Below are positions 1-64,000 of a stretch of DNA of 64,000 bases, one piece after another. Source of the stretch: Galerina marginata. Taxonomy: Eukaryota; Basidiomycota; Agaricomycetes; Agaricales; Galerinaceae. Both the position numbers and the translations under genes were made by a program. The stretch's first letter is position 1. Each line of letters starts with the position of its first letter. Below the pieces are notes generated by a model. The model made no database searches and had not been told where the DNA came from. It saw nothing but the letters and a program-made list of their open reading frames with translations. The DNA lies in NCBI GenBank assembly GCA_023014335.1, contig JAECYW010000001.1, forward strand, positions 3,596,001 through 3,660,000, written 5' to 3'.

Positions 1-122
1 ATTTTGGCCATCATGCTCGGTACTCTCTGTGTATAGGCGCGATGATCACAGAAGTAGGTCAAACACAACATGCCGTCGGCGTATTTGTCCCAGCTTATAT
101 TTTCCACACCGAACGAAGTCAT

Positions 123-460
123 TTAAGAAGTTGCCCAATAAAGATATGCGCCATTGCCCTTTTTAATTATCACAAGGCGCCGTAGGTCGATATCCACTAC
201 ATCTCCAAGGTCAAAGATGAGGAAGTCCGACTGTAACTTGAACGCGATATTTCTGGCACGCAGGTGACCAAGGACGAAGTTAATGAATGGGACCACTGGC
301 AGCAGAACAAGGCTTTCATCAACCTCTTCATCACTGCGACCCTCGTGGTCGGATGACATTTTGGTGCATCGAAGCGCTCGCCAGAATTATGGAAAGCAGC
401 TTGGGCTACAGCTTCTTTGAGGCTTCCGAATCCCCCTTTCGGAGACATGTAAATGATTCA
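123..460 (-). pseudogene. Relic of a NACHT/STAND protein N-terminus
   Basis: The frame starting at 448 reads like the segment that precedes the P-loop in Agaricomycete NACHT proteins: it contains AAFHNSGERFDAPKCHP followed by TRVAV and a short helix. After about 45 residues the resemblance stops and the reading continues in another frame down to about 123, without any P-loop or Walker B motif. The same signature (AFH...RFDAG) occurs in the decayed NACHT gene near 50.9 kb. It lies just downstream of the MYND gene on the same strand. I read it as a truncated copy. It could instead be the first exon of a gene that continues beyond the window edge, since only 120 bases remain. Confidence 0.4.
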
Positions 461-513
461 ATGTTACCACAACGCTCAAGTAAACCATTAAAGTGTTCTA
501 TTGCACCATACAT

Positions 514-2197
514 TTATTCTGCAAACGGAACCTCGCCTTTGGAAAGACGGTCTCTCAACTCCTTCAATGTTTTCGGATCATTGTCTGATGACTCCGCAAG
601 AAAGGTTGTTCCGTCTGGGAGGGTGATGGGTATCTTGATTACCCCACCGTCTAGACTATGGAATGGTGCATTTTTCACAGCGGAAGACGGTGCGCCTGGC
701 TTGCAGAACGGCTTGTGGCTCTTCCAGTCTGCCTTCTGGCACTCCTTGCTACAGTAACTGGGCTTTTTGTCCATGTCGCACTTTCCTCCACCTGAAGAAC
801 ATATATTATTTGAATATATATAGAGGAATGAAAAAGAATTGGGCGACAACTTACATTGTGATAACATCTTGCCTGTGTCAGTTTCAATTCCACACCCATC
901 AGCTGCGCATCGATATCTGGACTGCTTCTTCATCTTTTTCTCCATCATCTTTGTCCTTTCAATATTCAGCTCGGCTTCCCTATCCTCCCAAGCCTTGTAA
1001 GCATTTGCATAGAAATACGCCATCTCAGGGTGCTCGGACACACAATACTGAAATACTTTGGTCCCGAAAGATAAAACCGGAAAGGGGGGAGGGGCTCCTG
1101 GAGGCGATACAAGGCGATAGAGGAGAGCAACCATATTCGTGTGGTGAGCAGCAGCAAGTATGTATCTGCTGAACAGTTCCCAGTCGGTATCAATATGGTG
1201 TCCGGAGATATACCACTCAGCGAGAGTTCCGTGAGCCATGCACTTCAGCTCGTTGGAGGCTTCCGGTGATGAGATAGACTTGATTAAATATTTTCGAGCA
1301 AGGACGCGATCGTACTTGCACCCGAACCCATAGAGGAGTCTGCTCGAAACGTGAGTAGGTTGAAAGAGCTAGGAAGCATTGAAAATTTATGCACCTCACA
1401 CCATATTCATATGCAGCATCTGCATCTCCAGCATCAGCGGCTTCCTTGACAAGGTTGGTAGGATTTTCTGTGAGTACGGTGTTGAGGCCATCCACTCTCC
1501 CGTAAAATCTCTCTGAAAAGTCTCCGACCATGTTCATTTCAGGGCGAGACCGTTCAATTTGCGATATATAAGCCAAACCTAGTTCACGCTCGTCTGTTTT
1601 GTCTACATGAGTATCAGAGATCGCCGAGGGGCGTTGAAAGTGGAAGATAATGGACTGGGGGATTGAGACATATGGATGGACTCTCTCCGGTATGCCCACA
1701 GTTACTATCAGGTCATGAAAGTAGCCGTCGAAGCGGTCTTGCATTTTTCTGTTTAGAGCCTGAGTCGATACACCGATTCTGCATAGCTCGGGCGGACAGA
1801 CCCCGAGCCGTTTGAGTTCGTCGCCAACAGCAGAAGCCAAATTTTTGTCCTCAGTTGTCAACCTCCACGGAGCCATGTTCAACGGTGCATTAGGGCTGCT
1901 CGAATTGTGGTCGCTGAAACCATGTGCGAATGCATGAAGTAGTGCTTTGGCAACTTCCGGTGCAGCCTCCCTTGGTAACTCGGGGAAAAATGCGATCCCG
2001 CTCTCTTTGGGGAAGGTGATAGGAAGCCATTCTACGTAGAAAACGAGCGACTCTGGATGGATGATAGCTACGACATGGGATGGGTTCGGCTCGAGCTGAA
2101 TATAGCGAAGATCGAAGTGCCACTGGTTCTTTAGCCCCCCAGGCAGGGCCTTCTTCCGGGATAGCGCATTGAATAAATGAACAAATTCAGTGGACAT
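514..2197 (-). CDS. MYND zinc-finger protein with Sel1-like repeats
   Basis: Three exons: 2197 to about 1397, about 1345 to about 861, and about 795 to 514. The second intron splits the MYND finger; joining gives MLSQCGGGKCDMDKK followed by PSYCSKECQKADWKSHKPFC, the canonical C..C..YC-x3-CQ-x3-W-x2-H-x3-C MYND pattern. Upstream of the finger, around the first intron, are short alpha-helical repeats (DAGDADAAYEYG..., LARKYLIKSI...) resembling Sel1/TPR-like repeats. The N-terminal ~250 residues are unrecognised. MYND fingers mediate protein-protein contact and are very abundant in Agaricomycetes; no enzymatic domain such as SET is visible. The start at 2197 is the first ATG of the open frame. 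The gene is divergent from the permease at 2577, with 379 bp between starts. Confidence 0.8.
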
Positions 2198-2576
2198 TCC
2201 TTTGAGGTTACCTGAGTAGTGGCAGGAGTTGAGTGTCAGTACCTCTCACGAGAAACCTCCTAGCAGATGACAAATTGATCTGTAAATAATGCATGTCAGA
2301 AGCCTTTGAACCAGCAGATTGTTGGAGGTTGGAAAAGCTATCGCACAGCCTGGGAGTTCCTTACGTAAGGTATATATGGGACCGAAGGCCGCCAATGGGG
2401 ATATCGAACACTGCTCATTTTCGACAACGAATTGCTCATTCAGAATTTCAGATCTTCAGAACCTGCGACGCTTATTTGTATTTATATTACATAGATGTCG
2501 CAATCATGGCTGGAATCTGTCCGCCCTCTAGATCTTTTCCTTCCACTCCGAGTCTTTCCCATCTCTCAGTGTGCGC
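2198..2576. promoter_or_regulatory. Divergent promoter with a bZIP-type palindrome and TATA box
   Basis: This 379-bp gap separates the starts of the MYND gene (-) and the permease (+). At 2359-2370 lies a perfect 12-bp palindrome, CCTTACGTAAGG, whose core TTACGTAA matches the known Yap/AP-1-like bZIP site. It is followed immediately by TATATA at 2371-2376. The TATA sequence is about 200 bp from the permease ATG, which would imply a fairly long 5' leader. The sites are visible; regulation by a bZIP factor is inference. Confidence 0.4.
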
Positions 2577-4904
2577 ATGAGTTCCGAGGCCGCGATCGTG
2601 CCAGAGAAGGCCCCTTCAAGCATCTCAAAGGATGAATCTAGTTCTCATGAAGGTCATCTTCCCAAACCAAATTCCGTGTCTGGAAAAAAGGGATTTTGGA
2701 CGACCTTTCGTGCGGAAGAGGGAAATGATACACAACGCGGAATGCAGAGTCGGCATCTCATGATGATTGGTACGCACTTGCAACAGAAACTGGAATTATA
2801 GGGTACTCATTCGGCTCATGCAAACAGCTATTGGAGGTACAATTGGAACGGGCATATTTCTGAGCGCAGGATCGGTTCGTTTTCACCTCCTTGTCATACG
2901 CAAACCGTGTGTTCTTATATTTTGACCTCCTTTCATTTTTCCAGGCTGTCGCTTTGGCTGGGCCAGGAAGTGCCCTGCTTTCATATTTCGTGGTGGGGTT
3001 ATTCGTCTACACCGTCGTAATCACACTGTGAGCCAGATCGTCGTTTTCCCAAATTCCCATCGTCTACATATTTGAATCCTGATCGCTCCTTCTCTGACAG
3101 AGGTGAAATGTCTTCTATGTACCCAGTCTCCGGGGCATTCTCTATCTTTGGAACGCGGTTCGTCTCTCCAGCCTTGGGTTTTACCCTGGGTAAGTGCCAT
3201 CCCACCGGTCATCGGGTTTAATTTTGAACTGTATACATATACATCGATTTGGTTAGGGTGGAACTACTGGCTACAATGGGCTCTCTCTATACGTATGTCC
3301 GGCGTTCTCTTCGGGTCCCAGCGCTGATGTTTATTTAATACAGCAAGCGAGCTGACCGCCGCCTCCGTTATCCTCCAGTTCTGGACGGACAAATTGCAGG
3401 CATGGCACTGGGCACTCATCATTATTATCCCGATATTTGCATTACAGCTGATCCACGTCAGAGTCTATGGTTCGTTCATCTATATTTTCTCTGAACCGAC
3501 CTTGAATATTAACCGGCTCACTTCCAGGCGAATCCGAATACTGGTTCGCTCTGATAAAAGTCGTGATGATTGTCTTTTTCATTATTGTAGGTTTGATCTT
3601 CGATTGGGGAGGGGTTAAAGGGCATCCTGGTCCTGTACGTGATTCTTTCCAATAGCAATTACAACCTGGACCAATTTTGAACATTGAAGGGCCTTTCTAA
3701 TTTCCAAAATGGACAAGCCTTCATTGGCGGCTTCTCTTCTTTCGCTCAGACATTCGTCTTCGCGTTCTTCTCCTTCGGAGGCATCGAACTCGTGGCCGTT
3801 GCCGCTGGCGAATCTGCAAAACCATATAAATCTGTCCCTCGCGCCATCAAAGCCACATTTTTTCGTATAATCCTCTTCTACATCCTCACGATATTGACAA
3901 TTGGGTTGTGTATCAACAATGGAGACCCTACTCTGCTAACTGCAGCATTCGGTGAGTAACACCCTCCCTTTGTTAGCTTGGCCATTCTGCTGAAATTTAG
4001 TTTATTTTAGAAAGTGACGTTACTGCATCCCCTATAACCGTGGTTTTCGTGCGCGCCGGGTTTGGCGCAGCCGCCCACCTCATTAATGCCGTGCTGCTCA
4101 CTGCTGTCTTATCAGCAACGAACTCGTGTTTCTATGCCAGTTCAAGGATGCTGCTAGCACTCGCCCGTGCTGGGAATGCCCCTCGTTTATTTGGGTGGGT
4201 CAACAGTCGTGGCGTCCCTGTTCCCGCTTTGCTGTAAGTCCATCCCATTAGCATCCTTGGATTTTTATGCGTCGACTTAACAAAACCTTAGCATGTCGCT
4301 CGGCTTCTCGTTCTTGACCTTCCTAACGACAATTTGGGGAGAGGGCATCGCGTTCACCTGGCTGCTCAACATTACCGGCATATCTGCGTTACTCGTCTGG
4401 ACAAGCATTGGCATCATCTCGCTGCGGTTCAGGCAAGCGTACAAAGCCCAAGGATTGTCGCTTTCCGACTTGCCCTATCGTCAGCCATTATACCCTCTCC
4501 TACCCACTGGTGTGATCATTCTAGGTACCCTGATGTTTATTGCCCAAGGGTACGCTGCCGTGCGTCAGGAGCCTTTCGAAGCTCGGGTATGTTTAGACTT
4601 CTCTTGTAACAGAGCTTATATTTATCCCTTGATTCCGCAGAACGTCGTCGCGACATACATCGGCGTTGCTTTGTACATCATTCTCTACAGTGGCTACACT
4701 CTATATGAAAAGTTCATTGTTGGCAAAGAACACCACTTCGTGCCGGTCTCCGAGATCGATTTTGCGACTGATGCAGTGTGGCGCCCCGGAGATGGAGACG
4801 CAATTCGTGCACGCGACCGTCAGGAGCGTGAAGAAAAATTTCATTCTGGGGGTCAACCAGCTCTTGCGAGGGCTAAGGTTTGGGTAAAGAGATATGTGTA
4901 TTGA
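2577..4904 (+). CDS. Amino-acid permease, YAT/APC family
   Basis: Multi-exon gene with roughly nine introns. The spliced product begins with a hydrophilic, Ser-rich N-terminus of about 60 residues, then TM1 carrying the signature GGTIGTGIFLSAGS, then ALAGPGSALLSYFVVG and GEMSSMYPVSGAFSIFGTRF, RFVSPALGFTLGWNYW, FSFGGIELVAVAAGESAKPY, and SATNSCFYASSRMLLALA. These are the conserved motifs of fungal YAT amino-acid permeases, which carry out proton-coupled amino-acid uptake at the plasma membrane with about 12 TM segments. Residue total is about 520, normal for the family. The start is the ATG at 2577, since the in-frame codon at 2571 is GTG. The hydrophilic C-terminus (EFVHA-like acidic/basic tail to stop 4904) is typical. 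Substrate specificity cannot be told from sequence. Confidence 0.9.
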
Positions 4905-6240
4905 TGTCTCGGATTAATCAGTGCATCGAATCGCGCTGAAAAGTTTTCTTTTTCTTTTTGGGTAGTGGGGTATGTAGGAGGAATTTTTAGAAGATACCAG
5001 GCACACGAAGAAGAATGGACTCAATGGAGAGCTTAAAATCGTTGTAACTCTGCTGGAATGCAGACATATGGAGTGTACATATATGGCATGTCGCCCCAAA
5101 AGCCTGGCACCACCCACCACATGCGTCTGTCCGGGATGTAGACTAATACGGCCTCAATATCAATGGGCGCCTGACTAGCCGACTTCCATGTCTGTTACAT
5201 ATTTCGCACCTTGGCACATTAGGATCCGTTTTTGCATGCGGTTCGTTAGGGTTCGTTCTGGTTCCCTGACTTTCCCTGGTGGAGAAAGGTGATCCTAGGT
5301 TATCGCCTTCAGTCGCGAACTGTCACAAACTGAGATGGCGTACATAGCAAGGAGATAATAGGGTTCGGGATCTGGTAGGTTTAATTGTCGGTGAGCAATT
5401 CTAAATATAAATGATTGGGATTTGAGATATGGGTTTCAAGGTTCTTGATGATTCCGAAGATTCAATGGTCATTGGAAAGATAACCGGATAGCAGACGCCA
5501 AACGTCGTCGCATCTAGTTGATATCCAAAGTTCACTGTTATCAGCCTCATATGAACAGCGCCGTGCATCGCAGCTGGAAAGATTCTGGAAAGCCACCGGC
5601 TGGCGATTTAGCCGACCCGAAAGTCTCCTCTTCAAACACACCACAACATCGCTTTTCCTCTTTCTTCGACTCCGTCTTCTCCACCATGAACGTTTGAACA
5701 CCGATGCTAGCCGACCTCAGGCGACGAATGGCCGACACATCATAGCTACAGCTTTTGCTCGATTTAACTTGTTGGTTGAAAATCAATTACTCCATGGTTC
5801 AACGAAGAAGTACACATCCAAAATATCCGACGGTAGTCTGCAGGACCCTTGCAAACCTTTGCCTGAATTTGACGGTGTACATAGCGTCGTGAGCAGCGTT
5901 TAAGACTCACCATTGGCCCGGTGTTGATTTGTCCGGAAACTCCTGCGTTTATGGGGATAGAATGCGGCACACATATACTGTAATTACTTCGTTCGAAGTA
6001 AGAACCTCAAGATTCCGAAAGGACCTTTCTGTTACCTGTACGCATGTCCTTCAAAATGGCTTGTTATCGACGAAATGCAGCTTACCTCTATCACTCTGTA
6101 GACTCTAGTCATTCCTTTGCCCAGGCAGGCAAAATCGCCGATCATTGAAGATCTCATCAATAACCTCCAGTCCCATGGCTTGGCAACATGAACACGATTC
6201 GCCAAGAGTTCGAATTCCATGTGCAATCCAAATAGCCAAC
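4905..6240. other. Intergenic region, no gene seen
   Basis: About 1.3 kb between the permease stop and the PTR2 promoter. Open frames of 60-93 codons occur on both strands but none shows a recognisable motif, a plausible splice structure or support from a neighbouring exon. I see no tRNA-like fold and no clear repeat. Confidence 0.5.
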
Positions 6241-6346
6241 GCTGCCTTATCAGGCGGCACCATACAGTTCATCCAGCCTATAAAATCATGGCGGTTATTG
6301 CGTGGATATTCTTTACGCCTCTTCTCAGGACCGTCGGTATAGCAAG
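6241..6346 (+). promoter_or_regulatory. PTR2 core promoter with TATA box and GATA-type site
   Basis: TATAAAA lies at 6279-6285, 62-68 bp upstream of the PTR2 ATG at 6347. About 30 bp further upstream, TTATCA (complement TGATAA) at about 6247-6252 fits the HGATAR consensus of fungal nitrogen-regulatory GATA factors; another CGATAA-type site lies near 6064. Nitrogen control of peptide transporters is established in fungi, but its operation here is inference. Confidence 0.45.
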
Positions 6347-8860
6347 ATGGCTGCCACCGCTGACGAGAAATCCAAAGACCTCGCACTCGGTTCCCCCATC
6401 GACGAGAAGGATGCCTCCTCTCTCGACGACAAGTTATACGACAGGGAGTCGGACGATGGTGTCATCGAGGGCTCCGAGGGCGTTACGCAGCACGATCTCG
6501 ACACGTTGAGGCATGTTTCTGATAAACTTCCTCTGGCTGCCTGGTTAGTTGTCTTCGTGGAGCTTTCTGAGCGGTAAGTGTTATTCTTTCTGGGTGATAT
6601 CCGTTCTAATCTGTCCCTCAGATGGTCGTATTATGGTACTACCAACATCTACAACAACTATATTCGTGCGCCTCTGCCGAAGTTTTCCAGGAACGGACAA
6701 GTCATTATAGATCGTGCCAATGGTATTGCTGGTGCCCTCGGGAAAGGGCAGCAAAAATCATTTGCTATTCGTAAGTCCATTTTTCCCTGCCATTCGGTAC
6801 CTGGACTAATCATTCCATAGGTACAGTATGTTGGATAGATATTTTTTTTTTCGACTTTACTCAATCACGATTTTTCAGTTCAACTCTTTCTTCGTCTATG
6901 TTACCCCGTTCCTTGGTGGCATCCTTGCCGACACTGTTTGGGGCCGATACAACACTATCATGATTTTCTCCGTTGTTTGCCTGTAAGTAACCGTGTTTTA
7001 GTTCAATGGCTTTTATCTAATCGGAACCTCTAGGCTCGGACACGTCATTCTCGTCGCCTCAGCTAGCCCAACGTCGCTCCAACATCCCGACACTGCCCTC
7101 GGTATCCTTGTTCTTGCCATTACTGTCATGGTACATCATTCCATCTGGTCGTCCTTTTTCAGCATCTCATGGTCTATTTACAGGGTATCGGCGCCGGATC
7201 TATCAAAGCCAATGTCTCGCCCATGATTGCTGAACAGTACACCGGAAAGCTGCGAAAAGGTTCGCACCACCGTATCCAACCATCTCGTACTTATCGCAAC
7301 CCTAACACGAATTGTAGTGACCTTGCCCAGCGGTGAAGTTGTTGTCGTTTCGCCGTCTGTCACAATCCAGAGCATCTATCTTTGTACGTCCGGCTGTTTC
7401 AGCGCAACATTCTGCGACTGACTCTGCTCTTAGGGTTCTACGCTGCCATCAATGTTGGAGCTTGTGGTGCCATCTCCGCGTCTTTCCTGGCTCGTGATCA
7501 CGGATACTGGATTGCATTCCTCATTCCTACTATTCTGTTCATGCTAGTTCCTTTCATCCTTCTCCTCGGCAAGAACAAGTACGTTAAGACGGCCCCTCGT
7601 GGATCCATTCTCCTTGAGGTAAGTTTGCATCCCATCACATTCTTGTTCGTCTTGCTTATTTCTATCTAGACCATTCGCGTTATTCGCATGGCCCTAGGAC
7701 CCCGCTGGTCCTTGAACCCCGTCCAGACGTATCGTGCGATCAAGGCTCCTGATTTCTGGGATCCTGCCAAACCTTGTAAGAATACCTCCTGTATGGATGT
7801 AGAAGCGTCATAACCTTCTTTTATGTATAGCCTCCTACGAAGCCGGTAAAGTTCCATCAAAGATTACATGGGACGACGAGTTTGTCGGGGAAGTCGGACG
7901 TACATGCAACGCTTGCGCTGTCTTCCTGTTCTTCCCCTTCTACTGGCTTTGTGAGTAACTTTCTCTCTTCATCTTAATCACCATCGGCTCACCCGTGAGC
8001 CCTATACATAGGCTACTCCCAGATCGATGGAAATCTCGGAACTGTTGCTGCCGGAATGAGGCTCAATGGCACCCCCAACGATCTCATCCAGTGCGTATCC
8101 TCCTGCATGAATGGAACTTCAGCGTCATTAATGAATAATGAATCTTTTTTCTAGGAACTTGAACCCCGTCAGCATCATCGTGATGATTCCCATTTTCGAC
8201 TACCTCATCTACCCCTACTTGCGCCGAAAGGGTATCAACTTCTCGCCCATTAAGCGGATCTATGCCGGTTTCATTGTTGCAGGCCTTGGTATGTGCAGTG
8301 TATTTCTTGATGCAACTGTCGGACTAATTCGTTTTTCAATAGCCATGGCTTACGCTGCCATCCTGCAGCACTATGTCTACAAAACCTCTCCATGCCACGA
8401 CAACCAACCCTCCGCTTGCGAGACCACAGATGGATTGCCAAACCCTTCTCCTCTCAACGTTTGGATTGTCTCCGGACCCTACATCTTGGTTGGAATGTCT
8501 GAGATCTTCGCTTCCATCACATCCCTCGAGTATGCCTTCACGAAGGCCCCTGCCCGCATGAAGTCTGTCGTCATGGCATTCTCGCAACTCCAGGTTGCTC
8601 TCTCTTCCGCCCTGAACTTTGCCCTCACTGCTGTGAACGTCGAGAACAAGTTCACCTGGCTCTTCGGCTCGTTTGGTGTTACCGCATGGATCATCGGCAC
8701 TATCTTCTTCTTCACGTACGTCTCGGCCTTCTTGTCTTTGAATTTAGACTCAAAGGTTGACCACCCTCTTTTCTCTAGATTCCGTGATCTCGACAGGAGG
8801 GAAATTGAGCTCAACGCCATTGGAAAGGGACATCGTGATGGATTCAAGGGCGAAGAGTAA
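6347..8860 (+). CDS. PTR2: PTR2-type di/tripeptide transporter (POT/MFS)
   Basis: Multi-exon gene with about ten short introns, encoding about 580-600 residues. The first exon is acidic and hydrophilic (about 75 residues), leading into FVELSERWSYYGTTNIYNNY, the POT-family ExxER(F/W)xYYG motif in TM1. Further family blocks follow: FFVYVTPFLGGILADTVWGR, GIGAGSIKANVSPMIAEQY, WFYAAINVGACGAISASF, FFPFYWLCYSQIDGNLGT, NLNPVSIIVMIPIFDYLIYP, and SMEIFASITSLEYAFTKAP-like sequence before the last TM segments. This is a proton-driven plasma-membrane importer of small peptides. The ATG at 6347 is the in-frame start just after a TATA box. The intron beginning at about 7261 uses a GTTCGC donor, which is not consensus but restores the conserved frame. 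Intact and confidently assigned. Confidence 0.93.
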
Positions 8861-9500
8861 TTCACCTGAGAAAATCGTAGACTACTCTTGCTCGAACCTC
8901 TCTATGTTGTATCCTTTATGCCATCTTAATGTCATGAATCGTCATTCTAAATATGTTCGGATAAATTTTAATAATGGGCATCGGCATCAACCCACTTGAA
9001 ATAACATTGGGTGTAATACCCCATTGTCGCCTGGAATTAATAAATGTGAATGTCCCCACATCGCAGAAGTGAGATAGGGTGTTTCGCGAATAATCGTCCT
9101 AAATGCATCAATGCAATGTCAATCAACCGTCTTGAATGCTGCCTGCCTTGCAGACGAGATCTAGATGCGCGTTCGGTGCCTCCTGGAGAATGTGTGCCCT
9201 GTGATAGAATTAATGGACTGCCCAGTAGTTCTTCAGTTTCCTTCAAGGTATCAGTTAGAATTCAGATTTCAGTACTCAGTCAGTACTCAGGACTTGGGGG
9301 TTATGTTCTAAAGGTGATGCGATATGTAGTATAAGCACCATCACGAAAGGACACAAAGGATGAATACAGGTGCAGTATAGAAAAAACCCGCAGAGATAAC
9401 CAGTTTATGAACAGAAAAAACGTAAAGCGGAAGTCAGTCGAAGTCGAAGTCGTAAGGCATATAAGGTCGTTATACATAAAATCATCGGCGATCCACAACC
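8861..9500. other. Intergenic region, nothing recognised
   Basis: About 640 bp between the convergently transcribed PTR2 and WW-like genes, AT-rich around 8950-9050. It should hold both 3' ends and terminators. No coding or repeat signal was seen. Confidence 0.5.
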
Positions 9501-12500
9501 TCAACGCCTGACGAGGAGCATGGAAGTCGTCACTATTCCTGCTAGTCCACCAACAACTCCCACCACGGTCCACCTAGTGTAGTCCTCAAATGCGTTTTTG
9601 TGCGTCGATGGGTCCGTGACTGACACACCACGTAGGGTGTATAGAACAATGCCGGTAATGAACCCAATGATGGAGTATGCTAGAAAGACAAGTGGAAGCG
9701 ATAGGGCAATGGAGCGTCTCTGTAGAAAGAAGTCAGTGACAAAAAAAACATGGAGATGAAGAAGACAACCACGTACGGAGACTACCATAAGACCCTCGAC
9801 ACCTACATGCGGTGGGCGTTCCAGATCCGCCTTATGTCGAAGGACAGCCACGCCAGTGGCGGCCATCGTGAACGCGGCGAAGAGGACCGCGACCATGCCC
9901 GCCGTACGCGCCACAGCGTCCAGGCCTGGTAAAGAGAGGAAGGTTACAGATGCGCTCATTACAATCGCAGCCTTCCCAAAGAGTAGGTCGGTATACGACT
10001 TTTATACGGTGGGGGGGTGGTGGAGAAAAAGGAACTTACCACGAGGCAGGTGCATGCACCAACGATGACCATTGGGCTGCTGTTGCGGAAGACCCCAGAC
10101 TCTTCGTCTGTGATGCGACCGGAGAGTCGTACACGTTCGAGGAACAGGTACGGTATTCCGAGGCACAGACACGATACGAAAAAGTCGAAGAACACCCTGC
10201 GGAATGGGCGGGGCTGGATGGGCAGCTGGTTCGCGCCGGTGCTGACGTCTCTTGGCAGAGGTTTGTTCGGGCGGAAGTACATCTGGCGCCATTGTGCTGT
10301 GAAGAGAAACATTTATTTGTTTAGACAGGAAAGTGGGGATGGGTGGCTGGATAGCAATTAACACTTACCGACTCGGAGAAGAATCCTGGCGACGACACGA
10401 GTTTGGATGCCATGATCGTCTGGTTGATTTTCTAAATGCTCCAACGTCAATATCATAATATTGACATCATTCGCAAAGCGGATAGACTAACCGTTGAACG
10501 ACCTGAGGAGGTTCATCAGCTCCTGGCATTCCGCCTGGGTGAAAGGAGAGGGAATTGGACGATTGGAGGGAAGGAGACGGTCTGTGGAAAAGTACAACAT
10601 TAGCATCATGAAGGAAGTAAGAATACATGATATGGAACATGCCTGTCCAAGCCCAATTCAACACATCTGTCGCCTCTGCCTTTCCTTTCACGGGTAACGG
10701 CGTATGGGCCGGGTAAGCTTCCATGAAAGACCAAAACCTGTACTCAAGGTCCAGCTCTAGAGGATATATGTTAGCAAACTGTGAACCACGAACCAGCAAC
10801 CACAACTCAGCAAGATACTTACGATCTTCTTCGTTCTTCAAAACTCCAGGAGCAGCTGCCTGCTTCTTTCCCTTTCCATGCGAATGTGAAGTGGAATAGC
10901 CATGGCCGCGCCCATGCCCAACACCCCGCCTCTCATCCACATCCTCCTTAATCACCGTCCTGTGGATGTGGTCCACCCAATAACGCTCCAAAACCATACC
11001 AGCGTCGGCTTTCTTGCCCTTTCCAGGAGACAACCGGCTGCCATACCTCTTCGCTCCTGGGCCGACCTTTCCCTTGGCCTCTCTCAACCACCCTTCCACA
11101 CCAACATTGACACTCTCGTCCTTCCTCTCCTCAAACCACGCCTCGACTGCAGTCAGTACGCGCTCATGACGAAGGCTGAGATCCGTCGTAAGCCTGCGCG
11201 TGGGGTGGACATAATAGAGCGTCCCGTCTGGGAGGTGGTACTCTAGCCAACCCAGGTCGTGGAGGCGGGGCTGCTCGGTACCAGAGGGATTCCAGGCAGA
11301 GGAAGATGAAGCCATGAGTGGCGAGATGGAGGCATGGTTGACGGATTGGGCCGCAGACTGGGAGTGCGGGTGGGCGATGGCGGTATATAGGCTGTTGTGC
11401 ACGTTGCCTTTCTTGCTGGGCGTTTCTGGACGAGCGAGGAGAGGGATACGTTCGCTGATAGGAGGCAAAAAAAATGAGTACGGCTTAGGCTGGGATATAC
11501 TATTAAGATAACGACGCACTCAGTCTCCACATTGTTGCCACCTGCATAGCTTGACTGGTTCGATGGAACGCGATGCATAGAGCTGTGGAAATGACATGAT
11601 TAGCATTTATCTTTCATCATGCGCAAAAAGAGAATGATACCTCGCTGTCACATCGCGAAAAGGAGGCAGAGGCAAAACAATACCAGGAGCATCTTCGTGA
11701 CTGGCCATGGGCATCTGCAGGTGCTGCGCAGAGGGCTGAAGGTCGTGCCTACAAAGATGGAAAAATAAGTCACCAGAAAGCACAAGGCAGAAGCGAAGTA
11801 ACAGCATACTGCGGTATATCTGAATGGGAGAACGCGATACTCGGGATTGGGTCTGCGAATGGGTCGGTCAATGGCTCCGGATGAGGATTTGGCATCCTAT
11901 CATACAAAGTCAATGAATTAGAATACATAAGGAAAGAAACAGATAACATACCGCATACTCTCCGCCAGACCATGCACACTCGCACCTCCATGCCCACCCT
12001 CCTCTCCCATAAAAACAGGGATGGGTATAGGAATCGGCAACGCACCCGTGTACGTCCTATGTTCCTCCTCGTCCAGCCCACGATTCGCAGGACCCGCCGT
12101 ACCCGTAACCCACACATCGTCCGCGGCGTGCCCATTTCCATGCCCGTTCGAGGGCTTCTGCTCCTGCTCCTGCGACGAGGAGACGGGACCACCCCACACG
12201 TTGACGTTCGCGTCGTTGCCCAGGAAAGTGGAATAAGACGGGAGGTCATAAGAAGGCATCACTGCTGCGCCAAACATGGGTTCCGACGTCGGGCCGCGTA
12301 CTTCCTCATGATGCACCTCAGGTTCTGCTGGGGCTGGAGCGGGCTGGTCGTGTTGTTCATGAGGCTCGGATTCTTGGGGTGCAGGGTGGGGCTCGGCGTG
12401 GGGCATCGACGGGTCGCCCCGGTAGTAGGACGCGGCTTCTCCGTGCTCGAGATCAACGGTCTCTTCACGTCTGGGTTGAGGTTGTTCCAGAGGCTGTTCC

Positions 12501-13372
12501 AGAGCTGGCTGGACATTTTGCTCCTCGTGTTGTTCACTCTCCACAGGTGCTGCTGCTGGCGCCTCGGCAGGAGCTGGATCGAGAGCACGCTCCTCAATCG
12601 CGGTGTTCTTGACGACAGCCTCGTTGAACTCTGCAATCGTCATGGGTTCGGCGGTCTCGACGTCTAGGAGGCTCTCTACTTCAGGTTTATCGAAGTAGGA
12701 AGTGCTAGGTTCCAGCGCAGGCGGAGCCTCCACCGGTTTGGGCTGCTCGATCTCTGCCGCAACAGGCTCGGCAGGTGTAGGCTCGGCTGCTGCTGGTTCG
12801 GCAGGAGCAGCTTCAGCTGGAGCCGGTTCAGCAACCGGAGGTGCAGCGTACGGATCCAAGACGAGACCGGTCGGAGGCAGGGCCTCGGGGTCATCGGTGA
12901 AAGCACCAGGATTCCCAGCAGACGAATCGATAACAGGAGGCGGGATATATCCTGTCGGGCTGGTTGCTTGTTCCTCGGTGTCAGCACTGGGCTCAACAGC
13001 GGGAGCAGCAGACTCGGCGGGCTCCGAAGGAGGAGCGGGCGTTTCCTCAACAGGCTCTGTAGCCTGTCGAGCGAGTGGAGATGGACCTATAGTCTCCTGC
13101 TGAGTTGCTTCTGCCTCGCGCGCTGGGCTCTCCGCGATGGGCGTCGGAAGCGAAGCCTCTGCGGGCTGAGGTGGTACAGAGAGGCCAGAAGGACCCTGTA
13201 TTATCTCACGGGAGGAGCTTCGCCTGAGGGAGAGGGAGTCGCTATCCCGCTCTGAGGGTGTCCCAGGTCGCGAGATGGCGAGGACGGTGGAAGCACGGCG
13301 CATGACTCCGCCCATGCGGCCCCACTTGGACTTGGTGGGAGGCGTTGGAGGAGTTGGCGGTGAACTGGCCAT
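9501..13372 (-). CDS. WW-like domain, multi-span membrane protein
   Basis: I join one long first exon (13372 to about 11952) with a series of short exons down to the stop at 9501; phases agree at the junctions I checked, for example NNVET|DERIPLLARPETP across the intron near 11500. Residues 1-470 are low-complexity, rich in Pro, Ala and Glu, after a basic N-terminus with Ser-rich SDSLSLRRSSSREI. Then comes LGWLEYHLPDGTLYYVHPTR, a WW-like domain, a region with YPLELDLEYRFWSFMEAYP, and a C-terminal part with several hydrophobic spans (FFDFFVSCLCLGIPYLFL, MVAVLFAAFTMAATGVAVL, LSLPLVFLAYSIIGFITGIV, VVGVVGGLAGIVTTSMLL). Proteins of this layout occur widely in Agaricomycetes but their role is unknown to me. 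The unusually long disordered head is the main oddity. It might be two adjacent genes if the junctions near 11.5-11.9 kb are not used. Confidence 0.7.
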
Positions 13373-14438
13373 GGTTTACGGGGTACGAAGAAGGTGCGAA
13401 GAGGGTAGAATAGATAAGATGGAGTAGCTCGGTGCAGTGCTGGTCGACCTTTCTTCTCGGTTGTGGTTGGTTGACTGAGAATGACTTTGGATGGGAACTG
13501 AAGGAAAGTTCGGCGAAGGCATTATCAATGGGATGCCAGGAGGCTGCGTCGAGGCTTCCAAGTTCAATGACACAGTCTGAGGGTCGTGGGGTCGTGATAA
13601 TCGCGCGAATGAGTGCTGCAAGCGAACACGTTGCCGGCGCCGCCCTCCGCCTTGTTAATCTGATACTCTCCTGACGATGGGCCGATTGAATACAACTCCA
13701 TCCTTGCCCTAGAAACGCGATCGCGCACGAAACGAACAATTGTCCGCCTGAAAAGAGATAAGACAGTGCGCCTGTCAACCGAGGATTGACCTTGGTTTGA
13801 TCACAAGCCTGCAGACACGAGGCAATTTCTTCGGCTTGAAGGACAGAATTCAGGAATGACGGCAGACACGTTGCGAATCGTTATTATGCATCTGTGATTA
13901 GGAGTTATCTTTGGCCCGCAGTCCTGGAAATGAGTTCCACATCTCCACCTGGGCTTGCTGCGAGAACGTAAAACGCCTCGTTGCCCACACGAGTTCAGCG
14001 AACTTCCTAGTGCGTCCGGTTGTGCTGGCGGTAACTTGGGAGCGGTATCGACGTGTATTTGGGGTTTATTGAGAGTACCTTCGATGTATATGGGGACAAA
14101 AGCTGGAAGTTGGTGATGATTCTGTTGAAGAGTTGACAACTTGAAATCCGCAGTTCAACAATTGGGCAGTCACATGATCTCTTTTCTTCCGCGTCTCCGA
14201 TCTCGGGACGGCGCCTATTTTGAGCTGGAGGATTCTGAGCTTCCTCGCGGTGTCCTGGTTTCCTGCAAGAAAAATTTAATTATAAATACGGCAAGAATTT
14301 AAACCTGTCCCGATAATAGTCAACGAAGAATACGGAATATCCGGAGATCAGCAGCACTGATTATTATAGAGAGTCTTCGATTCTGGAAGAACGCCTTGAG
14401 AACGCCTGAATATTTTACTTAAGTATTATTCATCACGA
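13373..14438. other. Intergenic region, nothing recognised
   Basis: About 1.07 kb upstream of the WW-like gene and downstream of the ubiquitin-like fusion gene, both on the minus strand. Open frames here overlap the 5' region of the WW-like gene and show no recognisable protein motif. It probably contains the WW-gene promoter. Confidence 0.45.
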
Positions 14439-16472
14439 CTAGCCACAAGCAGGATCAACAGTACTCGGCACAGCCAACTTAATCCTCTCTTCATTAGTGG
14501 CACCGGCAGGCCATTTGTAGGTGCCATTTTCCGTCGACTCAGGTGGTGCATACCCACACAGTTCGAACACCATTAGCTGGCCCATAAATCCATCCTGTGG
14601 CCACATGCGCGGATGTCCTATCGTAATAAATCAAAAGGAATAAGGATTACTTTGGCAAGCATTCAATAAGCGCAGGACACGTACCGTATTTGATAACCTG
14701 CAATGCTTCAGTAAGTTGAATTCGGCAAGACCACATCACTATATGATTTCTTCAAGGTGAGCATGGTTACTCGAGTATGCGTGCCAAAATCATGCTGGCT
14801 TACAGTACGCAGCAACTACGGCTGGACCTCTTGAAATTCCATGCACTGAGTGTACAAAAACTACGCCTCCAGATCTCAGTGCTCGATCAATAAAATCACA
14901 AGCTGCTGGCAAGTGAGTGAGCAAATTTGTATTATTGGTGTCTTCCACAGGAATCCGCATGTGGACGAAGCCTGATTCCGGTGATTCTCCAGGGACCGAG
15001 TCCGTACACACGGAGAGAATATGGGTAACTTTTTTTTGGCTCAGATATCGCGATGAGCGTGCGCCTACGATGCTAAAGGTCAAGACTGCCGTCAATTACA
15101 CGTATTTGAAGGAGCAAGAACGCCTTAAAAAGACCACTCACCTTCCCATGAAAAGCTTGTCCTCGATGACAATGTCTTCCCAGTGCCCATCAGGATGAAT
15201 TTCCACAGTAATTCGGCGAAAGTATTTCGCATCAGACTCGTCGCTGCGTCGAAGTTTAATCCTGTGATCAAACCCAGTTGGGGTCGATTTCAAAGCTTTT
15301 CCTGCTGTAAGGTTTTTGTCTGACGAGAGGCTAGAGTCTCTTGCGGGAAGTTCTCTAGCCGTTGGAGCCTGAGGTCTATCGCTCCATACATTGTCTACAT
15401 GGAACAGACCCGAACATTGAAGGCTGCGAAACAAAGCGTGAAATGAATCACGTTGGAAAAAAAAAGATGATAAATTAAATTAAATGTGACGCACCATCTC
15501 GTCCAACTACCAGGTTCCGACGAAACCACAGTGTTAAGATAAGAGCACCGCGGACATCTTCCCAGGTTGTCCCGGACACCTTTTCTCGATCGAAGCACAA
15601 TGCTCATCTCAATTCTTTCTCCCACTTGCACCTGACCTAGCTTAGACCGGTCAATAACCCTGTCAATGCCAGATGCGATTATCTGGTAGTCCCCTTGTTG
15701 GATATAGTGCTCGCCAATACGACCTTTGGAATACCCTTTGAGAACGTGGTCGAACGCCTAATCGTAAGCGGTAAGTATTGACTTCAGATAAGATCCTATA
15801 GCCTACCTCCCAAGTAACACAGAATAAAATTGGAATGGGTATGGTTTCTCCCAGTGGATCTACTACCTCAATTGTATGGTCCTTAACGCCATGCAGGGAG
15901 CGGGAACCACCTCTGTTTTCGGTGTACATTCGACCTTCGGTAAGATAATTTGACTGGTTTCCAGAGTCCATCCATCCTACACTATCAAACTTCCCCGATT
16001 AGTCAAGTAACATTAGCAGATGCTAGAATAAAGCACAGACTCACGAATTGAGGACCATCAACAGTGTAACAAGCTTCACTCTATGATGAGCTAGCTTGGA
16101 GCTGAGCACCGCCGTCTCATCAGACACAGCCCACACGATTTTCCGCCAAAGGGAGGCTATACCAGTCAGCGACAATGCCTGCTGGCAGGCAATGATCTTT
16201 TCCTCGAATACCTTTAGCGCCAAATAGCACTGTGCCACCTCTGGCTTGGCAAAGTGAGCCAGTGGCTCTCCAAGTGGCGTCGAGCCATAGCGCTGAAGCG
16301 CGAATTCCACCATGATAAGGGTACTTTGTAGAGATCGTAGCTCGATCGCGAGGATGTCGCACTCCTTGGAGAGGCTCTTGTTGTCGTAAAGCACTTTTAC
16401 TACTTGGGCTGCGAGGCCGGCGGTGGCTAGAATATCGCCTAGAGAGCCAGCGGTAAATGCTACCACTGACAT
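14439..16472 (-). CDS. Ubiquitin-like domain protein fused to a DSP pseudophosphatase
   Basis: Exon 1 (16472 to about 16047) encodes about 140 helical residues beginning MSVVAFTAGSLGDILATAG, like the N-terminal domain of fungal STAND/ubiquitin-like proteins. Next is a ubiquitin-like fold with IPIPILFCVTWEAFDHVL and GEHYIQQGDYQIIASG, then a Cys4 ribbon: CPRC, and after splicing CLQC. A linker leads to a dual-specificity-phosphatase fold: KLFMGSIVGARSSRYLSQKK, VTHILSVCTD, HMRIPVED, then FVHSVHGISRGPAVVAAY. The signature HCx5R is HSx5R here (codon TCA at about 14850), so catalytic Cys is Ser, and the usual Ser/Thr after the Arg is Gly. With the acceptor ATAG near 14740 the frame continues as AAYLMWSCRIQLTEALQVIK and MWPQDGFMGQL to stop 14439, so the fold is otherwise complete. 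Likely a STYX-like substrate-binding protein rather than an enzyme. Confidence 0.75.
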
Positions 16473-17247
16473 TGTGGAAGATCTGAGGGGAGTGGGTAAA
16501 GCTTATTTCTGCAGAACGTTTTGGGATTTCACGTTTATGTTGGAACACTGCCTTGAGTAAACCTTAACTGACCATTGTTTTGACGTCATCACTGCCTTCG
16601 GTTGGGATAACAAGCAAATTAGAAACCGAGGTTAGTATAATTTGTTGGATACACCTAGGGCTACCGCACTTCATCCAGTTGATGTACCGTCAAACCTCGT
16701 TGGGACTAGGAAGGTCTTAGTTTTATTCGAGGTTCTAAGAGCTAGGTCAATGTTGAGTACCGCTGAAGGCAGCCAGATTTGAGCGAGATAAAGAGACACA
16801 TTAATCCGGAGTAGAAGTTCGTATGACTGGTATGAGGAGCAGGGAAGAAACGCCGAGAAAGGGAATCCATTCGATTTTAGGAAGACTGCAGTAGTCGCAG
16901 CGCACCTGACAGTGACACAAAACCTCGGCGAGGGCACGGGTTGAATCATGAATGTTGAACGTTGAATTCGAAGCAGAGACGGACGGTTCGGACTTATGTA
17001 AGGCCGCTCTCACGATGCGGAGAAATGATCCGAGTCGTGAACTTGAAATCTACGACTCCCAGCCTTTCCGATGGAACCGAGAAAAAAAACCAAGGCATGC
17101 CGTCTATGATAAATAATATGTGCATGGCCGTTACCCCTTGCGTAGGTAGCAAGGAGCACCGCATGCCACATATACCAGGCAGTGCCGACATCCAGGCTCC
17201 AGCGAACTTTGTTGCTTTCTCTCTTTTACCACTGGCAAAAATTCTAC
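16473..17247. other. Divergent intergenic region, nothing recognised
   Basis: 775 bp between the divergent starts of the ubiquitin-like fusion gene (-) and zinc-finger copy A (+). The last ~100 bp (about 17150-17247, with ACCAGGCAGTGCC) resembles sequence just upstream of copy B near 19290, so the tandem duplication unit includes promoter DNA. No gene was seen. Confidence 0.45.
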
Positions 17248-17980
17248 ATGGATGGCGGAATTGGGATCTCAGCTGCGGTTGCAGTTGGCTCCAAGTTCAT
17301 CGAGCGGTCCAAGTTTACAGCGCGGCACGAGGCTAGTTACGATAAAGAGGTTGACAAAAGCATCAAGCTAGGCCAGCGATTTGATATCATTCCAAAAGAA
17401 GATATCGACGAGTTTGAATTTCAGGAATATAACTTGCTTCGTTCCAAGTGCGTCGTATTTTTTCTATGGGCTGGGAAGCTAACAGTGAAGACAATTTCAG
17501 TTCATTGCACGATCTTCGCCGCTACAGAGACGCTCAAGAGGCCTACAAACAGAAGAAATGGTACAAAGAGCCTATGCAGAAACTTAGTTCTCGGGGGAGA
17601 GTAAGAGAGGGAAAGAGACGCGTGCAATCGTCGTCCACACGAGAAGGGCGGCATGTGTATGTGAGCACTGTGCTACAATTTTTTGCGGATTCAGTCGTAT
17701 AATATCTTTATTTTTTATTTTGGTTTAGGATCTCGAGACGTATTCTCGATCCAACTCGAGTCGGTGTTCCTCAGTCGCTTCGTTTGGGTCCGATTCTGGA
17801 CTAGGCCTCGAGCGAAATCGTGTGTACAGAAACGATTCATTATCCATTCGAGCCACTGGCGGCTCTCCCCCGTCGGCAAGTCTGGACGATATCGCCCTGG
17901 ATGAACGGAAAGACATGGTGATAAATCAGGTTTCGCACTGGCTATCGTCTGTGCAGAACGACGATAAAAATCTCAGATGA
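17248..17980 (+). pseudogene. C2H2 zinc-finger family, copy A (truncated)
   Basis: First of three long tandem copies. Exon 1 gives MDGGIGISAAVAVGSKFIER and ends at LLRSK; exon 2 gives DLRRYRDAQEAYKQKKWYKE; exon 3 begins DLETYSRSNSSRCSSVAS and carries SLSIRATGGSPPSASLDDI. These match copies B and C closely. After NQVSHWLSSVQNDDK the frame meets a TGA at 17978-17980. Alignment with copy B by eye suggests a deletion of about 2 nt at that point, and downstream DNA no longer resembles the family, so the Ser/Pro-rich part and all zinc fingers are missing. If expressed, it would be a protein of about 190 residues lacking DNA-binding fingers, which could conceivably be dominant-negative, but decay is the simpler reading. 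Confidence 0.7.
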
Positions 17981-19381
17981 AGGAGGCTCCAGATCTAGAG
18001 AAAATGCGACTTACTGCATTATGTTGTGTGCGCTCCCGACCTCGTCCTGATCCCGACTTAGAGCGTCAATCGTACATGCCTCGGGGTGCATGTGGCGCTC
18101 CAGCGTCGAGTGCAATGGGGGCAATCGGTGCTCAATGAAAGTATTACTAAGTCTTCAATTGTTAGTAACGAGGAAGGGTATTATACGGCTGATAGAGCGC
18201 CTGATCCTGATCCTGATCCTGATCCTAAACATGGGCGTGAACCACTCTCAGAAATGCCGCTGCCAGTACCGAGACGCGATCCGCGGGCACTCTTTAATTA
18301 TTTATGGGTATAAGAAGCTGAACGACCTAGGGAGCACTCGGACATGAAGACTGCATTCTCCATTTTTTAATGAACGAGTAGGAGTAGAAACGTCCATGCC
18401 TGAAAAAGACCTCAGAGTCGCTTAAATTTTCCTTCAAGTTTGCCTGGATATCAGTGAACAAGTCGGTGTTTCCAACCACCTTGTTACCTGACAAGAACTT
18501 AAGAAACCCCGCAGCGCTACGACAAGTGCATGTCGAGGACATTACACACAGGCAACATCCTGAACCGTTCAATCCTTATAGCCTTTCTGCAGATTGTAGA
18601 GCCGCCTTTACGATGAAACCCAGTAAACCCAGTCGCGGTGTGTCTTTGCTTGACGTGCAGTCGAAGGCCCTCGTCCACTGGCAGACGATTTAACCCATTC
18701 CGTCACTCATAGCTTCGCTATCTCATTTGCCGCCTCCTCCAGAGCCACAGTGCGGTATTCATGACTTCCCCAGCTTAACCTGGAGCAAGCCGTAGTTCCC
18801 TCTCTGAAAATGAAATAGGCGCCCATCAATGGGAACATCATACAAATCTCAAAAAGAGAGATCTGGCAAGGAGACTGAGTAGTGACCTATGTAGGTCTAC
18901 ACGCACCTCATGGTCAACAACCAGTGAACATTGCGCGAATCTACTCATGCGCAGGTGCATAGCCCACAGGCACGAGGCGTAATGGTGCACAGGATGGGGT
19001 CTAGGCCGAGCTGCCGAGCGTAGATTAGATTAGATAAAGCCACAAGCGGCTGTGAGCCAAAGCCAGCTGCCAGCGCGTTTTGTAAGCAACGCCGTCCACT
19101 GATTCCATTCGTACCTTGCCCGCAACGTCGTCCTGCGTGTGGCTGCTCAATGAGCATTCCAAACCTTGCCAGAACCAAGCTGAAGTTGCTAAAGTAGGCT
19201 AAATGCCATCCAAGGTGATGTGCATACTCTATAGATCTAGGTGTCAGGTGTCACCTGTCTTGAGTAGACGGCAGACCACCGCATTCCACATTCTACCAGG
19301 CAGTGCCACTAATGGGCCACTACCATAAATCTGATACCCAGGGCAACCGCTTTCCCCTCTCTTTCCTCTGGCCATAAACCC
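17981..19381. other. Intergenic region with a (GATCCT)4 repeat
   Basis: About 1.4 kb between copies A and B. It contains four perfect GATCCT units at 18203-18226. Short open frames (up to 85 codons) have no recognisable motif. The last ~120 bp resembles the upstream region of copy A. Nothing else was seen. Confidence 0.45.
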
Positions 19382-20993
19382 ATGGACGGCGGGATCGGGA
19401 TCTCAGCTGCAGTTGCAGTGGGCTCCAAATTCGTGGAACGATCGAAGTTCACAGCGCGCCACGAAGGTATTTACGATAAAGAGGTGGACAAAAGCATTAA
19501 ACTTGGCCAGCGCTTTGATGCCATTCCGAAGGAAGACGTGGACGAGTTTGAATTCCAACAATACAACCTCCTTCGCTCCAAGTGCGTTGACTTCTTTCCG
19601 CCCCTCGCTGACATCTTCTCAAACGACACAAATCCAGGTCATTGCAGGATCTTCGCCACTACAGGGACGCCCAAGAAGACTACAAGCAGAAAGAATGGCA
19701 CAAAGAACCTCTACAGAAGCTCCGCTCGCGGGGAAGAGTACGAGGACAGAAGCGACGCGTTCATTCGTCGGCCACACAGGAAGGGCAGCATGTCGACGTG
19801 AGTACTGTCCTACTTTATCATATCTTCGCAGATTTAGGATGGATAAATATGCTTTCGTTTTTTAGGACCTCGAAACATATTCGCGCTCGAACTCGAGTCG
19901 TTGTTCCTCGGTGGCCTCAGTCAGGTTCGGGTCCGAGTCTGGTTTGGACCTTGAACGAAATCGGCCGTACAGAAGCGATTCATTGTCAATAAGGGCCACG
20001 GGCGGCTCTCCTCCACATGCAAGCCTGGACGATATCAATCAAGATGAAAATAAATCTGTGGTTGCTGATCAGGTCTCAGACTGGTTATCTACCCTGCAGA
20101 ATGACGACGATGATCTCCCAGCTGAGGACGTACATGCGCCATCTCCCTCTCCCTTACGTCCACCCCGTCCCCAAACCCCACTTCGTCCTCGTCTATTGAC
20201 CCGAAGTCCTTCGATCCCATCAGATCAGCGTGGGTCACCTCCGGACGACTCCTCATTAAATGACTATTCTCCTCTTAGTGCATTTAATTGTAGCCTGTCT
20301 AGCGATAGCTCTGATTATTTGCCGCCTTCGTCCTCTTCCCGGAAACCTAAGTCACCTACAACGTTTTCCATCTCTCCTCAACTTTCTTCAACACTACCAC
20401 TCACCGAGTAAGGCCCGTGCTTATATCAATGTCAATCGGCTACTAAGCGTATTCACAGCCCGAACGCTCTGCCGTATGCTTGCGGGCGTCCACAATGTTG
20501 GCCCAGCACCGAAGCTACAAGCTCAAGCTGTTTTCGGACATCTGGTGAATTAATAGACCATAGAATCTACCAACACCCGACTGAAGACCTCGATGAACGG
20601 CCGTATAGGTGCGCCTTACCGGGCTGTGGAAAATCTTGGAAGGTGTGTCCGTTGTCAGTAGTTTGGGATATAGATGATTTATGAATGCTTTCCCATAGTC
20701 GATAAACGGATTACAATACCACTTGCAGATGTAAACCGTCAGCCTAACCCTCTAGCAATATTTCTGACGTCTTTTTTAGATCCTCCGCCCATTTTAAAGC
20801 CAAACCGCTCACTATGGTACCTGCGCAACAGCCATACAGGCCATTAAGCACAGAAGAAGCGCTCAAAGATTTGACACCGGAACGCAAATACGCATGTCCC
20901 CTGCCTGGCTGTTTCAAGTCTTACGGCGGGCCAGGTGCTCTACGACATCATGTAAAACATGTTCGCCTTTCATTTATTGTTATTGGTAGTTAG
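19382..20993 (+). CDS. C2H2 zinc-finger protein, copy B (apparently intact)
   Basis: Six exons with mutually consistent phases; about 420-440 residues. Exon 1 starts MDGGIGISAAVAVGSKFVER; exon 2 carries SLQDLRHYRDAQEDYKQKEW; exon 3 carries DLETYSRSNSSRCSS, ATGGSPPHASLDDINQDEN and a Ser/Pro-rich stretch to LPLT. Three C2H2-type fingers with C-x4-C spacing follow: YACGRPQC...DHRIYQH, YRCALPGCGKSWKSINGLQY with distal His after a splice, and YACPLPGCFKSYGGPGALRH with HVKH. Finger 2 resembles Sfp1-like fingers. A nuclear DNA-binding or regulatory role is inferred from the fingers only; the conserved N-terminus is unknown to me. The last exon could be extended by a further splice after HVKH, so the stop is less certain than the start. 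Confidence 0.7.
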
Positions 20994-21972
20994 TTCATTG
21001 TCTCATTGCATTATTTTCATCCAGATTCACTCCCAAGATCTCCCTGCTTAGCTTTCCGTCGTGGCAGACAAATTAGCTGTGAAGAATTTTGATTGACTGG
21101 GAGCGAGGTCCAGTGAATTAGAGTTGAAGCAGGACCCACGCGGGTCAGCACATGCCACTTTGTCCGACACTGAAGGCCAAGTGACGTTTATTATTTAGGT
21201 ACCCTTTCAACGCCCTACTATGTATCAGGTATTTCAGATAGAAAGGCACTCAACCGATGAATGCTCGTCACGAATTTCGACGGACGCCTATACCCACTCG
21301 CCCTTTGGACCGTGCGTACAAGCGAGCGCCGGACGTTAAGCTTCAAGTAAAATTTGAGAATTGCAAGGGCGTGCTACCCGAACTACTTGCTCTAGATCTG
21401 AGATTTGGCGGCCAACCTTATTAATATAGTAAGAGCGAGTAGCCTGTAGTCGAAGGGTTAGATCATGAAACCCATTCCCACCGCGAGTTGTTGCCTCGAC
21501 CGTTGTTGAGTGAAGGAGAACGGTATCACTTCACCATCCACCCCACACGCTACCTTATCACGTCGAATACCTTCACCAAAGCTCAACCGCCACACTCCCA
21601 TGGGAGCTCAAGCGCTCAAATTGTAAACATTGCCGTAGGATCCGCATCGTTCGTTCACTGCATGCACGCGGTCCGAGCTTCAGCGATGGCGCCAGCTGTC
21701 TGGCGAGTCCTACATGATGGACACTATTTCGGTATCATCGAAGCTGAGGCTCGGGATGGATGCACTTCGACTTGAACAGCCCGCTAGATCGCAAAGGCAA
21801 GGATTGGAAATGAACAGCACTGCCACCCATGGCGGTGATGCAAACTCTCCCCCAGAAATGGTTGACAGCAGGGTGTCAGCACCGCAATCCACATAACATG
21901 GCTGGGTGGACATAAGCCAGACCAAGGCAACCGATTTCGCTCACCCTCTTCACTCCGTTACGCACTGGCAGA
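20994..21972. other. Intergenic region within the zinc-finger array
   Basis: About 980 bp. The first ~260 bp (to about 21250) is duplicated downstream of copy C (about 23630-23870), for example GGTATTTCAGATA and the GAGCGAGGTCCAGTG-like stretch, so it belongs to the B/C duplication unit. The rest holds only short motif-less open frames. Confidence 0.5.
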
Positions 21973-23590
21973 ATGGTGGATGGTGGGATCGGAATCTCAG
22001 CTGCAGTTGCAGTGGGCTCCAAATTCGTGGAACGGTCAAAGTTCACAGCTCGCCACGAGGCCATATACGATAAGGAGGTGGAAAAAAGCATCAAGCTGGG
22101 CCAGCGATTCGACAGTATTCCGAAAGAAGACGTGGATGACTTCGAATTTCAGGAATATAACCTGCTCCGTTCCAAGTGCGTCGTGCTCCTTATGTGGACA
22201 GAGAAGCTAACAGCCAAGACAAGTCCAGGTCATTACAGGACCTTCACGACTACAGAGACGCCCAGGAAGAATACAAGCAAAAGGAATGGTACAAAGAGCC
22301 TATACAGAAAATTCGGTCTCGGGGGAGAGTACGAGAAAGGAAAAGGTGCGTACAATCATCGTCAACACGAGAAGGGCGGCATGTGGATGTACGTACCGCT
22401 TTACGCTTAATCAGGGTAACAACGACACGTCTTTTTGTCAGGACCTCGAGACTTATTCACGCTCGAACTCGAGTCGGTGTTCCTCGGTAGCCTCGATCAA
22501 GTTCGGGTCCGAGTCTGGATTGGACCTTGAACGAAATCGACCGTACCGAAGCGATTCATTGTCCATTCGAGCAACAGGCGGCTCTCCACCACATGCAAGC
22601 CTGGACGATATTAACCAAGATGAAAATAAATATATGGTCGTTGATCAGGTCTCAGATTGGTTATCGTCTGTGCAGAACGACAAGGATGACTTCCCCACTA
22701 GGAACGTACATATGTCCTCTCCCTCTCCCCTTGACTCGGATCCCCTAGTACCCTCACGCCGGCGGCCCGTTCCGCTCACCCAAGGTCGGTCGATCACATC
22801 ATATCAGCGAGCATTGCCTCCGCACGACTCCATCCCACCAAATGGCAATTCTCCTAGGTGCATTTCATGGTCCTTTGTTCAGCACTACCTCTGATGATCT
22901 GCCCTCTTCGTCCTCTTCCAGGAACCCCAAGTCACCTGTAACGTTTTTTATCTCTCCCGGACTTTCTTCACCACCGCCACTTTACATTGAGTATGGCTCG
23001 TGTTCATATCAGTATCAATCACCTACTAAGATTATTCACAGCCCGGAAGCTCGGCCATATGCTTGCGGGCATCCACAATGCTGGCCTAGCACCGAAAGTA
23101 CAAGCAGGAATTGTTTTCGATCATCTAGTGCATTACTGGCCCACAGAATAAGTCTACACCGGCTGAATGAAGACTCGGGTGAACGGCTGTATAAATGCGC
23201 CTTACCCGGTTGTGGAAAATCTTGGGAGGTGTGTCCGTTGTCAGTCAGTGGCTTGGGCTGAAGACAATGATTTATGAATGCTTTCCCATAGTGGATTTAC
23301 GAATTAGAATACCACTTGCTGTCAGCCCGACACTCTGGCACTATTTCTATCCCTGATATTTTTCTATAGATCCGGCGCCCATTCCACGACCGAACCGTTG
23401 TCTACGGTATCAGCGCAACAGCCAACTTCTTACCCTCCATCAAGCACAGAAGAAGCTCTCGAAAATTTGGGGCCGAAACGCAAATACGCAGGTCCCCAGC
23501 CTGGCCGTCCCAAAGCTTACAGTCGGCCAGGTGGTGGTCTATGATACCATGCAAAACATGTTCGCCTTTCATTTCAAGTTATTGTTGGTT
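21973..23590 (+). pseudogene. C2H2 zinc-finger family, copy C (decayed)
   Basis: Same exon layout as copy B, starting MVDGGIGISAAVAVGSKFVE. Three lesions are visible by alignment to B. First, a 2-nt deletion at about 22855 shifts the frame in the Ser/Pro region, so the open frame ends at about 22894 while the homologous text continues in another frame. Second, in the last finger both zinc cysteines are replaced (Gly and Arg codons at about 23490-23507 in place of the two Cys codons of B). Third, an in-frame TGA lies at 23542-23544 where B reads through. The first two fingers (YACGHPQC..., YKCALPGCGKSW) remain recognisable. A non-functional paralog of copy B. Confidence 0.75.
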
Positions 23591-23864
23591 CATTCACCCA
23601 CATGGTATGCCGGCTTAACTCTCCGCCACAGCGGACAAGCCAGCTGTAGAGAAAATTTGGTTGAATGGGAGCGGGGTCTAGTGGATTAGACTTGAACCCA
23701 AGACCTGCTGCCAGAACCCGCATTCAAGCTCACCACGGGCAGCACTCGTTCGAGAATCGACAGTCAATTTCCTGCCTTGGTACTTCCTCGTTATCTTAGG
23801 TGTACCCCTTCAATACAACGCTATGTATCAGGTTTTCAAATATTTCAGATACCAGTTTCACAGC

Positions 23865-23948
23865 ATTCCGATTCCGAAGAAGACATTGGATGATTTTCGA
23901 ATTTTAAGAAACCGCTCGGCGGCATCGAAGTGCGCCGTGTTCCTTTAA
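23865..23948 (+). pseudogene. Relic of a fourth zinc-finger copy (D)
   Basis: This stretch resembles the end of exon 1 of the zinc-finger family plus the start of intron 1: ATTCCGATTCCGAAGAAGAC, GGATGATTTTCGAATTT, and TCGAAGTGCGCCGTGTTCCT align with copy C at about 22108-22193, with indels. Nothing upstream or downstream extends the match. It marks a further, almost erased, tandem unit. Confidence 0.5.
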
Positions 23949-24244
23949 TTTCTGTGTCCGAGGGCAAAGGTAGAGAATGTAGGTAAATACCTAACACTAA
24001 AGACGAAGCTCGGTTGCTGAATCTTCACCAATATTTGTAAGGAGGCGCTCAACAACACCAGTACAGGCAAGTTGACTACACACTCAGCGGTATTATTATT
24101 AAACCCATGATAGAATTCTCCAATTTCCACCAGAAGAGAGGTAGCTGAAAACCGAGATTGTCACATGATTGAGCAGCTCGATTAAAGATTGCTTCGACAG
24201 TAAATTAAAAAGGCAGCGTGAAGGTCTATCTACGTATACTTTAC
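23949..24244. other. Spacer between the zinc-finger and F-box arrays
   Basis: About 300 bp of AT-rich sequence after the copy D relic and before the 3' end of the first F-box gene. No gene or repeat was recognised. Confidence 0.4.
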
Positions 24245-24272
24245 TCAATACTCAAGAAAGAGCCTATACGCG

Positions 24273-25943
24273 TTACCCCCACCGCACACCACCTCTCTGC
24301 CTTTTCCGTCCTGGGATAGCACTTTCACTATCATACCTGCCATTTGCCCATCCAAAACACGCCCAAAAGGCCGAAGATATCCAAGTCGCGGAATAGACTT
24401 CGAGGACTTTGATGGGGAATCCATGACAGCCACTTGCTTTGAGGAAGAGGGAAAGCGGCGAGTTGCTGGCTTTGTTACCCTGCAGTGGTTTGACGCCCGT
24501 GAGTCTCAGCGTCTCGAGAGAGGGGAAAGGGTAGGAGCAACTCCTTGAGTTTGGGTCGAGTTTCTGGTCCGTGAGTTTGCAGATTGTCGTCAATGAGGAC
24601 TCATGTGCCTGAAGCACCTCTATGGCGGAAAAATCTGCTAAGGAAAGAAAAGATGTATAACAGGATAAGGCTGGGGCATCAAAGTGGAGATCAAGCGTAC
24701 GGACGCGGGGGAAACTAGCGGGATTAAATGTAAACGCAAGAACGAGGTCGTTGAACGCTGTCAATTCGTTGTCGTCGAATTTTTCAGGAGACAATGATAC
24801 TGGGCCAAATCCAAAATTGACTCTGAAGAAGGGGGGATTTTCTCCAAGGCGCGTGGAGGTGTCGGTAAAGCTGAACGCTTTCGAAGAACAACACAAGGCA
24901 ATCCGAGTGGCGGTGTGATTTTGGTAAAAGAGCTTTAGGTATTTTGATAGGGCCCGGTGGGTGTCTCGGAGGACCGGGGTGGTGAGACGGTTATGAAGGC
25001 GGTTGGAGGCGCCCTTGACGACGCTTAAGGATAGAGAACACCCCTGTGCTGGGGTTATGTGGTTGAGCACCCGGGAGCAAACACAAAGGACGTCAGAGAG
25101 GGAGATGGCAGTCAACTTAGGGAAACTGAGGTGTGGGAGGTTGGGTTGGTCAGGTGGATACAGAATTCCTTTTAGTCCAAGGCGCTCCAGCAGCGGCATT
25201 TGCTCGATGGCTTGAAAGGTTTTATGAAGGGTAATAGGCGATGTGAAGAAGACAGAGCGGAGGGTTGATAACCACGGGGCACTAAGGGAGAAATATATCT
25301 GGGTGGCCACGAACTCACGGAGAGATGGTGCGTGGTTGGAGAAAAGATCGAGTGGATGATCTCGGGGGGAATGAAAGAGCAGATGGGCTTCGTTGACAAA
25401 CTTCATGGCAAAGTTAAAATCCAGCCCGTCCCTAAAGCCGTCGTGATAGCACCGGACCTTGAAAGTCTCAAGATTGGGTGCCGGTTGAAGAATTGTCTGC
25501 CAGCTCGTAGAACGGTCGTCCATTGACAGGGGGACGATATTCACGACGAGTTTTTGTATTCGTGTCCAATTGTTCTTGATGAGGGACTCAAAAAATGTCC
25601 ATGCCCGAGATTTGTTTTGGCGCTTGCTGATCGAGCCCCGTATCCAGAGAAGGGCTCCCTCCGATCGGCGAAGTATCTCGTTCACCCAGTCTTCCTTGAC
25701 CTTGGAATCCTTGCAGAGCACGTTCAGGTCGATGAGTTTTCCCCAGATGGACGGGTTGTCCGCGAGGATCTGGCGCCATCTTTGGGAGACTAAAGAGGCG
25801 TGATGGGTGTCTTTGAGAGCGTTGATGTTGAAGAACATATCAGCGTTCATCTCAAAAATCAGCAAGAGCAGTTCGTTTGGGAATGTGTGGATGCCGGTTT
25901 CGATTGTCGCCGTATTGTCATCGCCTGTAGAATCCTGTTCCAT
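24273..25943 (-). CDS. F-box-like protein F1 (frameshifted tail)
   Basis: Intronless, 556 codons. I choose the ATG at 25943 (MEQDSTGDD...) rather than the upstream one at 26027, because the leader ACCCACTGTTCAATTCCCG just before it is shared with the paralogs and all copies begin ME-x-D/x-P. Residues 15-65 form the F-box-like motif: HTFPNELLLLIFEMNADMF and SLVSQRWRQILADNPSIWGK. The rest resembles leucine-rich-repeat-like receptor sequence (FELYP leader excluded). Compared with F8, about 14 nt are missing near 24391; the family ending LGYLRPFGR... is read only in another frame (stop at about 24245), and this frame ends at 24273 with about 35 unrelated residues. Expected role, from the family, is substrate receptor of an SCF ubiquitin ligase. 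The altered tail may or may not matter. Confidence 0.75.
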   Translation of the reverse strand: MEQDSTGDDNTATIETGIHTFPNELLLLIFEMNADMFFNINALKDTHHASLVSQRWRQILADNPSIWGKLIDLNVLCKDSKVKEDWVNEILRRSEGALLWIRGSISKRQNKSRAWTFFESLIKNNWTRIQKLVVNIVPLSMDDRSTSWQTILQPAPNLETFKVRCYHDGFRDGLDFNFAMKFVNEAHLLFHSPRDHPLDLFSNHAPSLREFVATQIYFSLSAPWLSTLRSVFFTSPITLHKTFQAIEQMPLLERLGLKGILYPPDQPNLPHLSFPKLTAISLSDVLCVCSRVLNHITPAQGCSLSLSVVKGASNRLHNRLTTPVLRDTHRALSKYLKLFYQNHTATRIALCCSSKAFSFTDTSTRLGENPPFFRVNFGFGPVSLSPEKFDDNELTAFNDLVLAFTFNPASFPRVRTLDLHFDAPALSCYTSFLSLADFSAIEVLQAHESSLTTICKLTDQKLDPNSRSCSYPFPSLETLRLTGVKPLQGNKASNSPLSLFLKASGCHGFPIKVLEVYSATWISSAFWACFGWANGRYDSESAIPGRKRQRGGVRWG

Positions 25944-26344
25944 CTTTCGGGAATTGAACAGTGGGTACAACTCGAAGGTAGGTGGGTCGGTAGTACTGTA
26001 GTACTTATAAGAAAATTTGGAAAGCAACCGCCCTTCGAAGATCGAACCGTGTCAGCAACTCGTTGTTATTCTCGGACTTTGAAAACATGTCGCGTCAATA
26101 TATTGTGCTTGCAGGGCTTTAATTTTTTACGTGTTGATTGGTATACAACTCTCGCTTGTCTCCAAATATCAGCAGGCCTAGGGCAAAGCCTTCTTCATTG
26201 CTACAGCGGACACTTGTGGTAAGTATATCTTCGCTCGGAAAAAGACAACAAAAAAATTAGATCCCTATGCACGAATCACTAGGTTACGAAATCCATAGAT
26301 TGCGCACTAGAAAGGAAGTCAGAACTGAGGCTACCTACTCAAAG

Positions 26345-28031
26345 TCAATACTCAAGAAAGACTCTATGCGCGTTACCCCCACCGCACACCACCTCTCTGC
26401 CATCTCCGTCTTGGGACAGCACTTTCACCATCATACCCGCCATTTCCTGATCCAAAATACGGCCTAAAGGAGAAAGATATCCGAGTCGTGGACTTTCTAT
26501 CGTTGGACATACCTCAAGTACGCTGATAGGACACCCATGATCGCGACAAGCGTCGAGGAAAAGGATGAGGGGCGAGATGCGAGCCGCCTTGACGGAGCTT
26601 GGCTCTTTAATTCCTGTCAGTCTCAGCGTCTTGAGAGCGGGGAAAGGGAAGTTTACTGAGCCTGGGCGGAGTTTCTTACCGTCGAGTTGGCGGATCACCG
26701 CCAATGAGGACTCCTGTGTGTGAAGCGCCTCTATGGCAGAAAAAGCTGACAAGGTAAGGAAGGAAGTATATAAACTCGGGGCGTCAAGGTGGAGATAAAG
26801 CGTATGGGCGAAGGGGAAACTCGCGGAACCAAATGTGAATGCAAGAACAAGATCAGTGAAGGCCTTGAATTCGCCGTCGTGGAATCTTGCACGAGCCAAT
26901 GCCTTTGGGCAAAACTGTAAATTGAATATGAAGAAGGGGGGATTTGCTCCGAAGCTCGTGGTGTCGGTAAAGCTGAATGCATCCGAAGAACAACTCAAGG
27001 CGATACGCGTGGCTGTGTGACTTTGATAAAAGAGCTTCTTGTATTTTGATAGGGCCTGGTGAGCATCTTGGAGGTCCGGGGTTGTGGGAAGGCTATGAGG
27101 GGGGTCGAGGGCGCTTAAGGATAGGGAACACCCCTGAGCTGGGTTTATGTGGCTGAGCACCAGGGAGCAAACACAGAGGAAGTCGGACAGGACGATGGCA
27201 GTCAACCTAGGACAACTAAGGTGTGGGAGGGTGGATTGATCAGGTGGATACATAACTTCTTCTAGTTCCAGGCGCTCGAGCTGCGGCATTTGCTCGATGG
27301 CTTGAAAGATTTTATGAAGGGAAACAGGGGAGGTAAGGGAGACGGAGCGGAGGTTCGATAACCACGAGGCACTAAGGGAGAAATACATCTGGGTGGGCTC
27401 GAACTCACGGAGAGATGGTGCATGGTTGGAGAAGAGATCGAGTGGACGATCTAGGGGGGGACGAAAGAATAGCAGATAGTCTTCGCCGACAAACGTCGTC
27501 ATGGGAGTGTCAAAATCCAGCCCGTCCCTAGAGTTGTCGTGATAGGACCGGACTTTGAAAGTCTCAAGATTAGGAGCGGGCTGAAGAATTGTCTGCCACG
27601 TCGTAGAATGGTCGTCCATTGACAGGGGGCCGACATCCACAACGAACCTTTGTATTCGTGTCCAATTGTTCTTGATGAGGAGGTGGAAAAACATCCATGC
27701 CCGAGATTGGTTTTGGCGCTCGCTGACTGAGCCTCGTATCCAGAGAAGGGCTCCCTCTGACCGGCGAAGTATCTCGTTCACCCAATCTTCCTTGACTGTG
27801 GAATCCTTGCAGAGGATGTTGAGGTCGATGAGTTTTCCCCAGATGGACGGGCTGTCCACGAGGATCTGGCGCCACTTTTGGGAAACTAGAGCGGTGCGAT
27901 GCGTCTTTGAGTGCGTTGATGTCGGAGAACATATCAGCGTTCATCTCAAAAATCAGCAAGAGAAGTTCGGTTGGGAGAGTGGAAATGCTGGGTTTGATTG
28001 GCCCCGTATCCATTGTAGGATCCTGTTCCAT
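26345..28031 (-). pseudogene. F-box-like F2, frameshifted after the F-box
   Basis: The family start MEQDPTMDTGPIK lies at 28031, preceded by the shared leader. The frame carries STLPTELLLLIFEMNADMF and INALKDASH, then loses the family sequence. At about 27904 two nucleotides are missing relative to F6 (GATACG against GACG), and the rest of the gene (SPSIWGKLIDLNILCKDSTV onward to the usual LEY end at 26345) is open in another frame. The downstream ORF could start at an ATG at 27859 but would lack the F-box, so I call it a pseudogene. The N-terminal half is closest to F1; the C-terminal part (ISPLILFLDACRDHGCPISV) is of the F3/F5 type, so this copy is itself mosaic. It forms a tandem pair with F1. 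Confidence 0.75.
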
Positions 28032-29289
28032 CTTTCGTGACTTAGACAATGGGTACAACTCAAAGGGTAGGTGAGGCGGCGGTGAGTAGAAGAAACGTGG
28101 AAGACAGCGTCGACGTCGTCGAAGCAAAACTGATTGCGATCACTGCGATTGGCCACATGTCTGGCGGAATGTGCGGCCCGGCACCGTACACAGGTCCATG
28201 TGTACTGTAGAGCAGAGAGCGACTACCTTTTATCTCTCCTAGACAGATATCGAAATGATATAATGATCCTTACTTTCCCGGTCTCCACGGACCACACTCC
28301 TATTTGCAACTTAAGCATTGGTCGTGATGCGGGTTGTGTTGAAATCAAATCTGCAAACGCGTGATCATCTCAAGATCAGCGAGGGGAAAGCAAGAAGAAT
28401 AAGATTTCCGGTTGGCCTCTGTGACGGCAAGAGGGCAAACGGATGGGGGGTGGAAACAAAAGTAGACTACTTTATGTACTGTAGACTACAGAATAATCAC
28501 CTGATAAATAGCACGCGGTGCGCATGTACCCATCAGCGCATTGCGCATGCTCGCACAGCCACGCAATATTCCAACAGGTTGAAGGTTCGGCGTCGCATTA
28601 TCGACTCGCATACCCACAGCTAGACCCGCAATTGAAACAGCACCCAGAGTCGGAGTCAAAGGCTCAATGTATGTGATTTTCCTACCTATAGATAGTGAGC
28701 ACAGGTTAGTATATAATCCCTGCTTATATTTGAATTTTACCATCGACATGCCTCTAAGTCGGAGAGCTTTTTATTTAAATTGTTTCTTGCAGAGTGACTT
28801 CGAGAGGATAGGCAAAGTGTAGGTGTCCAGAGCGAAGAAGAGGAGTGACAAAAGTGATTGAGAAATGATACACTTAGCATTGACAATAAATGGGCAAGCC
28901 CGCGAGGTCGAAACCTGATGTTATGACTCTGCGAAATAAATTGCAGGGACTTCGAGGACAAAAGACGGGAATAAAGAGAAGTCGGGGTGGATAGAAGAGG
29001 TAAAAATGGGAGTTAATGATGATTCATGAATAATGGGGTGTATAGCGCATAGAAGAACCAATTAAAGTGGAAATGGGCTTAGTAGGGGCGTTTAGGAAAT
29101 GGCCTCCAAAAAGAAGAGAGTGGCTGTGTCCGGCTCGGAAAGTGAAGTAAGCGGTAGGGCGCCTATTGTGAAATCTGCGTTTAGACCACGCAGAACGCAG
29201 CGACACTCATCAGAAGGGCAACGAGAAGTGATCAGTTGAAGGAGGGGATGCAGCGTGGTCAAAACTCGAAGAAAACCAATATTATTTAG
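28032..29289. other. Intergenic region upstream of F2
   Basis: About 1.26 kb. At about 28150-28185 it has the GC-rich F-box upstream element (complement of GTGCGGCCCGGCAC) next to a CCAAT-like GCCAAT. Around 28462-28493 two GTAGACTAC units occur, resembling the ends of the inverted-repeat arms at 37.1 and 40.5 kb. No gene was recognised. Confidence 0.45.
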
Positions 29290-30006
29290 GCATAAGAACG
29301 ACACTACCAGGTAAATTATCTAAGGGCGGTACAACATTCCGATCCCCGGATGACAAACATCGCCTTGGGTTTATCTTCGAACAGCCCTTCTGATAGAGCC
29401 AAACACGGTCGAGATAGAAATCACCGTAAGTCTGGCCATATTCGTAATGCTCGCCTTGCCCAATTGGTGAAACCAGGCTGATAATTCTCAGTTATAGATA
29501 ACGTTGTGGGCGCGCTCCACATCTACTCCGCTGCGGCGTATCGACGATCATTCGTTATCGTTTCGAACATAATAACTTAACCTTCGCTACTTACCTCATT
29601 CACTCACAACTGACATTGCTTAAGACAGGAGCTCCTGCGCGCCAAGGTTAATTCTAAATGCGTTGCACCTAGACTCAAGCCGATTTCTTTGCGGTTGAAT
29701 GGCCTAGAGGCTGCACCTCAATTGAATACAGTAAGTTGGTAAATACACTGTATCAGGTTAGTCTTATAATTTTCTTTACTTCAACCAAAATCCAAGGTAA
29801 TGTATTCTCGTTCAATGCGGCTTATTTAGAGTCTCATTACCCAGGAATTCGGCAGATCACTTAATTTAGAAGTTCCTACACTTGCCCATCTGTCATTCCC
29901 GGCATTCGCTGATGCTGCACAACTCTCGGATGTTCTCTTGCGCCAGGATGTAAAGTATGCATCCCACGGAGTCTATGAGCTTCTTATTGTGGGCGCACGC
30001 GAGTAA
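29290..30006 (+). pseudogene. Possible decayed multi-exon gene of unknown family
   Basis: Short open segments look coding and are bounded by plausible splice sites, but are too short for long-ORF detection. At about 29310-29393 one frame reads GTTFRSPDDKHRLGFIFEQP before a stop. At about 29626-29733 a frame reads LLRAKVNSKCVAPRLKPISL and ends at a good donor (ACA|GTAAGT). After an acceptor CCAG near 29844 it continues in phase as EFGRSLNLEVPTLAHLSFPA and QLSDVLLRQDVKYASHGVYE to TAA at about 30004. I do not recognise the protein. The stop in the first segment and missing connections suggest a relic; a short functional gene cannot be excluded. Confidence 0.3.
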
Positions 30007-30237
30007 TGCGCTGGTGTGGCTGGTGACAGCCTGACGGAAGCAAAGTTTAATTATGTTTTCCGGTGTGAATGGATCGCTGTAACACCTCAGGGGTTGGATA
30101 GTTCACGAAATCCACAATCTACCGTTTCATGATCAACCGGGAGCTTCTGGGACTCATTTAAAACAGCAGACCTCAAGTAGTCAACCCAAACATAACATTC
30201 TGCATTCTTTCCTGTCCAACACAACTTCAGCCTCCAA

Positions 30238-31504
30238 ATGACCAGTCAATTCGTCTTGGTGGACGACACCAACCCCGATATTTTGTACGACCAGAATTGG
30301 GTAGCAAAAGGCATCAAAAATTCTACTTGGACGCCAACCGGTTTCCCCCTCAACTACACGACACACGAGAATCTCAATAGCACCGCGCAATTTAGTTACA
30401 CCTTCACCGGTAATGATCATTCCACTTCTCACTCTGTAACCAGCAGAAACTTGCACTGATGACATCCCTTACGCATTTAGGAACTACAATTCAAGTGTAC
30501 AGTGCAATCTCGACGCAGGGGGCTCAGCCTTCCTGGAATTTTTCGTTGTCAAAGGGATCGACCCTTAAAAGTTCATCGCAAGCTCTTCAGGGGACGTCTG
30601 GCACAAACCAGTTTCTTATTTACGAGGCGGACTCCCTACCTTACGACAAGTACACCTTGGTTGCTACTGCCAGCGGAATTTCCAACTCGTCCCAGCCCGC
30701 GATTCTGGATTATATTCTTTTCGCTCCAGTCCCTGTAGGCGGTGGGCCACAATCCGCTGCGCTGAAGATATTGAAGAACGACTCAAGTATACAATACGAT
30801 GCTGGTTGGCAAAGCATGGGGACATCGTCAGCTGTTGCGACAACCGCTGACCTATCCATGAAGCTCACATTCACTGGTGCGATTAAAATTCCTCTTGTAT
30901 ACTAAAATACTAACTCCTTGGTGCAGGTACTTCTGTAACCTGGATCGGAAGCTATCACCGGAATTACACAAATTCTGGGGCAGCGGCAGTATACTCAGTG
31001 GACTCCTCAGTGGACGTACCTTTCTATTTTCCAAGTGGTGTGAGCGCGATAAACAATTCTGTGCAGGAGCAGCAAAACCAGGTTTACTTCAAAGTACCAA
31101 CCGGCCAGATTGGCTCTCACAACATTACTGTCCGGTACGAAGGTAACATAAATACGACGCCGCTCATTCTGGACTATCTCATTGTGGAGAACCCTTGGGT
31201 TTCGCCGCCGAAAGGCTGCGGTCTATTGTCAAAGTGCAATGCGTCATTCAAATTCACCGTGTTAGGTCTTTCGATTACTATAGCTGTTTTGGTCCTAGTG
31301 ATTGTCGGCCTTATCTGGCGCACTCGATGCCTTGGGAGGAAGAAGCGCGACTACAAAGCGAAGGCCGACAAACTGCCCGGGACAGTCATCAACAATATAG
31401 CGGCCTCACCCCGTCGAAGTCAATTTTCAACCAATCAAAGTATTCATATAAACGTAAGCGGCTCTATCAATTTTCAAAGCATGAAAACAAAATTCAGACG
31501 GTGA
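30238..31504 (+). CDS. Single-pass membrane protein with two beta-sandwich-like repeats
   Basis: Three exons: 30238-30409, 30481-30876 and 30927-31504, with both introns in the same phase after FTG (FTG|TTIQVY and FTG|TSVTWI), giving about 380 residues. Two similar extracellular-type modules are seen: VDDTNPDILYDQNW...FTGTTIQVYSA, and ILKNDSSIQYDAGW...FTGTSVTWIGSY. Many N-glycosylation sequons follow, then a TM helix (FTVLGLSITIAVLVLVIVGL) and a basic cytosolic tail. No signal peptide is present at this start, as in many family members I know from Agaricomycetes, so topology is inferred. The function of this family is unknown; carbohydrate binding is sometimes proposed for such folds. It sits between two tandem F-box pairs. 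Confidence 0.75.
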
Positions 31505-32901
31505 ACCATCTTTCCCTCAGGCGAAATGATAACACCGATACCTTATTCTGCCCAGGGGCCCAACTATGATAGTCAGGATTGTACCACATCATTTTCCTCC
31601 ATCCCTGTTCTCTCATCGGTATGGCAATATTTGTTCTGAAGTCTTGAGAAGGAAATTGCTTCTCATCCAACATTTCGTCGTATTCTTCTCTCCCTCTTCC
31701 ATATTTATCCCTGAAATTTCTATGGACTACATACTGTATGTTATAGGCTTTGGACAATGATGAACGTGTTTCAACGATAATATATGCAATGTCCGATTGA
31801 AAACTGTGCAAACTAACAAATAAGCGCCCGTGATCAAGTCGAGTATCCGCGGAGTTTGTATATTTTTGGCTAGCCGACGAGTTCGGTGTCAGCGAGGAGG
31901 GATTTCATTATGCAGTTCTCACCAAATGTCATGTCTTAAACATGTGGATGATACGATCTTCAGAACCTGTTCATGATGGATGGATAAACTGCACGTTGAG
32001 CTGTTGATTCTTCCGCACTGCCTTCGCCAGATGTCACTTCGAAATAAAGTTCTTGAGCCTCACGCCAGGCCTAGTATTCGGCACATTTGACCAATATAGA
32101 TGAGAAATGGTGGCCTTGTCAATGGGGTGTAATTTCCCAACCCAGTTGGGAGTGTCTTCTCCCTGTATTTAAAGTACTACATGATCACCACCGAGTAGCA
32201 TAAACCCAGGAAGATCGTCAAGGGGTTTATGAACAAGACATCAGATATAGAACAAATCCAAATCTTCTTGGCTGCTCAACGCGAATGAGAAAGATGGCAA
32301 GTCGTCGTTTACTACTCAAATCCACAGGAGGACTCTTCCGCTTGAAGCTGACGAGCTGCGTAGGATAGCCCAAGGATGACGAACAGATTCGTAGAGAGAC
32401 GGACATGTGTCAACCCTCTCGTTCCATTTCTCCTTTCCATCAGCCTCTAGCTTAATTATATCTAGAGAAATATTATCGTTGTTGAGCACTTTGCGCTTTC
32501 ACAAACCAGGCACAGCCTTAACAGAACAGGATTGACAAATGCCAGCGCAGTATTATTGTGTCTCCTAACTTCTTGACGTAAGTTGTCTTAATTGGTTGCC
32601 ACTGGAGGTACATTCATTGAATCATGATAGTTAGAATGAATCTCCCTCGACTGACTGACCAGTTCTCCCGCGGGCGATTGACTACGACATTTCTTTTTGT
32701 TGCGGCCTTGTGTTATTGTCCTAAAACCTTCTGACAACCAGTGACTGCCGTATCGCATCGTCAGTACGCATATTAATTCTCAGTGTCCACTGTCAATGAC
32801 TGCAGCCACGCCGATACATATCAACGAATCAGGCAACCCGAGTGCTCCGAGTCTTACCAGTTGGGCTAGAGAAAATTAGAACAGAGGCTACCTACTCCAA
32901 A
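31505..32901. other. Intergenic region, nothing recognised
   Basis: About 1.4 kb between the membrane-protein gene and the 3' end of F3. Only short open frames without motifs were found; no repeat shared with the rest of the window was noticed. Confidence 0.45.
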
Positions 32902-34578
32902 TCAATACTCAAGAAAGAGTCTATACGCGTTAACCCCTCCGCACACCACCTCTCTGCCCTCCTCTCCATGTGACAGAACCTTTAGCGTCATACCTACCAT
33001 GTCCTGATCCAGAATACGGCCAAAAGGCCGAAGATATCCGAGTCGTGGAGCTGTTGCAGTTGGATATACCTCGAGTACACTGATGGGACACCCATGATCG
33101 CGGCAAGCGTTAAGGAAAAGGATGAGGGGTGAAATGCGAGCTGCCTCGACGGAGCTCGGTCCTTTAATTCCTGTCAGTCTCAGCGTCTTGAGAGCGGGGA
33201 AAGGGAAGGCTTCAGAGGGTAGGTTGTGTTCTCGGCCGTTGAGCTGCAGTATTGTCATCAAAGCGGACTCCTGCGTATGAAGCACCTCAATACCAGAAAA
33301 ACATGATGCGGCGAGGAAGGAGGTGTATAAGGCCGAGACGTCAAGTTCGAGGTTGAGCGTGCGGACGAAGGGAAAGGAAGCAGGTTGAATTGCGAATACA
33401 GAAATAAGGGTGTCGAGGGCTGTCAATTCGCCGTTGTGGAATCTGGTGGACGAGAATGTTTCTGGTCCAAATGGAAAAGAGATCGTGAAGAAGGGGGAGT
33501 CATCGCCGGAGCGAGGACTCGTATCGGTAAAGCCGAATGCCTCGGAACGGCAGCATAGTAGAATCCGAGTAACTGCGTGGCTCTGGTAAAAGGTCTTCAG
33601 ATATTTTGATAGGGCTTCACCAGCATCCAGAAGGATCTGGGTTGTAAGAGTGGTACCATCGCAGTCCAGCGCGGTTAGGGAAAGAGAACACCCAGGTGCT
33701 GGGGTTATGTGATTGAGGACGCTGGCGCAAACATCGAGAAAGTCGGACAAGACGATATCAGTCAACCTGGCGAAGCTAAGGAGTGGGAGGATGGGTTCAT
33801 CGGGTCCATATTGAAGTTGTCTCAGGTCAAGGCTCTCAAGCAACGGCATTTGCTCGATGGCCTGGAAAGCTCTACGAAGGGTAACAGGGAACGAAAAAGA
33901 GATGGAGCGGAGGTTCGATAACCACGGCGCGCTAAGGGGGAAATATATCAGCGTGGGCACAAATTCCCGCAGGGATGGTGCGTTGTTGGCGAAGAGCTGA
34001 TCTTCGCGGAAACGAGAGAATAGCAGCCATTTTTCACTGGAGACCGTCCAGGGGGCATGAAAACTCAGTCCTTCCGAAATGTTGTGGTGATAGAACCGGA
34101 TTTCGAACCTCTCGAGGTTGGGTGCAGGTTGGAGAATCGTCTGCCAGGTCGGAGAAGGCTCGTACATGGGGCCGATGTCCACGACGAGCTTTTGTATTCG
34201 TGTCCAATTGTTCTTGATTAAAGGCTCAAAAAACCTCCATGCCGGAAGTTGGTCTTGGCGCCCGCTGACAGAGCCCCGTATCCAGAGAAGGGCTCCCTCC
34301 GATCGGCGAAGTATCTCGTTCACCCACTCTTCCTTGACTGTGGTATCCGTGCAGAGCACGTTGAGGTCTATGAGTTTTCCCCAGATGGACGGGCTGTCCA
34401 GAAGGATTTGGCGCCACCTTTTGGAGACTAAATTGGTGTGATGGGTGTCTACGAGAGCATTGAAATCGGCGAACATGTCGGCGTTCATCTCAAAAATGAG
34501 CAAAAGGAGTTCGTTTGGGAGGGTGTGGATGCCGGCTTCGATTGACGCCGTATCGCCTGCAGGATTCCGTTCCATCAT
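32902..34578 (-). CDS. F-box-like protein F3 (intact, mosaic)
   Basis: Intronless, 558 codons. Two ATGs stand together at 34578 and 34575 after the shared leader. Residues 15-70 hold the F-box-like block: IHTLPNELLLLIFEMNADMF and NLVSKRWRQILLDSPSIWGK. The central region has family landmarks SEGALLWIRGSVSGRQDQ, NNWTRIQKLVVDIG, TWQTILQPAPNLE, APWLSNLRSISFSFPVT and ITPAPGCSLSLTALD, and it ends RPFGRILDQDMVGMTLKVLS...LEY. The N-terminal half groups with F4/F6, while the C-terminal third (FPFGPETFSSTRFHNGELTA, ISPLILFLNACRDHGCPISV) is nearly that of F5. Likely substrate receptor of an SCF E3 ligase. Tandem with F4, repeating the F1/F2 layout. Confidence 0.85.
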   Translation of the reverse strand: MMERNPAGDTASIEAGIHTLPNELLLLIFEMNADMFADFNALVDTHHTNLVSKRWRQILLDSPSIWGKLIDLNVLCTDTTVKEEWVNEILRRSEGALLWIRGSVSGRQDQLPAWRFFEPLIKNNWTRIQKLVVDIGPMYEPSPTWQTILQPAPNLERFEIRFYHHNISEGLSFHAPWTVSSEKWLLFSRFREDQLFANNAPSLREFVPTLIYFPLSAPWLSNLRSISFSFPVTLRRAFQAIEQMPLLESLDLRQLQYGPDEPILPLLSFARLTDIVLSDFLDVCASVLNHITPAPGCSLSLTALDCDGTTLTTQILLDAGEALSKYLKTFYQSHAVTRILLCCRSEAFGFTDTSPRSGDDSPFFTISFPFGPETFSSTRFHNGELTALDTLISVFAIQPASFPFVRTLNLELDVSALYTSFLAASCFSGIEVLHTQESALMTILQLNGREHNLPSEAFPFPALKTLRLTGIKGPSSVEAARISPLILFLNACRDHGCPISVLEVYPTATAPRLGYLRPFGRILDQDMVGMTLKVLSHGEEGREVVCGGVNAYRLFLEY

Positions 34579-34953
34579 TCAGAATTCTGATAGCGGGTAC
34601 AACTCGAAGGGTATACGATGAGTCCGTTGAGGTCCGTTGTATGTATACTTGCAAGAAATTTGGAAAGCAAATTGGCAATCGCCCTTCAAAGTTCGAACCG
34701 TGTCAGCAACTCGTTATGTAATCTTCGGACTTTGAAAACGCGTCGCGTCAATATTGTGCTTGCAGGGATTGATTCGACAATAAATTTAGTCACCATGGCG
34801 GAGCTTTCTTCATCAGCCCAAAACAGACACTGGCAATATATCTTCGCATGCAAGAAAGACAACAAAAAAAATTCATACCCATATTTATGAAGTTACGAAA
34901 TCCATAGATTACACACCAGAAAGAAAGTCAGAACAGAGGCTATCTACTCCAAG
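34579..34953. repeat. F3-F4 spacer, duplicate of the F1-F2 spacer
   Basis: About 375 bp. It matches the F1-F2 spacer (25944-26344) in order and orientation: CGAACCGTGTCAGCAACTCG, CGGACTTTGAAAAC, GTCGCGTCAATAT, TTGTGCTTGCAGGG, AAGTTACGAAATCCATAGAT-type stretches recur. This shows that F1+F2 and F3+F4 are copies of one two-gene block. Confidence 0.75.
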
Positions 34954-36655
34954 TCAATACTCATGAAAAAGTCTATACGCGTTAACTCCTCCGCACACCA
35001 CCTCTCTGCCATCCTCTCCTTGTGAAAGCGCTTTCAGTGTCATACCCACCATTCCCTGATCCAGAATACGGCCATAAGGCCGGAGATATCCAAGCCGCGG
35101 ATGTCTATTCGCAGGGTAGAATTCAAGGACCTGGATAGGACATTTATGCCGGCGGTACGTCTTGAGGAACAGGAAAAGCGGTGAGATGCGGGATTTGTCG
35201 ATGGACCGCGGTCCTTTAATGCCTGTAATTCTTAGCGTCTTGAGAGCGGGGAAAAGCAAGGCCTGAGGTCGACCCAAGGCTTTTGAGCCTGGGCCAAGTT
35301 TTTGACCCTTGAGTTTGCGGATCGTCGTCAATGAGGACTCCTGTACATGAAGCGCCTCAACGGCAAAAAAATCTGATAGGAGGGATGTGTAGCAGTCTAA
35401 GGCTGGGATGTCGAATTGGAGATCAAGTGCATGGGCATGGGGGAAAGTAGCAGAATTAAACGCGAATGCAAGAACAAAGTCATTGAATGCTGTCAATTCG
35501 CAGTCGTGGAATCTTGCGGGAGTCAGTGATATTGGGCCAAACGGCAAATTGACTATGAAGAAGGACGAAGGATGTACTCCGGAGCGAGTGGTTGTGCTGG
35601 TAAAGCTGAACGCTTCAGGATAACAACGCAAGGCGATCTCAGCGGTTGTGTGACTTTGGTAAAAGAGCTTCAAGTGGTTTGATAGGGCCCGCTTGGCATC
35701 TCGGAAGACAATGGCTGTGAGAAACTCATTAGAGTGGTCGAAGGCGCTTAAGGAGAGGGAACAACCCGGTGCTGGGGTTATGTGAATGAGCAGCCTGGTG
35801 CAAAGAAAGAGATAGTTGGACAGGACGATGGCGGTCAGCTTAGGACAACTGAGGTGCGGGAGGTCGGGTTGGACCCATGAATATTGAATTTCTTTGAGTT
35901 CAAGGCGCTCCAGCAGTGGCATTTGCTTGATGACCTCGAAAGTTCTATGAAAGGTAACAGGGTACGACAAGGCGATAGAACGGAGGTTCGATAACCACGG
36001 CGCGTTGGGGGAGAAGTATATCTGGGTGGGCACAAATTCCCGCAGAGATGGTGCGTTGTTGGCGAAGAGCTGATCTCTATGAAGACGGGAGAATAGCAGC
36101 CGTTCTTCACTGGAGACCATCCATGGCGCTTGAAAATTCAGCCCTTCTCTGGGGTTGTAGTGATAGAACCGGACTTTGAACGTCTCAAGATTGGGTGCAG
36201 GTTGGAAAATCATCTGCCATGTCGAAGAACGCTCGTCAATCGATGCGACATCCACGACGAGCTTTTGTATTCGTGTCCAGTTGTTCTTGATTAAGGGCTC
36301 GAAAACCCTCCATGCCCGAAGTTGGTCTTGGCGCCCCCTGACAGAGCCCCGTATCCAGAGAAGGGCTCCCTCCGATCGACGAAGTATCTCGTTTACCCAC
36401 CCTTCCTTGACTGTGGTATCCTTGCAGAGCATGTTGAGGTCAATGAGTTTTCCCCAAATGGACGGCAAATCCAGGAGGATCTGGCGCCACCTTCTGGAGA
36501 CGAGAGCACAGTGATGCGTATCTTTAGACTTTGAGGGCGTTGATGTTGGCGAACATATCGGCGTTCATTTCGAAAATCAGCAAAAGGAGTTCATTTGGGA
36601 GGGTGTGGATGCCGGTTTCGATTGGCGCCGTATGGCCTGTAGGATCCTGTTCCAT
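34954..36655 (-). pseudogene. F-box-like F4, broken by a 7-nt insertion
   Basis: The start MEQDPTGHTAPIETGIHTLP at 36655 follows the shared leader. After NINALK the sequence has an extra GTCTAAA relative to F6, at about 36525-36531; it introduces TAA in frame and shifts the rest. From PSIWGKLIDLNMLCKD (36468) to the LEY end at 34954 the family frame is otherwise open. The body is closest over its whole length to F6 (VASIDERSSTWQMIFQPAPN, YRRHKCPIQVLEFYPANRHP), which lies in the opposite orientation at 43.5 kb. The lesion could be a transposon footprint or slippage error. No start downstream would preserve the F-box. Confidence 0.75.
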
Positions 36656-37034
36656 CTTTCAGGACTTGGAAAATGCGGTACAACTCAAAGAGCGACTGAG
36701 TCCGTGGAAGAGAATAGGAAGACAACGAAAACGAGACAGATCTAATTGATTGGCCAGACGGTATGTGCGGCCCGGCACCTTATAGCTAGTAGAGACGGTC
36801 CTTCGACTGGCAAGATAAGATGGTCGTGCACTGAAAGAAAGGAAAGAAAGGAAAGAAAGAAGAATGGGCCCGGGAGAGTGAGTGCGGTCCATCTTTCGAG
36901 GCTTGGACAATGGGCCCGGTACGACTTGAAGAGTGGGTGGGTTCGTGGTAGTAGAAAGAAAACGTCAAAGCAGACAAGTTGATCGGAAGGATATTTATCG
37001 GACGGTAGCCGTACGCTCGCAAGTTTATTTTATT
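36656..37034. other. Upstream region of F4
   Basis: About 380 bp. It carries the F-box upstream element (complement of GTGCGGCCCGGCAC) at 36765-36778 beside GCCAATCAAT (complement), and a GGAAA/GAAAG microsatellite at about 36832-36863. No gene was seen. Confidence 0.5.
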
Positions 37035-37215
37035 TTAATTTTTGAAAGCCATGAATCAATCATTTGAAATTTCTAAGTAGACTACTTACTTACTTATAGT
37101 ACTAGTCTACGCGTACAACAATCCCTTTTTATCCGAAATCCGAATCGTAAGTTGAGTGGTACGAGTACATACATATATACAGATAGACAAAAGTTGCGGT
37201 GAAAAAAGAATATAC
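37035..37215 (+). repeat. Left arm of a ~170-bp inverted repeat
   Basis: This arm matches the complement of about 40440-40620. Shared blocks include GTAGACTACTTACTTATAGT, ACTAGTCTAC, ATCCCTTTTTATCCGAAATC, ACGAGTACAT and ACAGATAG.CAAAAGTTG, interrupted by a few substitutions and small indels. Each arm has an inner palindrome, GTAGACTA...TAGTCTAC. The arms enclose the membrane-protein gene at 37.7-39.3 kb and lie upstream of the head-to-head F-box genes F4 and F5. Confidence 0.8.
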
Positions 37216-37687
37216 AGTAATAAAGAAGAAAGACTCAAATGACCCTGGAGGATGAGGAGGGGATGAGGAGGAAAGAGTAGGTCCACTTCAAGCGAAGTGA
37301 AGTGAAGCGGAGTGGAAGTGGAAGTGGAAGTGAACGGGTCATGGAACGTAGAATGTAAGCCGTGGAGCGTGTATGCGTGTGCGTGTGCGTGAATCGGAAT
37401 GGAATGGAACGGGATCGATGCGTGAAAGAAAAAAAGGTCCAGTCGGCTCTTGCGTTCTTGCGTTATAAATGATATAATATGTGCATGTGCGTGTGCGTGT
37501 GGTTTGGAGAAGGAAGAGGAGAAATGACTAAAACGGAAATGACGTCGAGATGTCGAGATGGAGACGATATTTCGATTTTTTGCCTGCGCGGAGGGGGCGT
37601 CTGTTCAGGTCGGGTCGGGTTGGGTCGTGCAGGGGCCACAGGGGAGAGGAAGGTCGCATTGACACCGACAGCAGCTAGAAAAAACAA
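37216..37687. other. Purine-rich spacer with simple repeats
   Basis: About 470 bp downstream of the membrane-protein gene, with GAAGTG-type tandem repeats at about 37290-37335 and a GTGTGC-type stretch at about 37375-37395. No gene was seen. Confidence 0.5.
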
Positions 37688-39328
37688 CTACCTCCGCGCC
37701 GACCCAATCCCAGGTCCCCGCTCCTGCCCATGTTCATCAAACGTCGTCCACCCATACCCATACCCCTCCGACCCGGACACCGAGTTCGATCCCGATTCAG
37801 ACGTCATCGTACCACCTGCCAAACTATGCGGGACACTATCTTCTGGCTCAGCCTCAGGCTCGACCTCCGTCCACGGCGGCTCGAGCTCGAGCTCTAAAGG
37901 CGTGTGCAGTCCATTCCCATGGCCGTTCCCGTTCGGCCGTAAAGTCACATCCCCCTCTCCAGACCCCAGAGTCGTATCCCGCTCCAGGATCGTACTCAGC
38001 TCCCTCTCTCTCCTCCCAGCTACACCCGCACCCGTAGAAGCGTTGACAGGGGTTTGAGTCGCAAGCGGAGACGATCCCACCGGTCTCCGAGGGGCGGAGC
38101 GGCGGCGTTTCGGGTGGACGGGGGGAGGCGGAGCAGTACTACCAGGACCAGGGACGGGTACGCGGGATACGCGGGGTCGGGGCCAGGCCATTTGTGGCGG
38201 GGATTGGGAGTGGGGTCTTCCTTGACCTTGAAGTCGGGAGGAATAAGCGTACGCCCCCACACCCGCCGCACCCGCCTGCGTCATCTCCGGCGACGCACCC
38301 CCCACCCCCACCCCTCCTCCTCCTCCAAAATCTCCCTCCGAAGAGACCCTTGAATTATAATACTCCGCCTCCTCCATCCTCCGTTGTCGACGACGCCAAT
38401 ACCACCGTAAGGCGTAGAGCACGAGGAGGCCGAACACGGTGCACACTATCCCGAGGGCGATGGAGAGGCCTTTTTTGGTGCTTGGGGAGAGGGCGGTGGC
38501 GCTTTGTGGGGAGGGGGTGTGTGTTGGTGGGGGGAGGAGGGAGAGGGATGAGGAGCTTGACGAGGAGGGGGAGGAGCCGGGGTCGGCGGTGGGATCTGTT
38601 GGGGAGGGAGAGGGGAAGGGATCTGTTGGAGAGGGAGTGGAGGAGGGAGAGGGAGAGGGCAGCGGGTCGGAGGGGTCGGGCACGGTGTACACCAACGCGT
38701 CGACTATAGCGCGGCCTTGTGCGCCGGGGGAGATGATGAGCGTGTGTTGGACGTAGTCGAGGTTCGTCATTGACCAGACGATGTTGGATTGCACCGTTTC
38801 GGGGGAGGTGCCTGGTACGACGCCACCGCCTGCACCGGTACCGGGGCCGGGCGGAGGGTCGGTGGGTTGGGAGGGGTCGAAGAGGGGGATAGTGATCGGT
38901 GGGCTGCCGTCGAGGGAGAGAGAGGTGGTTAGGGCGAAGGGGAAGAGGGGGGCGTAGAAGTATATCGCTGTGCCTATCAACAAGAAAGAGAGAGAGGGGG
39001 GAGGGGATGAGTATGAGTATGAGTATGAGTATGGCCACGGCCACGCAGGGGGATGAGGACGAGAGCACCCACCGATAAACTCAAACGTAGCCGAAGCGTC
39101 CACATCGCTCGTCACCGCGTGCGAGTCGTCGAAGCTCAGCGGGTTCTGCGCCGACTCGCGCCAGCTGTCCGGCGGGTCGTATATGATGGACACGGTGTCT
39201 GTGTCGTCGACTGTGAGGTTGTGTGCGGCGAGGGCGGTGTCGAATGCGCAGCACAAGAGGAGAAGGAGGAGGAGGGGGAGGAGGGGGGTTCGGATTCCCA
39301 GCTGCGGCTGCGGCGGGTGTAGAGCCAT
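37688..39328 (-). CDS. Single-pass membrane protein with one beta-sandwich-like domain
   Basis: Two exons, 39328-39073 and 38973-37688. The 99-nt intron (GTGGGT donor after EFIG; acceptor GATAG) keeps frame, so an uninterrupted ORF also exists, but the family junction FIG|GTAIYFYAP shows it should be removed; it contains a (GAGTAT)4 repeat. A signal peptide is clear (LLPLLLLLLLCCAFDTALA). The extracellular module has NLTVDDTDTVSIIYDPPDSW and GTAIYFYAPLFPF, then a Pro/Ser-rich stalk, a TM helix (GLSIALGIVCTVFGLLVLYA) with a basic stop-transfer WRRRQRR, and a long disordered cytosolic tail. Same family as the gene at 62136-63969 and related to that at 30238. It lies between inverted-repeat arms. 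Function unknown. Confidence 0.8.
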   Translation of the reverse strand: MALHPPQPQLGIRTPLLPLLLLLLLCCAFDTALAAHNLTVDDTDTVSIIYDPPDSWRESAQNPLSFDDSHAVTSDVDASATFEFIGGCSRPHPPAWPWPYSYSYSYSSPPPSLSFLLIGTAIYFYAPLFPFALTTSLSLDGSPPITIPLFDPSQPTDPPPGPGTGAGGGVVPGTSPETVQSNIVWSMTNLDYVQHTLIISPGAQGRAIVDALVYTVPDPSDPLPSPSPSSTPSPTDPFPSPSPTDPTADPGSSPSSSSSSSLSLLPPPTHTPSPQSATALSPSTKKGLSIALGIVCTVFGLLVLYALRWYWRRRQRRMEEAEYYNSRVSSEGDFGGGGGVGVGGASPEMTQAGAAGVGAYAYSSRLQGQGRPHSQSPPQMAWPRPRVSRVPVPGPGSTAPPPPVHPKRRRSAPRRPVGSSPLATQTPVNASTGAGVAGRRERELSTILERDTTLGSGEGDVTLRPNGNGHGNGLHTPLELELEPPWTEVEPEAEPEDSVPHSLAGGTMTSESGSNSVSGSEGYGYGWTTFDEHGQERGPGIGSARR

Positions 39329-40439
39329 GGCGCGATAAGGAGCACAGACCGAGCTCGAGTCGGGCGCTGCTCTACTCTAGAAAGGGTAGGGGGGATACCT
39401 AACTAGACCGACTCATATCCCTGCAGACAGACAGTGGTGGTTGGAAGAAACAAAAGGGCGTGGTGCCTGGGGCTAATTGAGCTCGCTGGCTGTGTTTATG
39501 ATTTGGTGGGAAAAGCCCCCAGCGGTACAATCACCATCAACACCATCGCTTCTTTTTCCTGCTCATGCTCACGCCTCTGCCGCTGACGAATCACGAATCA
39601 TGAGCAGCCTGAGAGTGCTCTGAGTCTTCGAAGAATCCCACCGCCACCGTCATCGTGTTGCGTACTGTGGGGCTGCCGCCATAATTATAAAAAGACTTGA
39701 TAGCCATGGTCATGGTTGGGTGTGCATCGAGGGGCTGTGGACATTTCAGCATGGTAACATATCGCATTCGGCTCATTTGTTGACGTCATCCCCGAGGAGT
39801 TTGCTTCCGTGTTCATTTCCTCTTATCGTGTCTTGTGCGCATCCACAACTTGTCGCTCTGGACGCCCGCGCGTTCGAAGATGTGCTCAGCGAATGGAACC
39901 CCGTCCAACTAGTGCGCCATTGACACCCGACAGTACTTAATAACACCGAGTCGTCCGCCAGAAACAATTACTCTGTGCCTCAGCCCGCGGCAGCCACATT
40001 TTTCTAGATCTGCCAGTGAATCATCTACATAAATACCAGTTATCCGACACCGTTGGTCTCTCGCTTATCTACTGGTACCTCAGACTCCTCGTTCCATCAC
40101 TATCAACTGCCGGCCTTCAAGCTTCAAGCCTCCAGTTGCAAGCCCCAGCAACTTGACCCGACTCCAAGTCTACGCTCCAAGTCTAAACACTGGTCAAAAT
40201 TCCGAAATCCAAATGACTTGAACCCACGACAACGACACTGACAGAAGGGTTTGGAAGCGTCCCGGGTCACAACCGCCATCGTCTCGAATCCCTCCCAATT
40301 TCCCTGTTAGTGTTATATGGATACCCAATCACGCACGCTCAGGCTCAGGCTGCCAATTGGTGCTGGCACTGGCATTGGCAAACACTGCCCATCCCTAGCT
40401 CTGAAGCTCCTCTGGGTTTCTTTCCGGATCTGTAAACTT
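39329..40439. other. Intergenic region, nothing recognised
   Basis: About 1.1 kb upstream of the membrane-protein gene, holding its promoter. Short open frames only; no shared repeat apart from the inverted-repeat arm that follows. Confidence 0.45.
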
Positions 40440-40620
40440 ATATATATATTTTTTGTCACTACAACTTTTGGCTATCTGTATCTATGTACTCTATGTACTC
40501 GTATCACTCACGAGTCGGATTTCGGATAAAAAGGGATAGTTGTACGTGTAGACTAGTACTATAAGTAAGTAGTCTACCTAGAAATGACTTGATTCATGCA
40601 AAATTCATGGTTTTTGAAAT
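40440..40620 (-). repeat. Right arm of the ~170-bp inverted repeat
   Basis: The complement of this arm matches 37035-37215, as described there. The direct-strand core includes GGATTTCGGATAAAAAGGGA and GTAGACTAGTACTATAAGTA. A shorter piece of the same sequence (GGATTGTTGTACGTGT) recurs at about 42951-42966, next to the MITE-like unit downstream of F5. Confidence 0.8.
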
Positions 40621-40940
40621 AAATTTCTCGGTGTTACACTGACAGTGTATTTACATAGACGCATCACTTTCGATATGGGGAGGATCGCCGGGGACTGAAG
40701 GAGAGAAAAGGAAGCTATCTACCCGTATAGTCTGGAAGAAATTAACCTGGAGGATGTGGGCCGCAGAATTACATCCCAAGGGGGGATCGTCGACGACCAG
40801 CGCACTTGGGCTTGTGAGCGGAACCTCCGGGCCTGACATGTGACATACCGAAGATCACGAATCGATCCTGTTATTCGTTTCTTCGTTTCTTCCTATATTC
40901 TCCCCACCTTTTAGCTATTTACTCCCGAAACTCTCGTCGC
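40621..40940 (+). promoter_or_regulatory. F5 upstream region with shared F-box element and leader
   Basis: About 320 bp. CGGGCC...ACATACCG at about 40828-40850 is the F-box upstream element in a variant form. The last ~35 bp before the ATG (CCACCTTTTAGCTATTTAC, then CTCTCGTCGC) are the leader type shared with F7, F8 and F9. No gene was seen. Confidence 0.5.
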
Positions 40941-42611
40941 ATGGACAAGTGTTTTCAGGGAAATACAGAGCCAGCCGAAATGGGCATTCACACTCTCCCT
41001 GATGAACTTCTGTGGCTAATTTCTTCAATAAACGGCAACATGTTCTCTAACAGCGACGCTCTCACAGACACACGTTACACATCTCAAGTCTGCCATAGAT
41101 GGCGGCAGATTCTCCTGGAGCGCCCATCCGTCTGGGGAAGACTTATCGATCTCAACGTGCTCTGCAAGACCACAGTCATGGAGGAGTGGGGAAACGAGGT
41201 ACTTCGTCGATCACAGGGAGCCTTTCTCTGGATACGAGGCCCGGTCATTAACAAAAATCGGTCCCGGGTGTTCTTTGAGCATCTCATATATACGCATTGG
41301 ACACAAATACAGAAGGTCATCGTGGATGTCCCCCCCATTGATGACCGTTTTATGGACTGGCAGATATTCCTCCAACCTGCTCCCAACCTTGAGACATTTC
41401 AAGTTCGGTTTTACTATTACAGGTCCTGGGATGTGCTGGATTTAAATTCCGTTTGGAGAGCTTCCAGTGAAGAAAAGCTCTTATTCTTTTGTGCCCCTCA
41501 AGATCGTCCCCTTGCACTCTTTTCCAACGATGCACCAGCTCTACGAAATTTTGTGCCCACCCAGATATATTTCTCCCTCGACGCACCGTGGCTATCAAAC
41601 CTCCGTTCTATCTCCTTTTCCTGGCCCATTACCCTCCATAAAACATTCCAAGCCATCCAGCAGATGCCGCTGCTCGAAAGCCTTGACCTAGAACAACTTC
41701 AATACAAACCCGATGAACCCATCCTCCCACACCTCAGCCTCGCCGGATTGACGGACATCGTCGTGTCCGATTTCGTCAACGTTTGCTCAAAGGTCCTCGA
41801 GCACATTACCCCAGCCCCGGGGTGTTCCCTTTCCTTAGCTGCACTGGACAGCTGGGGTGACAGTCTCACAACCCAGATCCTCCTCGATGCCGGTGAGGCA
41901 TTATCAAAATACCTGAAGATCTATAACCAGAGCCATCCAGTGACTCAGATCACACTATGGTGCCGTTCCGAGGAATTTAGCTTTATCGATACGAGTCCTC
42001 GCTCCGGCGAGGACTCGCCCTTCTTCACCGTCTCCTTCCCATTTGGTCCAGAAACACTGTCATCCACAATATTTGCCAACGGCGAATTGACAGCTTTCGA
42101 CACCCTTATTTCCGTATTCGCAATTGAATCCGCTTCCTTTCCCTTCGTCCGCACGCTCGACATTCACCTTGACGTCCCAACCCTATACACCTCCTTCCTC
42201 TCGGCATCACAATTTTCTGGCATCGAGGTGCTTCATATACAAGAGTCCGCTTTGACGACGATCCTACAGATCAAAGGCCAAGAACACGACCCACCCTCTG
42301 AAGATTTCCCTTTCCCCGCTCTCAAGACGCTGAGACTGACGGGAATCAAAGGACCTTTCACCGTCGAGGCAGCTCGCGTCTCACCTCTCATACTTTTCCT
42401 TAACACCTGCCGCGATCATGGGTGTCCTCTTAGTGTACTCGAGGTTTATCCAACGGCGACAGCTCCACAACTCGGATATCTTCGGCCTTTTGGCCGTATT
42501 CTGGATCAGGATATGGTAGGTATGGTGCTGAAGGTTCTGTCCCATGGAGAGGAGGGCAGAGAGGTGATGTGCGGAGGGGTTAACGCATATAGACTCTTTC
42601 TTGAGTATTGA
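40941..42611 (+). CDS. F-box-like protein F5 (intact)
   Basis: Intronless, 556 codons, start MDKCFQGNTEPAEMGIHTLP directly after the shared leader. The F-box-like block is HTLPDELLWLISSINGNMFS with QVCHRWRQILLERPSVWGRL at residues 15-70. Subgroup markers follow: EEWGNEVLRRSQGAFLWIRG and VINKNRSRVFFEHLIY, shared with F7 and F9. The C-terminal third (SFPFGPETLSSTIFANGELT, RPFGRILDQDMVGMVLKVLS) is instead closest to F3. Downstream of the F-box the repeated Leu-rich segments suggest an LRR-like substrate-binding part. Likely an SCF receptor; substrate unknown. First gene of the plus-strand half of the array. Confidence 0.85.
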   Translation: MDKCFQGNTEPAEMGIHTLPDELLWLISSINGNMFSNSDALTDTRYTSQVCHRWRQILLERPSVWGRLIDLNVLCKTTVMEEWGNEVLRRSQGAFLWIRGPVINKNRSRVFFEHLIYTHWTQIQKVIVDVPPIDDRFMDWQIFLQPAPNLETFQVRFYYYRSWDVLDLNSVWRASSEEKLLFFCAPQDRPLALFSNDAPALRNFVPTQIYFSLDAPWLSNLRSISFSWPITLHKTFQAIQQMPLLESLDLEQLQYKPDEPILPHLSLAGLTDIVVSDFVNVCSKVLEHITPAPGCSLSLAALDSWGDSLTTQILLDAGEALSKYLKIYNQSHPVTQITLWCRSEEFSFIDTSPRSGEDSPFFTVSFPFGPETLSSTIFANGELTAFDTLISVFAIESASFPFVRTLDIHLDVPTLYTSFLSASQFSGIEVLHIQESALTTILQIKGQEHDPPSEDFPFPALKTLRLTGIKGPFTVEAARVSPLILFLNTCRDHGCPLSVLEVYPTATAPQLGYLRPFGRILDQDMVGMVLKVLSHGEEGREVMCGGVNAYRLFLEY

Positions 42612-42966
42612 CTCGGAGCAGGCAGTCCTCAGTTTTGACTTCAACTTTGTCCCTGTAGCTCTCGTGTCGAATCAATCCTATTCCGTTGCATTCACGCATT
42701 CACGCCGCATTCTATGTTCCATGGCCTGTTCACTTCCATTTCTTCGCTTGAGCTTGAAGCGCGTCTGCTGTTTCAACTTTCCGTTTCCGTTTCCGTTTCC
42801 GTTTCCCAACATTCCCGATCTGATTCATTTTCTTCTTCTTCTTTATTATCGTATATTGCATCGCAACTTTGTCTCTCCGAATGTATATATATATGTATGT
42901 ACCTCCCCTTGACCTCCCCACTACCAATCCGGAATGGAGAAAATTTAAAAGGATTGTTGTACGTGT
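42612..42966. other. F5 downstream region with (TTTCCG)n
   Basis: About 355 bp after the F5 stop, including a TTTCCG tandem repeat at about 42777-42808 and a short piece resembling the inverted-repeat arms at about 42951-42966. No gene was seen. Confidence 0.5.
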
Positions 42967-43355
42967 GCCTGGACTTAAAGTCCAGGTTTTATCATGTCTC
43001 GAATGGTCATGTGACGTCCAAAAAAGGAAATAAAAGTTCAATATTACCGGCCCGATTTGATCGTTGCGGCCCGTTTGATCCTGTCAATGAACTGTTTTTT
43101 CAAGACAGAAAAAAAAGGAGCGGCATTCGAACTTATTATACAGACAAACAGCGTTGGTTTGTAGGTGATTGCGGCGGGTACAGATGTGGGTAGGTGTCCA
43201 GACACCCGCGTGCATGCTCGACGGACCAGGTCCGTTGAGTGTGCACATTTGTTTATTTCCATGAAATCCTGCCTTGCAGGCAGCAAGCTACTTATGCATT
43301 ACCCGGTCCAGTATGTCATAATACTTACTATTTTATTATTCTTTAGAGTCCAGGC
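42967..43355 (+). mobile_element. MITE-like ~390-bp unit, copy 1
   Basis: Bounded by GCCTGGAC (42967) and its inverse GTCCAGGC (to 43355); the ends extend imperfectly as TGCCTGGACTTAAAG and the complement of CTTTAGAGTCCAGGCA. Just inside the left end is a 9-bp palindrome, CCTGGACTT-A-AAGTCCAGG. Copy 2 lies at 52735-53122 with the same ends, ATGGTCATGTGAC block and an internal GGTGTCC.GACACC-like palindrome. No coding capacity. The similarity continues past the right end (TTGCCCGCAGGGCCATTAACAGGAATA-type block, here cited as two parts), so the true boundary is uncertain, and no target-site duplication was recognised. Confidence 0.5.
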
Positions 43356-43553
43356 ATTGCCCGCAGGGCCATTAACAGGAATAGGCTTAGTCCCTCCTAG
43401 CCACTGTGATACTTACTACGTGCGGGCCGTACATACCGCCGGATAGATGACTCGCCAATCAATATTAAAATCGATCTTCGACATTGTCTTCCAACTTTCA
43501 TCTCCTTACCACGGACTCAGCAAGAGTTATACCCACTGTCCAACTCCCGAAAG
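43356..43553 (+). promoter_or_regulatory. F6 upstream region with shared F-box element
   Basis: About 200 bp. TGCGGGCCGTACATACCG at 43421-43438 is the clearest copy of the F-box upstream element; GCCAATCAAT follows at about 43453-43462, a CCAAT-type box. The leader ACCCACTGTCCAACTCCCG directly precedes the ATG at 43554 and is shared with F1-F4. Confidence 0.5.
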
Positions 43554-45236
43554 ATGGAATGGGATCCTACAGGCGATGATACAGTGCCAATTGAAACAGG
43601 CATCCACTCACTCCCAAACGAGCTTCTCTCGCTCATTTTTGAGATGAACGACGATATGTTCTCCGACATCAACGCCCTCAAAGATACGCATCACAGTGCT
43701 CTCGTCTCCCAAAGGTGGCGTCAGATCCTCCTGCAGCGTTCGTCTGTTTGGGGAAAACTTATAGACCTCAAAGTGCTCTGCAAGGATAGCGCAGTCAAGG
43801 AAGAGTGGGTGAACGAGATACTTCGTCGGTCAGAGGGAGCCCTTCTTTGGATACGGGGCTCTATCGCCGGGCGCCATGACCAACTTCGGGCATGGAGGTG
43901 TTTCGAGCCTTTAATCAAGAACAATTGGACACAAATACAAAAGCTCGTCGTGGATGTCGCATCGATTGACGAGCGTTCTTCGACCTGGCAGATGATTTTC
44001 CAACCTGCACCCAATCTTGAGACATTCGAAGTCCGGTTCTATCACTACAACCCAAGGGACGGGCTGAATTTTCATGCCCCTTGGACGGTTACCAGTGAAA
44101 AAAGGCTGCTATTCTCCCGTTATCCCAGATATAATCTCTTCGCCAACAATGCACCAGCTCTGCGGGAATTTGTGCCCACCCAGATATATTTTTCCCTTAC
44201 CGCTTCGTGGTTATCAAACCTCTGTTCTATCTCTTTTTTGTACCCTGTTACCCTTCATAGAACCTTCCAAGCCATCGAGCAAATGCCACTGCTGGAGCGC
44301 CTTGAACTCAAAGGAGTTCAGTATTCACCTGACCAACCCAACCTCCCGCACCTCAGTTTTCCTAAGCTGACCGCCATCGTTGTGTCCCACTTCCTCTTTG
44401 TTTGCGCCATGGTGCTCAATCACATAACCCCAGCACCGGGTTGTTCCCTCTCCTTGAGTGCCCTCGACCGCTCTAACGAGTATCTCACAGCCACAGTCTT
44501 CCGAGATGCCAAGTGGGCCCTATCAAACCACTTGAAGCTCTTTTACCAAAGTCACACAGCCGCTGAGATCGCCTTGCGTTGTCGGGCTCGAGCGTTCAGC
44601 TTTACCAGCACAACCACTGGCTCCAGAGTAAATCCCTCCTTTGTAGTCAATTTGCCATTTGGCCCAATGTCACTGACATTCCACCACTTGAGACCATTTG
44701 ATGACCTTATTCTTGCATTCAAGTTCAATTCTGCCAGTTTCCCCGTCGCCCACACGCTTGATCTCCAATTCGACATCCCAACCTCACACTGCTACACCTC
44801 CCTCCTTACCTTATCGGATTTTTCTGCCGTTGAGGCGCTTCATGTACAGGAGTCCTCGTTGACGACGATCTGCAAACTCAAGGAGCAAAAACTTAGCCCA
44901 GGCTCGAAAGCCTTGCCTCCACCTCAGGCCTTGCTTTTCCCCGCTCTCAAGACGCTAAGAATTACAGGCGTTAAAGTACCGCGGTCCTTCGACAAAGCCC
45001 GCATCTCACCACTCTTCCTGTTCCTCAAGGCCTATCGCCGGCATAAATGCCCTATCCAGGTCCTTGAATTCTACCCTGCGAATAGACATCCGCAGCTTGG
45101 AAATCTTCGGCCTTTTGGCCGTCTTCTGGATGCGGAAATGGCCGGTATGACGCTGAAAGTGTTGGCACAAGGTGGAGACAGCAGAGAGGTGGTGTGCGGG
45201 GGGGTTACCGCGTATAGACTATTTCTTGAGTATTGA
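43554..45236 (+). CDS. F-box-like protein F6 (intact)
   Basis: Intronless, 560 codons, start MEWDPTGDDTVPIETGIHSL after the shared leader. F-box-like block at residues 17-70: LPNELLSLIFEMNDDMFSDI and ALVSQRWRQILLQRSSVWGK. Family landmarks continue: SEGALLWIRGSIAGRHDQ, NNWTQIQKLVVDVASIDE, APALREFVPTQIYFSLTA, ITPAPGCSLSLSALD, and the end VVCGGVTAYRLFLEY. It is the intact counterpart of the broken F4, with which it agrees over the whole length, including YRRHKCPIQVLEFYPANRHP. F4 is in the opposite orientation across the inverted repeat. Likely an SCF-type substrate receptor. Confidence 0.85.
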   Translation: MEWDPTGDDTVPIETGIHSLPNELLSLIFEMNDDMFSDINALKDTHHSALVSQRWRQILLQRSSVWGKLIDLKVLCKDSAVKEEWVNEILRRSEGALLWIRGSIAGRHDQLRAWRCFEPLIKNNWTQIQKLVVDVASIDERSSTWQMIFQPAPNLETFEVRFYHYNPRDGLNFHAPWTVTSEKRLLFSRYPRYNLFANNAPALREFVPTQIYFSLTASWLSNLCSISFLYPVTLHRTFQAIEQMPLLERLELKGVQYSPDQPNLPHLSFPKLTAIVVSHFLFVCAMVLNHITPAPGCSLSLSALDRSNEYLTATVFRDAKWALSNHLKLFYQSHTAAEIALRCRARAFSFTSTTTGSRVNPSFVVNLPFGPMSLTFHHLRPFDDLILAFKFNSASFPVAHTLDLQFDIPTSHCYTSLLTLSDFSAVEALHVQESSLTTICKLKEQKLSPGSKALPPPQALLFPALKTLRITGVKVPRSFDKARISPLFLFLKAYRRHKCPIQVLEFYPANRHPQLGNLRPFGRLLDAEMAGMTLKVLAQGGDSREVVCGGVTAYRLFLEY

Positions 45237-45736
45237 CTCGGAGTAGGTAGACGTCATTTCTGACTTTTCTTTCTAGTATGGATCTCGTAACTTCATGAAT
45301 ACAGACCTAATTTTTTTTTCTTCCAAACCAAGATGTACAGTACTTACAACAAGTGTCTCTTTTGTACCAATGAAGAAGGCTTCACCCTGCGAATTAGATT
45401 TAATATCGAATCAATCCTTAATTAAGCTTTACATAGGATGTTTGTTGTTATGGTTGTTAAAATCCTTATTTTGAGAGCACAAATGGTTATCTAAAGTACG
45501 TACTCGACATGCTATGGGGCCAGGTTTGAGGTTAATCACTGGCGACGAGCGGAGGATCAGTTGGGACTTGCTGGAAACTGATGGATAAAAGGGAAAGCCC
45601 TCCAAGTCGAATCACTTCGTAACAAGTTGGTAATTTAATGCGGAACTACGGGGCCGGGCCGCCGGACATACGAGGATTTGACAGATCTCCTTATTCTCTC
45701 CAACTTTTGGTCATTCACACCTGAAAACCTCATCAT
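45237..45736 (+). promoter_or_regulatory. F6-F7 spacer with variant F-box element
   Basis: 500 bp. GGCGACGAGCGGAGGATCAG at 45541-45560 resembles the flank of the hairpin repeat found near 53.4 and 57.4 kb. GGGCCGGGCCGCCGGACATA at 45650-45669 is a variant of the F-box upstream element, and the leader before the F7 ATG is of the F5/F8 type. No gene was seen. Confidence 0.45.
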
Positions 45737-47298
45737 ATGGAAATGTATCCTCTAGGAAACGCAGAGCCGGTCGAAACGGGCATTCACAGCCTCCCTGACG
45801 AACTTATCTGTCTCATTTCCTCGATGAACGGCGATATGTTCTCCAACAACGACGCTCTCAAGGACACGCGTCGTACATCTCAAGTCTGCCATAGATGGCG
45901 CCGGATTCTCCTGGATTTCCCTTTAATCTGGGGAAGACTAATCGATCTCAACGCCCTCTGCAAGGTTACAGTCAAGGAAGAGTGGGGAAACGAGGTACTT
46001 CGTCGATCACAGGGAGCCTTTCTCTGGATACAAGGCCCGGTCATTAACAAAAATCGGTCCCGGGTGTTCTTTGAGCACCTCATATATAAGCATTGGACAC
46101 AAATACAGAAGCTCGTTGTGTATGTCCCTCCGTTTTATCTGGGTTATCTGAACTGGCAAATTATCCTTCAACCTGCCCCCGGTCTTGAGACCTTTCAAAT
46201 TCAGTTCTACCACCCCGATTCCTATGGTGGACTAAATTTCCGCCGCATATGGAGAGCTACCAGTGAAGAAAAACGCTTATTTTCCCGTTTCCCTCAAGAT
46301 GCTCGCCCCGCGCTCTTTTCCAACAATGCACCATCTCTACAAACATTTCTGGCCACCCAGATATATTTCTCCGTTAGCGCACCATGGTTATCAAACCTAC
46401 GTTCTGTCTCCTTTTCCTCGCCCGTTACCCTTCATAAAACATTTCAAGCCATCCAGCAAATGCCACTACTCGAGTGCCTTAATGTAGAAAAACTTCAATA
46501 CACACACGATAAACTCATCCTCCCACACCTCAGCTTCACCAGGTTGACTGATATCGTTTTGTCCGGCCGCTTCAATTTTTGCTTCCAGGTCCTCAGTCAC
46601 ATAACCCCAGCTGCTGGGTGTTTTCTTTCCTTATCGGCACGGGCCCGTCACGGTGAGAGTCGCACAACCCAGATCCTCCTAGATGCAAACAAGACCCTAT
46701 CAAAATACTTAAGAATCTTTCACCAAAGTCACCCAACCACTCAGATTTTATTGGTCTGCCGTCCCAGCTATTTCAAGTTTATAGATACAAGTCCTCGCCG
46801 AAGCAAGGACGGCCCATTCTTCAAAGTGTCCTTCCTATTTGGTCCAGAAACATTATCATCCCCAACGTTCCCCAACAGTGAATTGAGAGCCTTCGACGCC
46901 CTTATTTCCATATTCACAATTGGATCCGCTTCCTTTCCCTTCGTCCGCACGCTCGACCTCCACCTTGTTGTCCCGACCCTATACACCTCCTTCCTCTCCA
47001 CGTCACAATTTTTTGGTGTCGAGGTACTTCATACGGATGAGCCAGCTTTGACAACGATCGTGTCTCACCCTTCATCCATTTCCTTAACGCTTGCCGCGAT
47101 CATGGGTGTCCTATCACTGTACTTGAGGTTTATCCAACAATAACAAGTCCACGACTCGGATATCTTCAGCCATTTGAACGTATTCTGGATCAGGACATGG
47201 TAGGCATGACACTAAAGGTTATATCGCATGAAGGGGAGGAGGGTAGAGAAGTGGCGTGCGGCGGAGGCAATATTCAAAGACTCCTCCTTGAATATTGA
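45737..47298 (+). pseudogene. F-box-like F7, broken by a ~112-nt deletion
   Basis: Open for 468 codons from MEMYPLGNAEPVETGIHSLP, with the F-box-like block LPDELICLISSMNGDMFS and QVCHRWRRILLDFPLIWGRL and the subgroup marker GNEVLRRSQGAFLWIQGPVI. At about 47059, after ALTTI, alignment with F5 shows about 112 nt missing (through the FPALKTLRLTG block). The rest of the family sequence (ILFL-like helix, VLEVYPT, LGYLQPFERILDQDMVGMTL, final LEY at 47298) is present in another frame, and the actual frame stops at 47141-47143. The product would lack the last ~100 family residues. Subgroup as F5 and F9. Confidence 0.75.
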
Positions 47299-47749
47299 GT
47301 ATATTTCCTTCTGTTTCGAGTTTCCTTTCGCGGGTTTACCCACTGATCGATGATTTCTCAACTTCATAAACACAATTTGAAACGTTTTTTTTTCGTTTTC
47401 GTCAAAAGGATCGCCAGAACTATCTATTAGGTATTTAGAAATAAAGTATGCTTTTTTTCGTTAAAGTAATATGCTAGCAGAAGCCTTTATAAGACGCCAA
47501 GGTGTGGAAGAGCAGCACTGAAATGAGGAACCGACGATGAGTTAGAGTCTCGGGTTCGTACAAGAGACTCACTCCTACTTATGCGATCGTAAAGGGAAAA
47601 TACGATTCGAACAACGCTGATCAGGAAGACTACGTCCAATCGTTACTTCGGTTTATGAAATGCCAATCGAGCACCCCACAAAACTAGCACCCTCCTCTAC
47701 ATTGCGAATGATGGCGGACGGCGGCCAACACAACTGCCGTCTCTTGTGC
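47299..47749. other. Spacer, nothing recognised
   Basis: About 450 bp after F7, AT-rich at first. No gene or shared repeat was noticed before the degenerate repeat region begins at about 47750. Confidence 0.4.
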
Positions 47750-50220
47750 TATTCATCCAACCAACAGGATGCAGCACAACATGTAGCTCTCCCTTGTAAG
47801 AACGGATGGCTGCGCAGATTTGCCTGCATTGGAGATAGATGCCCCTTTATTTTCGACTGTGGGTGGGAATCGGAAGGTGGGCTGATAAGTCGAATCGACG
47901 TTGAGCTCTGAAGGCTGGTTAGGGTATGACTTGATGATGGCGACAACAACGATAACGGCAGTAACATACACGACGTATCAGAGAAGAGTCTCTAATTCAC
48001 AACGACGTGGGACAGAACATCCAGCATTGAAAGGAGAAGACGTCATAAGCAGGAATATAAACACAAGCCAGCTAATCATAGGCGATGGACGCAGGCGATA
48101 GCCTCATAAAGGGTTGGAATGGCAGCGAGGAGGACAGACGTTGGGGGCCGAGGCTGGTGGAAGGCTGCCGCGTCCAATATTCAACATCAGTCAGCTGCTT
48201 GGGTCGAAATCGAGGTCAAAGAGACCCTGTTGGTCGTCGCGTTCGCGCTCGTGCTGGTGTTCATGGCCTAGTCTTGTCCTTTCGATTCAATCCCGGCCTG
48301 TGACACTGCGAGTGAATAATCGAACTTGAAGCTTGAAGCCGAAGTGGAAATGCAGATGACCTGAGGGGACTGATGACTCGGTAGGTCTTGAAGTTGAAGG
48401 CACGGGCGGGGATCGTATGTGGGTATGACCATCATCCAATGCGTAATCATCACCCTCCTCCTCCACATCCGCCCCCTCCTCCGCATCCGACTTCTCCTCC
48501 GTATCCGCACCCGCACCCCCAATCACCTGCTTCACTCTGTGTCTGCCTCCAAACCAATTCCAATTCCAATACGCACAGCCATTAATCAACTGAGGCCGGG
48601 GATTCAGGGAACAACGTATGTTCATATCCCACTCGTCGGGCAGGGGATGTTTTGGATAGTAGCGAGGAAGGAGATGGGGGATCGTCGAACTGGCGTCTTG
48701 CTTGAACTGCACGCGGATCTGTGGATGCTCGGAAAGTTGTGATGAGGGTGAAGGTTGCGATCACTGGTAAGTAAGCCAAGGGTACAATGACAGGCCATTT
48801 TTGAAGCACAGGAACGGTGAAGCGGCAGACAAACGGGACGAGGTTGAGGGTCCAGAATGTATATTCGCAATTGGCCGATACACCAGAAGCAGCCGGCTAG
48901 CACTAGAATAATGAATGCATGATGCAGCAGCACGCAGCAAGTAGCTCTCGTTCGTGCTCATGCTCGTAAGAACGGCTGACTTGAGGATGAAGGTTGCGAT
49001 TACCGGTAATAGGCCTAGAGGTTCCTCTGTTGCCTGGAAAATTGGAATGGGATAGCGCTAAACGAGCCGGAGGAGGTCAAGAGTCAAAATGTCTCGTAGC
49101 TCGTAGCATCGAGTCGCGGTTGGAGGTACCATGGGCAAAACTGGCGATGCACAAGAAGTCTCGACCAAAACTAAGGCGAAGAAACAAGCATCATTTAAAA
49201 AAAGTCTCGAGTCGTACAGGAGACCTCTTACCTTTTCATAACATCTTAAAAGAACGGCGTCAAAGGCGAAAGCTACGCTCTGTTCATTCGTTCCTTCGTT
49301 CCTTAAGGTTTTGCAATACCAATAGATGATCCGGGTCGGGTGGCGAAGTTGCAGTACCACTCAACAGGCAGCGGCCATCCTACCAAAACTTCCACTTCAG
49401 CTTCGAAGAAATCCATCCACGAGGACGATCCAACCGAAAAAAGTCCAGACGCAGCAGCACGTAGCCCTCGCTCGTAAGAACGTCCGGATAGGGTCGTGAA
49501 GTGGGAAGTTTGACGGCGTTGGGTCGGTTGTTGTAATGTCTGCTGTGGGTGGAAACCGGAAGTGACAATGTTGATTCCGTGAGGCTGGTTAGGATTAGGA
49601 TACGACTTGATGAGGGTGACAACGGCAGTGGTGGCAGGATCATCCATGACAGATTAGGAAAGAGTCTTGGCACACTTCCAATCGAAAATGACGCGGTGAT
49701 GTGCATCCAGTCTTGAGAGAAGATGACGATTTCATGAGCAGGAAAACCCAGCCCATCGTGATGGACCCGCGTTTAGGCCAAAAGTACGGTTGAAGTAGCA
49801 GGCGACGGGGCTAGGAGGCTGCTGCTGCCAATTTTCAATACCAGCAAACGATGGCTGGGTTGAAGTCGACGTCGAAGTGTCGGTCGTAGTGTTGATGCTG
49901 ATGGTCATGTTCGTGGCCCCAACTGGCCCTGCCGTGGCTGACTTGAAGAACCAACTCCACCAACATCCTCCACATCCGCCTCCGACACCAATACAATCCG
50001 TAATTACCACTTTACACGGGCAGGAGAAGCCCGTGCCAACTTTCTCAAAGCTCTCGGCACTCAATATCCTTCCTGGAACAATCACAACGTCGGTATAGGT
50101 CCGCTGCTGATGTACGCTGGAATGAGGTCGTTGAAGGAAGTTCCCCCTTTGCTGCGGCTGCTGACGTAGCTGCGGCCCAGGTCCAAACTCCAAGTTCTAA
50201 GCCTTGTGCGGAAGGCTGCC
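47750..50220 (-). repeat. Degenerate tandem copies of an unknown minus-strand gene
   Basis: Blocks about 1.65-1.7 kb apart are homologous: 47860-48275 corresponds to 49540-49925 (GGCTGGTTAGG.., TACGACTTGATGA.GG.. , GTTCATGGCC against GTTCGTGGCC). A further motif with GCAGCAGCACG and CTCGTAAGAACG occurs at about 47770, 48920 and 49449. Translated on the minus strand, the paired blocks give similar peptides, for example VVVAIIKSYPNQP against AVVTLIKSYPNPNQP, and PLAYLPVIATFTL against PLGLLPVIATFIL, the latter possibly membrane-spanning. No single intact frame joins them. I read this as at least two, probably three, decayed copies of one gene that I cannot identify. Open frames of 100-150 codons inside should not be taken as genes. 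Confidence 0.45.
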
Positions 50221-50686
50221 ACCTGAAGTAGTAGGGAGGTTGGACGGAGGGGGAGTGGGTGGCGCTGTATCTTTCAGCCAGCCGGTCGAAACCACTCAAT
50301 GTTTTGGTGTAGGAAAATAAGGGGAGACCGTCCCTTCGATCGCGTTATGAACCAGATGGAGCTCCAATTGAAGCAGCTTCAGAAGGAAAATGGCGTCGCC
50401 AGAATGGATGACTCCGGAAACGCAGGAGAGGAAAGGGCTAAGGCAAGTCTAAGTGCGCATCTCCTCCGATCCCGAGATGCAGGAGCCAACCGCCGAACGC
50501 CATCTTCTGGGCCCTGGCAGCACTGTGACCAAAGGTGCCACGTCTTCCACGGTTTTCTGTGTTTTGAGGTACTGGACTTGGGTCTGCGCTTTGAATGACT
50601 CCCTTTGAATCCCTTTATCGTGTACAAAGAGGGCGAGAGTGAAGATTGGTGGAGGATTGAATCCTTGATGACGAGAAAAGAATCAC
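50221..50686. other. Spacer before the NACHT relic
   Basis: About 470 bp. A 99-codon open frame starts at 50299 and encodes a Gln/Glu-rich N-terminus (MELQLKQLQKENG) followed by nothing familiar. It may be part of the decayed NACHT gene's leader or chance; I do not call it. Confidence 0.35.
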
Positions 50687-52177
50687 ATGATGTTCATAGG
50701 ATGTCCAGAAATGGATATTCCTTCCTTTCTCGGTACTCTGACGCAGAGATGTTCACCTCCAGCGCCGTTATTACAGGGGGCACTTTTATACAGCAGAACC
50801 AGTAAGTCGAGCCTCAGCGTCTCATTCCAACTTCAAGAGGTACAACACCGTGACCGTCATGTCTTCAAGTTGATTCTCCGCTGATAACGATTATAACTAG
50901 ATGGTTTTGAGCGTCTTTACGAGGCTGTTTCTCCTGCGGCTTTCCATGACCGCTTCGACGCTGGAAATACACATCGTCAACCTGACCCAAATGCCGAACT
51001 CGTGTCGCAGATCGTGGATTGGGTTTCCGGGAACGGCGACTCGGATATCGACAGCCCAAGCGGCGAGGCATTCATGATGCTGGATGATGCTGGTATACAC
51101 CACCCCACGAACAAGGACCGCTCTCGTGCAGACGCATCTCAAAATCACGCCCGATCCCTCGTCGCTACGATTTTCTATCAGGTAGTTCTCACCCTCCCAG
51201 CCACAAGAGAGCCCATCGTGGCTGCTGTCGAGCGCGACCCTCTCATTTTCTTCAAATCGCTCGAAACACAATTTTTACGGCTTGTCATTGAACCTCTAAG
51301 CTCAGCTTCAAATAACCCGGGACTTTCCTTCCTCATCTCGTAGTCATCGACGCGCTAGATGAATGCGACGACGAAGCTGTTCGTACCAGGATTCTGCGTC
51401 TTCTCTTCGGGGGCCCGTCGAGAGGGTTTCCTTTTGCCAAAAGTTCAATTCCTACTTACAACCCAACCCACTCCAGACATCACTTCCACCGTCAGCTCGA
51501 AACCAGTTCACGACGTTTCGACGTGCTTAATGCTTACAGGTGCATATCACCGCGACGAAGATATCCATCTATTCCTTCGCAAACGGTTGCAAAATATCAT
51601 TGTCGATCATCCAAAACGCGCTGACATCCCCTCCGGAAGGCCTACAAACCGTGATGTAGAGGAAGTAGTCAAAAGGACTTCAGGCCAGTTCATCTACACG
51701 CTAACAGTTATCAGGTATGTTTCTTCCAAATCTCACAATCCAACGACTCGGCAGGGGATTGTCCTCAGCTTACGCCGTCCTCGGCGACATTCCCTGTTTC
51801 CTGATCTCGATGTCTTATACAGTCACATCCTTTCCACCGTTGACAGTATCGACGCCGTCCTCCGCATCTTAGGGTTAGCATTTCTAGGAAACTACCCCTC
51901 CACAGAGTTGATAGAAGGAATACTCGGGCTTGCAAACGGGGAACTCCACATCCTGCTCAAAGAACTCGACACGATCATTTCCGTCAACGCCGACAGCTCC
52001 CCGCGAATCGAACTCCTCCATCCCTCCCTCCCCGCTTTCCTCCTCGACGAATCGCGCTCGAACGAACTCCATCTCAGTCCGGCGCTGAGGCATGCAGAGT
52101 ACGCATACCTATGTTTCAAACGTATCTTCAGACCATGTACGCCCTGCTCTTTTCCATTTAAGCAGACTCGGTTTTGA
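50687..52177 (+). pseudogene. Decayed NACHT (STAND) NTPase without P-loop
   Basis: Order of recognisable pieces: AEMFTSSAVITGGTFIQQNQ near 50745-50805, like the ING-GTF motif at the head of Agaricomycete NACHT proteins; LYEAVSPAAFHDRFDAGN near 50920; a jump with no GxxxxGK[ST] loop; LVATIFYQVVLTLPATREPI; the Walker B-like VVIDALDECDDEA at about 51340-51380 in a different frame; then, in the first frame again, FLLTTQPTPDI, VKRTSGQFIYTLTVIRYVS, DLDVLYSHILSTVDSIDAVL, IELLHPSLPAFLLDESRS to a stop at 52177. Frame changes and the missing P-loop show it is non-functional. NACHT proteins are the fungal NLR-like receptors linked to non-self recognition. Confidence 0.7.
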
Positions 52178-52734
52178 AGGAAGTTGATTTGATCACAGCC
52201 ACAGATAAAATACACCTGCTCATCTTCCAGTCTCTTGTCCGCCATCTCGGAATGGTCGCGCAGACGCCTTAGATTCGCCAAGATATAAGAGAATTTCCGA
52301 ACATGGAGGTTGCTCACGCATAGGCCCGTAGGCGGATGCAATGAATTCTTTTCACTCTTCGGGGACTACTTCTCTCGATGATCAGGGAACCGGTGGGTCT
52401 CTGGACAAGGTGTGATGCAGGTCTAACCTCGTTTTATGTTAAGCAGATATTTTGTGTTTGCCGCATTCCTCTTACGGCAAAAGATTCATATGCCTTGACC
52501 CCCGTTGGTTCTATGAAGCCAAATCTGAAAGTGGAAAAGGAGGCGTGGTGGAGAGAAACCAGGGACCGGGGATTCAGACCTCCTCGACTACGCCTTAGAA
52601 CGAGTTGAAGTATCCGCAACTCGATATCCGCAATTCTACATCTCCCCAGGATATCCCAGTCACACCTCCGCGAGCTCCAAAAGGGAAATCGCCACAATTG
52701 TCATTATTGTAGAGAGCGCGGTGTCGTCAATATT
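52178..52734. other. Spacer after the NACHT relic
   Basis: About 560 bp. The first part may be 3' remnant of the NACHT gene. No other coding signal was seen. Confidence 0.4.
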
Positions 52735-53122
52735 GCCTGGACTTATAGTCCAGGTTTTATCAAGTCTCAAATGGTCATGTGACAACCAAATAAGGAAGTA
52801 AAAGGTCTGGGTCACCGGCCCCCTCTTACCGAAATTAATTTCTGAGCGTTTGGGGGAAATCCTACTTCGAGAGTACTTCATCTTTTGAATATGGAAGCAA
52901 CTTCATCAACGCCGCAAGGAGTCAACCGGAGGTTGGCGACGAGCAGCGGAAAATCCGAGCCATATAATTCTTCCTGATAAATTTATTATCTTTTTTCTCA
53001 ATTTTTTCTTCGTTGATTCTTCGTAGGTGCCAGGACACCCGCGGGGTACATGACCATCTATCAAAAGTAGCCGTCGAATGAAGTTAAAGAGTATTTATTT
53101 AATTATTCATTAGGGTCCAGGC
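52735..53122 (+). mobile_element. MITE-like ~390-bp unit, copy 2
   Basis: Same ends as copy 1 at 42967-43355: GCCTGGAC at 52735, a palindrome CCTGGACT-TAT-AGTCCAGG, the ATGGTCATGTGAC block, and GTCCAGGC ending at 53122 followed by GTTGCCCGCAGGGCCATTAA. Total length is almost equal, but internal indels displace the middle (GGTGCCAGGACACC at about 53026). A degenerate hairpin repeat lies inside at 52921-52937. Non-coding. Confidence 0.5.
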
Positions 53123-53400
53123 GTTGCCCGCAGGGCCATTAACAGGAATATACTACTCCTGTAGTTGAGAACTACCGGGCCGGACATACCGACGATCATC
53201 GATCACAAGTTACGAGTCCCCTTTAGGGGATGTCGTTCTATAATACGAGGATTGGTAGCGTGGAAATTAAGTGCCCTAACATAGTAATGCATTCAGGGTC
53301 TTTTTACCTTTCCAAGGCAAAACTCAGGGGATTTTTCGTTTTTCAGGGTCTTCCATCGTAATGCTGCTTACTTTTTATAGTGCTTGACAAATTGTGATTA
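53123..53400 (+). promoter_or_regulatory. Orphan F-box-type upstream element
   Basis: ACCGGGCCGGACATACCGAC at 53173-53192 matches the element found upstream of F-box genes, and sits at the same place relative to the MITE-like unit as the F6 element does. No F-box gene follows for almost 5 kb. This suggests a former F-box locus whose coding part has been lost, or a copied promoter fragment. Confidence 0.4.
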
Positions 53401-53414
53401 CAATATTTATTCAC

Positions 53415-53460
53415 CGGGCCACGAGGAGCCAACCGAAGGTTGGCGACAAGTGGCGCGGCA
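53415..53460 (+). repeat. Hairpin-bearing repeat, copy 1
   Basis: CCGGGCCACGAGGA followed by GCCAACC-GAA-GGTTGGC (perfect 7-bp stem, 53428-53444) and GACAAGTGGCGCGGCA. A near-identical copy lies at 57398-57445 and a weaker one at about 52913-52950. Function unknown; possibly part of a larger dispersed repeat. Confidence 0.55.
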
Positions 53461-54364
53461 CACTAGAGTTGGATACTACGTGATCTTATCTGAATGTTGA
53501 CTGAAAATCCAATGCATTGATGTGTTTACGGTGCACTAGTACTGTGCACTGCGTTTTAATCGTAAGCAATCAGCGTGCCCGAATTGCACAGCCACAAGCG
53601 CCTATGTGAGACAACAATCGACGACTTTGACCTTCCTCAAACACCACCATGATCTTTGCCCTCCCTCACCTTGCCCCCTTCTACCTCACTAGAAGAGCGG
53701 GTGATCACAGGGCTTTCCGTTGACTGAGGAAGGTCGAAGAAAACGGAGAGGAGAAGGTGGATTCCCTGCGAATGCGGAGTCAAGCTTCAATTCGAGCTGG
53801 ATTTGCAGAGAACGGGCTTTCGTAAGTCTTTCCTTCGATCCTCGTATGACATGCGCTCACCACTGTGCAGGACCCTTGATTGGTATGCTGCCTCCTTGAA
53901 TGCTACTGTCATACGCCCGAGAACGCCCACGCCGTCATCACATTTTACTCTCAACGGTCCTTGTGTAAACCTTGGGCGATGAGTCTGAATTGGCTCTCGG
54001 TGGTTGGCTTGGAAAAATAATAAGGCTGCCGGCCTCGTTCGTAAGTTATCGAAGTACGACAATCCAAACACCCACCATGGCCCGGGATACCCTAACTCAC
54101 GTCGCCGCAATCCCCAGATCGTTCAGATTGTCCCGCGCCGCTTTCAGTTTCGGTTTCGCCTTCCACTCTACACTCGACAGACGTCCAGATATGTTTCGAC
54201 GTTTGAGTCAAGTTGGATTCGGATGATAGATGGTTATGCAAAACACGGTTGCCATTGCTTTTAGTAAGTCATTTGGCTCTTGCAATCATGTTATGATTCA
54301 AACACCCACCGTCCATCAGGAAAAAAACACATTCCTATGTTGGGCTACGTTGTCTCCAGAGCCG
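53461..54364. other. Gene-poor region, no confident gene
   Basis: About 900 bp. CTTTGACCTTCCTC near 53628 and GAGGAAGGTCGAAG near 53726 form an imperfect inverted repeat about 85 bp apart. A minus-strand frame of 107 codons (53787-54110) has no recognisable motif. No gene is called. Confidence 0.4.
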
Positions 54365-54511
54365 CAGTAGCCAGGTAGACAAGTCCCCTGTGTTGTAGAC
54401 TCCGTAGCCTCCTGCACATGTTTGGTAGGTCTCCGTAGCCTCCTCATACGGATACGTCATGCTACGGAGTCACAGGTATCCTTAGGGCTACATGTCTACC
54501 AGTGCTACGGA
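54365..54511 (+). repeat. Small inverted-repeat unit, MITE-like
   Basis: The ends are imperfect inverted copies: CAGTAGCCAGGTAGACAAGT at the left and the complement of ACATGTCTACCAGTGCTACG at the right. Inside, CTCCGTAGCCTCC occurs twice and GCTACGGAG in the opposite sense twice, so the ~147 bp could fold on itself. Non-coding. Confidence 0.4.
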
Positions 54512-54812
54512 GCTCAATGTACACTCTATAGATCTCACACAAAATCATGGATATCGAGGGCGTAAAAAACATGTATTCAGCATTGATAAAAAAAGTGACT
54601 ACTGTCCAGTCCATCTCCCTGGTTTCCCAGCCAATTCATCGCAAGCTCATCCCCTGCTTGACCGGTCAGTCGTGCGACTGGAGCCTTCTCGTCAGCAATG
54701 CCCAGGTTACGCCTATACATCTCGCCGTACTCCTTCCAACAAAAGTCCGCCAATGTTTACGATGTTTAAGGCGGAGTGGTGCACAGCAATGAGGAGGCGT
54801 GTTGACGGTGGA
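54512..54812. other. Short spacer, nothing recognised
   Basis: About 300 bp between the inverted-repeat unit and the first duplicated block. An open frame of 113 codons from 54492 runs through it but has no motif. Confidence 0.35.
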
Positions 54813-55385
54813 AAGCAGCGGAGTGTCAGGTAAGATTAACTGCAGTGGAAGATGCAGAGGGGGAGGGCACATCATGACCGCAAAAATATGCCTGCTAACC
54901 GATCAGTATAGAACACGATTCCAAGTCCAGCAGTTCGACACTTACCAATCACAGATTCAGGCCTAAGTGATTAGACGCGTGTTGTATGGCAGGTCGCGAT
55001 TTACGACGGTGGTACAGGCGGAATGGCATTACACCCATCGGTAATTCGCGTCCCAGAAGCCCTTCGAGCTTGGTTGAACTTGAGGTTGCCTCTGGGGCGC
55101 AAGATAGCGCACCATAGTGATTGACTGTAAAGAGAATGTTAGCGGCAATGGGCTGCGACACAAAAGACGCACTATATCAACCGAGCGTCGGCGTCCAGCA
55201 GTGGAGAAGTATGCCAACAGCAGAAGGCAGCGGAGCATCCATTCCCGTAAACTGCAGTGAAAAGGATAGAGGGGGAGGCCGTGACCGCAGGGATATTCCT
55301 GTTAACTGATCAGTAGAGAACATAATTCAAAGTCCATCAGTTTGAGACTTACCCATCACGACGGATCGACTCAGGCTTACGATAA
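54813..55385 (+). repeat. Direct duplication of a ~150-bp block
   Basis: Block 54813-54965 recurs at about 55222-55385: GGCAGCGGAG, AACTGCAGTG, AGAGGGGGAGG, CATGACCGCA against CCGTGACCGCAGG, GATCAGTA.AGAACA, AAGTCCA.CAGTT.GA and CTTACC.ATCAC appear in the same order. The spacing is about 410 bp. The block is not recognisably coding. Confidence 0.5.
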
Positions 55386-57397
55386 AAACATGTTGGAAGG
55401 TAAAGCCTGCAGTTACATTAGAACGAAAGGTGCCACCGGATAATAAAAGCGACTCACCTGCGGATAACGAGCTAGCGGAGAGCAAGCTAGCGTCGTAGCA
55501 GTACCCAGTATGCCGAACGCAAAGGCGAACTAGCGGTACTTCAGAGCGACATGAAAGGACCAAGGGGCGTCTTGAGGGGAACAGTGGCGAAGGAAGGAAA
55601 ACTGAATTCACAGGTTAAGTAATGCATAATTCGAGTGTTGACGCACACCATCTTGCTTGCCTTTCACCCGAGGTTGGCATCGGGTGAAGGGCAATGGTCA
55701 CTAGTGTCTCAAACGGTGAATGGCGTTAGACCCATAACACCCAGAGGTGTTAACCATATAAAGTGAGAGATGCGAGGGTCTGCGCTAGCACTTAGCCAAG
55801 TTGACTTCGAGGTCGGGAGCTGCGTAAGGGACGAACCGTGTAGAACTTGAAGGCGGAAGTGGGGGAAAAGCGAACGCGCAGATCATGATGACTGTATGAT
55901 ACAGACCCCATCCGATATGGTTTGATAGTGCATAGCTAAGGAGGTCAAGAGCAAGGACGAGGAGGTGGTGGATTTGGTTCGAGTTAAGTTCTGTTGATTT
56001 CTCACGTTCAGCCACAATCAACAACTGTAACATCACGTGTTTCGGAGCTTGAACTGACTTTGCAGTTCGAGTAGATTAAGACAAGCTCGCGAAAGACGCC
56101 GTTTCTTCACCAAGGTCCAACGTCGTCGACGTGCGTCGACGTGGCTGCCGCAGTTTTACTACCAAAATGTTTTTCGCTATTGCTGCCGCCTCACCATCTC
56201 CGCAACTGGCTGTGATGTCGCTGCTGCTATGTCCCGTCTTTTGAATTCTTTGTAATTACTGCCATGGATGCAGCCATTGATGTTCGGCACCTCCTCCTTT
56301 CCCTGCAATTGGCCCTGTAGCCTCTGCCTTAATGGTAGATGCGGCTTCTCAATATTTAATTCACCTCCCATTGACACAGGTTTTTAGTTAATTAGCTTAA
56401 AATGTCCCTAGATTGCGGCAGTGTTGACCGGTAGTGTTGCCATTGACTTGAATTCATGTTATCTTTACATATTGAAGATCACGGAAATGTAAGTTACCAT
56501 GTAGTTCTATGGAAGACATGCATATGGCTACAGATGGCTACCTAGGCCAGCATCAAGACTACGTGGCGCTACTGGGGCTATCAGGACTATGGAGATGACC
56601 ACATTGCGTGTGTATCCTCCGTAACCTTTGGTGAGAGACACGTATCCTTTTTGTGTTTCCTGATGTCGTTCAGATCTCCGCTGAAAACAACTCGTTCTTT
56701 GCATCCGTGACTCCCATCACACTTTCGAAGATGGGGTGGTGTGTCCGGGGCTGCGTAGTCAGTGAGACGGACTGCAGGTGGTAAGTTCATCACACCAGTG
56801 AGGACATTTAAATTCAAGCACTTACCGTCCGTCATTCTCGCAGGATATCCCCAAAGCCTAGGTCAATGCGTCATCTGTCGCATAGTGAATTGGCTCCTCC
56901 TGGTGCCGTGATGCATTAATATGAGACCGAGGAAGCTATCCTCTTCAGCTTCGTCTTTGGCGTCGGGTGTTGATGGCGGGGAGCCGAAGATTGTGAGGTG
57001 AGTTCTCATCCATCTTTCCTACTTTATTTTCCTTAGATCGTGTGTTGTTCGAAACCGGTACACTCGCACCGGGGCTCAGGGGCTGTCAGATGTGTGTCGG
57101 TCGTTCGATTCTTCGTTTGTCGTCGCGCTAAAAAACTTACCCCACCTAGAGTTTCGACGGCAGCGGCGTTCTCCGTAGGGGCTAAAAGAGTAAATCAACC
57201 TACTCTATGTAAAGGTGTCAGAAGGTAGCTTTTGGATAGCTCCTTTAGTGATGAATGAAGGCGCAGTCGGACGGCGAGGTGATAACTTAGTATAGTATTC
57301 AGTAAATTTACCTCAATTCATTTAGTATGAAGATTGACTTGAGGTCGGATGATAAGTGAAATATTAACCACTGTCATGGTTTACCGATGCCTCATTC
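55386..57397. other. Gene-poor region with a hairpin and small coding-like fragments
   Basis: About 2 kb. A stem-loop lies at 55660-55691 (CCTTTCACCCGA / TCGGGTGAAGGG, one mismatch). A plus-strand frame beginning with ATG near 56921 could splice (donor AG|GTGAGT near 56999, acceptor CCTTAG near 57036) to give about 75 residues including FVVALKNLPHLEFRR, of unknown family. Separately, a minus-strand zinc-finger-like frame is listed below. Nothing else was seen. Confidence 0.35.
56587..56835 (-). other. Short ORF with a zinc-finger-like motif
   Basis: 82 codons. Contains KCDGSHGCKERVVFSGDLND followed by IRKHKKDTC, which looks like a C-x5-C...H-x5-C finger of the C2HC kind. It is isolated, lacks an obvious family and may be a relic exon. 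Low confidence. Confidence 0.25.
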
Positions 57398-57445
57398 CCG
57401 GGCCACGAGGAGCCAACCGAAGGTTGGCGACGAGCGGCACGGCAT
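57398..57445 (+). repeat. Hairpin-bearing repeat, copy 2
   Basis: CCGGGCCACGAGGA then GCCAACC-GAA-GGTTGGC (57412-57428) and GACGAGCGGCACGGCA; almost the same as the copy at 53415. A partial match, GGCCACGAGGAGCAACGACG, occurs at about 57753. Confidence 0.55.
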
Positions 57446-58063
57446 ATGTAACTTTCTTTGAATATAAACTGAAATAATCCAAAGTGTGCGGAAACACCAT
57501 AAAATAGAATTCATTTCTGGAACCATTGGAAATGTTTCTCAATAATAGTATCTGACTTCAGAAAATACCCATCATGATCACTGCGTTTGAATGGAGGTCT
57601 AACTATCGGTGTGCATTCTTTGGTTCAAGACTAGAACGGAGACCAAGCTGTCCGGGCTACCCGGCCAATTGGATCAGTTCTCGCGATCTTTACAAGTGAT
57701 GTTGACATCTCAAGTCTCAAGCGCCGTCAAAAATCATAGCGATCGAGTCCAGGCCACGAGGAGCAACGACGAGACGCCCGTTAGAGCTGTGGACTTTACG
57801 GCACCCGTATTGACCGATTCTACCAATACCCATTCTGTCAGTGCTTCGAGACTCGAGAGTACTTAATAGCAATCCTACGGCTCTTCCAACCCCCACAGTA
57901 AAGACGGACAGCAAAAAACCAAACTTGACAGGGGACGAGTTTTGCCGTGCGAAGCATCGGCCCTCAAGACCAAGTTTTAACCAAAGCCTGAGTGTTCGTT
58001 GCTTCCAAGTTCCAGGTTTATTGTCCCCATCTTTCAGTTATTTACACCTAAAAATCTCGTCAT
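57446..58063 (+). promoter_or_regulatory. F8 upstream region
   Basis: About 620 bp. The last ~36 bp before the ATG (CCATCTTTCAGTTATTTAC, then AAAATCTCGTCAT) are the leader type shared with F5 and F7. The GGGCC...ACATACCG element is not recognisable here. No gene was seen. Confidence 0.45.
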
Positions 58064-59731
58064 ATGGAGCGGTATCCTCCAAGAAATACAGAGCCAGTCG
58101 AAACGGGCATCCACACCCTCCCAAACGAACTTCTCTTTCTCATTTTTGCGACGAATGCCAATATGTTCTCCAACATCAACGCTCTCAAAGATACTTATCG
58201 CAGTGCTCTAGTTTCCCAAAGGTGGCGCCAGATCCTTCTAGACAGCCCGTCCGTCTGGGGAAAACTCATTGACCTCAACGTGCTCTGCACAAATACCACA
58301 GTAAAGGAAGAGTGGGCAAACGAGATACTTCGTCGATCGACGGGAGCCCTTCTCTGGATACGGGGCGCAGTTAGTGGGCGTCAAAACCGAATGTTTTTCG
58401 AGCCACTCATAAAGAACAATTGGATACGAATACAAAAGCTCGTAGTGGATGTTGCCCCCATTCACGGGCGTTCGCCAACCTGGCAAACAATTCTTCAACC
58501 TGCCCCAAATCTCGAGACATTCGAAGTCCGGTTCTATCATTACAACGCTAAGGAGGGGCTGAATTTTCATGCCCCTTGGACGGTATTCAGTGAAGAAGAG
58601 CTGGTATTCTCTCATTTCCCCCGAGATCATCTCTTTTCCAACATCGCACCATTTCTGCGTGAATTTGTGCCCACCCAAATATATTTCTCCCCTGGCGCGC
58701 CGTGGTTATCGAACGTCCGTTCTGTCTCTTTTACTTCGCCTGTTTCCCTTCATAAAATCTTCCAAGCCATCGAGCAAATGCCACTGCTGGAGCGCCTTAA
58801 CCTAGAAGAACTGCAATATTCACCCGATCAACCCAACCTCCCACACCTTAGTTTTCCCAGGTTGACTGTCATCGTCTTGTCCGACCTTCTCTTTGTTTGC
58901 TCCAAGGTACTCAATCACATAACCCCGGCACCAGGTTGTTCCCTCTCCTTAGACGCCCTCGACCGCCCTAATGACCTTCTTACAACCCCAGTCCTCCGAG
59001 ATACCCAACAGGCCCTATCACAATACCTGAAGCTCTTTTACCAAAGTCACACAGCTGCTCAGATCTCTTTACGGTGTTGTTCGGAAGCGTTCAGCTTTAT
59101 CGATACGACCACTCGCTTTGGAGTAGATCCTGCCTTCTTCGTAGTCAATTTAACATTTGGCCCAATGACGTTCACTCATGGAAGCTTCCTTGACAGCGAA
59201 TTGACGGCCTTCGATGACCTTGTTCTTGCGTTCACATTTAATTCCACTCGTTTTCCCTTTGCCCGTACGCTTGATTTCAACCTTGAGGTCCCAACCTTAT
59301 ACGCCTCCTTCCTTGCCTTATCAGATTTTTCTGCTATAGAGGCCCTTCATACACAGGAATCCTCTTTGACGACGATCCGCAAACTCAAGGACAAAAAACT
59401 CAACCCACGCTCAAAAACCTTCCCTTTCCCATTCCCCGCTCTTAAGACGCTGAGAGTCACCAACATCAAAGAACCGCGGTCTGTCGATGATGCCCGCCTC
59501 TCACCGCTTTTCCTCTTCCTCAAGGCCAGTCGCCGCCACAGATGCCCAATCAAAGTCCTCGAAGTCCATCCCACAACTACACATCCACGGCTTGGATATC
59601 TTCAGCCTTTTTGGCGTATTCTGGATCAAGAAATGACGGGTATGACAGTGAAAGTGCTGTCCCAAGAGGGAGATGGCAGAGAGGTGGTATGCAGAGGGGT
59701 TAACGCGTATAGACTCTTTCTTGAGTATTGA
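58064..59731 (+). CDS. F-box-like protein F8 (intact, chimeric head)
   Basis: Intronless, 555 codons. Its leader and first ~20 residues (MERYPPRNTEPVETGIHTLP) are of the F5/F7/F9 type, whereas the F-box block (NELLFLIFATNANMFSNINA, ALVSQRWRQILLDSPSVWGK) and body (NTTVKEEWANEILRRSTGAL, NNWIRIQKLVVDVAPIHG, APWLSNVRSVSFTSPVSL) are of the F1-F4/F6 type. The switch lies close to the F-box. Tail: LGYLQPFWRILDQEMTGMTV to LEY. It provides the intact reference against which the F1 tail deletion is seen. Presumed SCF substrate receptor; LRR-like region after the F-box. Confidence 0.85.
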   Translation: MERYPPRNTEPVETGIHTLPNELLFLIFATNANMFSNINALKDTYRSALVSQRWRQILLDSPSVWGKLIDLNVLCTNTTVKEEWANEILRRSTGALLWIRGAVSGRQNRMFFEPLIKNNWIRIQKLVVDVAPIHGRSPTWQTILQPAPNLETFEVRFYHYNAKEGLNFHAPWTVFSEEELVFSHFPRDHLFSNIAPFLREFVPTQIYFSPGAPWLSNVRSVSFTSPVSLHKIFQAIEQMPLLERLNLEELQYSPDQPNLPHLSFPRLTVIVLSDLLFVCSKVLNHITPAPGCSLSLDALDRPNDLLTTPVLRDTQQALSQYLKLFYQSHTAAQISLRCCSEAFSFIDTTTRFGVDPAFFVVNLTFGPMTFTHGSFLDSELTAFDDLVLAFTFNSTRFPFARTLDFNLEVPTLYASFLALSDFSAIEALHTQESSLTTIRKLKDKKLNPRSKTFPFPFPALKTLRVTNIKEPRSVDDARLSPLFLFLKASRRHRCPIKVLEVHPTTTHPRLGYLQPFWRILDQEMTGMTVKVLSQEGDGREVVCRGVNAYRLFLEY

Positions 59732-60213
59732 GTAGGTAGATTTTCTTTCTACGGCCTAACCTGTGGTCGCTTTCCCATGCTAGCTGATAAGTAAACCAGT
59801 GGCGCATTGGTCAATTCAGTAAATCCCGCCTCTAAGCGCTAGCGCCACATTCTGCACACAAGGGGTAAGTTAAATTGGTCTGACTCTTCGAAGCTAAAAG
59901 AGAAGAACTCCGAGCACAAATGTTCATCTAAAGTTCATAGTCGACATATTTGGGGATTATGCTCAGGCTTGAGGCTCGAACTCAGTACGCAGAAGTGGGG
60001 CGAGGCATTATCAGCGACGGAGGATCACAGGAAACCGACGGAAAAGGGGGAAAGCTCTGTACAGTACACGGACGTCGTAGGAGCGGCCGTACATTACCGA
60101 GCTGTCGGACAAGGAGGACCTGATCCCCGATCAATCATTTTTTCCGTTTAGTCTTTCCCACCTTTTAGTTCTTTACTACTACAACTACCAAGTACGAGCG
60201 AAAATTTCATCGT
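59732..60213 (+). promoter_or_regulatory. F8-F9 spacer with variant F-box element
   Basis: About 480 bp. GCGGCCGTACATTACCGAGC at 60082-60101 is a variant of the F-box upstream element. CCCACCTTTTAGTTCTTTAC near 60158 is the F5-type leader, here followed by a longer stretch before the ATG. No gene was seen. Confidence 0.45.
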
Positions 60214-61887
60214 ATGGAAAAGTCTCCTCTGGAAAATACAGATCCAGTCGAAACGGGCATTCAAACCCTGCCTGACGAACTTCTCGGCCTCACGTTCTCG
60301 ATGAACGGCGATATGTTCTCCGACAATGACGCTCTTAGGGACACACGTTACACATCTCAAGTCTGCCATAGATGGCGCCAGATTCTCTTGGAGCGCCCAT
60401 CCGTCTGGGGAAAACTTATCGATCTCAACATCTTCTGCAAGGCCACAGTCAAGGAAGAGTGGGGAAACGAGGTACTTCGTCGATCACAGGGAGCTCTTCT
60501 CTGGATACGAGGCTCGGTCATAATAGGTAATCTACATTGGTCCCAGGTGTTCTTTCAGCACCTCCTACATAAACATTGGACACGAATACAGAAGCTCGTC
60601 GTGGACCTCCCTCCGGTTGATCAGCGTTATCTGACCTGGCAAACATTCCTTCAACCTGCCCCCAGTCTTGAGACCTTTCAAATTCGGTGCTACAACTATC
60701 ATCACCGGAAGGGACTAGATTTCCATCGCCGTTGGAGAGCTTCCAGTGAAGAAGAGCTTTTATTTTTCCGTTTACCTCAAGATCGTCCCCTCGGACTCTT
60801 TTCTAACGACGCACCATCTCTACGAAAATTTGAGGCCATCCATATATATATCTCCCTTAGCGCACCGTGGTTATCAAACCTACGTTCTGTCTCCTTTTCG
60901 TCGCCCATTACCCTTCGTAAAACGTTCGAAGCCATCCAGCAAATGCCACTACTCGAGTGCCTAGGCATGGAAGAACTCCGTCACACACCCAATGAACCTA
61001 CCCTCCCACATCTCCCCCTCGCCAGGTTGACTATTATCACCTTGTCCGACTTCCTCGGTGTTTGCTCCCAGATTCTCAATCACATAACCCCAGCCGCAGG
61101 ATGCTCTCTTTCCTTCACTGCACTCGACTCCACAGCCGACTGGCTCACAAACCAGATACTCTTAGATGCCAGTGATACCCTATCAAAATACCTAAAAAGT
61201 TTCTACCAGAGCCACTCAGTTACTGAGGTCGCACTACACTGCAGTTCCAAACGGTTCAGCTTTACCGGCAGGACTTCTCGCTTCCGCGAGGGCAACTTCT
61301 TTAAAGTCTCCTTTCCACTTGGTCGAGAAACATTCTCATCCACAATTTTCGACCAAGACAAATTAACAGCCTTCAACGCTCTTATTTCTGTATTCACACG
61401 TGCATCCGCTTCCTTTCCCTTCGTCCGCACGCTCGACCTCCACCTTGACGTCCCAAACTTATACACCTCCTTCCTCTCCGCCTCACATTTCTCTGGTGTC
61501 GAGGTGCTTTTTACAGAGGAGTCCACTTTAATGACGATCTTAAAACTGAAGGGCCAAGAACACGATTCAACTCCGAACGCGTTCCCATTTCCCGCTCTGA
61601 AGACGCTGAGACTGACGGAAATTCAGGGACCAGACACCATCAAGGAGGCTCGCATTTCACCCTTTATCCTTTTCCTCAAGACCTGCCGCGCGCGTGGACA
61701 TCCTATCGGTGTCCTCGAGCTCTATCGAACTGAAGAAAATCGTGAGCTCGGATATCTTCTGCCTTTGGGCCGTATTTTGGATACAGAAATGGTAGGTTTG
61801 ACACTGAAGGTTGTGTCAGACGGAAGGAAGAGTAGAGAAGTGGTGTGCAGTGGTGCCAATGCTCAAAGACTCTTCATTACATATTAA
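60214..61887 (+). CDS. F-box-like protein F9 (intact, most divergent)
   Basis: Intronless, 557 codons, start MEKSPLENTDPVETGIQTLP. F-box-like block: LPDELLGLTFSMNGDMFSDN and QVCHRWRQILLERPSVWGKL. Subgroup markers as in F5/F7: EEWGNEVLRRSQGALLWIRG. Later blocks diverge most from the others (VIIGNLHWSQVFFQHLLHKH, FSFTGRTSRFREGNFFKVSF), and the end is QRLFITY rather than the RLFLEY common to the rest. Same central landmarks (TWQTFLQPAPSLETFQI, APWLSNLRSVSFSSPITL, ITPAAGCSLSFTALD). Presumed SCF substrate receptor. Last F-box copy in the window. Confidence 0.85.
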   Translation: MEKSPLENTDPVETGIQTLPDELLGLTFSMNGDMFSDNDALRDTRYTSQVCHRWRQILLERPSVWGKLIDLNIFCKATVKEEWGNEVLRRSQGALLWIRGSVIIGNLHWSQVFFQHLLHKHWTRIQKLVVDLPPVDQRYLTWQTFLQPAPSLETFQIRCYNYHHRKGLDFHRRWRASSEEELLFFRLPQDRPLGLFSNDAPSLRKFEAIHIYISLSAPWLSNLRSVSFSSPITLRKTFEAIQQMPLLECLGMEELRHTPNEPTLPHLPLARLTIITLSDFLGVCSQILNHITPAAGCSLSFTALDSTADWLTNQILLDASDTLSKYLKSFYQSHSVTEVALHCSSKRFSFTGRTSRFREGNFFKVSFPLGRETFSSTIFDQDKLTAFNALISVFTRASASFPFVRTLDLHLDVPNLYTSFLSASHFSGVEVLFTEESTLMTILKLKGQEHDSTPNAFPFPALKTLRLTEIQGPDTIKEARISPFILFLKTCRARGHPIGVLELYRTEENRELGYLLPLGRILDTEMVGLTLKVVSDGRKSREVVCSGANAQRLFITY

Positions 61888-62135
61888 GTCTACTTCCTGC
61901 AGTTTAGTGTTTTTTGTGGGTTTACCCATCCTTCCTTCAAACTTCCTATCGAGAAAAGAAAACGAAAAAAAAAATGCTACACAATCAAATATGTATACCC
62001 CATTGACTTCGTACTGGTCATCATACCAAGCACCCCGCAAATCGTCCATAAGAAAATCATCAGCATTGATAATCATAATCTAAGTGTACTACTACAAGAC
62101 AGCCATGATACAAAAGTATGTCACAATACATCGAG

Positions 62136-63969
62136 TTATATCCAATACGAACTCGAAGATCCACCTTTCTGACCTGCACCCATAGACGAGTTGATATCGA
62201 CGGCCTTCCTGGACTTCGACTTCGACTTTGACTTCGACTTGTGCTTCTCGCCATGCCCTGACGTCGAAGCAGACGGAGATGCGACAGCCGTCGACGATGA
62301 GGACGACCCCGAGTATCCACTGCGCTCAGCGTGCCCCGCCCCATATGCATTCGGCTCAGCATTACCATAATGATACTGTTGCTGCTGTTCCGCCCCTCCT
62401 CCTGCAACAGCATACCCACCACCAGCCCCAACCCCAGCCCTGCCCGCACTACTAACTTCAGACGAAGCAGCTGGCGGTGGCGTATAATATCCAATCCCGA
62501 TGCCCGCACGCCCAGCACTGAGCATACTCGCAGAATCGCTGCCCTGGCCCTGCCCTTGTCCCAACGCCTGCGAACCAGCCGGCGGCGGGGTGTAATACCC
62601 AATCTCACTCTGCCCCGACGCAGGCGAATGCGCAGCGAGCGGCGTCCGTGTCCCATCCGCCATCTTCGGCGTCGACTTCTCCGTGATCGTGGAGAGAGTG
62701 TAACCCGGCTGGTACCGGTTCGGTGCTCTCGACTGCGGGGAGCTGGGGTCGTGGTATGCGCCAGGCGGCGGGGAGGTGTATGGGATGGCAGGCGGCGGCA
62801 TGCCAATGTACCCATACCGCGAGTTCTGCCACGTCCCTTGGCTCGTCTGTTCCATCGGGTAGCCATGCCCATGCCCCTGAGTAAACGGCTGGCCAGCGTT
62901 TCTATAGCCATTTGCATTCGGCGGTGGGCCTCCGTTAGCATTGGATCCCGAACCAAAGGTCCATGCTTCGGAGACTGGCCTCCTCCGCCTCCTGAAGAAG
63001 AACCACATCCCGATCATCAAGAGGAAGACACCGAGGATGCCGAGGATCGTGCCTAGTGCTACTGGGACGATGTGTTTTGAGGAGGAAGAGGTAGAGAGGC
63101 TGGATGTAGGGTTGGTGGTAGAGGAGGCTACTACTCGTTCGGTCGTAGAGGATGAGGCGGAACTTGACGTGGTAGGTGAGGCAGATGAGGCGGATGGGAG
63201 AGGCATGGCGGTGGTGGTGGTGGCGTTGGGGTCGGTATAACTAGAAGGCAAGAAAATTGTCAGCAGTCGTGATTAAGTACAGCCCCAAAGGTGGAAACCT
63301 ATGGAGTAAGAGACAATAACGCCCTTTGAAGAAAGAAAGAAGGATGGGAAAAACGAAAGAAGAATAAATACGCACATAAGCCCATCCACAACCGCAAAGG
63401 GTTGCCCGACGCCAACCGAAATATTCAGGACATGCTGAGTGAAATTCAGGTCCGTGGCGTTCCACACAACGTGCGATTGCACTGTCTCCGGGCCTTGTCC
63501 CGTATCGTTGTGGCTATGATCTACTAGGTCGACAAGTGTCGATGGGCCCCCGTCCAGGGAGATAGCGGTATTAACAGTGTATGGCCAAAGCGGGGAGAGA
63601 AAATAAATCGCGGTCCCTGGTGATTACGAGTTTGAGTACGATGCGGAGGACGACTGCAGAATACACACCGGTAAATTGGAACACAGCCGTCGCAGTCGCA
63701 TTTTGCGTGAGCATGTGCGCGAATCCGAAGTCAAGCGAGTTGTTCGCAGAGAGTGCCCACGCGCCGGCAGGCGAGTAGACGATGGACGGATCCTGGTCAT
63801 CGACCGTCACATTTTGCTCTGCCCAGACTCCATTTCGTCTGACACTAAGATCGGACAATGCGATGAGGAGGAAGAGCCACCGTGCTCTTAGAAGGGTTCG
63901 GTGATGGAGATGGTCTAGAATACTTGATAGAATACGAAAAGGAAAATGGAATCTAAACTGCAAGACCAT
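62136..63969 (-). CDS. Single-pass membrane protein with one beta-sandwich-like domain
   Basis: Three exons: 63969-63667, 63616-63376 and 63240-62136, with phases that agree (FQFTG|TAIYFLSPLWP and VVDGL|IYTDPNATT). The N-terminus has a hydrophobic stretch (ARWLFLLIALSDLSV) that may act as signal peptide. The extracellular module contains NVTVDDQDPSIVYSPAGAW, then TAIYFLSPLWPYTVNTAISL and ETVQSHVVWNATDLNFTQHV, with several N-glycosylation sites. A Ser/Thr-rich stalk, a TM helix (VPVALGTILGILGVFLLMIG) and stop-transfer FFFRRRRR follow, then a Gly/Pro/Tyr-rich disordered cytosolic tail ending in KSKSKSKSKSRK repeats and SSYWI. Closely related in layout to the gene at 37.7-39.3 kb. Function unknown. 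Confidence 0.8.
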
Positions 63970-64000
63970 GGCGAAGATGGCTGAACTTGTTGAAGTACAT

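What the first reader, a model, noticed from the sequence alone, without database searches (positions are those of the whole stretch)
14439..16472. Ubiquitin-like domain fused to a Cys-to-Ser dual-specificity pseudophosphatase
The spliced gene reads through an N-terminal STAND-like helical domain, a ubiquitin-like fold, a CPRC...CLQC ribbon and a complete DSP fold. The active-site motif is HSVHGISRG where an enzyme has HCx5RS: Cys is Ser (codon TCA) and the residue after Arg is Gly. Cys-to-Ser is the classic substrate-trapping change, and natural pseudophosphatases of the STYX type (Gly at Cys) bind phosphoproteins without cleaving them. A ubiquitin-like module tied to a natural phospho-binding trap would be a new kind of adaptor. 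I know of no such architecture with the Ser substitution, but cannot exclude it.
Basis: partly seen in the sequence, partly recalled or inferred. Interest (0 to 1): 0.75.

Follow-up and report, generated by a model that had tools for sequence, protein, structure and literature searches.

The report
Fungal ubiquitin-like protein with dead phosphatase
A mushroom gene joins a ubiquitin-like protein to a phosphatase whose catalytic cysteine has become serine; a second Galerina genome has the same changed loop and the fold is still kept, so it may be a working binding protein rather than a broken enzyme.

Summary
Seven exons (window 16472-14439, minus strand) join with GT-AG introns into 549 aa: helical bundle, ULD_2 ubiquitin-like domain, CxxC-CxxC ribbon and a full dual-specificity phosphatase (DSP) domain with HSVHGISRG. 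One exon carries both the ULD_2-family FRRI anchor and the first DSP strand, so here the fusion is in the DNA. Ser is no error or private allele: Galerina marginata CBS 339.88 has the same loop, but its annotation splits the locus and the joining stretch there was not seen in frame. The DSP is a copy of a standalone Cys-bearing DSP gene still in this genome: three introns match in position and phase, and the old start codon is gone. The core appears constrained, though more relaxed than its parent. Sister ULD_2 proteins carry other tails, MIT-like or CCCH. Natural Cys-to-Ser DSPs are known (STYXL1, STYXL2), so the Ser is not new; the architecture is, in what I could search. Most likely a phospho-binding, non-hydrolysing tail on an expanded fungal adaptor family. 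Binding, ubiquitin-pathway contact and expression are untested; an alternative intron could give a DSP-less 314-aa form.

The parts
16045..16472 (-). exon 1: N-terminal helical bundle, aa 1-143
   Evidence: Spliced frame. Model of the orthologous P0001: helices 11-29, 36-61, 68-101, 106-115, 119-140.
15807..15981 (-). exon 2: linker and first part of the ubiquitin-like domain (to aa 201)
   Evidence: acceptor chosen to keep frame with exon 1.
15495..15757 (-). exon 3: rest of ULD_2 (to aa 257) and first CxxC of the ribbon (C269, C272)
15142..15423 (-). exon 4: second CxxC (CLQC), linker, YFRRI anchor (Y356 at 15224-15222) and first DSP strand (DKLFMG); one uninterrupted exon holding both halves of the fusion
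14804..15072 (-). exon 5: DSP core with D427 (14942-14940) and HSVHGISRG (S458 TCA at 14849-14847, R464, G465)
14685..14738 (-). exon 6: DSP helix (LMWSCRIQLTEALQVIKY)
   Evidence: same intron borders and phase as the canonical DSP gene, read by eye from DNA printed.
14439..14617 (-). exon 7: DSP C-terminal helix, tail and stop
15355..15409 (-). possible alternative intron inside exon 4; its use shifts the frame and gives a 314-aa form without DSP, like G. marginata model P0001
   Evidence: Computed; P0001 is 314 aa with a matching end. No RNA evidence.

Best explanation
A single gene of a Galerina-like mushroom encodes a pseudophosphatase adaptor. SHOWN from sequence: a ULD_2-family protein (helical bundle, ubiquitin-like domain, CxxC ribbon, YFRRI) carries at its tail a DNA copy of a standalone DSP gene with its introns; the copy lost its start codon, its catalytic Cys (now Ser458) and the Ser after the loop Arg (now Gly465), and kept the fold, Arg464 and Asp427. 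INFERRED: the DSP tail cannot hydrolyse phosphate by the Cys mechanism but still holds a phosphorylated partner, probably one shared with the active paralogue, and the N-terminal module links that partner to the machinery common to its family, or the tail shields it from the active DSP.
For: Open spliced frame; both domains over Pfam cut-offs; fold model of the G. marginata DSP part matches DSPs, several of them Cys-to-Ser mutants; same HSVHGISRG in a second genome; Cys-bearing paralogue with three introns at the same position and phase (read by eye); old start codon aligned to GGG; minimum base edits between the two genomes 7 of 396 in the DSP core against 9 in an 81-base segment that is mostly intron 4, Fisher p about 1e-4; sites invariant in 24 Cys-bearing relatives kept at 30 of 40, variable ones at 20 of 46, p 0.004. 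Natural Ser DSPs are thought to act by binding or competing (PMC3917250), STYX does so (PMC10211241); passages only.
Against: No RNA, binding or interaction data. The fusion DSP core differs more between the two genomes than its Cys-bearing paralogue (125/132 against 173/175 identical) and than the ULD (81/81), and departs more from the family's invariant sites than the standalone Cys-less DSPs: constraint is relaxed. G. marginata annotation splits the locus, and its stretch between the ribbon and the residue equal to M381 was not seen in the joining frame, so a real break there is not excluded. The ULD is internal and ends without a free diglycine, so it is no conjugation tag.
Confidence: 0.47

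Rival explanations
1. The DSP fold is kept only as a protein-binding or stabilising surface (scaffold, or dimer partner of the active paralogue), without phosphate in the pocket.
For: The residue after Arg is also changed (Ser to Gly) and ten of 40 invariant family sites differ; pseudophosphatases can act as scaffolds or allosteric partners (PMC10211241, passages).
Against: His457, Gly461, Ser463, Arg464 and Asp427 are kept in both genomes.
Confidence: 0.25
2. Two products rather than one: an alternative intron (15409-15355) ends the protein after the ribbon, giving a ULD_2-only 314-aa form; the DSP part is rarely translated, or in G. marginata is cut off.
For: The deposited G. marginata model P0001 ends so, and the same GT...AG exists here and gives 314 aa; P0016 is a separate model; the G. 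marginata joining stretch was not seen in frame.
Against: P0016 begins at an internal Met (M381 here) and reads through intron 4, so it lacks the first DSP strand and looks like a fragment; its letters MGRQV imply a GC donor for intron 4 (inferred), which gene finders often miss (recalled). In the window the linker exon is open, with YFRRI and the DSP strand together.
Confidence: 0.23
3. A decaying enzyme on its way to a pseudogene.
For: Faster change than the Cys-bearing paralogue, long stem in the tree, loss of Cys and of the Ser after Arg.
Against: The whole frame is open in the window and the DSP core is gap-free against G. marginata; protein-level change in the core is several-fold below intron change.
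Confidence: 0.15
4. An unusual active hydrolase using Ser458.
For: None beyond the kept pocket.
Against: Cys-to-Ser abolishes activity in several DSPs (PMC3917250, passage).
Confidence: 0.02

Closest known systems
Standalone Agaricomycete DSP of about 175 aa (own genome, L042; G. marginata P0017)
   Same: DSP domain; three introns with the same position and phase (by eye); 53-60% identity depending on the stretch.
   Different: HCVQGISRS with catalytic Cys, no ULD_2; 173/175 identical between the two genomes.
STYXL1 (MK-STYX) and STYXL2 (DUSP27)
   Same: DSP pseudophosphatases with Ser at the catalytic Cys (PMC8269279, PMC8907265, PMC3917250; passages).
   Different: Described in animals; STYXL1 has a CH2/rhodanese domain and His also changed to Phe; no ULD_2 named. 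The nearest relatives of the fungal protein are fungal HC-DSPs.
STYX
   Same: DSP fold without Cys; competes with DUSP4 for ERK2 (PMC10211241, passages).
   Different: Gly instead of Ser. PDB entry 2r0b is a weaker match (E 1.7e-9) than DUSP19 (E 3.5e-19).
ULD_2 (PF22893) proteins of Galerina, Gymnopilus, Flammula, Crassisporium
   Same: N-terminal module and ribbon; [YF]FRRI in P0002, P0003, P0004, P0005, P0006, P0009.
   Different: Other tails: MIT-like in P0003 and P0002, CCCH in P0005, unassigned in P0004, P0006, P0009; P0007 and P0008 models end before the anchor. No DSPc match in these eight.

Membership tests
Dual-specificity phosphatase (PF00782) | profile match over curated cut-off, full length | tested here: met
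   84.3 bits against 33.5, profile 2-131 of 133; model of the orthologous P0016 matches DUSP5, TMt 0.86.
Dual-specificity phosphatase (PF00782) | catalytic HCx5R followed by S/T | tested here: not met
   HSVHGISRG: Cys to Ser, and Gly after Arg.
Dual-specificity phosphatase (PF00782) | general-acid Asp | tested here: met
   D427 lies in an invariant column of the 39-row alignment; its role is recalled.
Pseudophosphatase of the STYX kind (works like) | DSP fold, Cys lost, phosphate-binding Arg kept | tested here: met
Pseudophosphatase of the STYX kind (works like) | binds phosphorylated partner without cleaving | not testable with these tools
   Needs protein.
STYX/STYXL1/STYXL2 lineage | common descent with the animal proteins rather than with fungal HC-DSPs | tested here: not met
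   Nearest relatives are fungal HC-DSPs, one with the same introns; STYX is a weaker match than DUSP19, 5 and 28. STYXL1/STYXL2 sequences themselves were not aligned and no animal STYX is in the tree.
ULD_2 (PF22893) | profile over cut-off | tested here: met
   51.2 bits against 24.5.
HeLo-like / MLKL four-helix domain | four-helix bundle with profile or clear fold match | tested here: inconclusive
Zinc ribbon | two CxxC knuckles and profile match | tested here: inconclusive
   C269/C272 and the CLQC pair from C289 present; Zn_ribbon_5 E 0.094, below cut-off.

The most novel reading that the evidence does not exclude
A fungal adaptor family (MLKL/HeLo-like bundle plus ubiquitin-like domain plus ribbon) works by swapping tails behind a fixed FRRI hinge, and one tail is a captured host DSP turned into a phospho-reading bait or decoy: it senses the partner of the active DSP and reports it to a ubiquitin-like or cell-death module, much as integrated decoys do in plant immune receptors (that comparison is recalled).
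Probability: 0.2. Interest if true: 0.75.

Novelty: new variant of a known kind. Interest (0 to 1): 0.5.

Why it matters
It is a traceable birth of a pseudophosphatase: the Cys-bearing parent-type gene and the captured copy with the same introns and a changed catalytic loop sit in one genome, and a second genome shares the changed loop. It adds a ubiquitin-like/pseudophosphatase architecture that I did not find elsewhere in the searches made, and points to a fungal protein family whose members differ by their C-terminal domains. Other losses of the catalytic Cys in the same small DSP family (Gly twice, Asp once among 38 aligned homologues) suggest that this fungal DSP becomes a pseudoenzyme repeatedly, which is open to test.

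Tried and rejected
Fusion as assembly or annotation artefact: rejected for the window, since one exon holds both halves; in G. marginata both parts are listed on a contig of the same length, 3,405,100 bases, but the joining stretch there was not seen in frame. Ser as sequencing error or private allele: rejected (two base changes; P0016 has an identical loop). A second near-identical copy in the genome: a DNA search with exon 5 (269 bases) found only the window itself. Fusion in other genera: the two searches with the long query scored only the candidates sharing most words (7,994 and 7,995) and listed no other protein with both PF22893 and PF00782; this is absence in those searches only. Neutral rate: no G. 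marginata DNA at hand, so I used minimum edits from protein letters and one intron; rough. The place of the fusion DSP in the tree is unsure (stem 0.72; the fork that holds it has 85/72; its P0016 row includes a misread N-terminus, so its end branches are inflated). Literature: searches (15 of 27 papers listed; none; 6 of 6; none; 10 of 62; none) listed no paper whose title or abstract start is on a ULD_2/DSP fusion or a fungal Ser pseudophosphatase; these are listings of one open-licence library. HeLo, Goodbye or NACHT_N profiles did not appear in the scans of the helical part, except PF17111 (listed there as PigL_N; its link to HeLo-like domains is recalled) below significance.

Full report
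What is there. The genome (69.3 Mb, 43 contigs; window = contig 1, 3596001-3660000) is an agaric close to Galerina: the best protein matches of this gene are from G. marginata CBS 339.88. On the minus strand, exons 16472-16045, 15981-15807, 15757-15495, 15423-15142, 15072-14804, 14738-14685 and 14617-14439 join, all with GT-AG introns of 49-71 bases, into 549 aa. A first joining with another acceptor at exon 2 was out of frame. Pfam finds ULD_2 (aa 177-257, E 1.5e-13) and DSPc (aa 380-509, E 8.8e-24), both over their cut-offs. The loop is H457-S458-V-H-G-I-S-R464-G465; the Ser codon is TCA; Asp427 of the VED loop is kept.

One gene or two. Exon 4 is one open stretch that holds the second CxxC, the [YF]FRRI motif shared with ULD_2 proteins P0002, P0003, P0004, P0005, P0006 and P0009 (the P0001, P0007 and P0008 models end before it) and the first DSP strand DIVIEDKLFMG. 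The canonical DSP starts MVWKNINAVIENRLFLG; in the DNA alignment its ATG falls on GGG of the fusion, so the old start is lost and the next in-frame Met is M381, inside the first strand's end. In G. marginata the locus is deposited as two proteins on a contig of 3,405,100 bases: P0001 (314 aa, ULD part) and P0016 (190 aa, DSP part). P0016 starts at the Met equal to M381 and reads through intron 4; its letters MGRQV imply a GC donor (AG|GCAAGT) where the window has AG|GTGAGT (my inference from the sequences). That can make a gene finder break a gene (recalled). P0001 uses an extra intron that also exists here (15409-15355) and here too gives 314 aa. The G. marginata stretch between the ribbon and M381 is therefore not seen in the joining frame: the fusion is shown in the window's genome, and for G. 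marginata only the two parts and the identical loop are shown. A DSP-less splice form is possible in both; only RNA can settle the ratio.

Where the DSP came from. The own-genome search gave 14 DSPc match rows, this gene included. The nearest to the fusion is at C1:2053890 (60% identity over 383-478), a standalone 175-aa DSP with HCVQGISRS, orthologous to P0017. The three introns of the fusion's DSP part, which split codons 383 (phase 2), 473 and 491 (phase 1), have the same position and phase there (read by eye from the DNA printed). The DSP was therefore copied as genomic DNA. Of 40 homologues of the DSP part, 38 were aligned (P0048 and P0055 left out); at the catalytic column 33 have Cys, 2 Gly (P0024, P0031), 1 Asp (P0045), 1 Ser (P0016) and 1 a gap (P0038). 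P0024 also has Gly after Arg. So among these Ser is confined to the two Galerina genes, and other members of this small family have lost Cys in other ways. Two more (P0042, P0046) have Cys but lack the loop Arg.

Is it kept. Between the two genomes the helical part is 138/142 identical, the linker 32/34, the ULD 81/81, the ribbon 32/36, the DSP core 125/132, the tail 28/34 plus one gap; the Cys-bearing paralogue is 173/175. With no G. marginata DNA at hand, I counted the fewest base edits that turn the window's DNA into any DNA coding the G. marginata letters: 7 of 396 in the DSP core, 9 of 81 in a segment that is 69 bases of intron 4 plus 12 exon bases (at least three of the nine are a length difference; 60 shuffled introns needed 21 or more, mean 26). 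Fisher p about 1e-4, taking the nine over 69 bases. A first count (12 of 84) had wrong borders and is replaced. The C-tail needs 9 of 105. Sites invariant in 24 Cys-bearing relatives are retained at 30 of 40 and variable ones at 20 of 46 against P0017 (p 0.004), and 30 of 40 and 18 of 46 against P0019, itself one of the 24 (p 0.001). Left out of 39 rows were 15: the window protein and P0016, the reference P0017, nine gapped, partial or outlying rows (P0038, P0046, P0047, P0049-P0054) and the three Cys-less rows. Against my reading: the standalone Cys-less DSPs keep 37/40, 38/40 and 36/42 of such sites, so the fusion is more relaxed. In the tree the fusion pair has a stem of 0.72 and an unsure place.

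The family. In a tree of N-terminal parts the fusion groups with P0003, P0004, P0005 and P0006, all from Galerina (98/97 for the six rows, P0001 included). Behind the FRRI anchor these carry an MIT-like tail (P0003, E 8e-4, below cut-off; over cut-off in Gymnopilus P0002), a CCCH finger (P0005, E 5e-5, just below cut-off), and tails without a match (P0004, P0006). So the module is shared and the tails differ. The own genome has at least 13 ULD_2 matches.

How it works, most likely. Loss of Cys removes the nucleophile; Cys-to-Ser abolishes activity in several DSPs and makes Dusp6 dominant negative (PMC3917250, passage). Kept Arg and Asp leave a phosphate pocket. STYX competes with DUSP4 for ERK2 (PMC10211241, passages). 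By analogy the tail holds a phosphorylated partner, perhaps the substrate of the active paralogue, and the N-terminal module does what it does in its sisters. These last two steps are inference. The ULD is internal and followed by the ribbon, so it is not a conjugation tag.

Novelty. Ser for Cys is known in STYXL1 and STYXL2 (PMC8269279, PMC8907265, PMC3917250; passages). The ULD_2 plus pseudo-DSP architecture was not seen outside the two Galerina genomes in the two protein searches whose length window admits it, nor in the paper listings. I call it a new variant of a known kind.

Changes after checking against the calls: the fusion is now claimed for the window's genome only, with the unseen G. 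marginata stretch stated; '24 active relatives' became 'Cys-bearing'; intron positions are given by codon; the general 95-99% identity claim was dropped. Because of the unseen stretch the main confidence went from 0.5 to 0.47 and the two-product rival from 0.2 to 0.23.

Noticed in passing
window 24276-26051(-), 32905-34578(-), 43410-45233(+), 45725-47140(+), 58052-59728(+): Five long ORFs with F-box-like matches (E 3.7e-6 to 4.5e-4; two of the five over the Pfam cut-off), interleaved with similar-sized ORFs without a match: an apparent F-box gene cluster.
   Followed up: no
P0024 (Vararia minispora), P0031 (Roridomyces roridus), P0045 (Mycena filopes): Standalone DSPs of the same family with Gly, Gly and Asp at the catalytic Cys and DSPc matches over cut-off: pseudophosphatases seem to arise repeatedly here.
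   Followed up: partly
P0042 (Plicaturopsis crispa), P0046 (Volvariella volvacea): DSPs of the same family with the Cys but Gln or Ala at the loop Arg (HCAYGQSQS, HCTQGISAS): possibly further inactive forms.
   Followed up: no
P0002 (Gymnopilus dilepis): Tandem ULD_2-MIT-ULD_2-MIT protein, deposited as low quality; may be two neighbouring genes read as one.
   Followed up: no
L043 (C23:2020000-2029000) and L044 (C23:2029000-2036000): ULD_2 gene pieces side by side with different tails (MIT-like and CCCH), and a further N-terminal half in L044 that matches the start of P0005: a local array in which tails could be exchanged.
   Followed up: partly
intron 4, window 15141-15073, against P0016: In G. 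marginata the intron seems to have a GC donor and an open frame of a multiple of three bases, so its retention would also be readable (inferred).
   Followed up: partly
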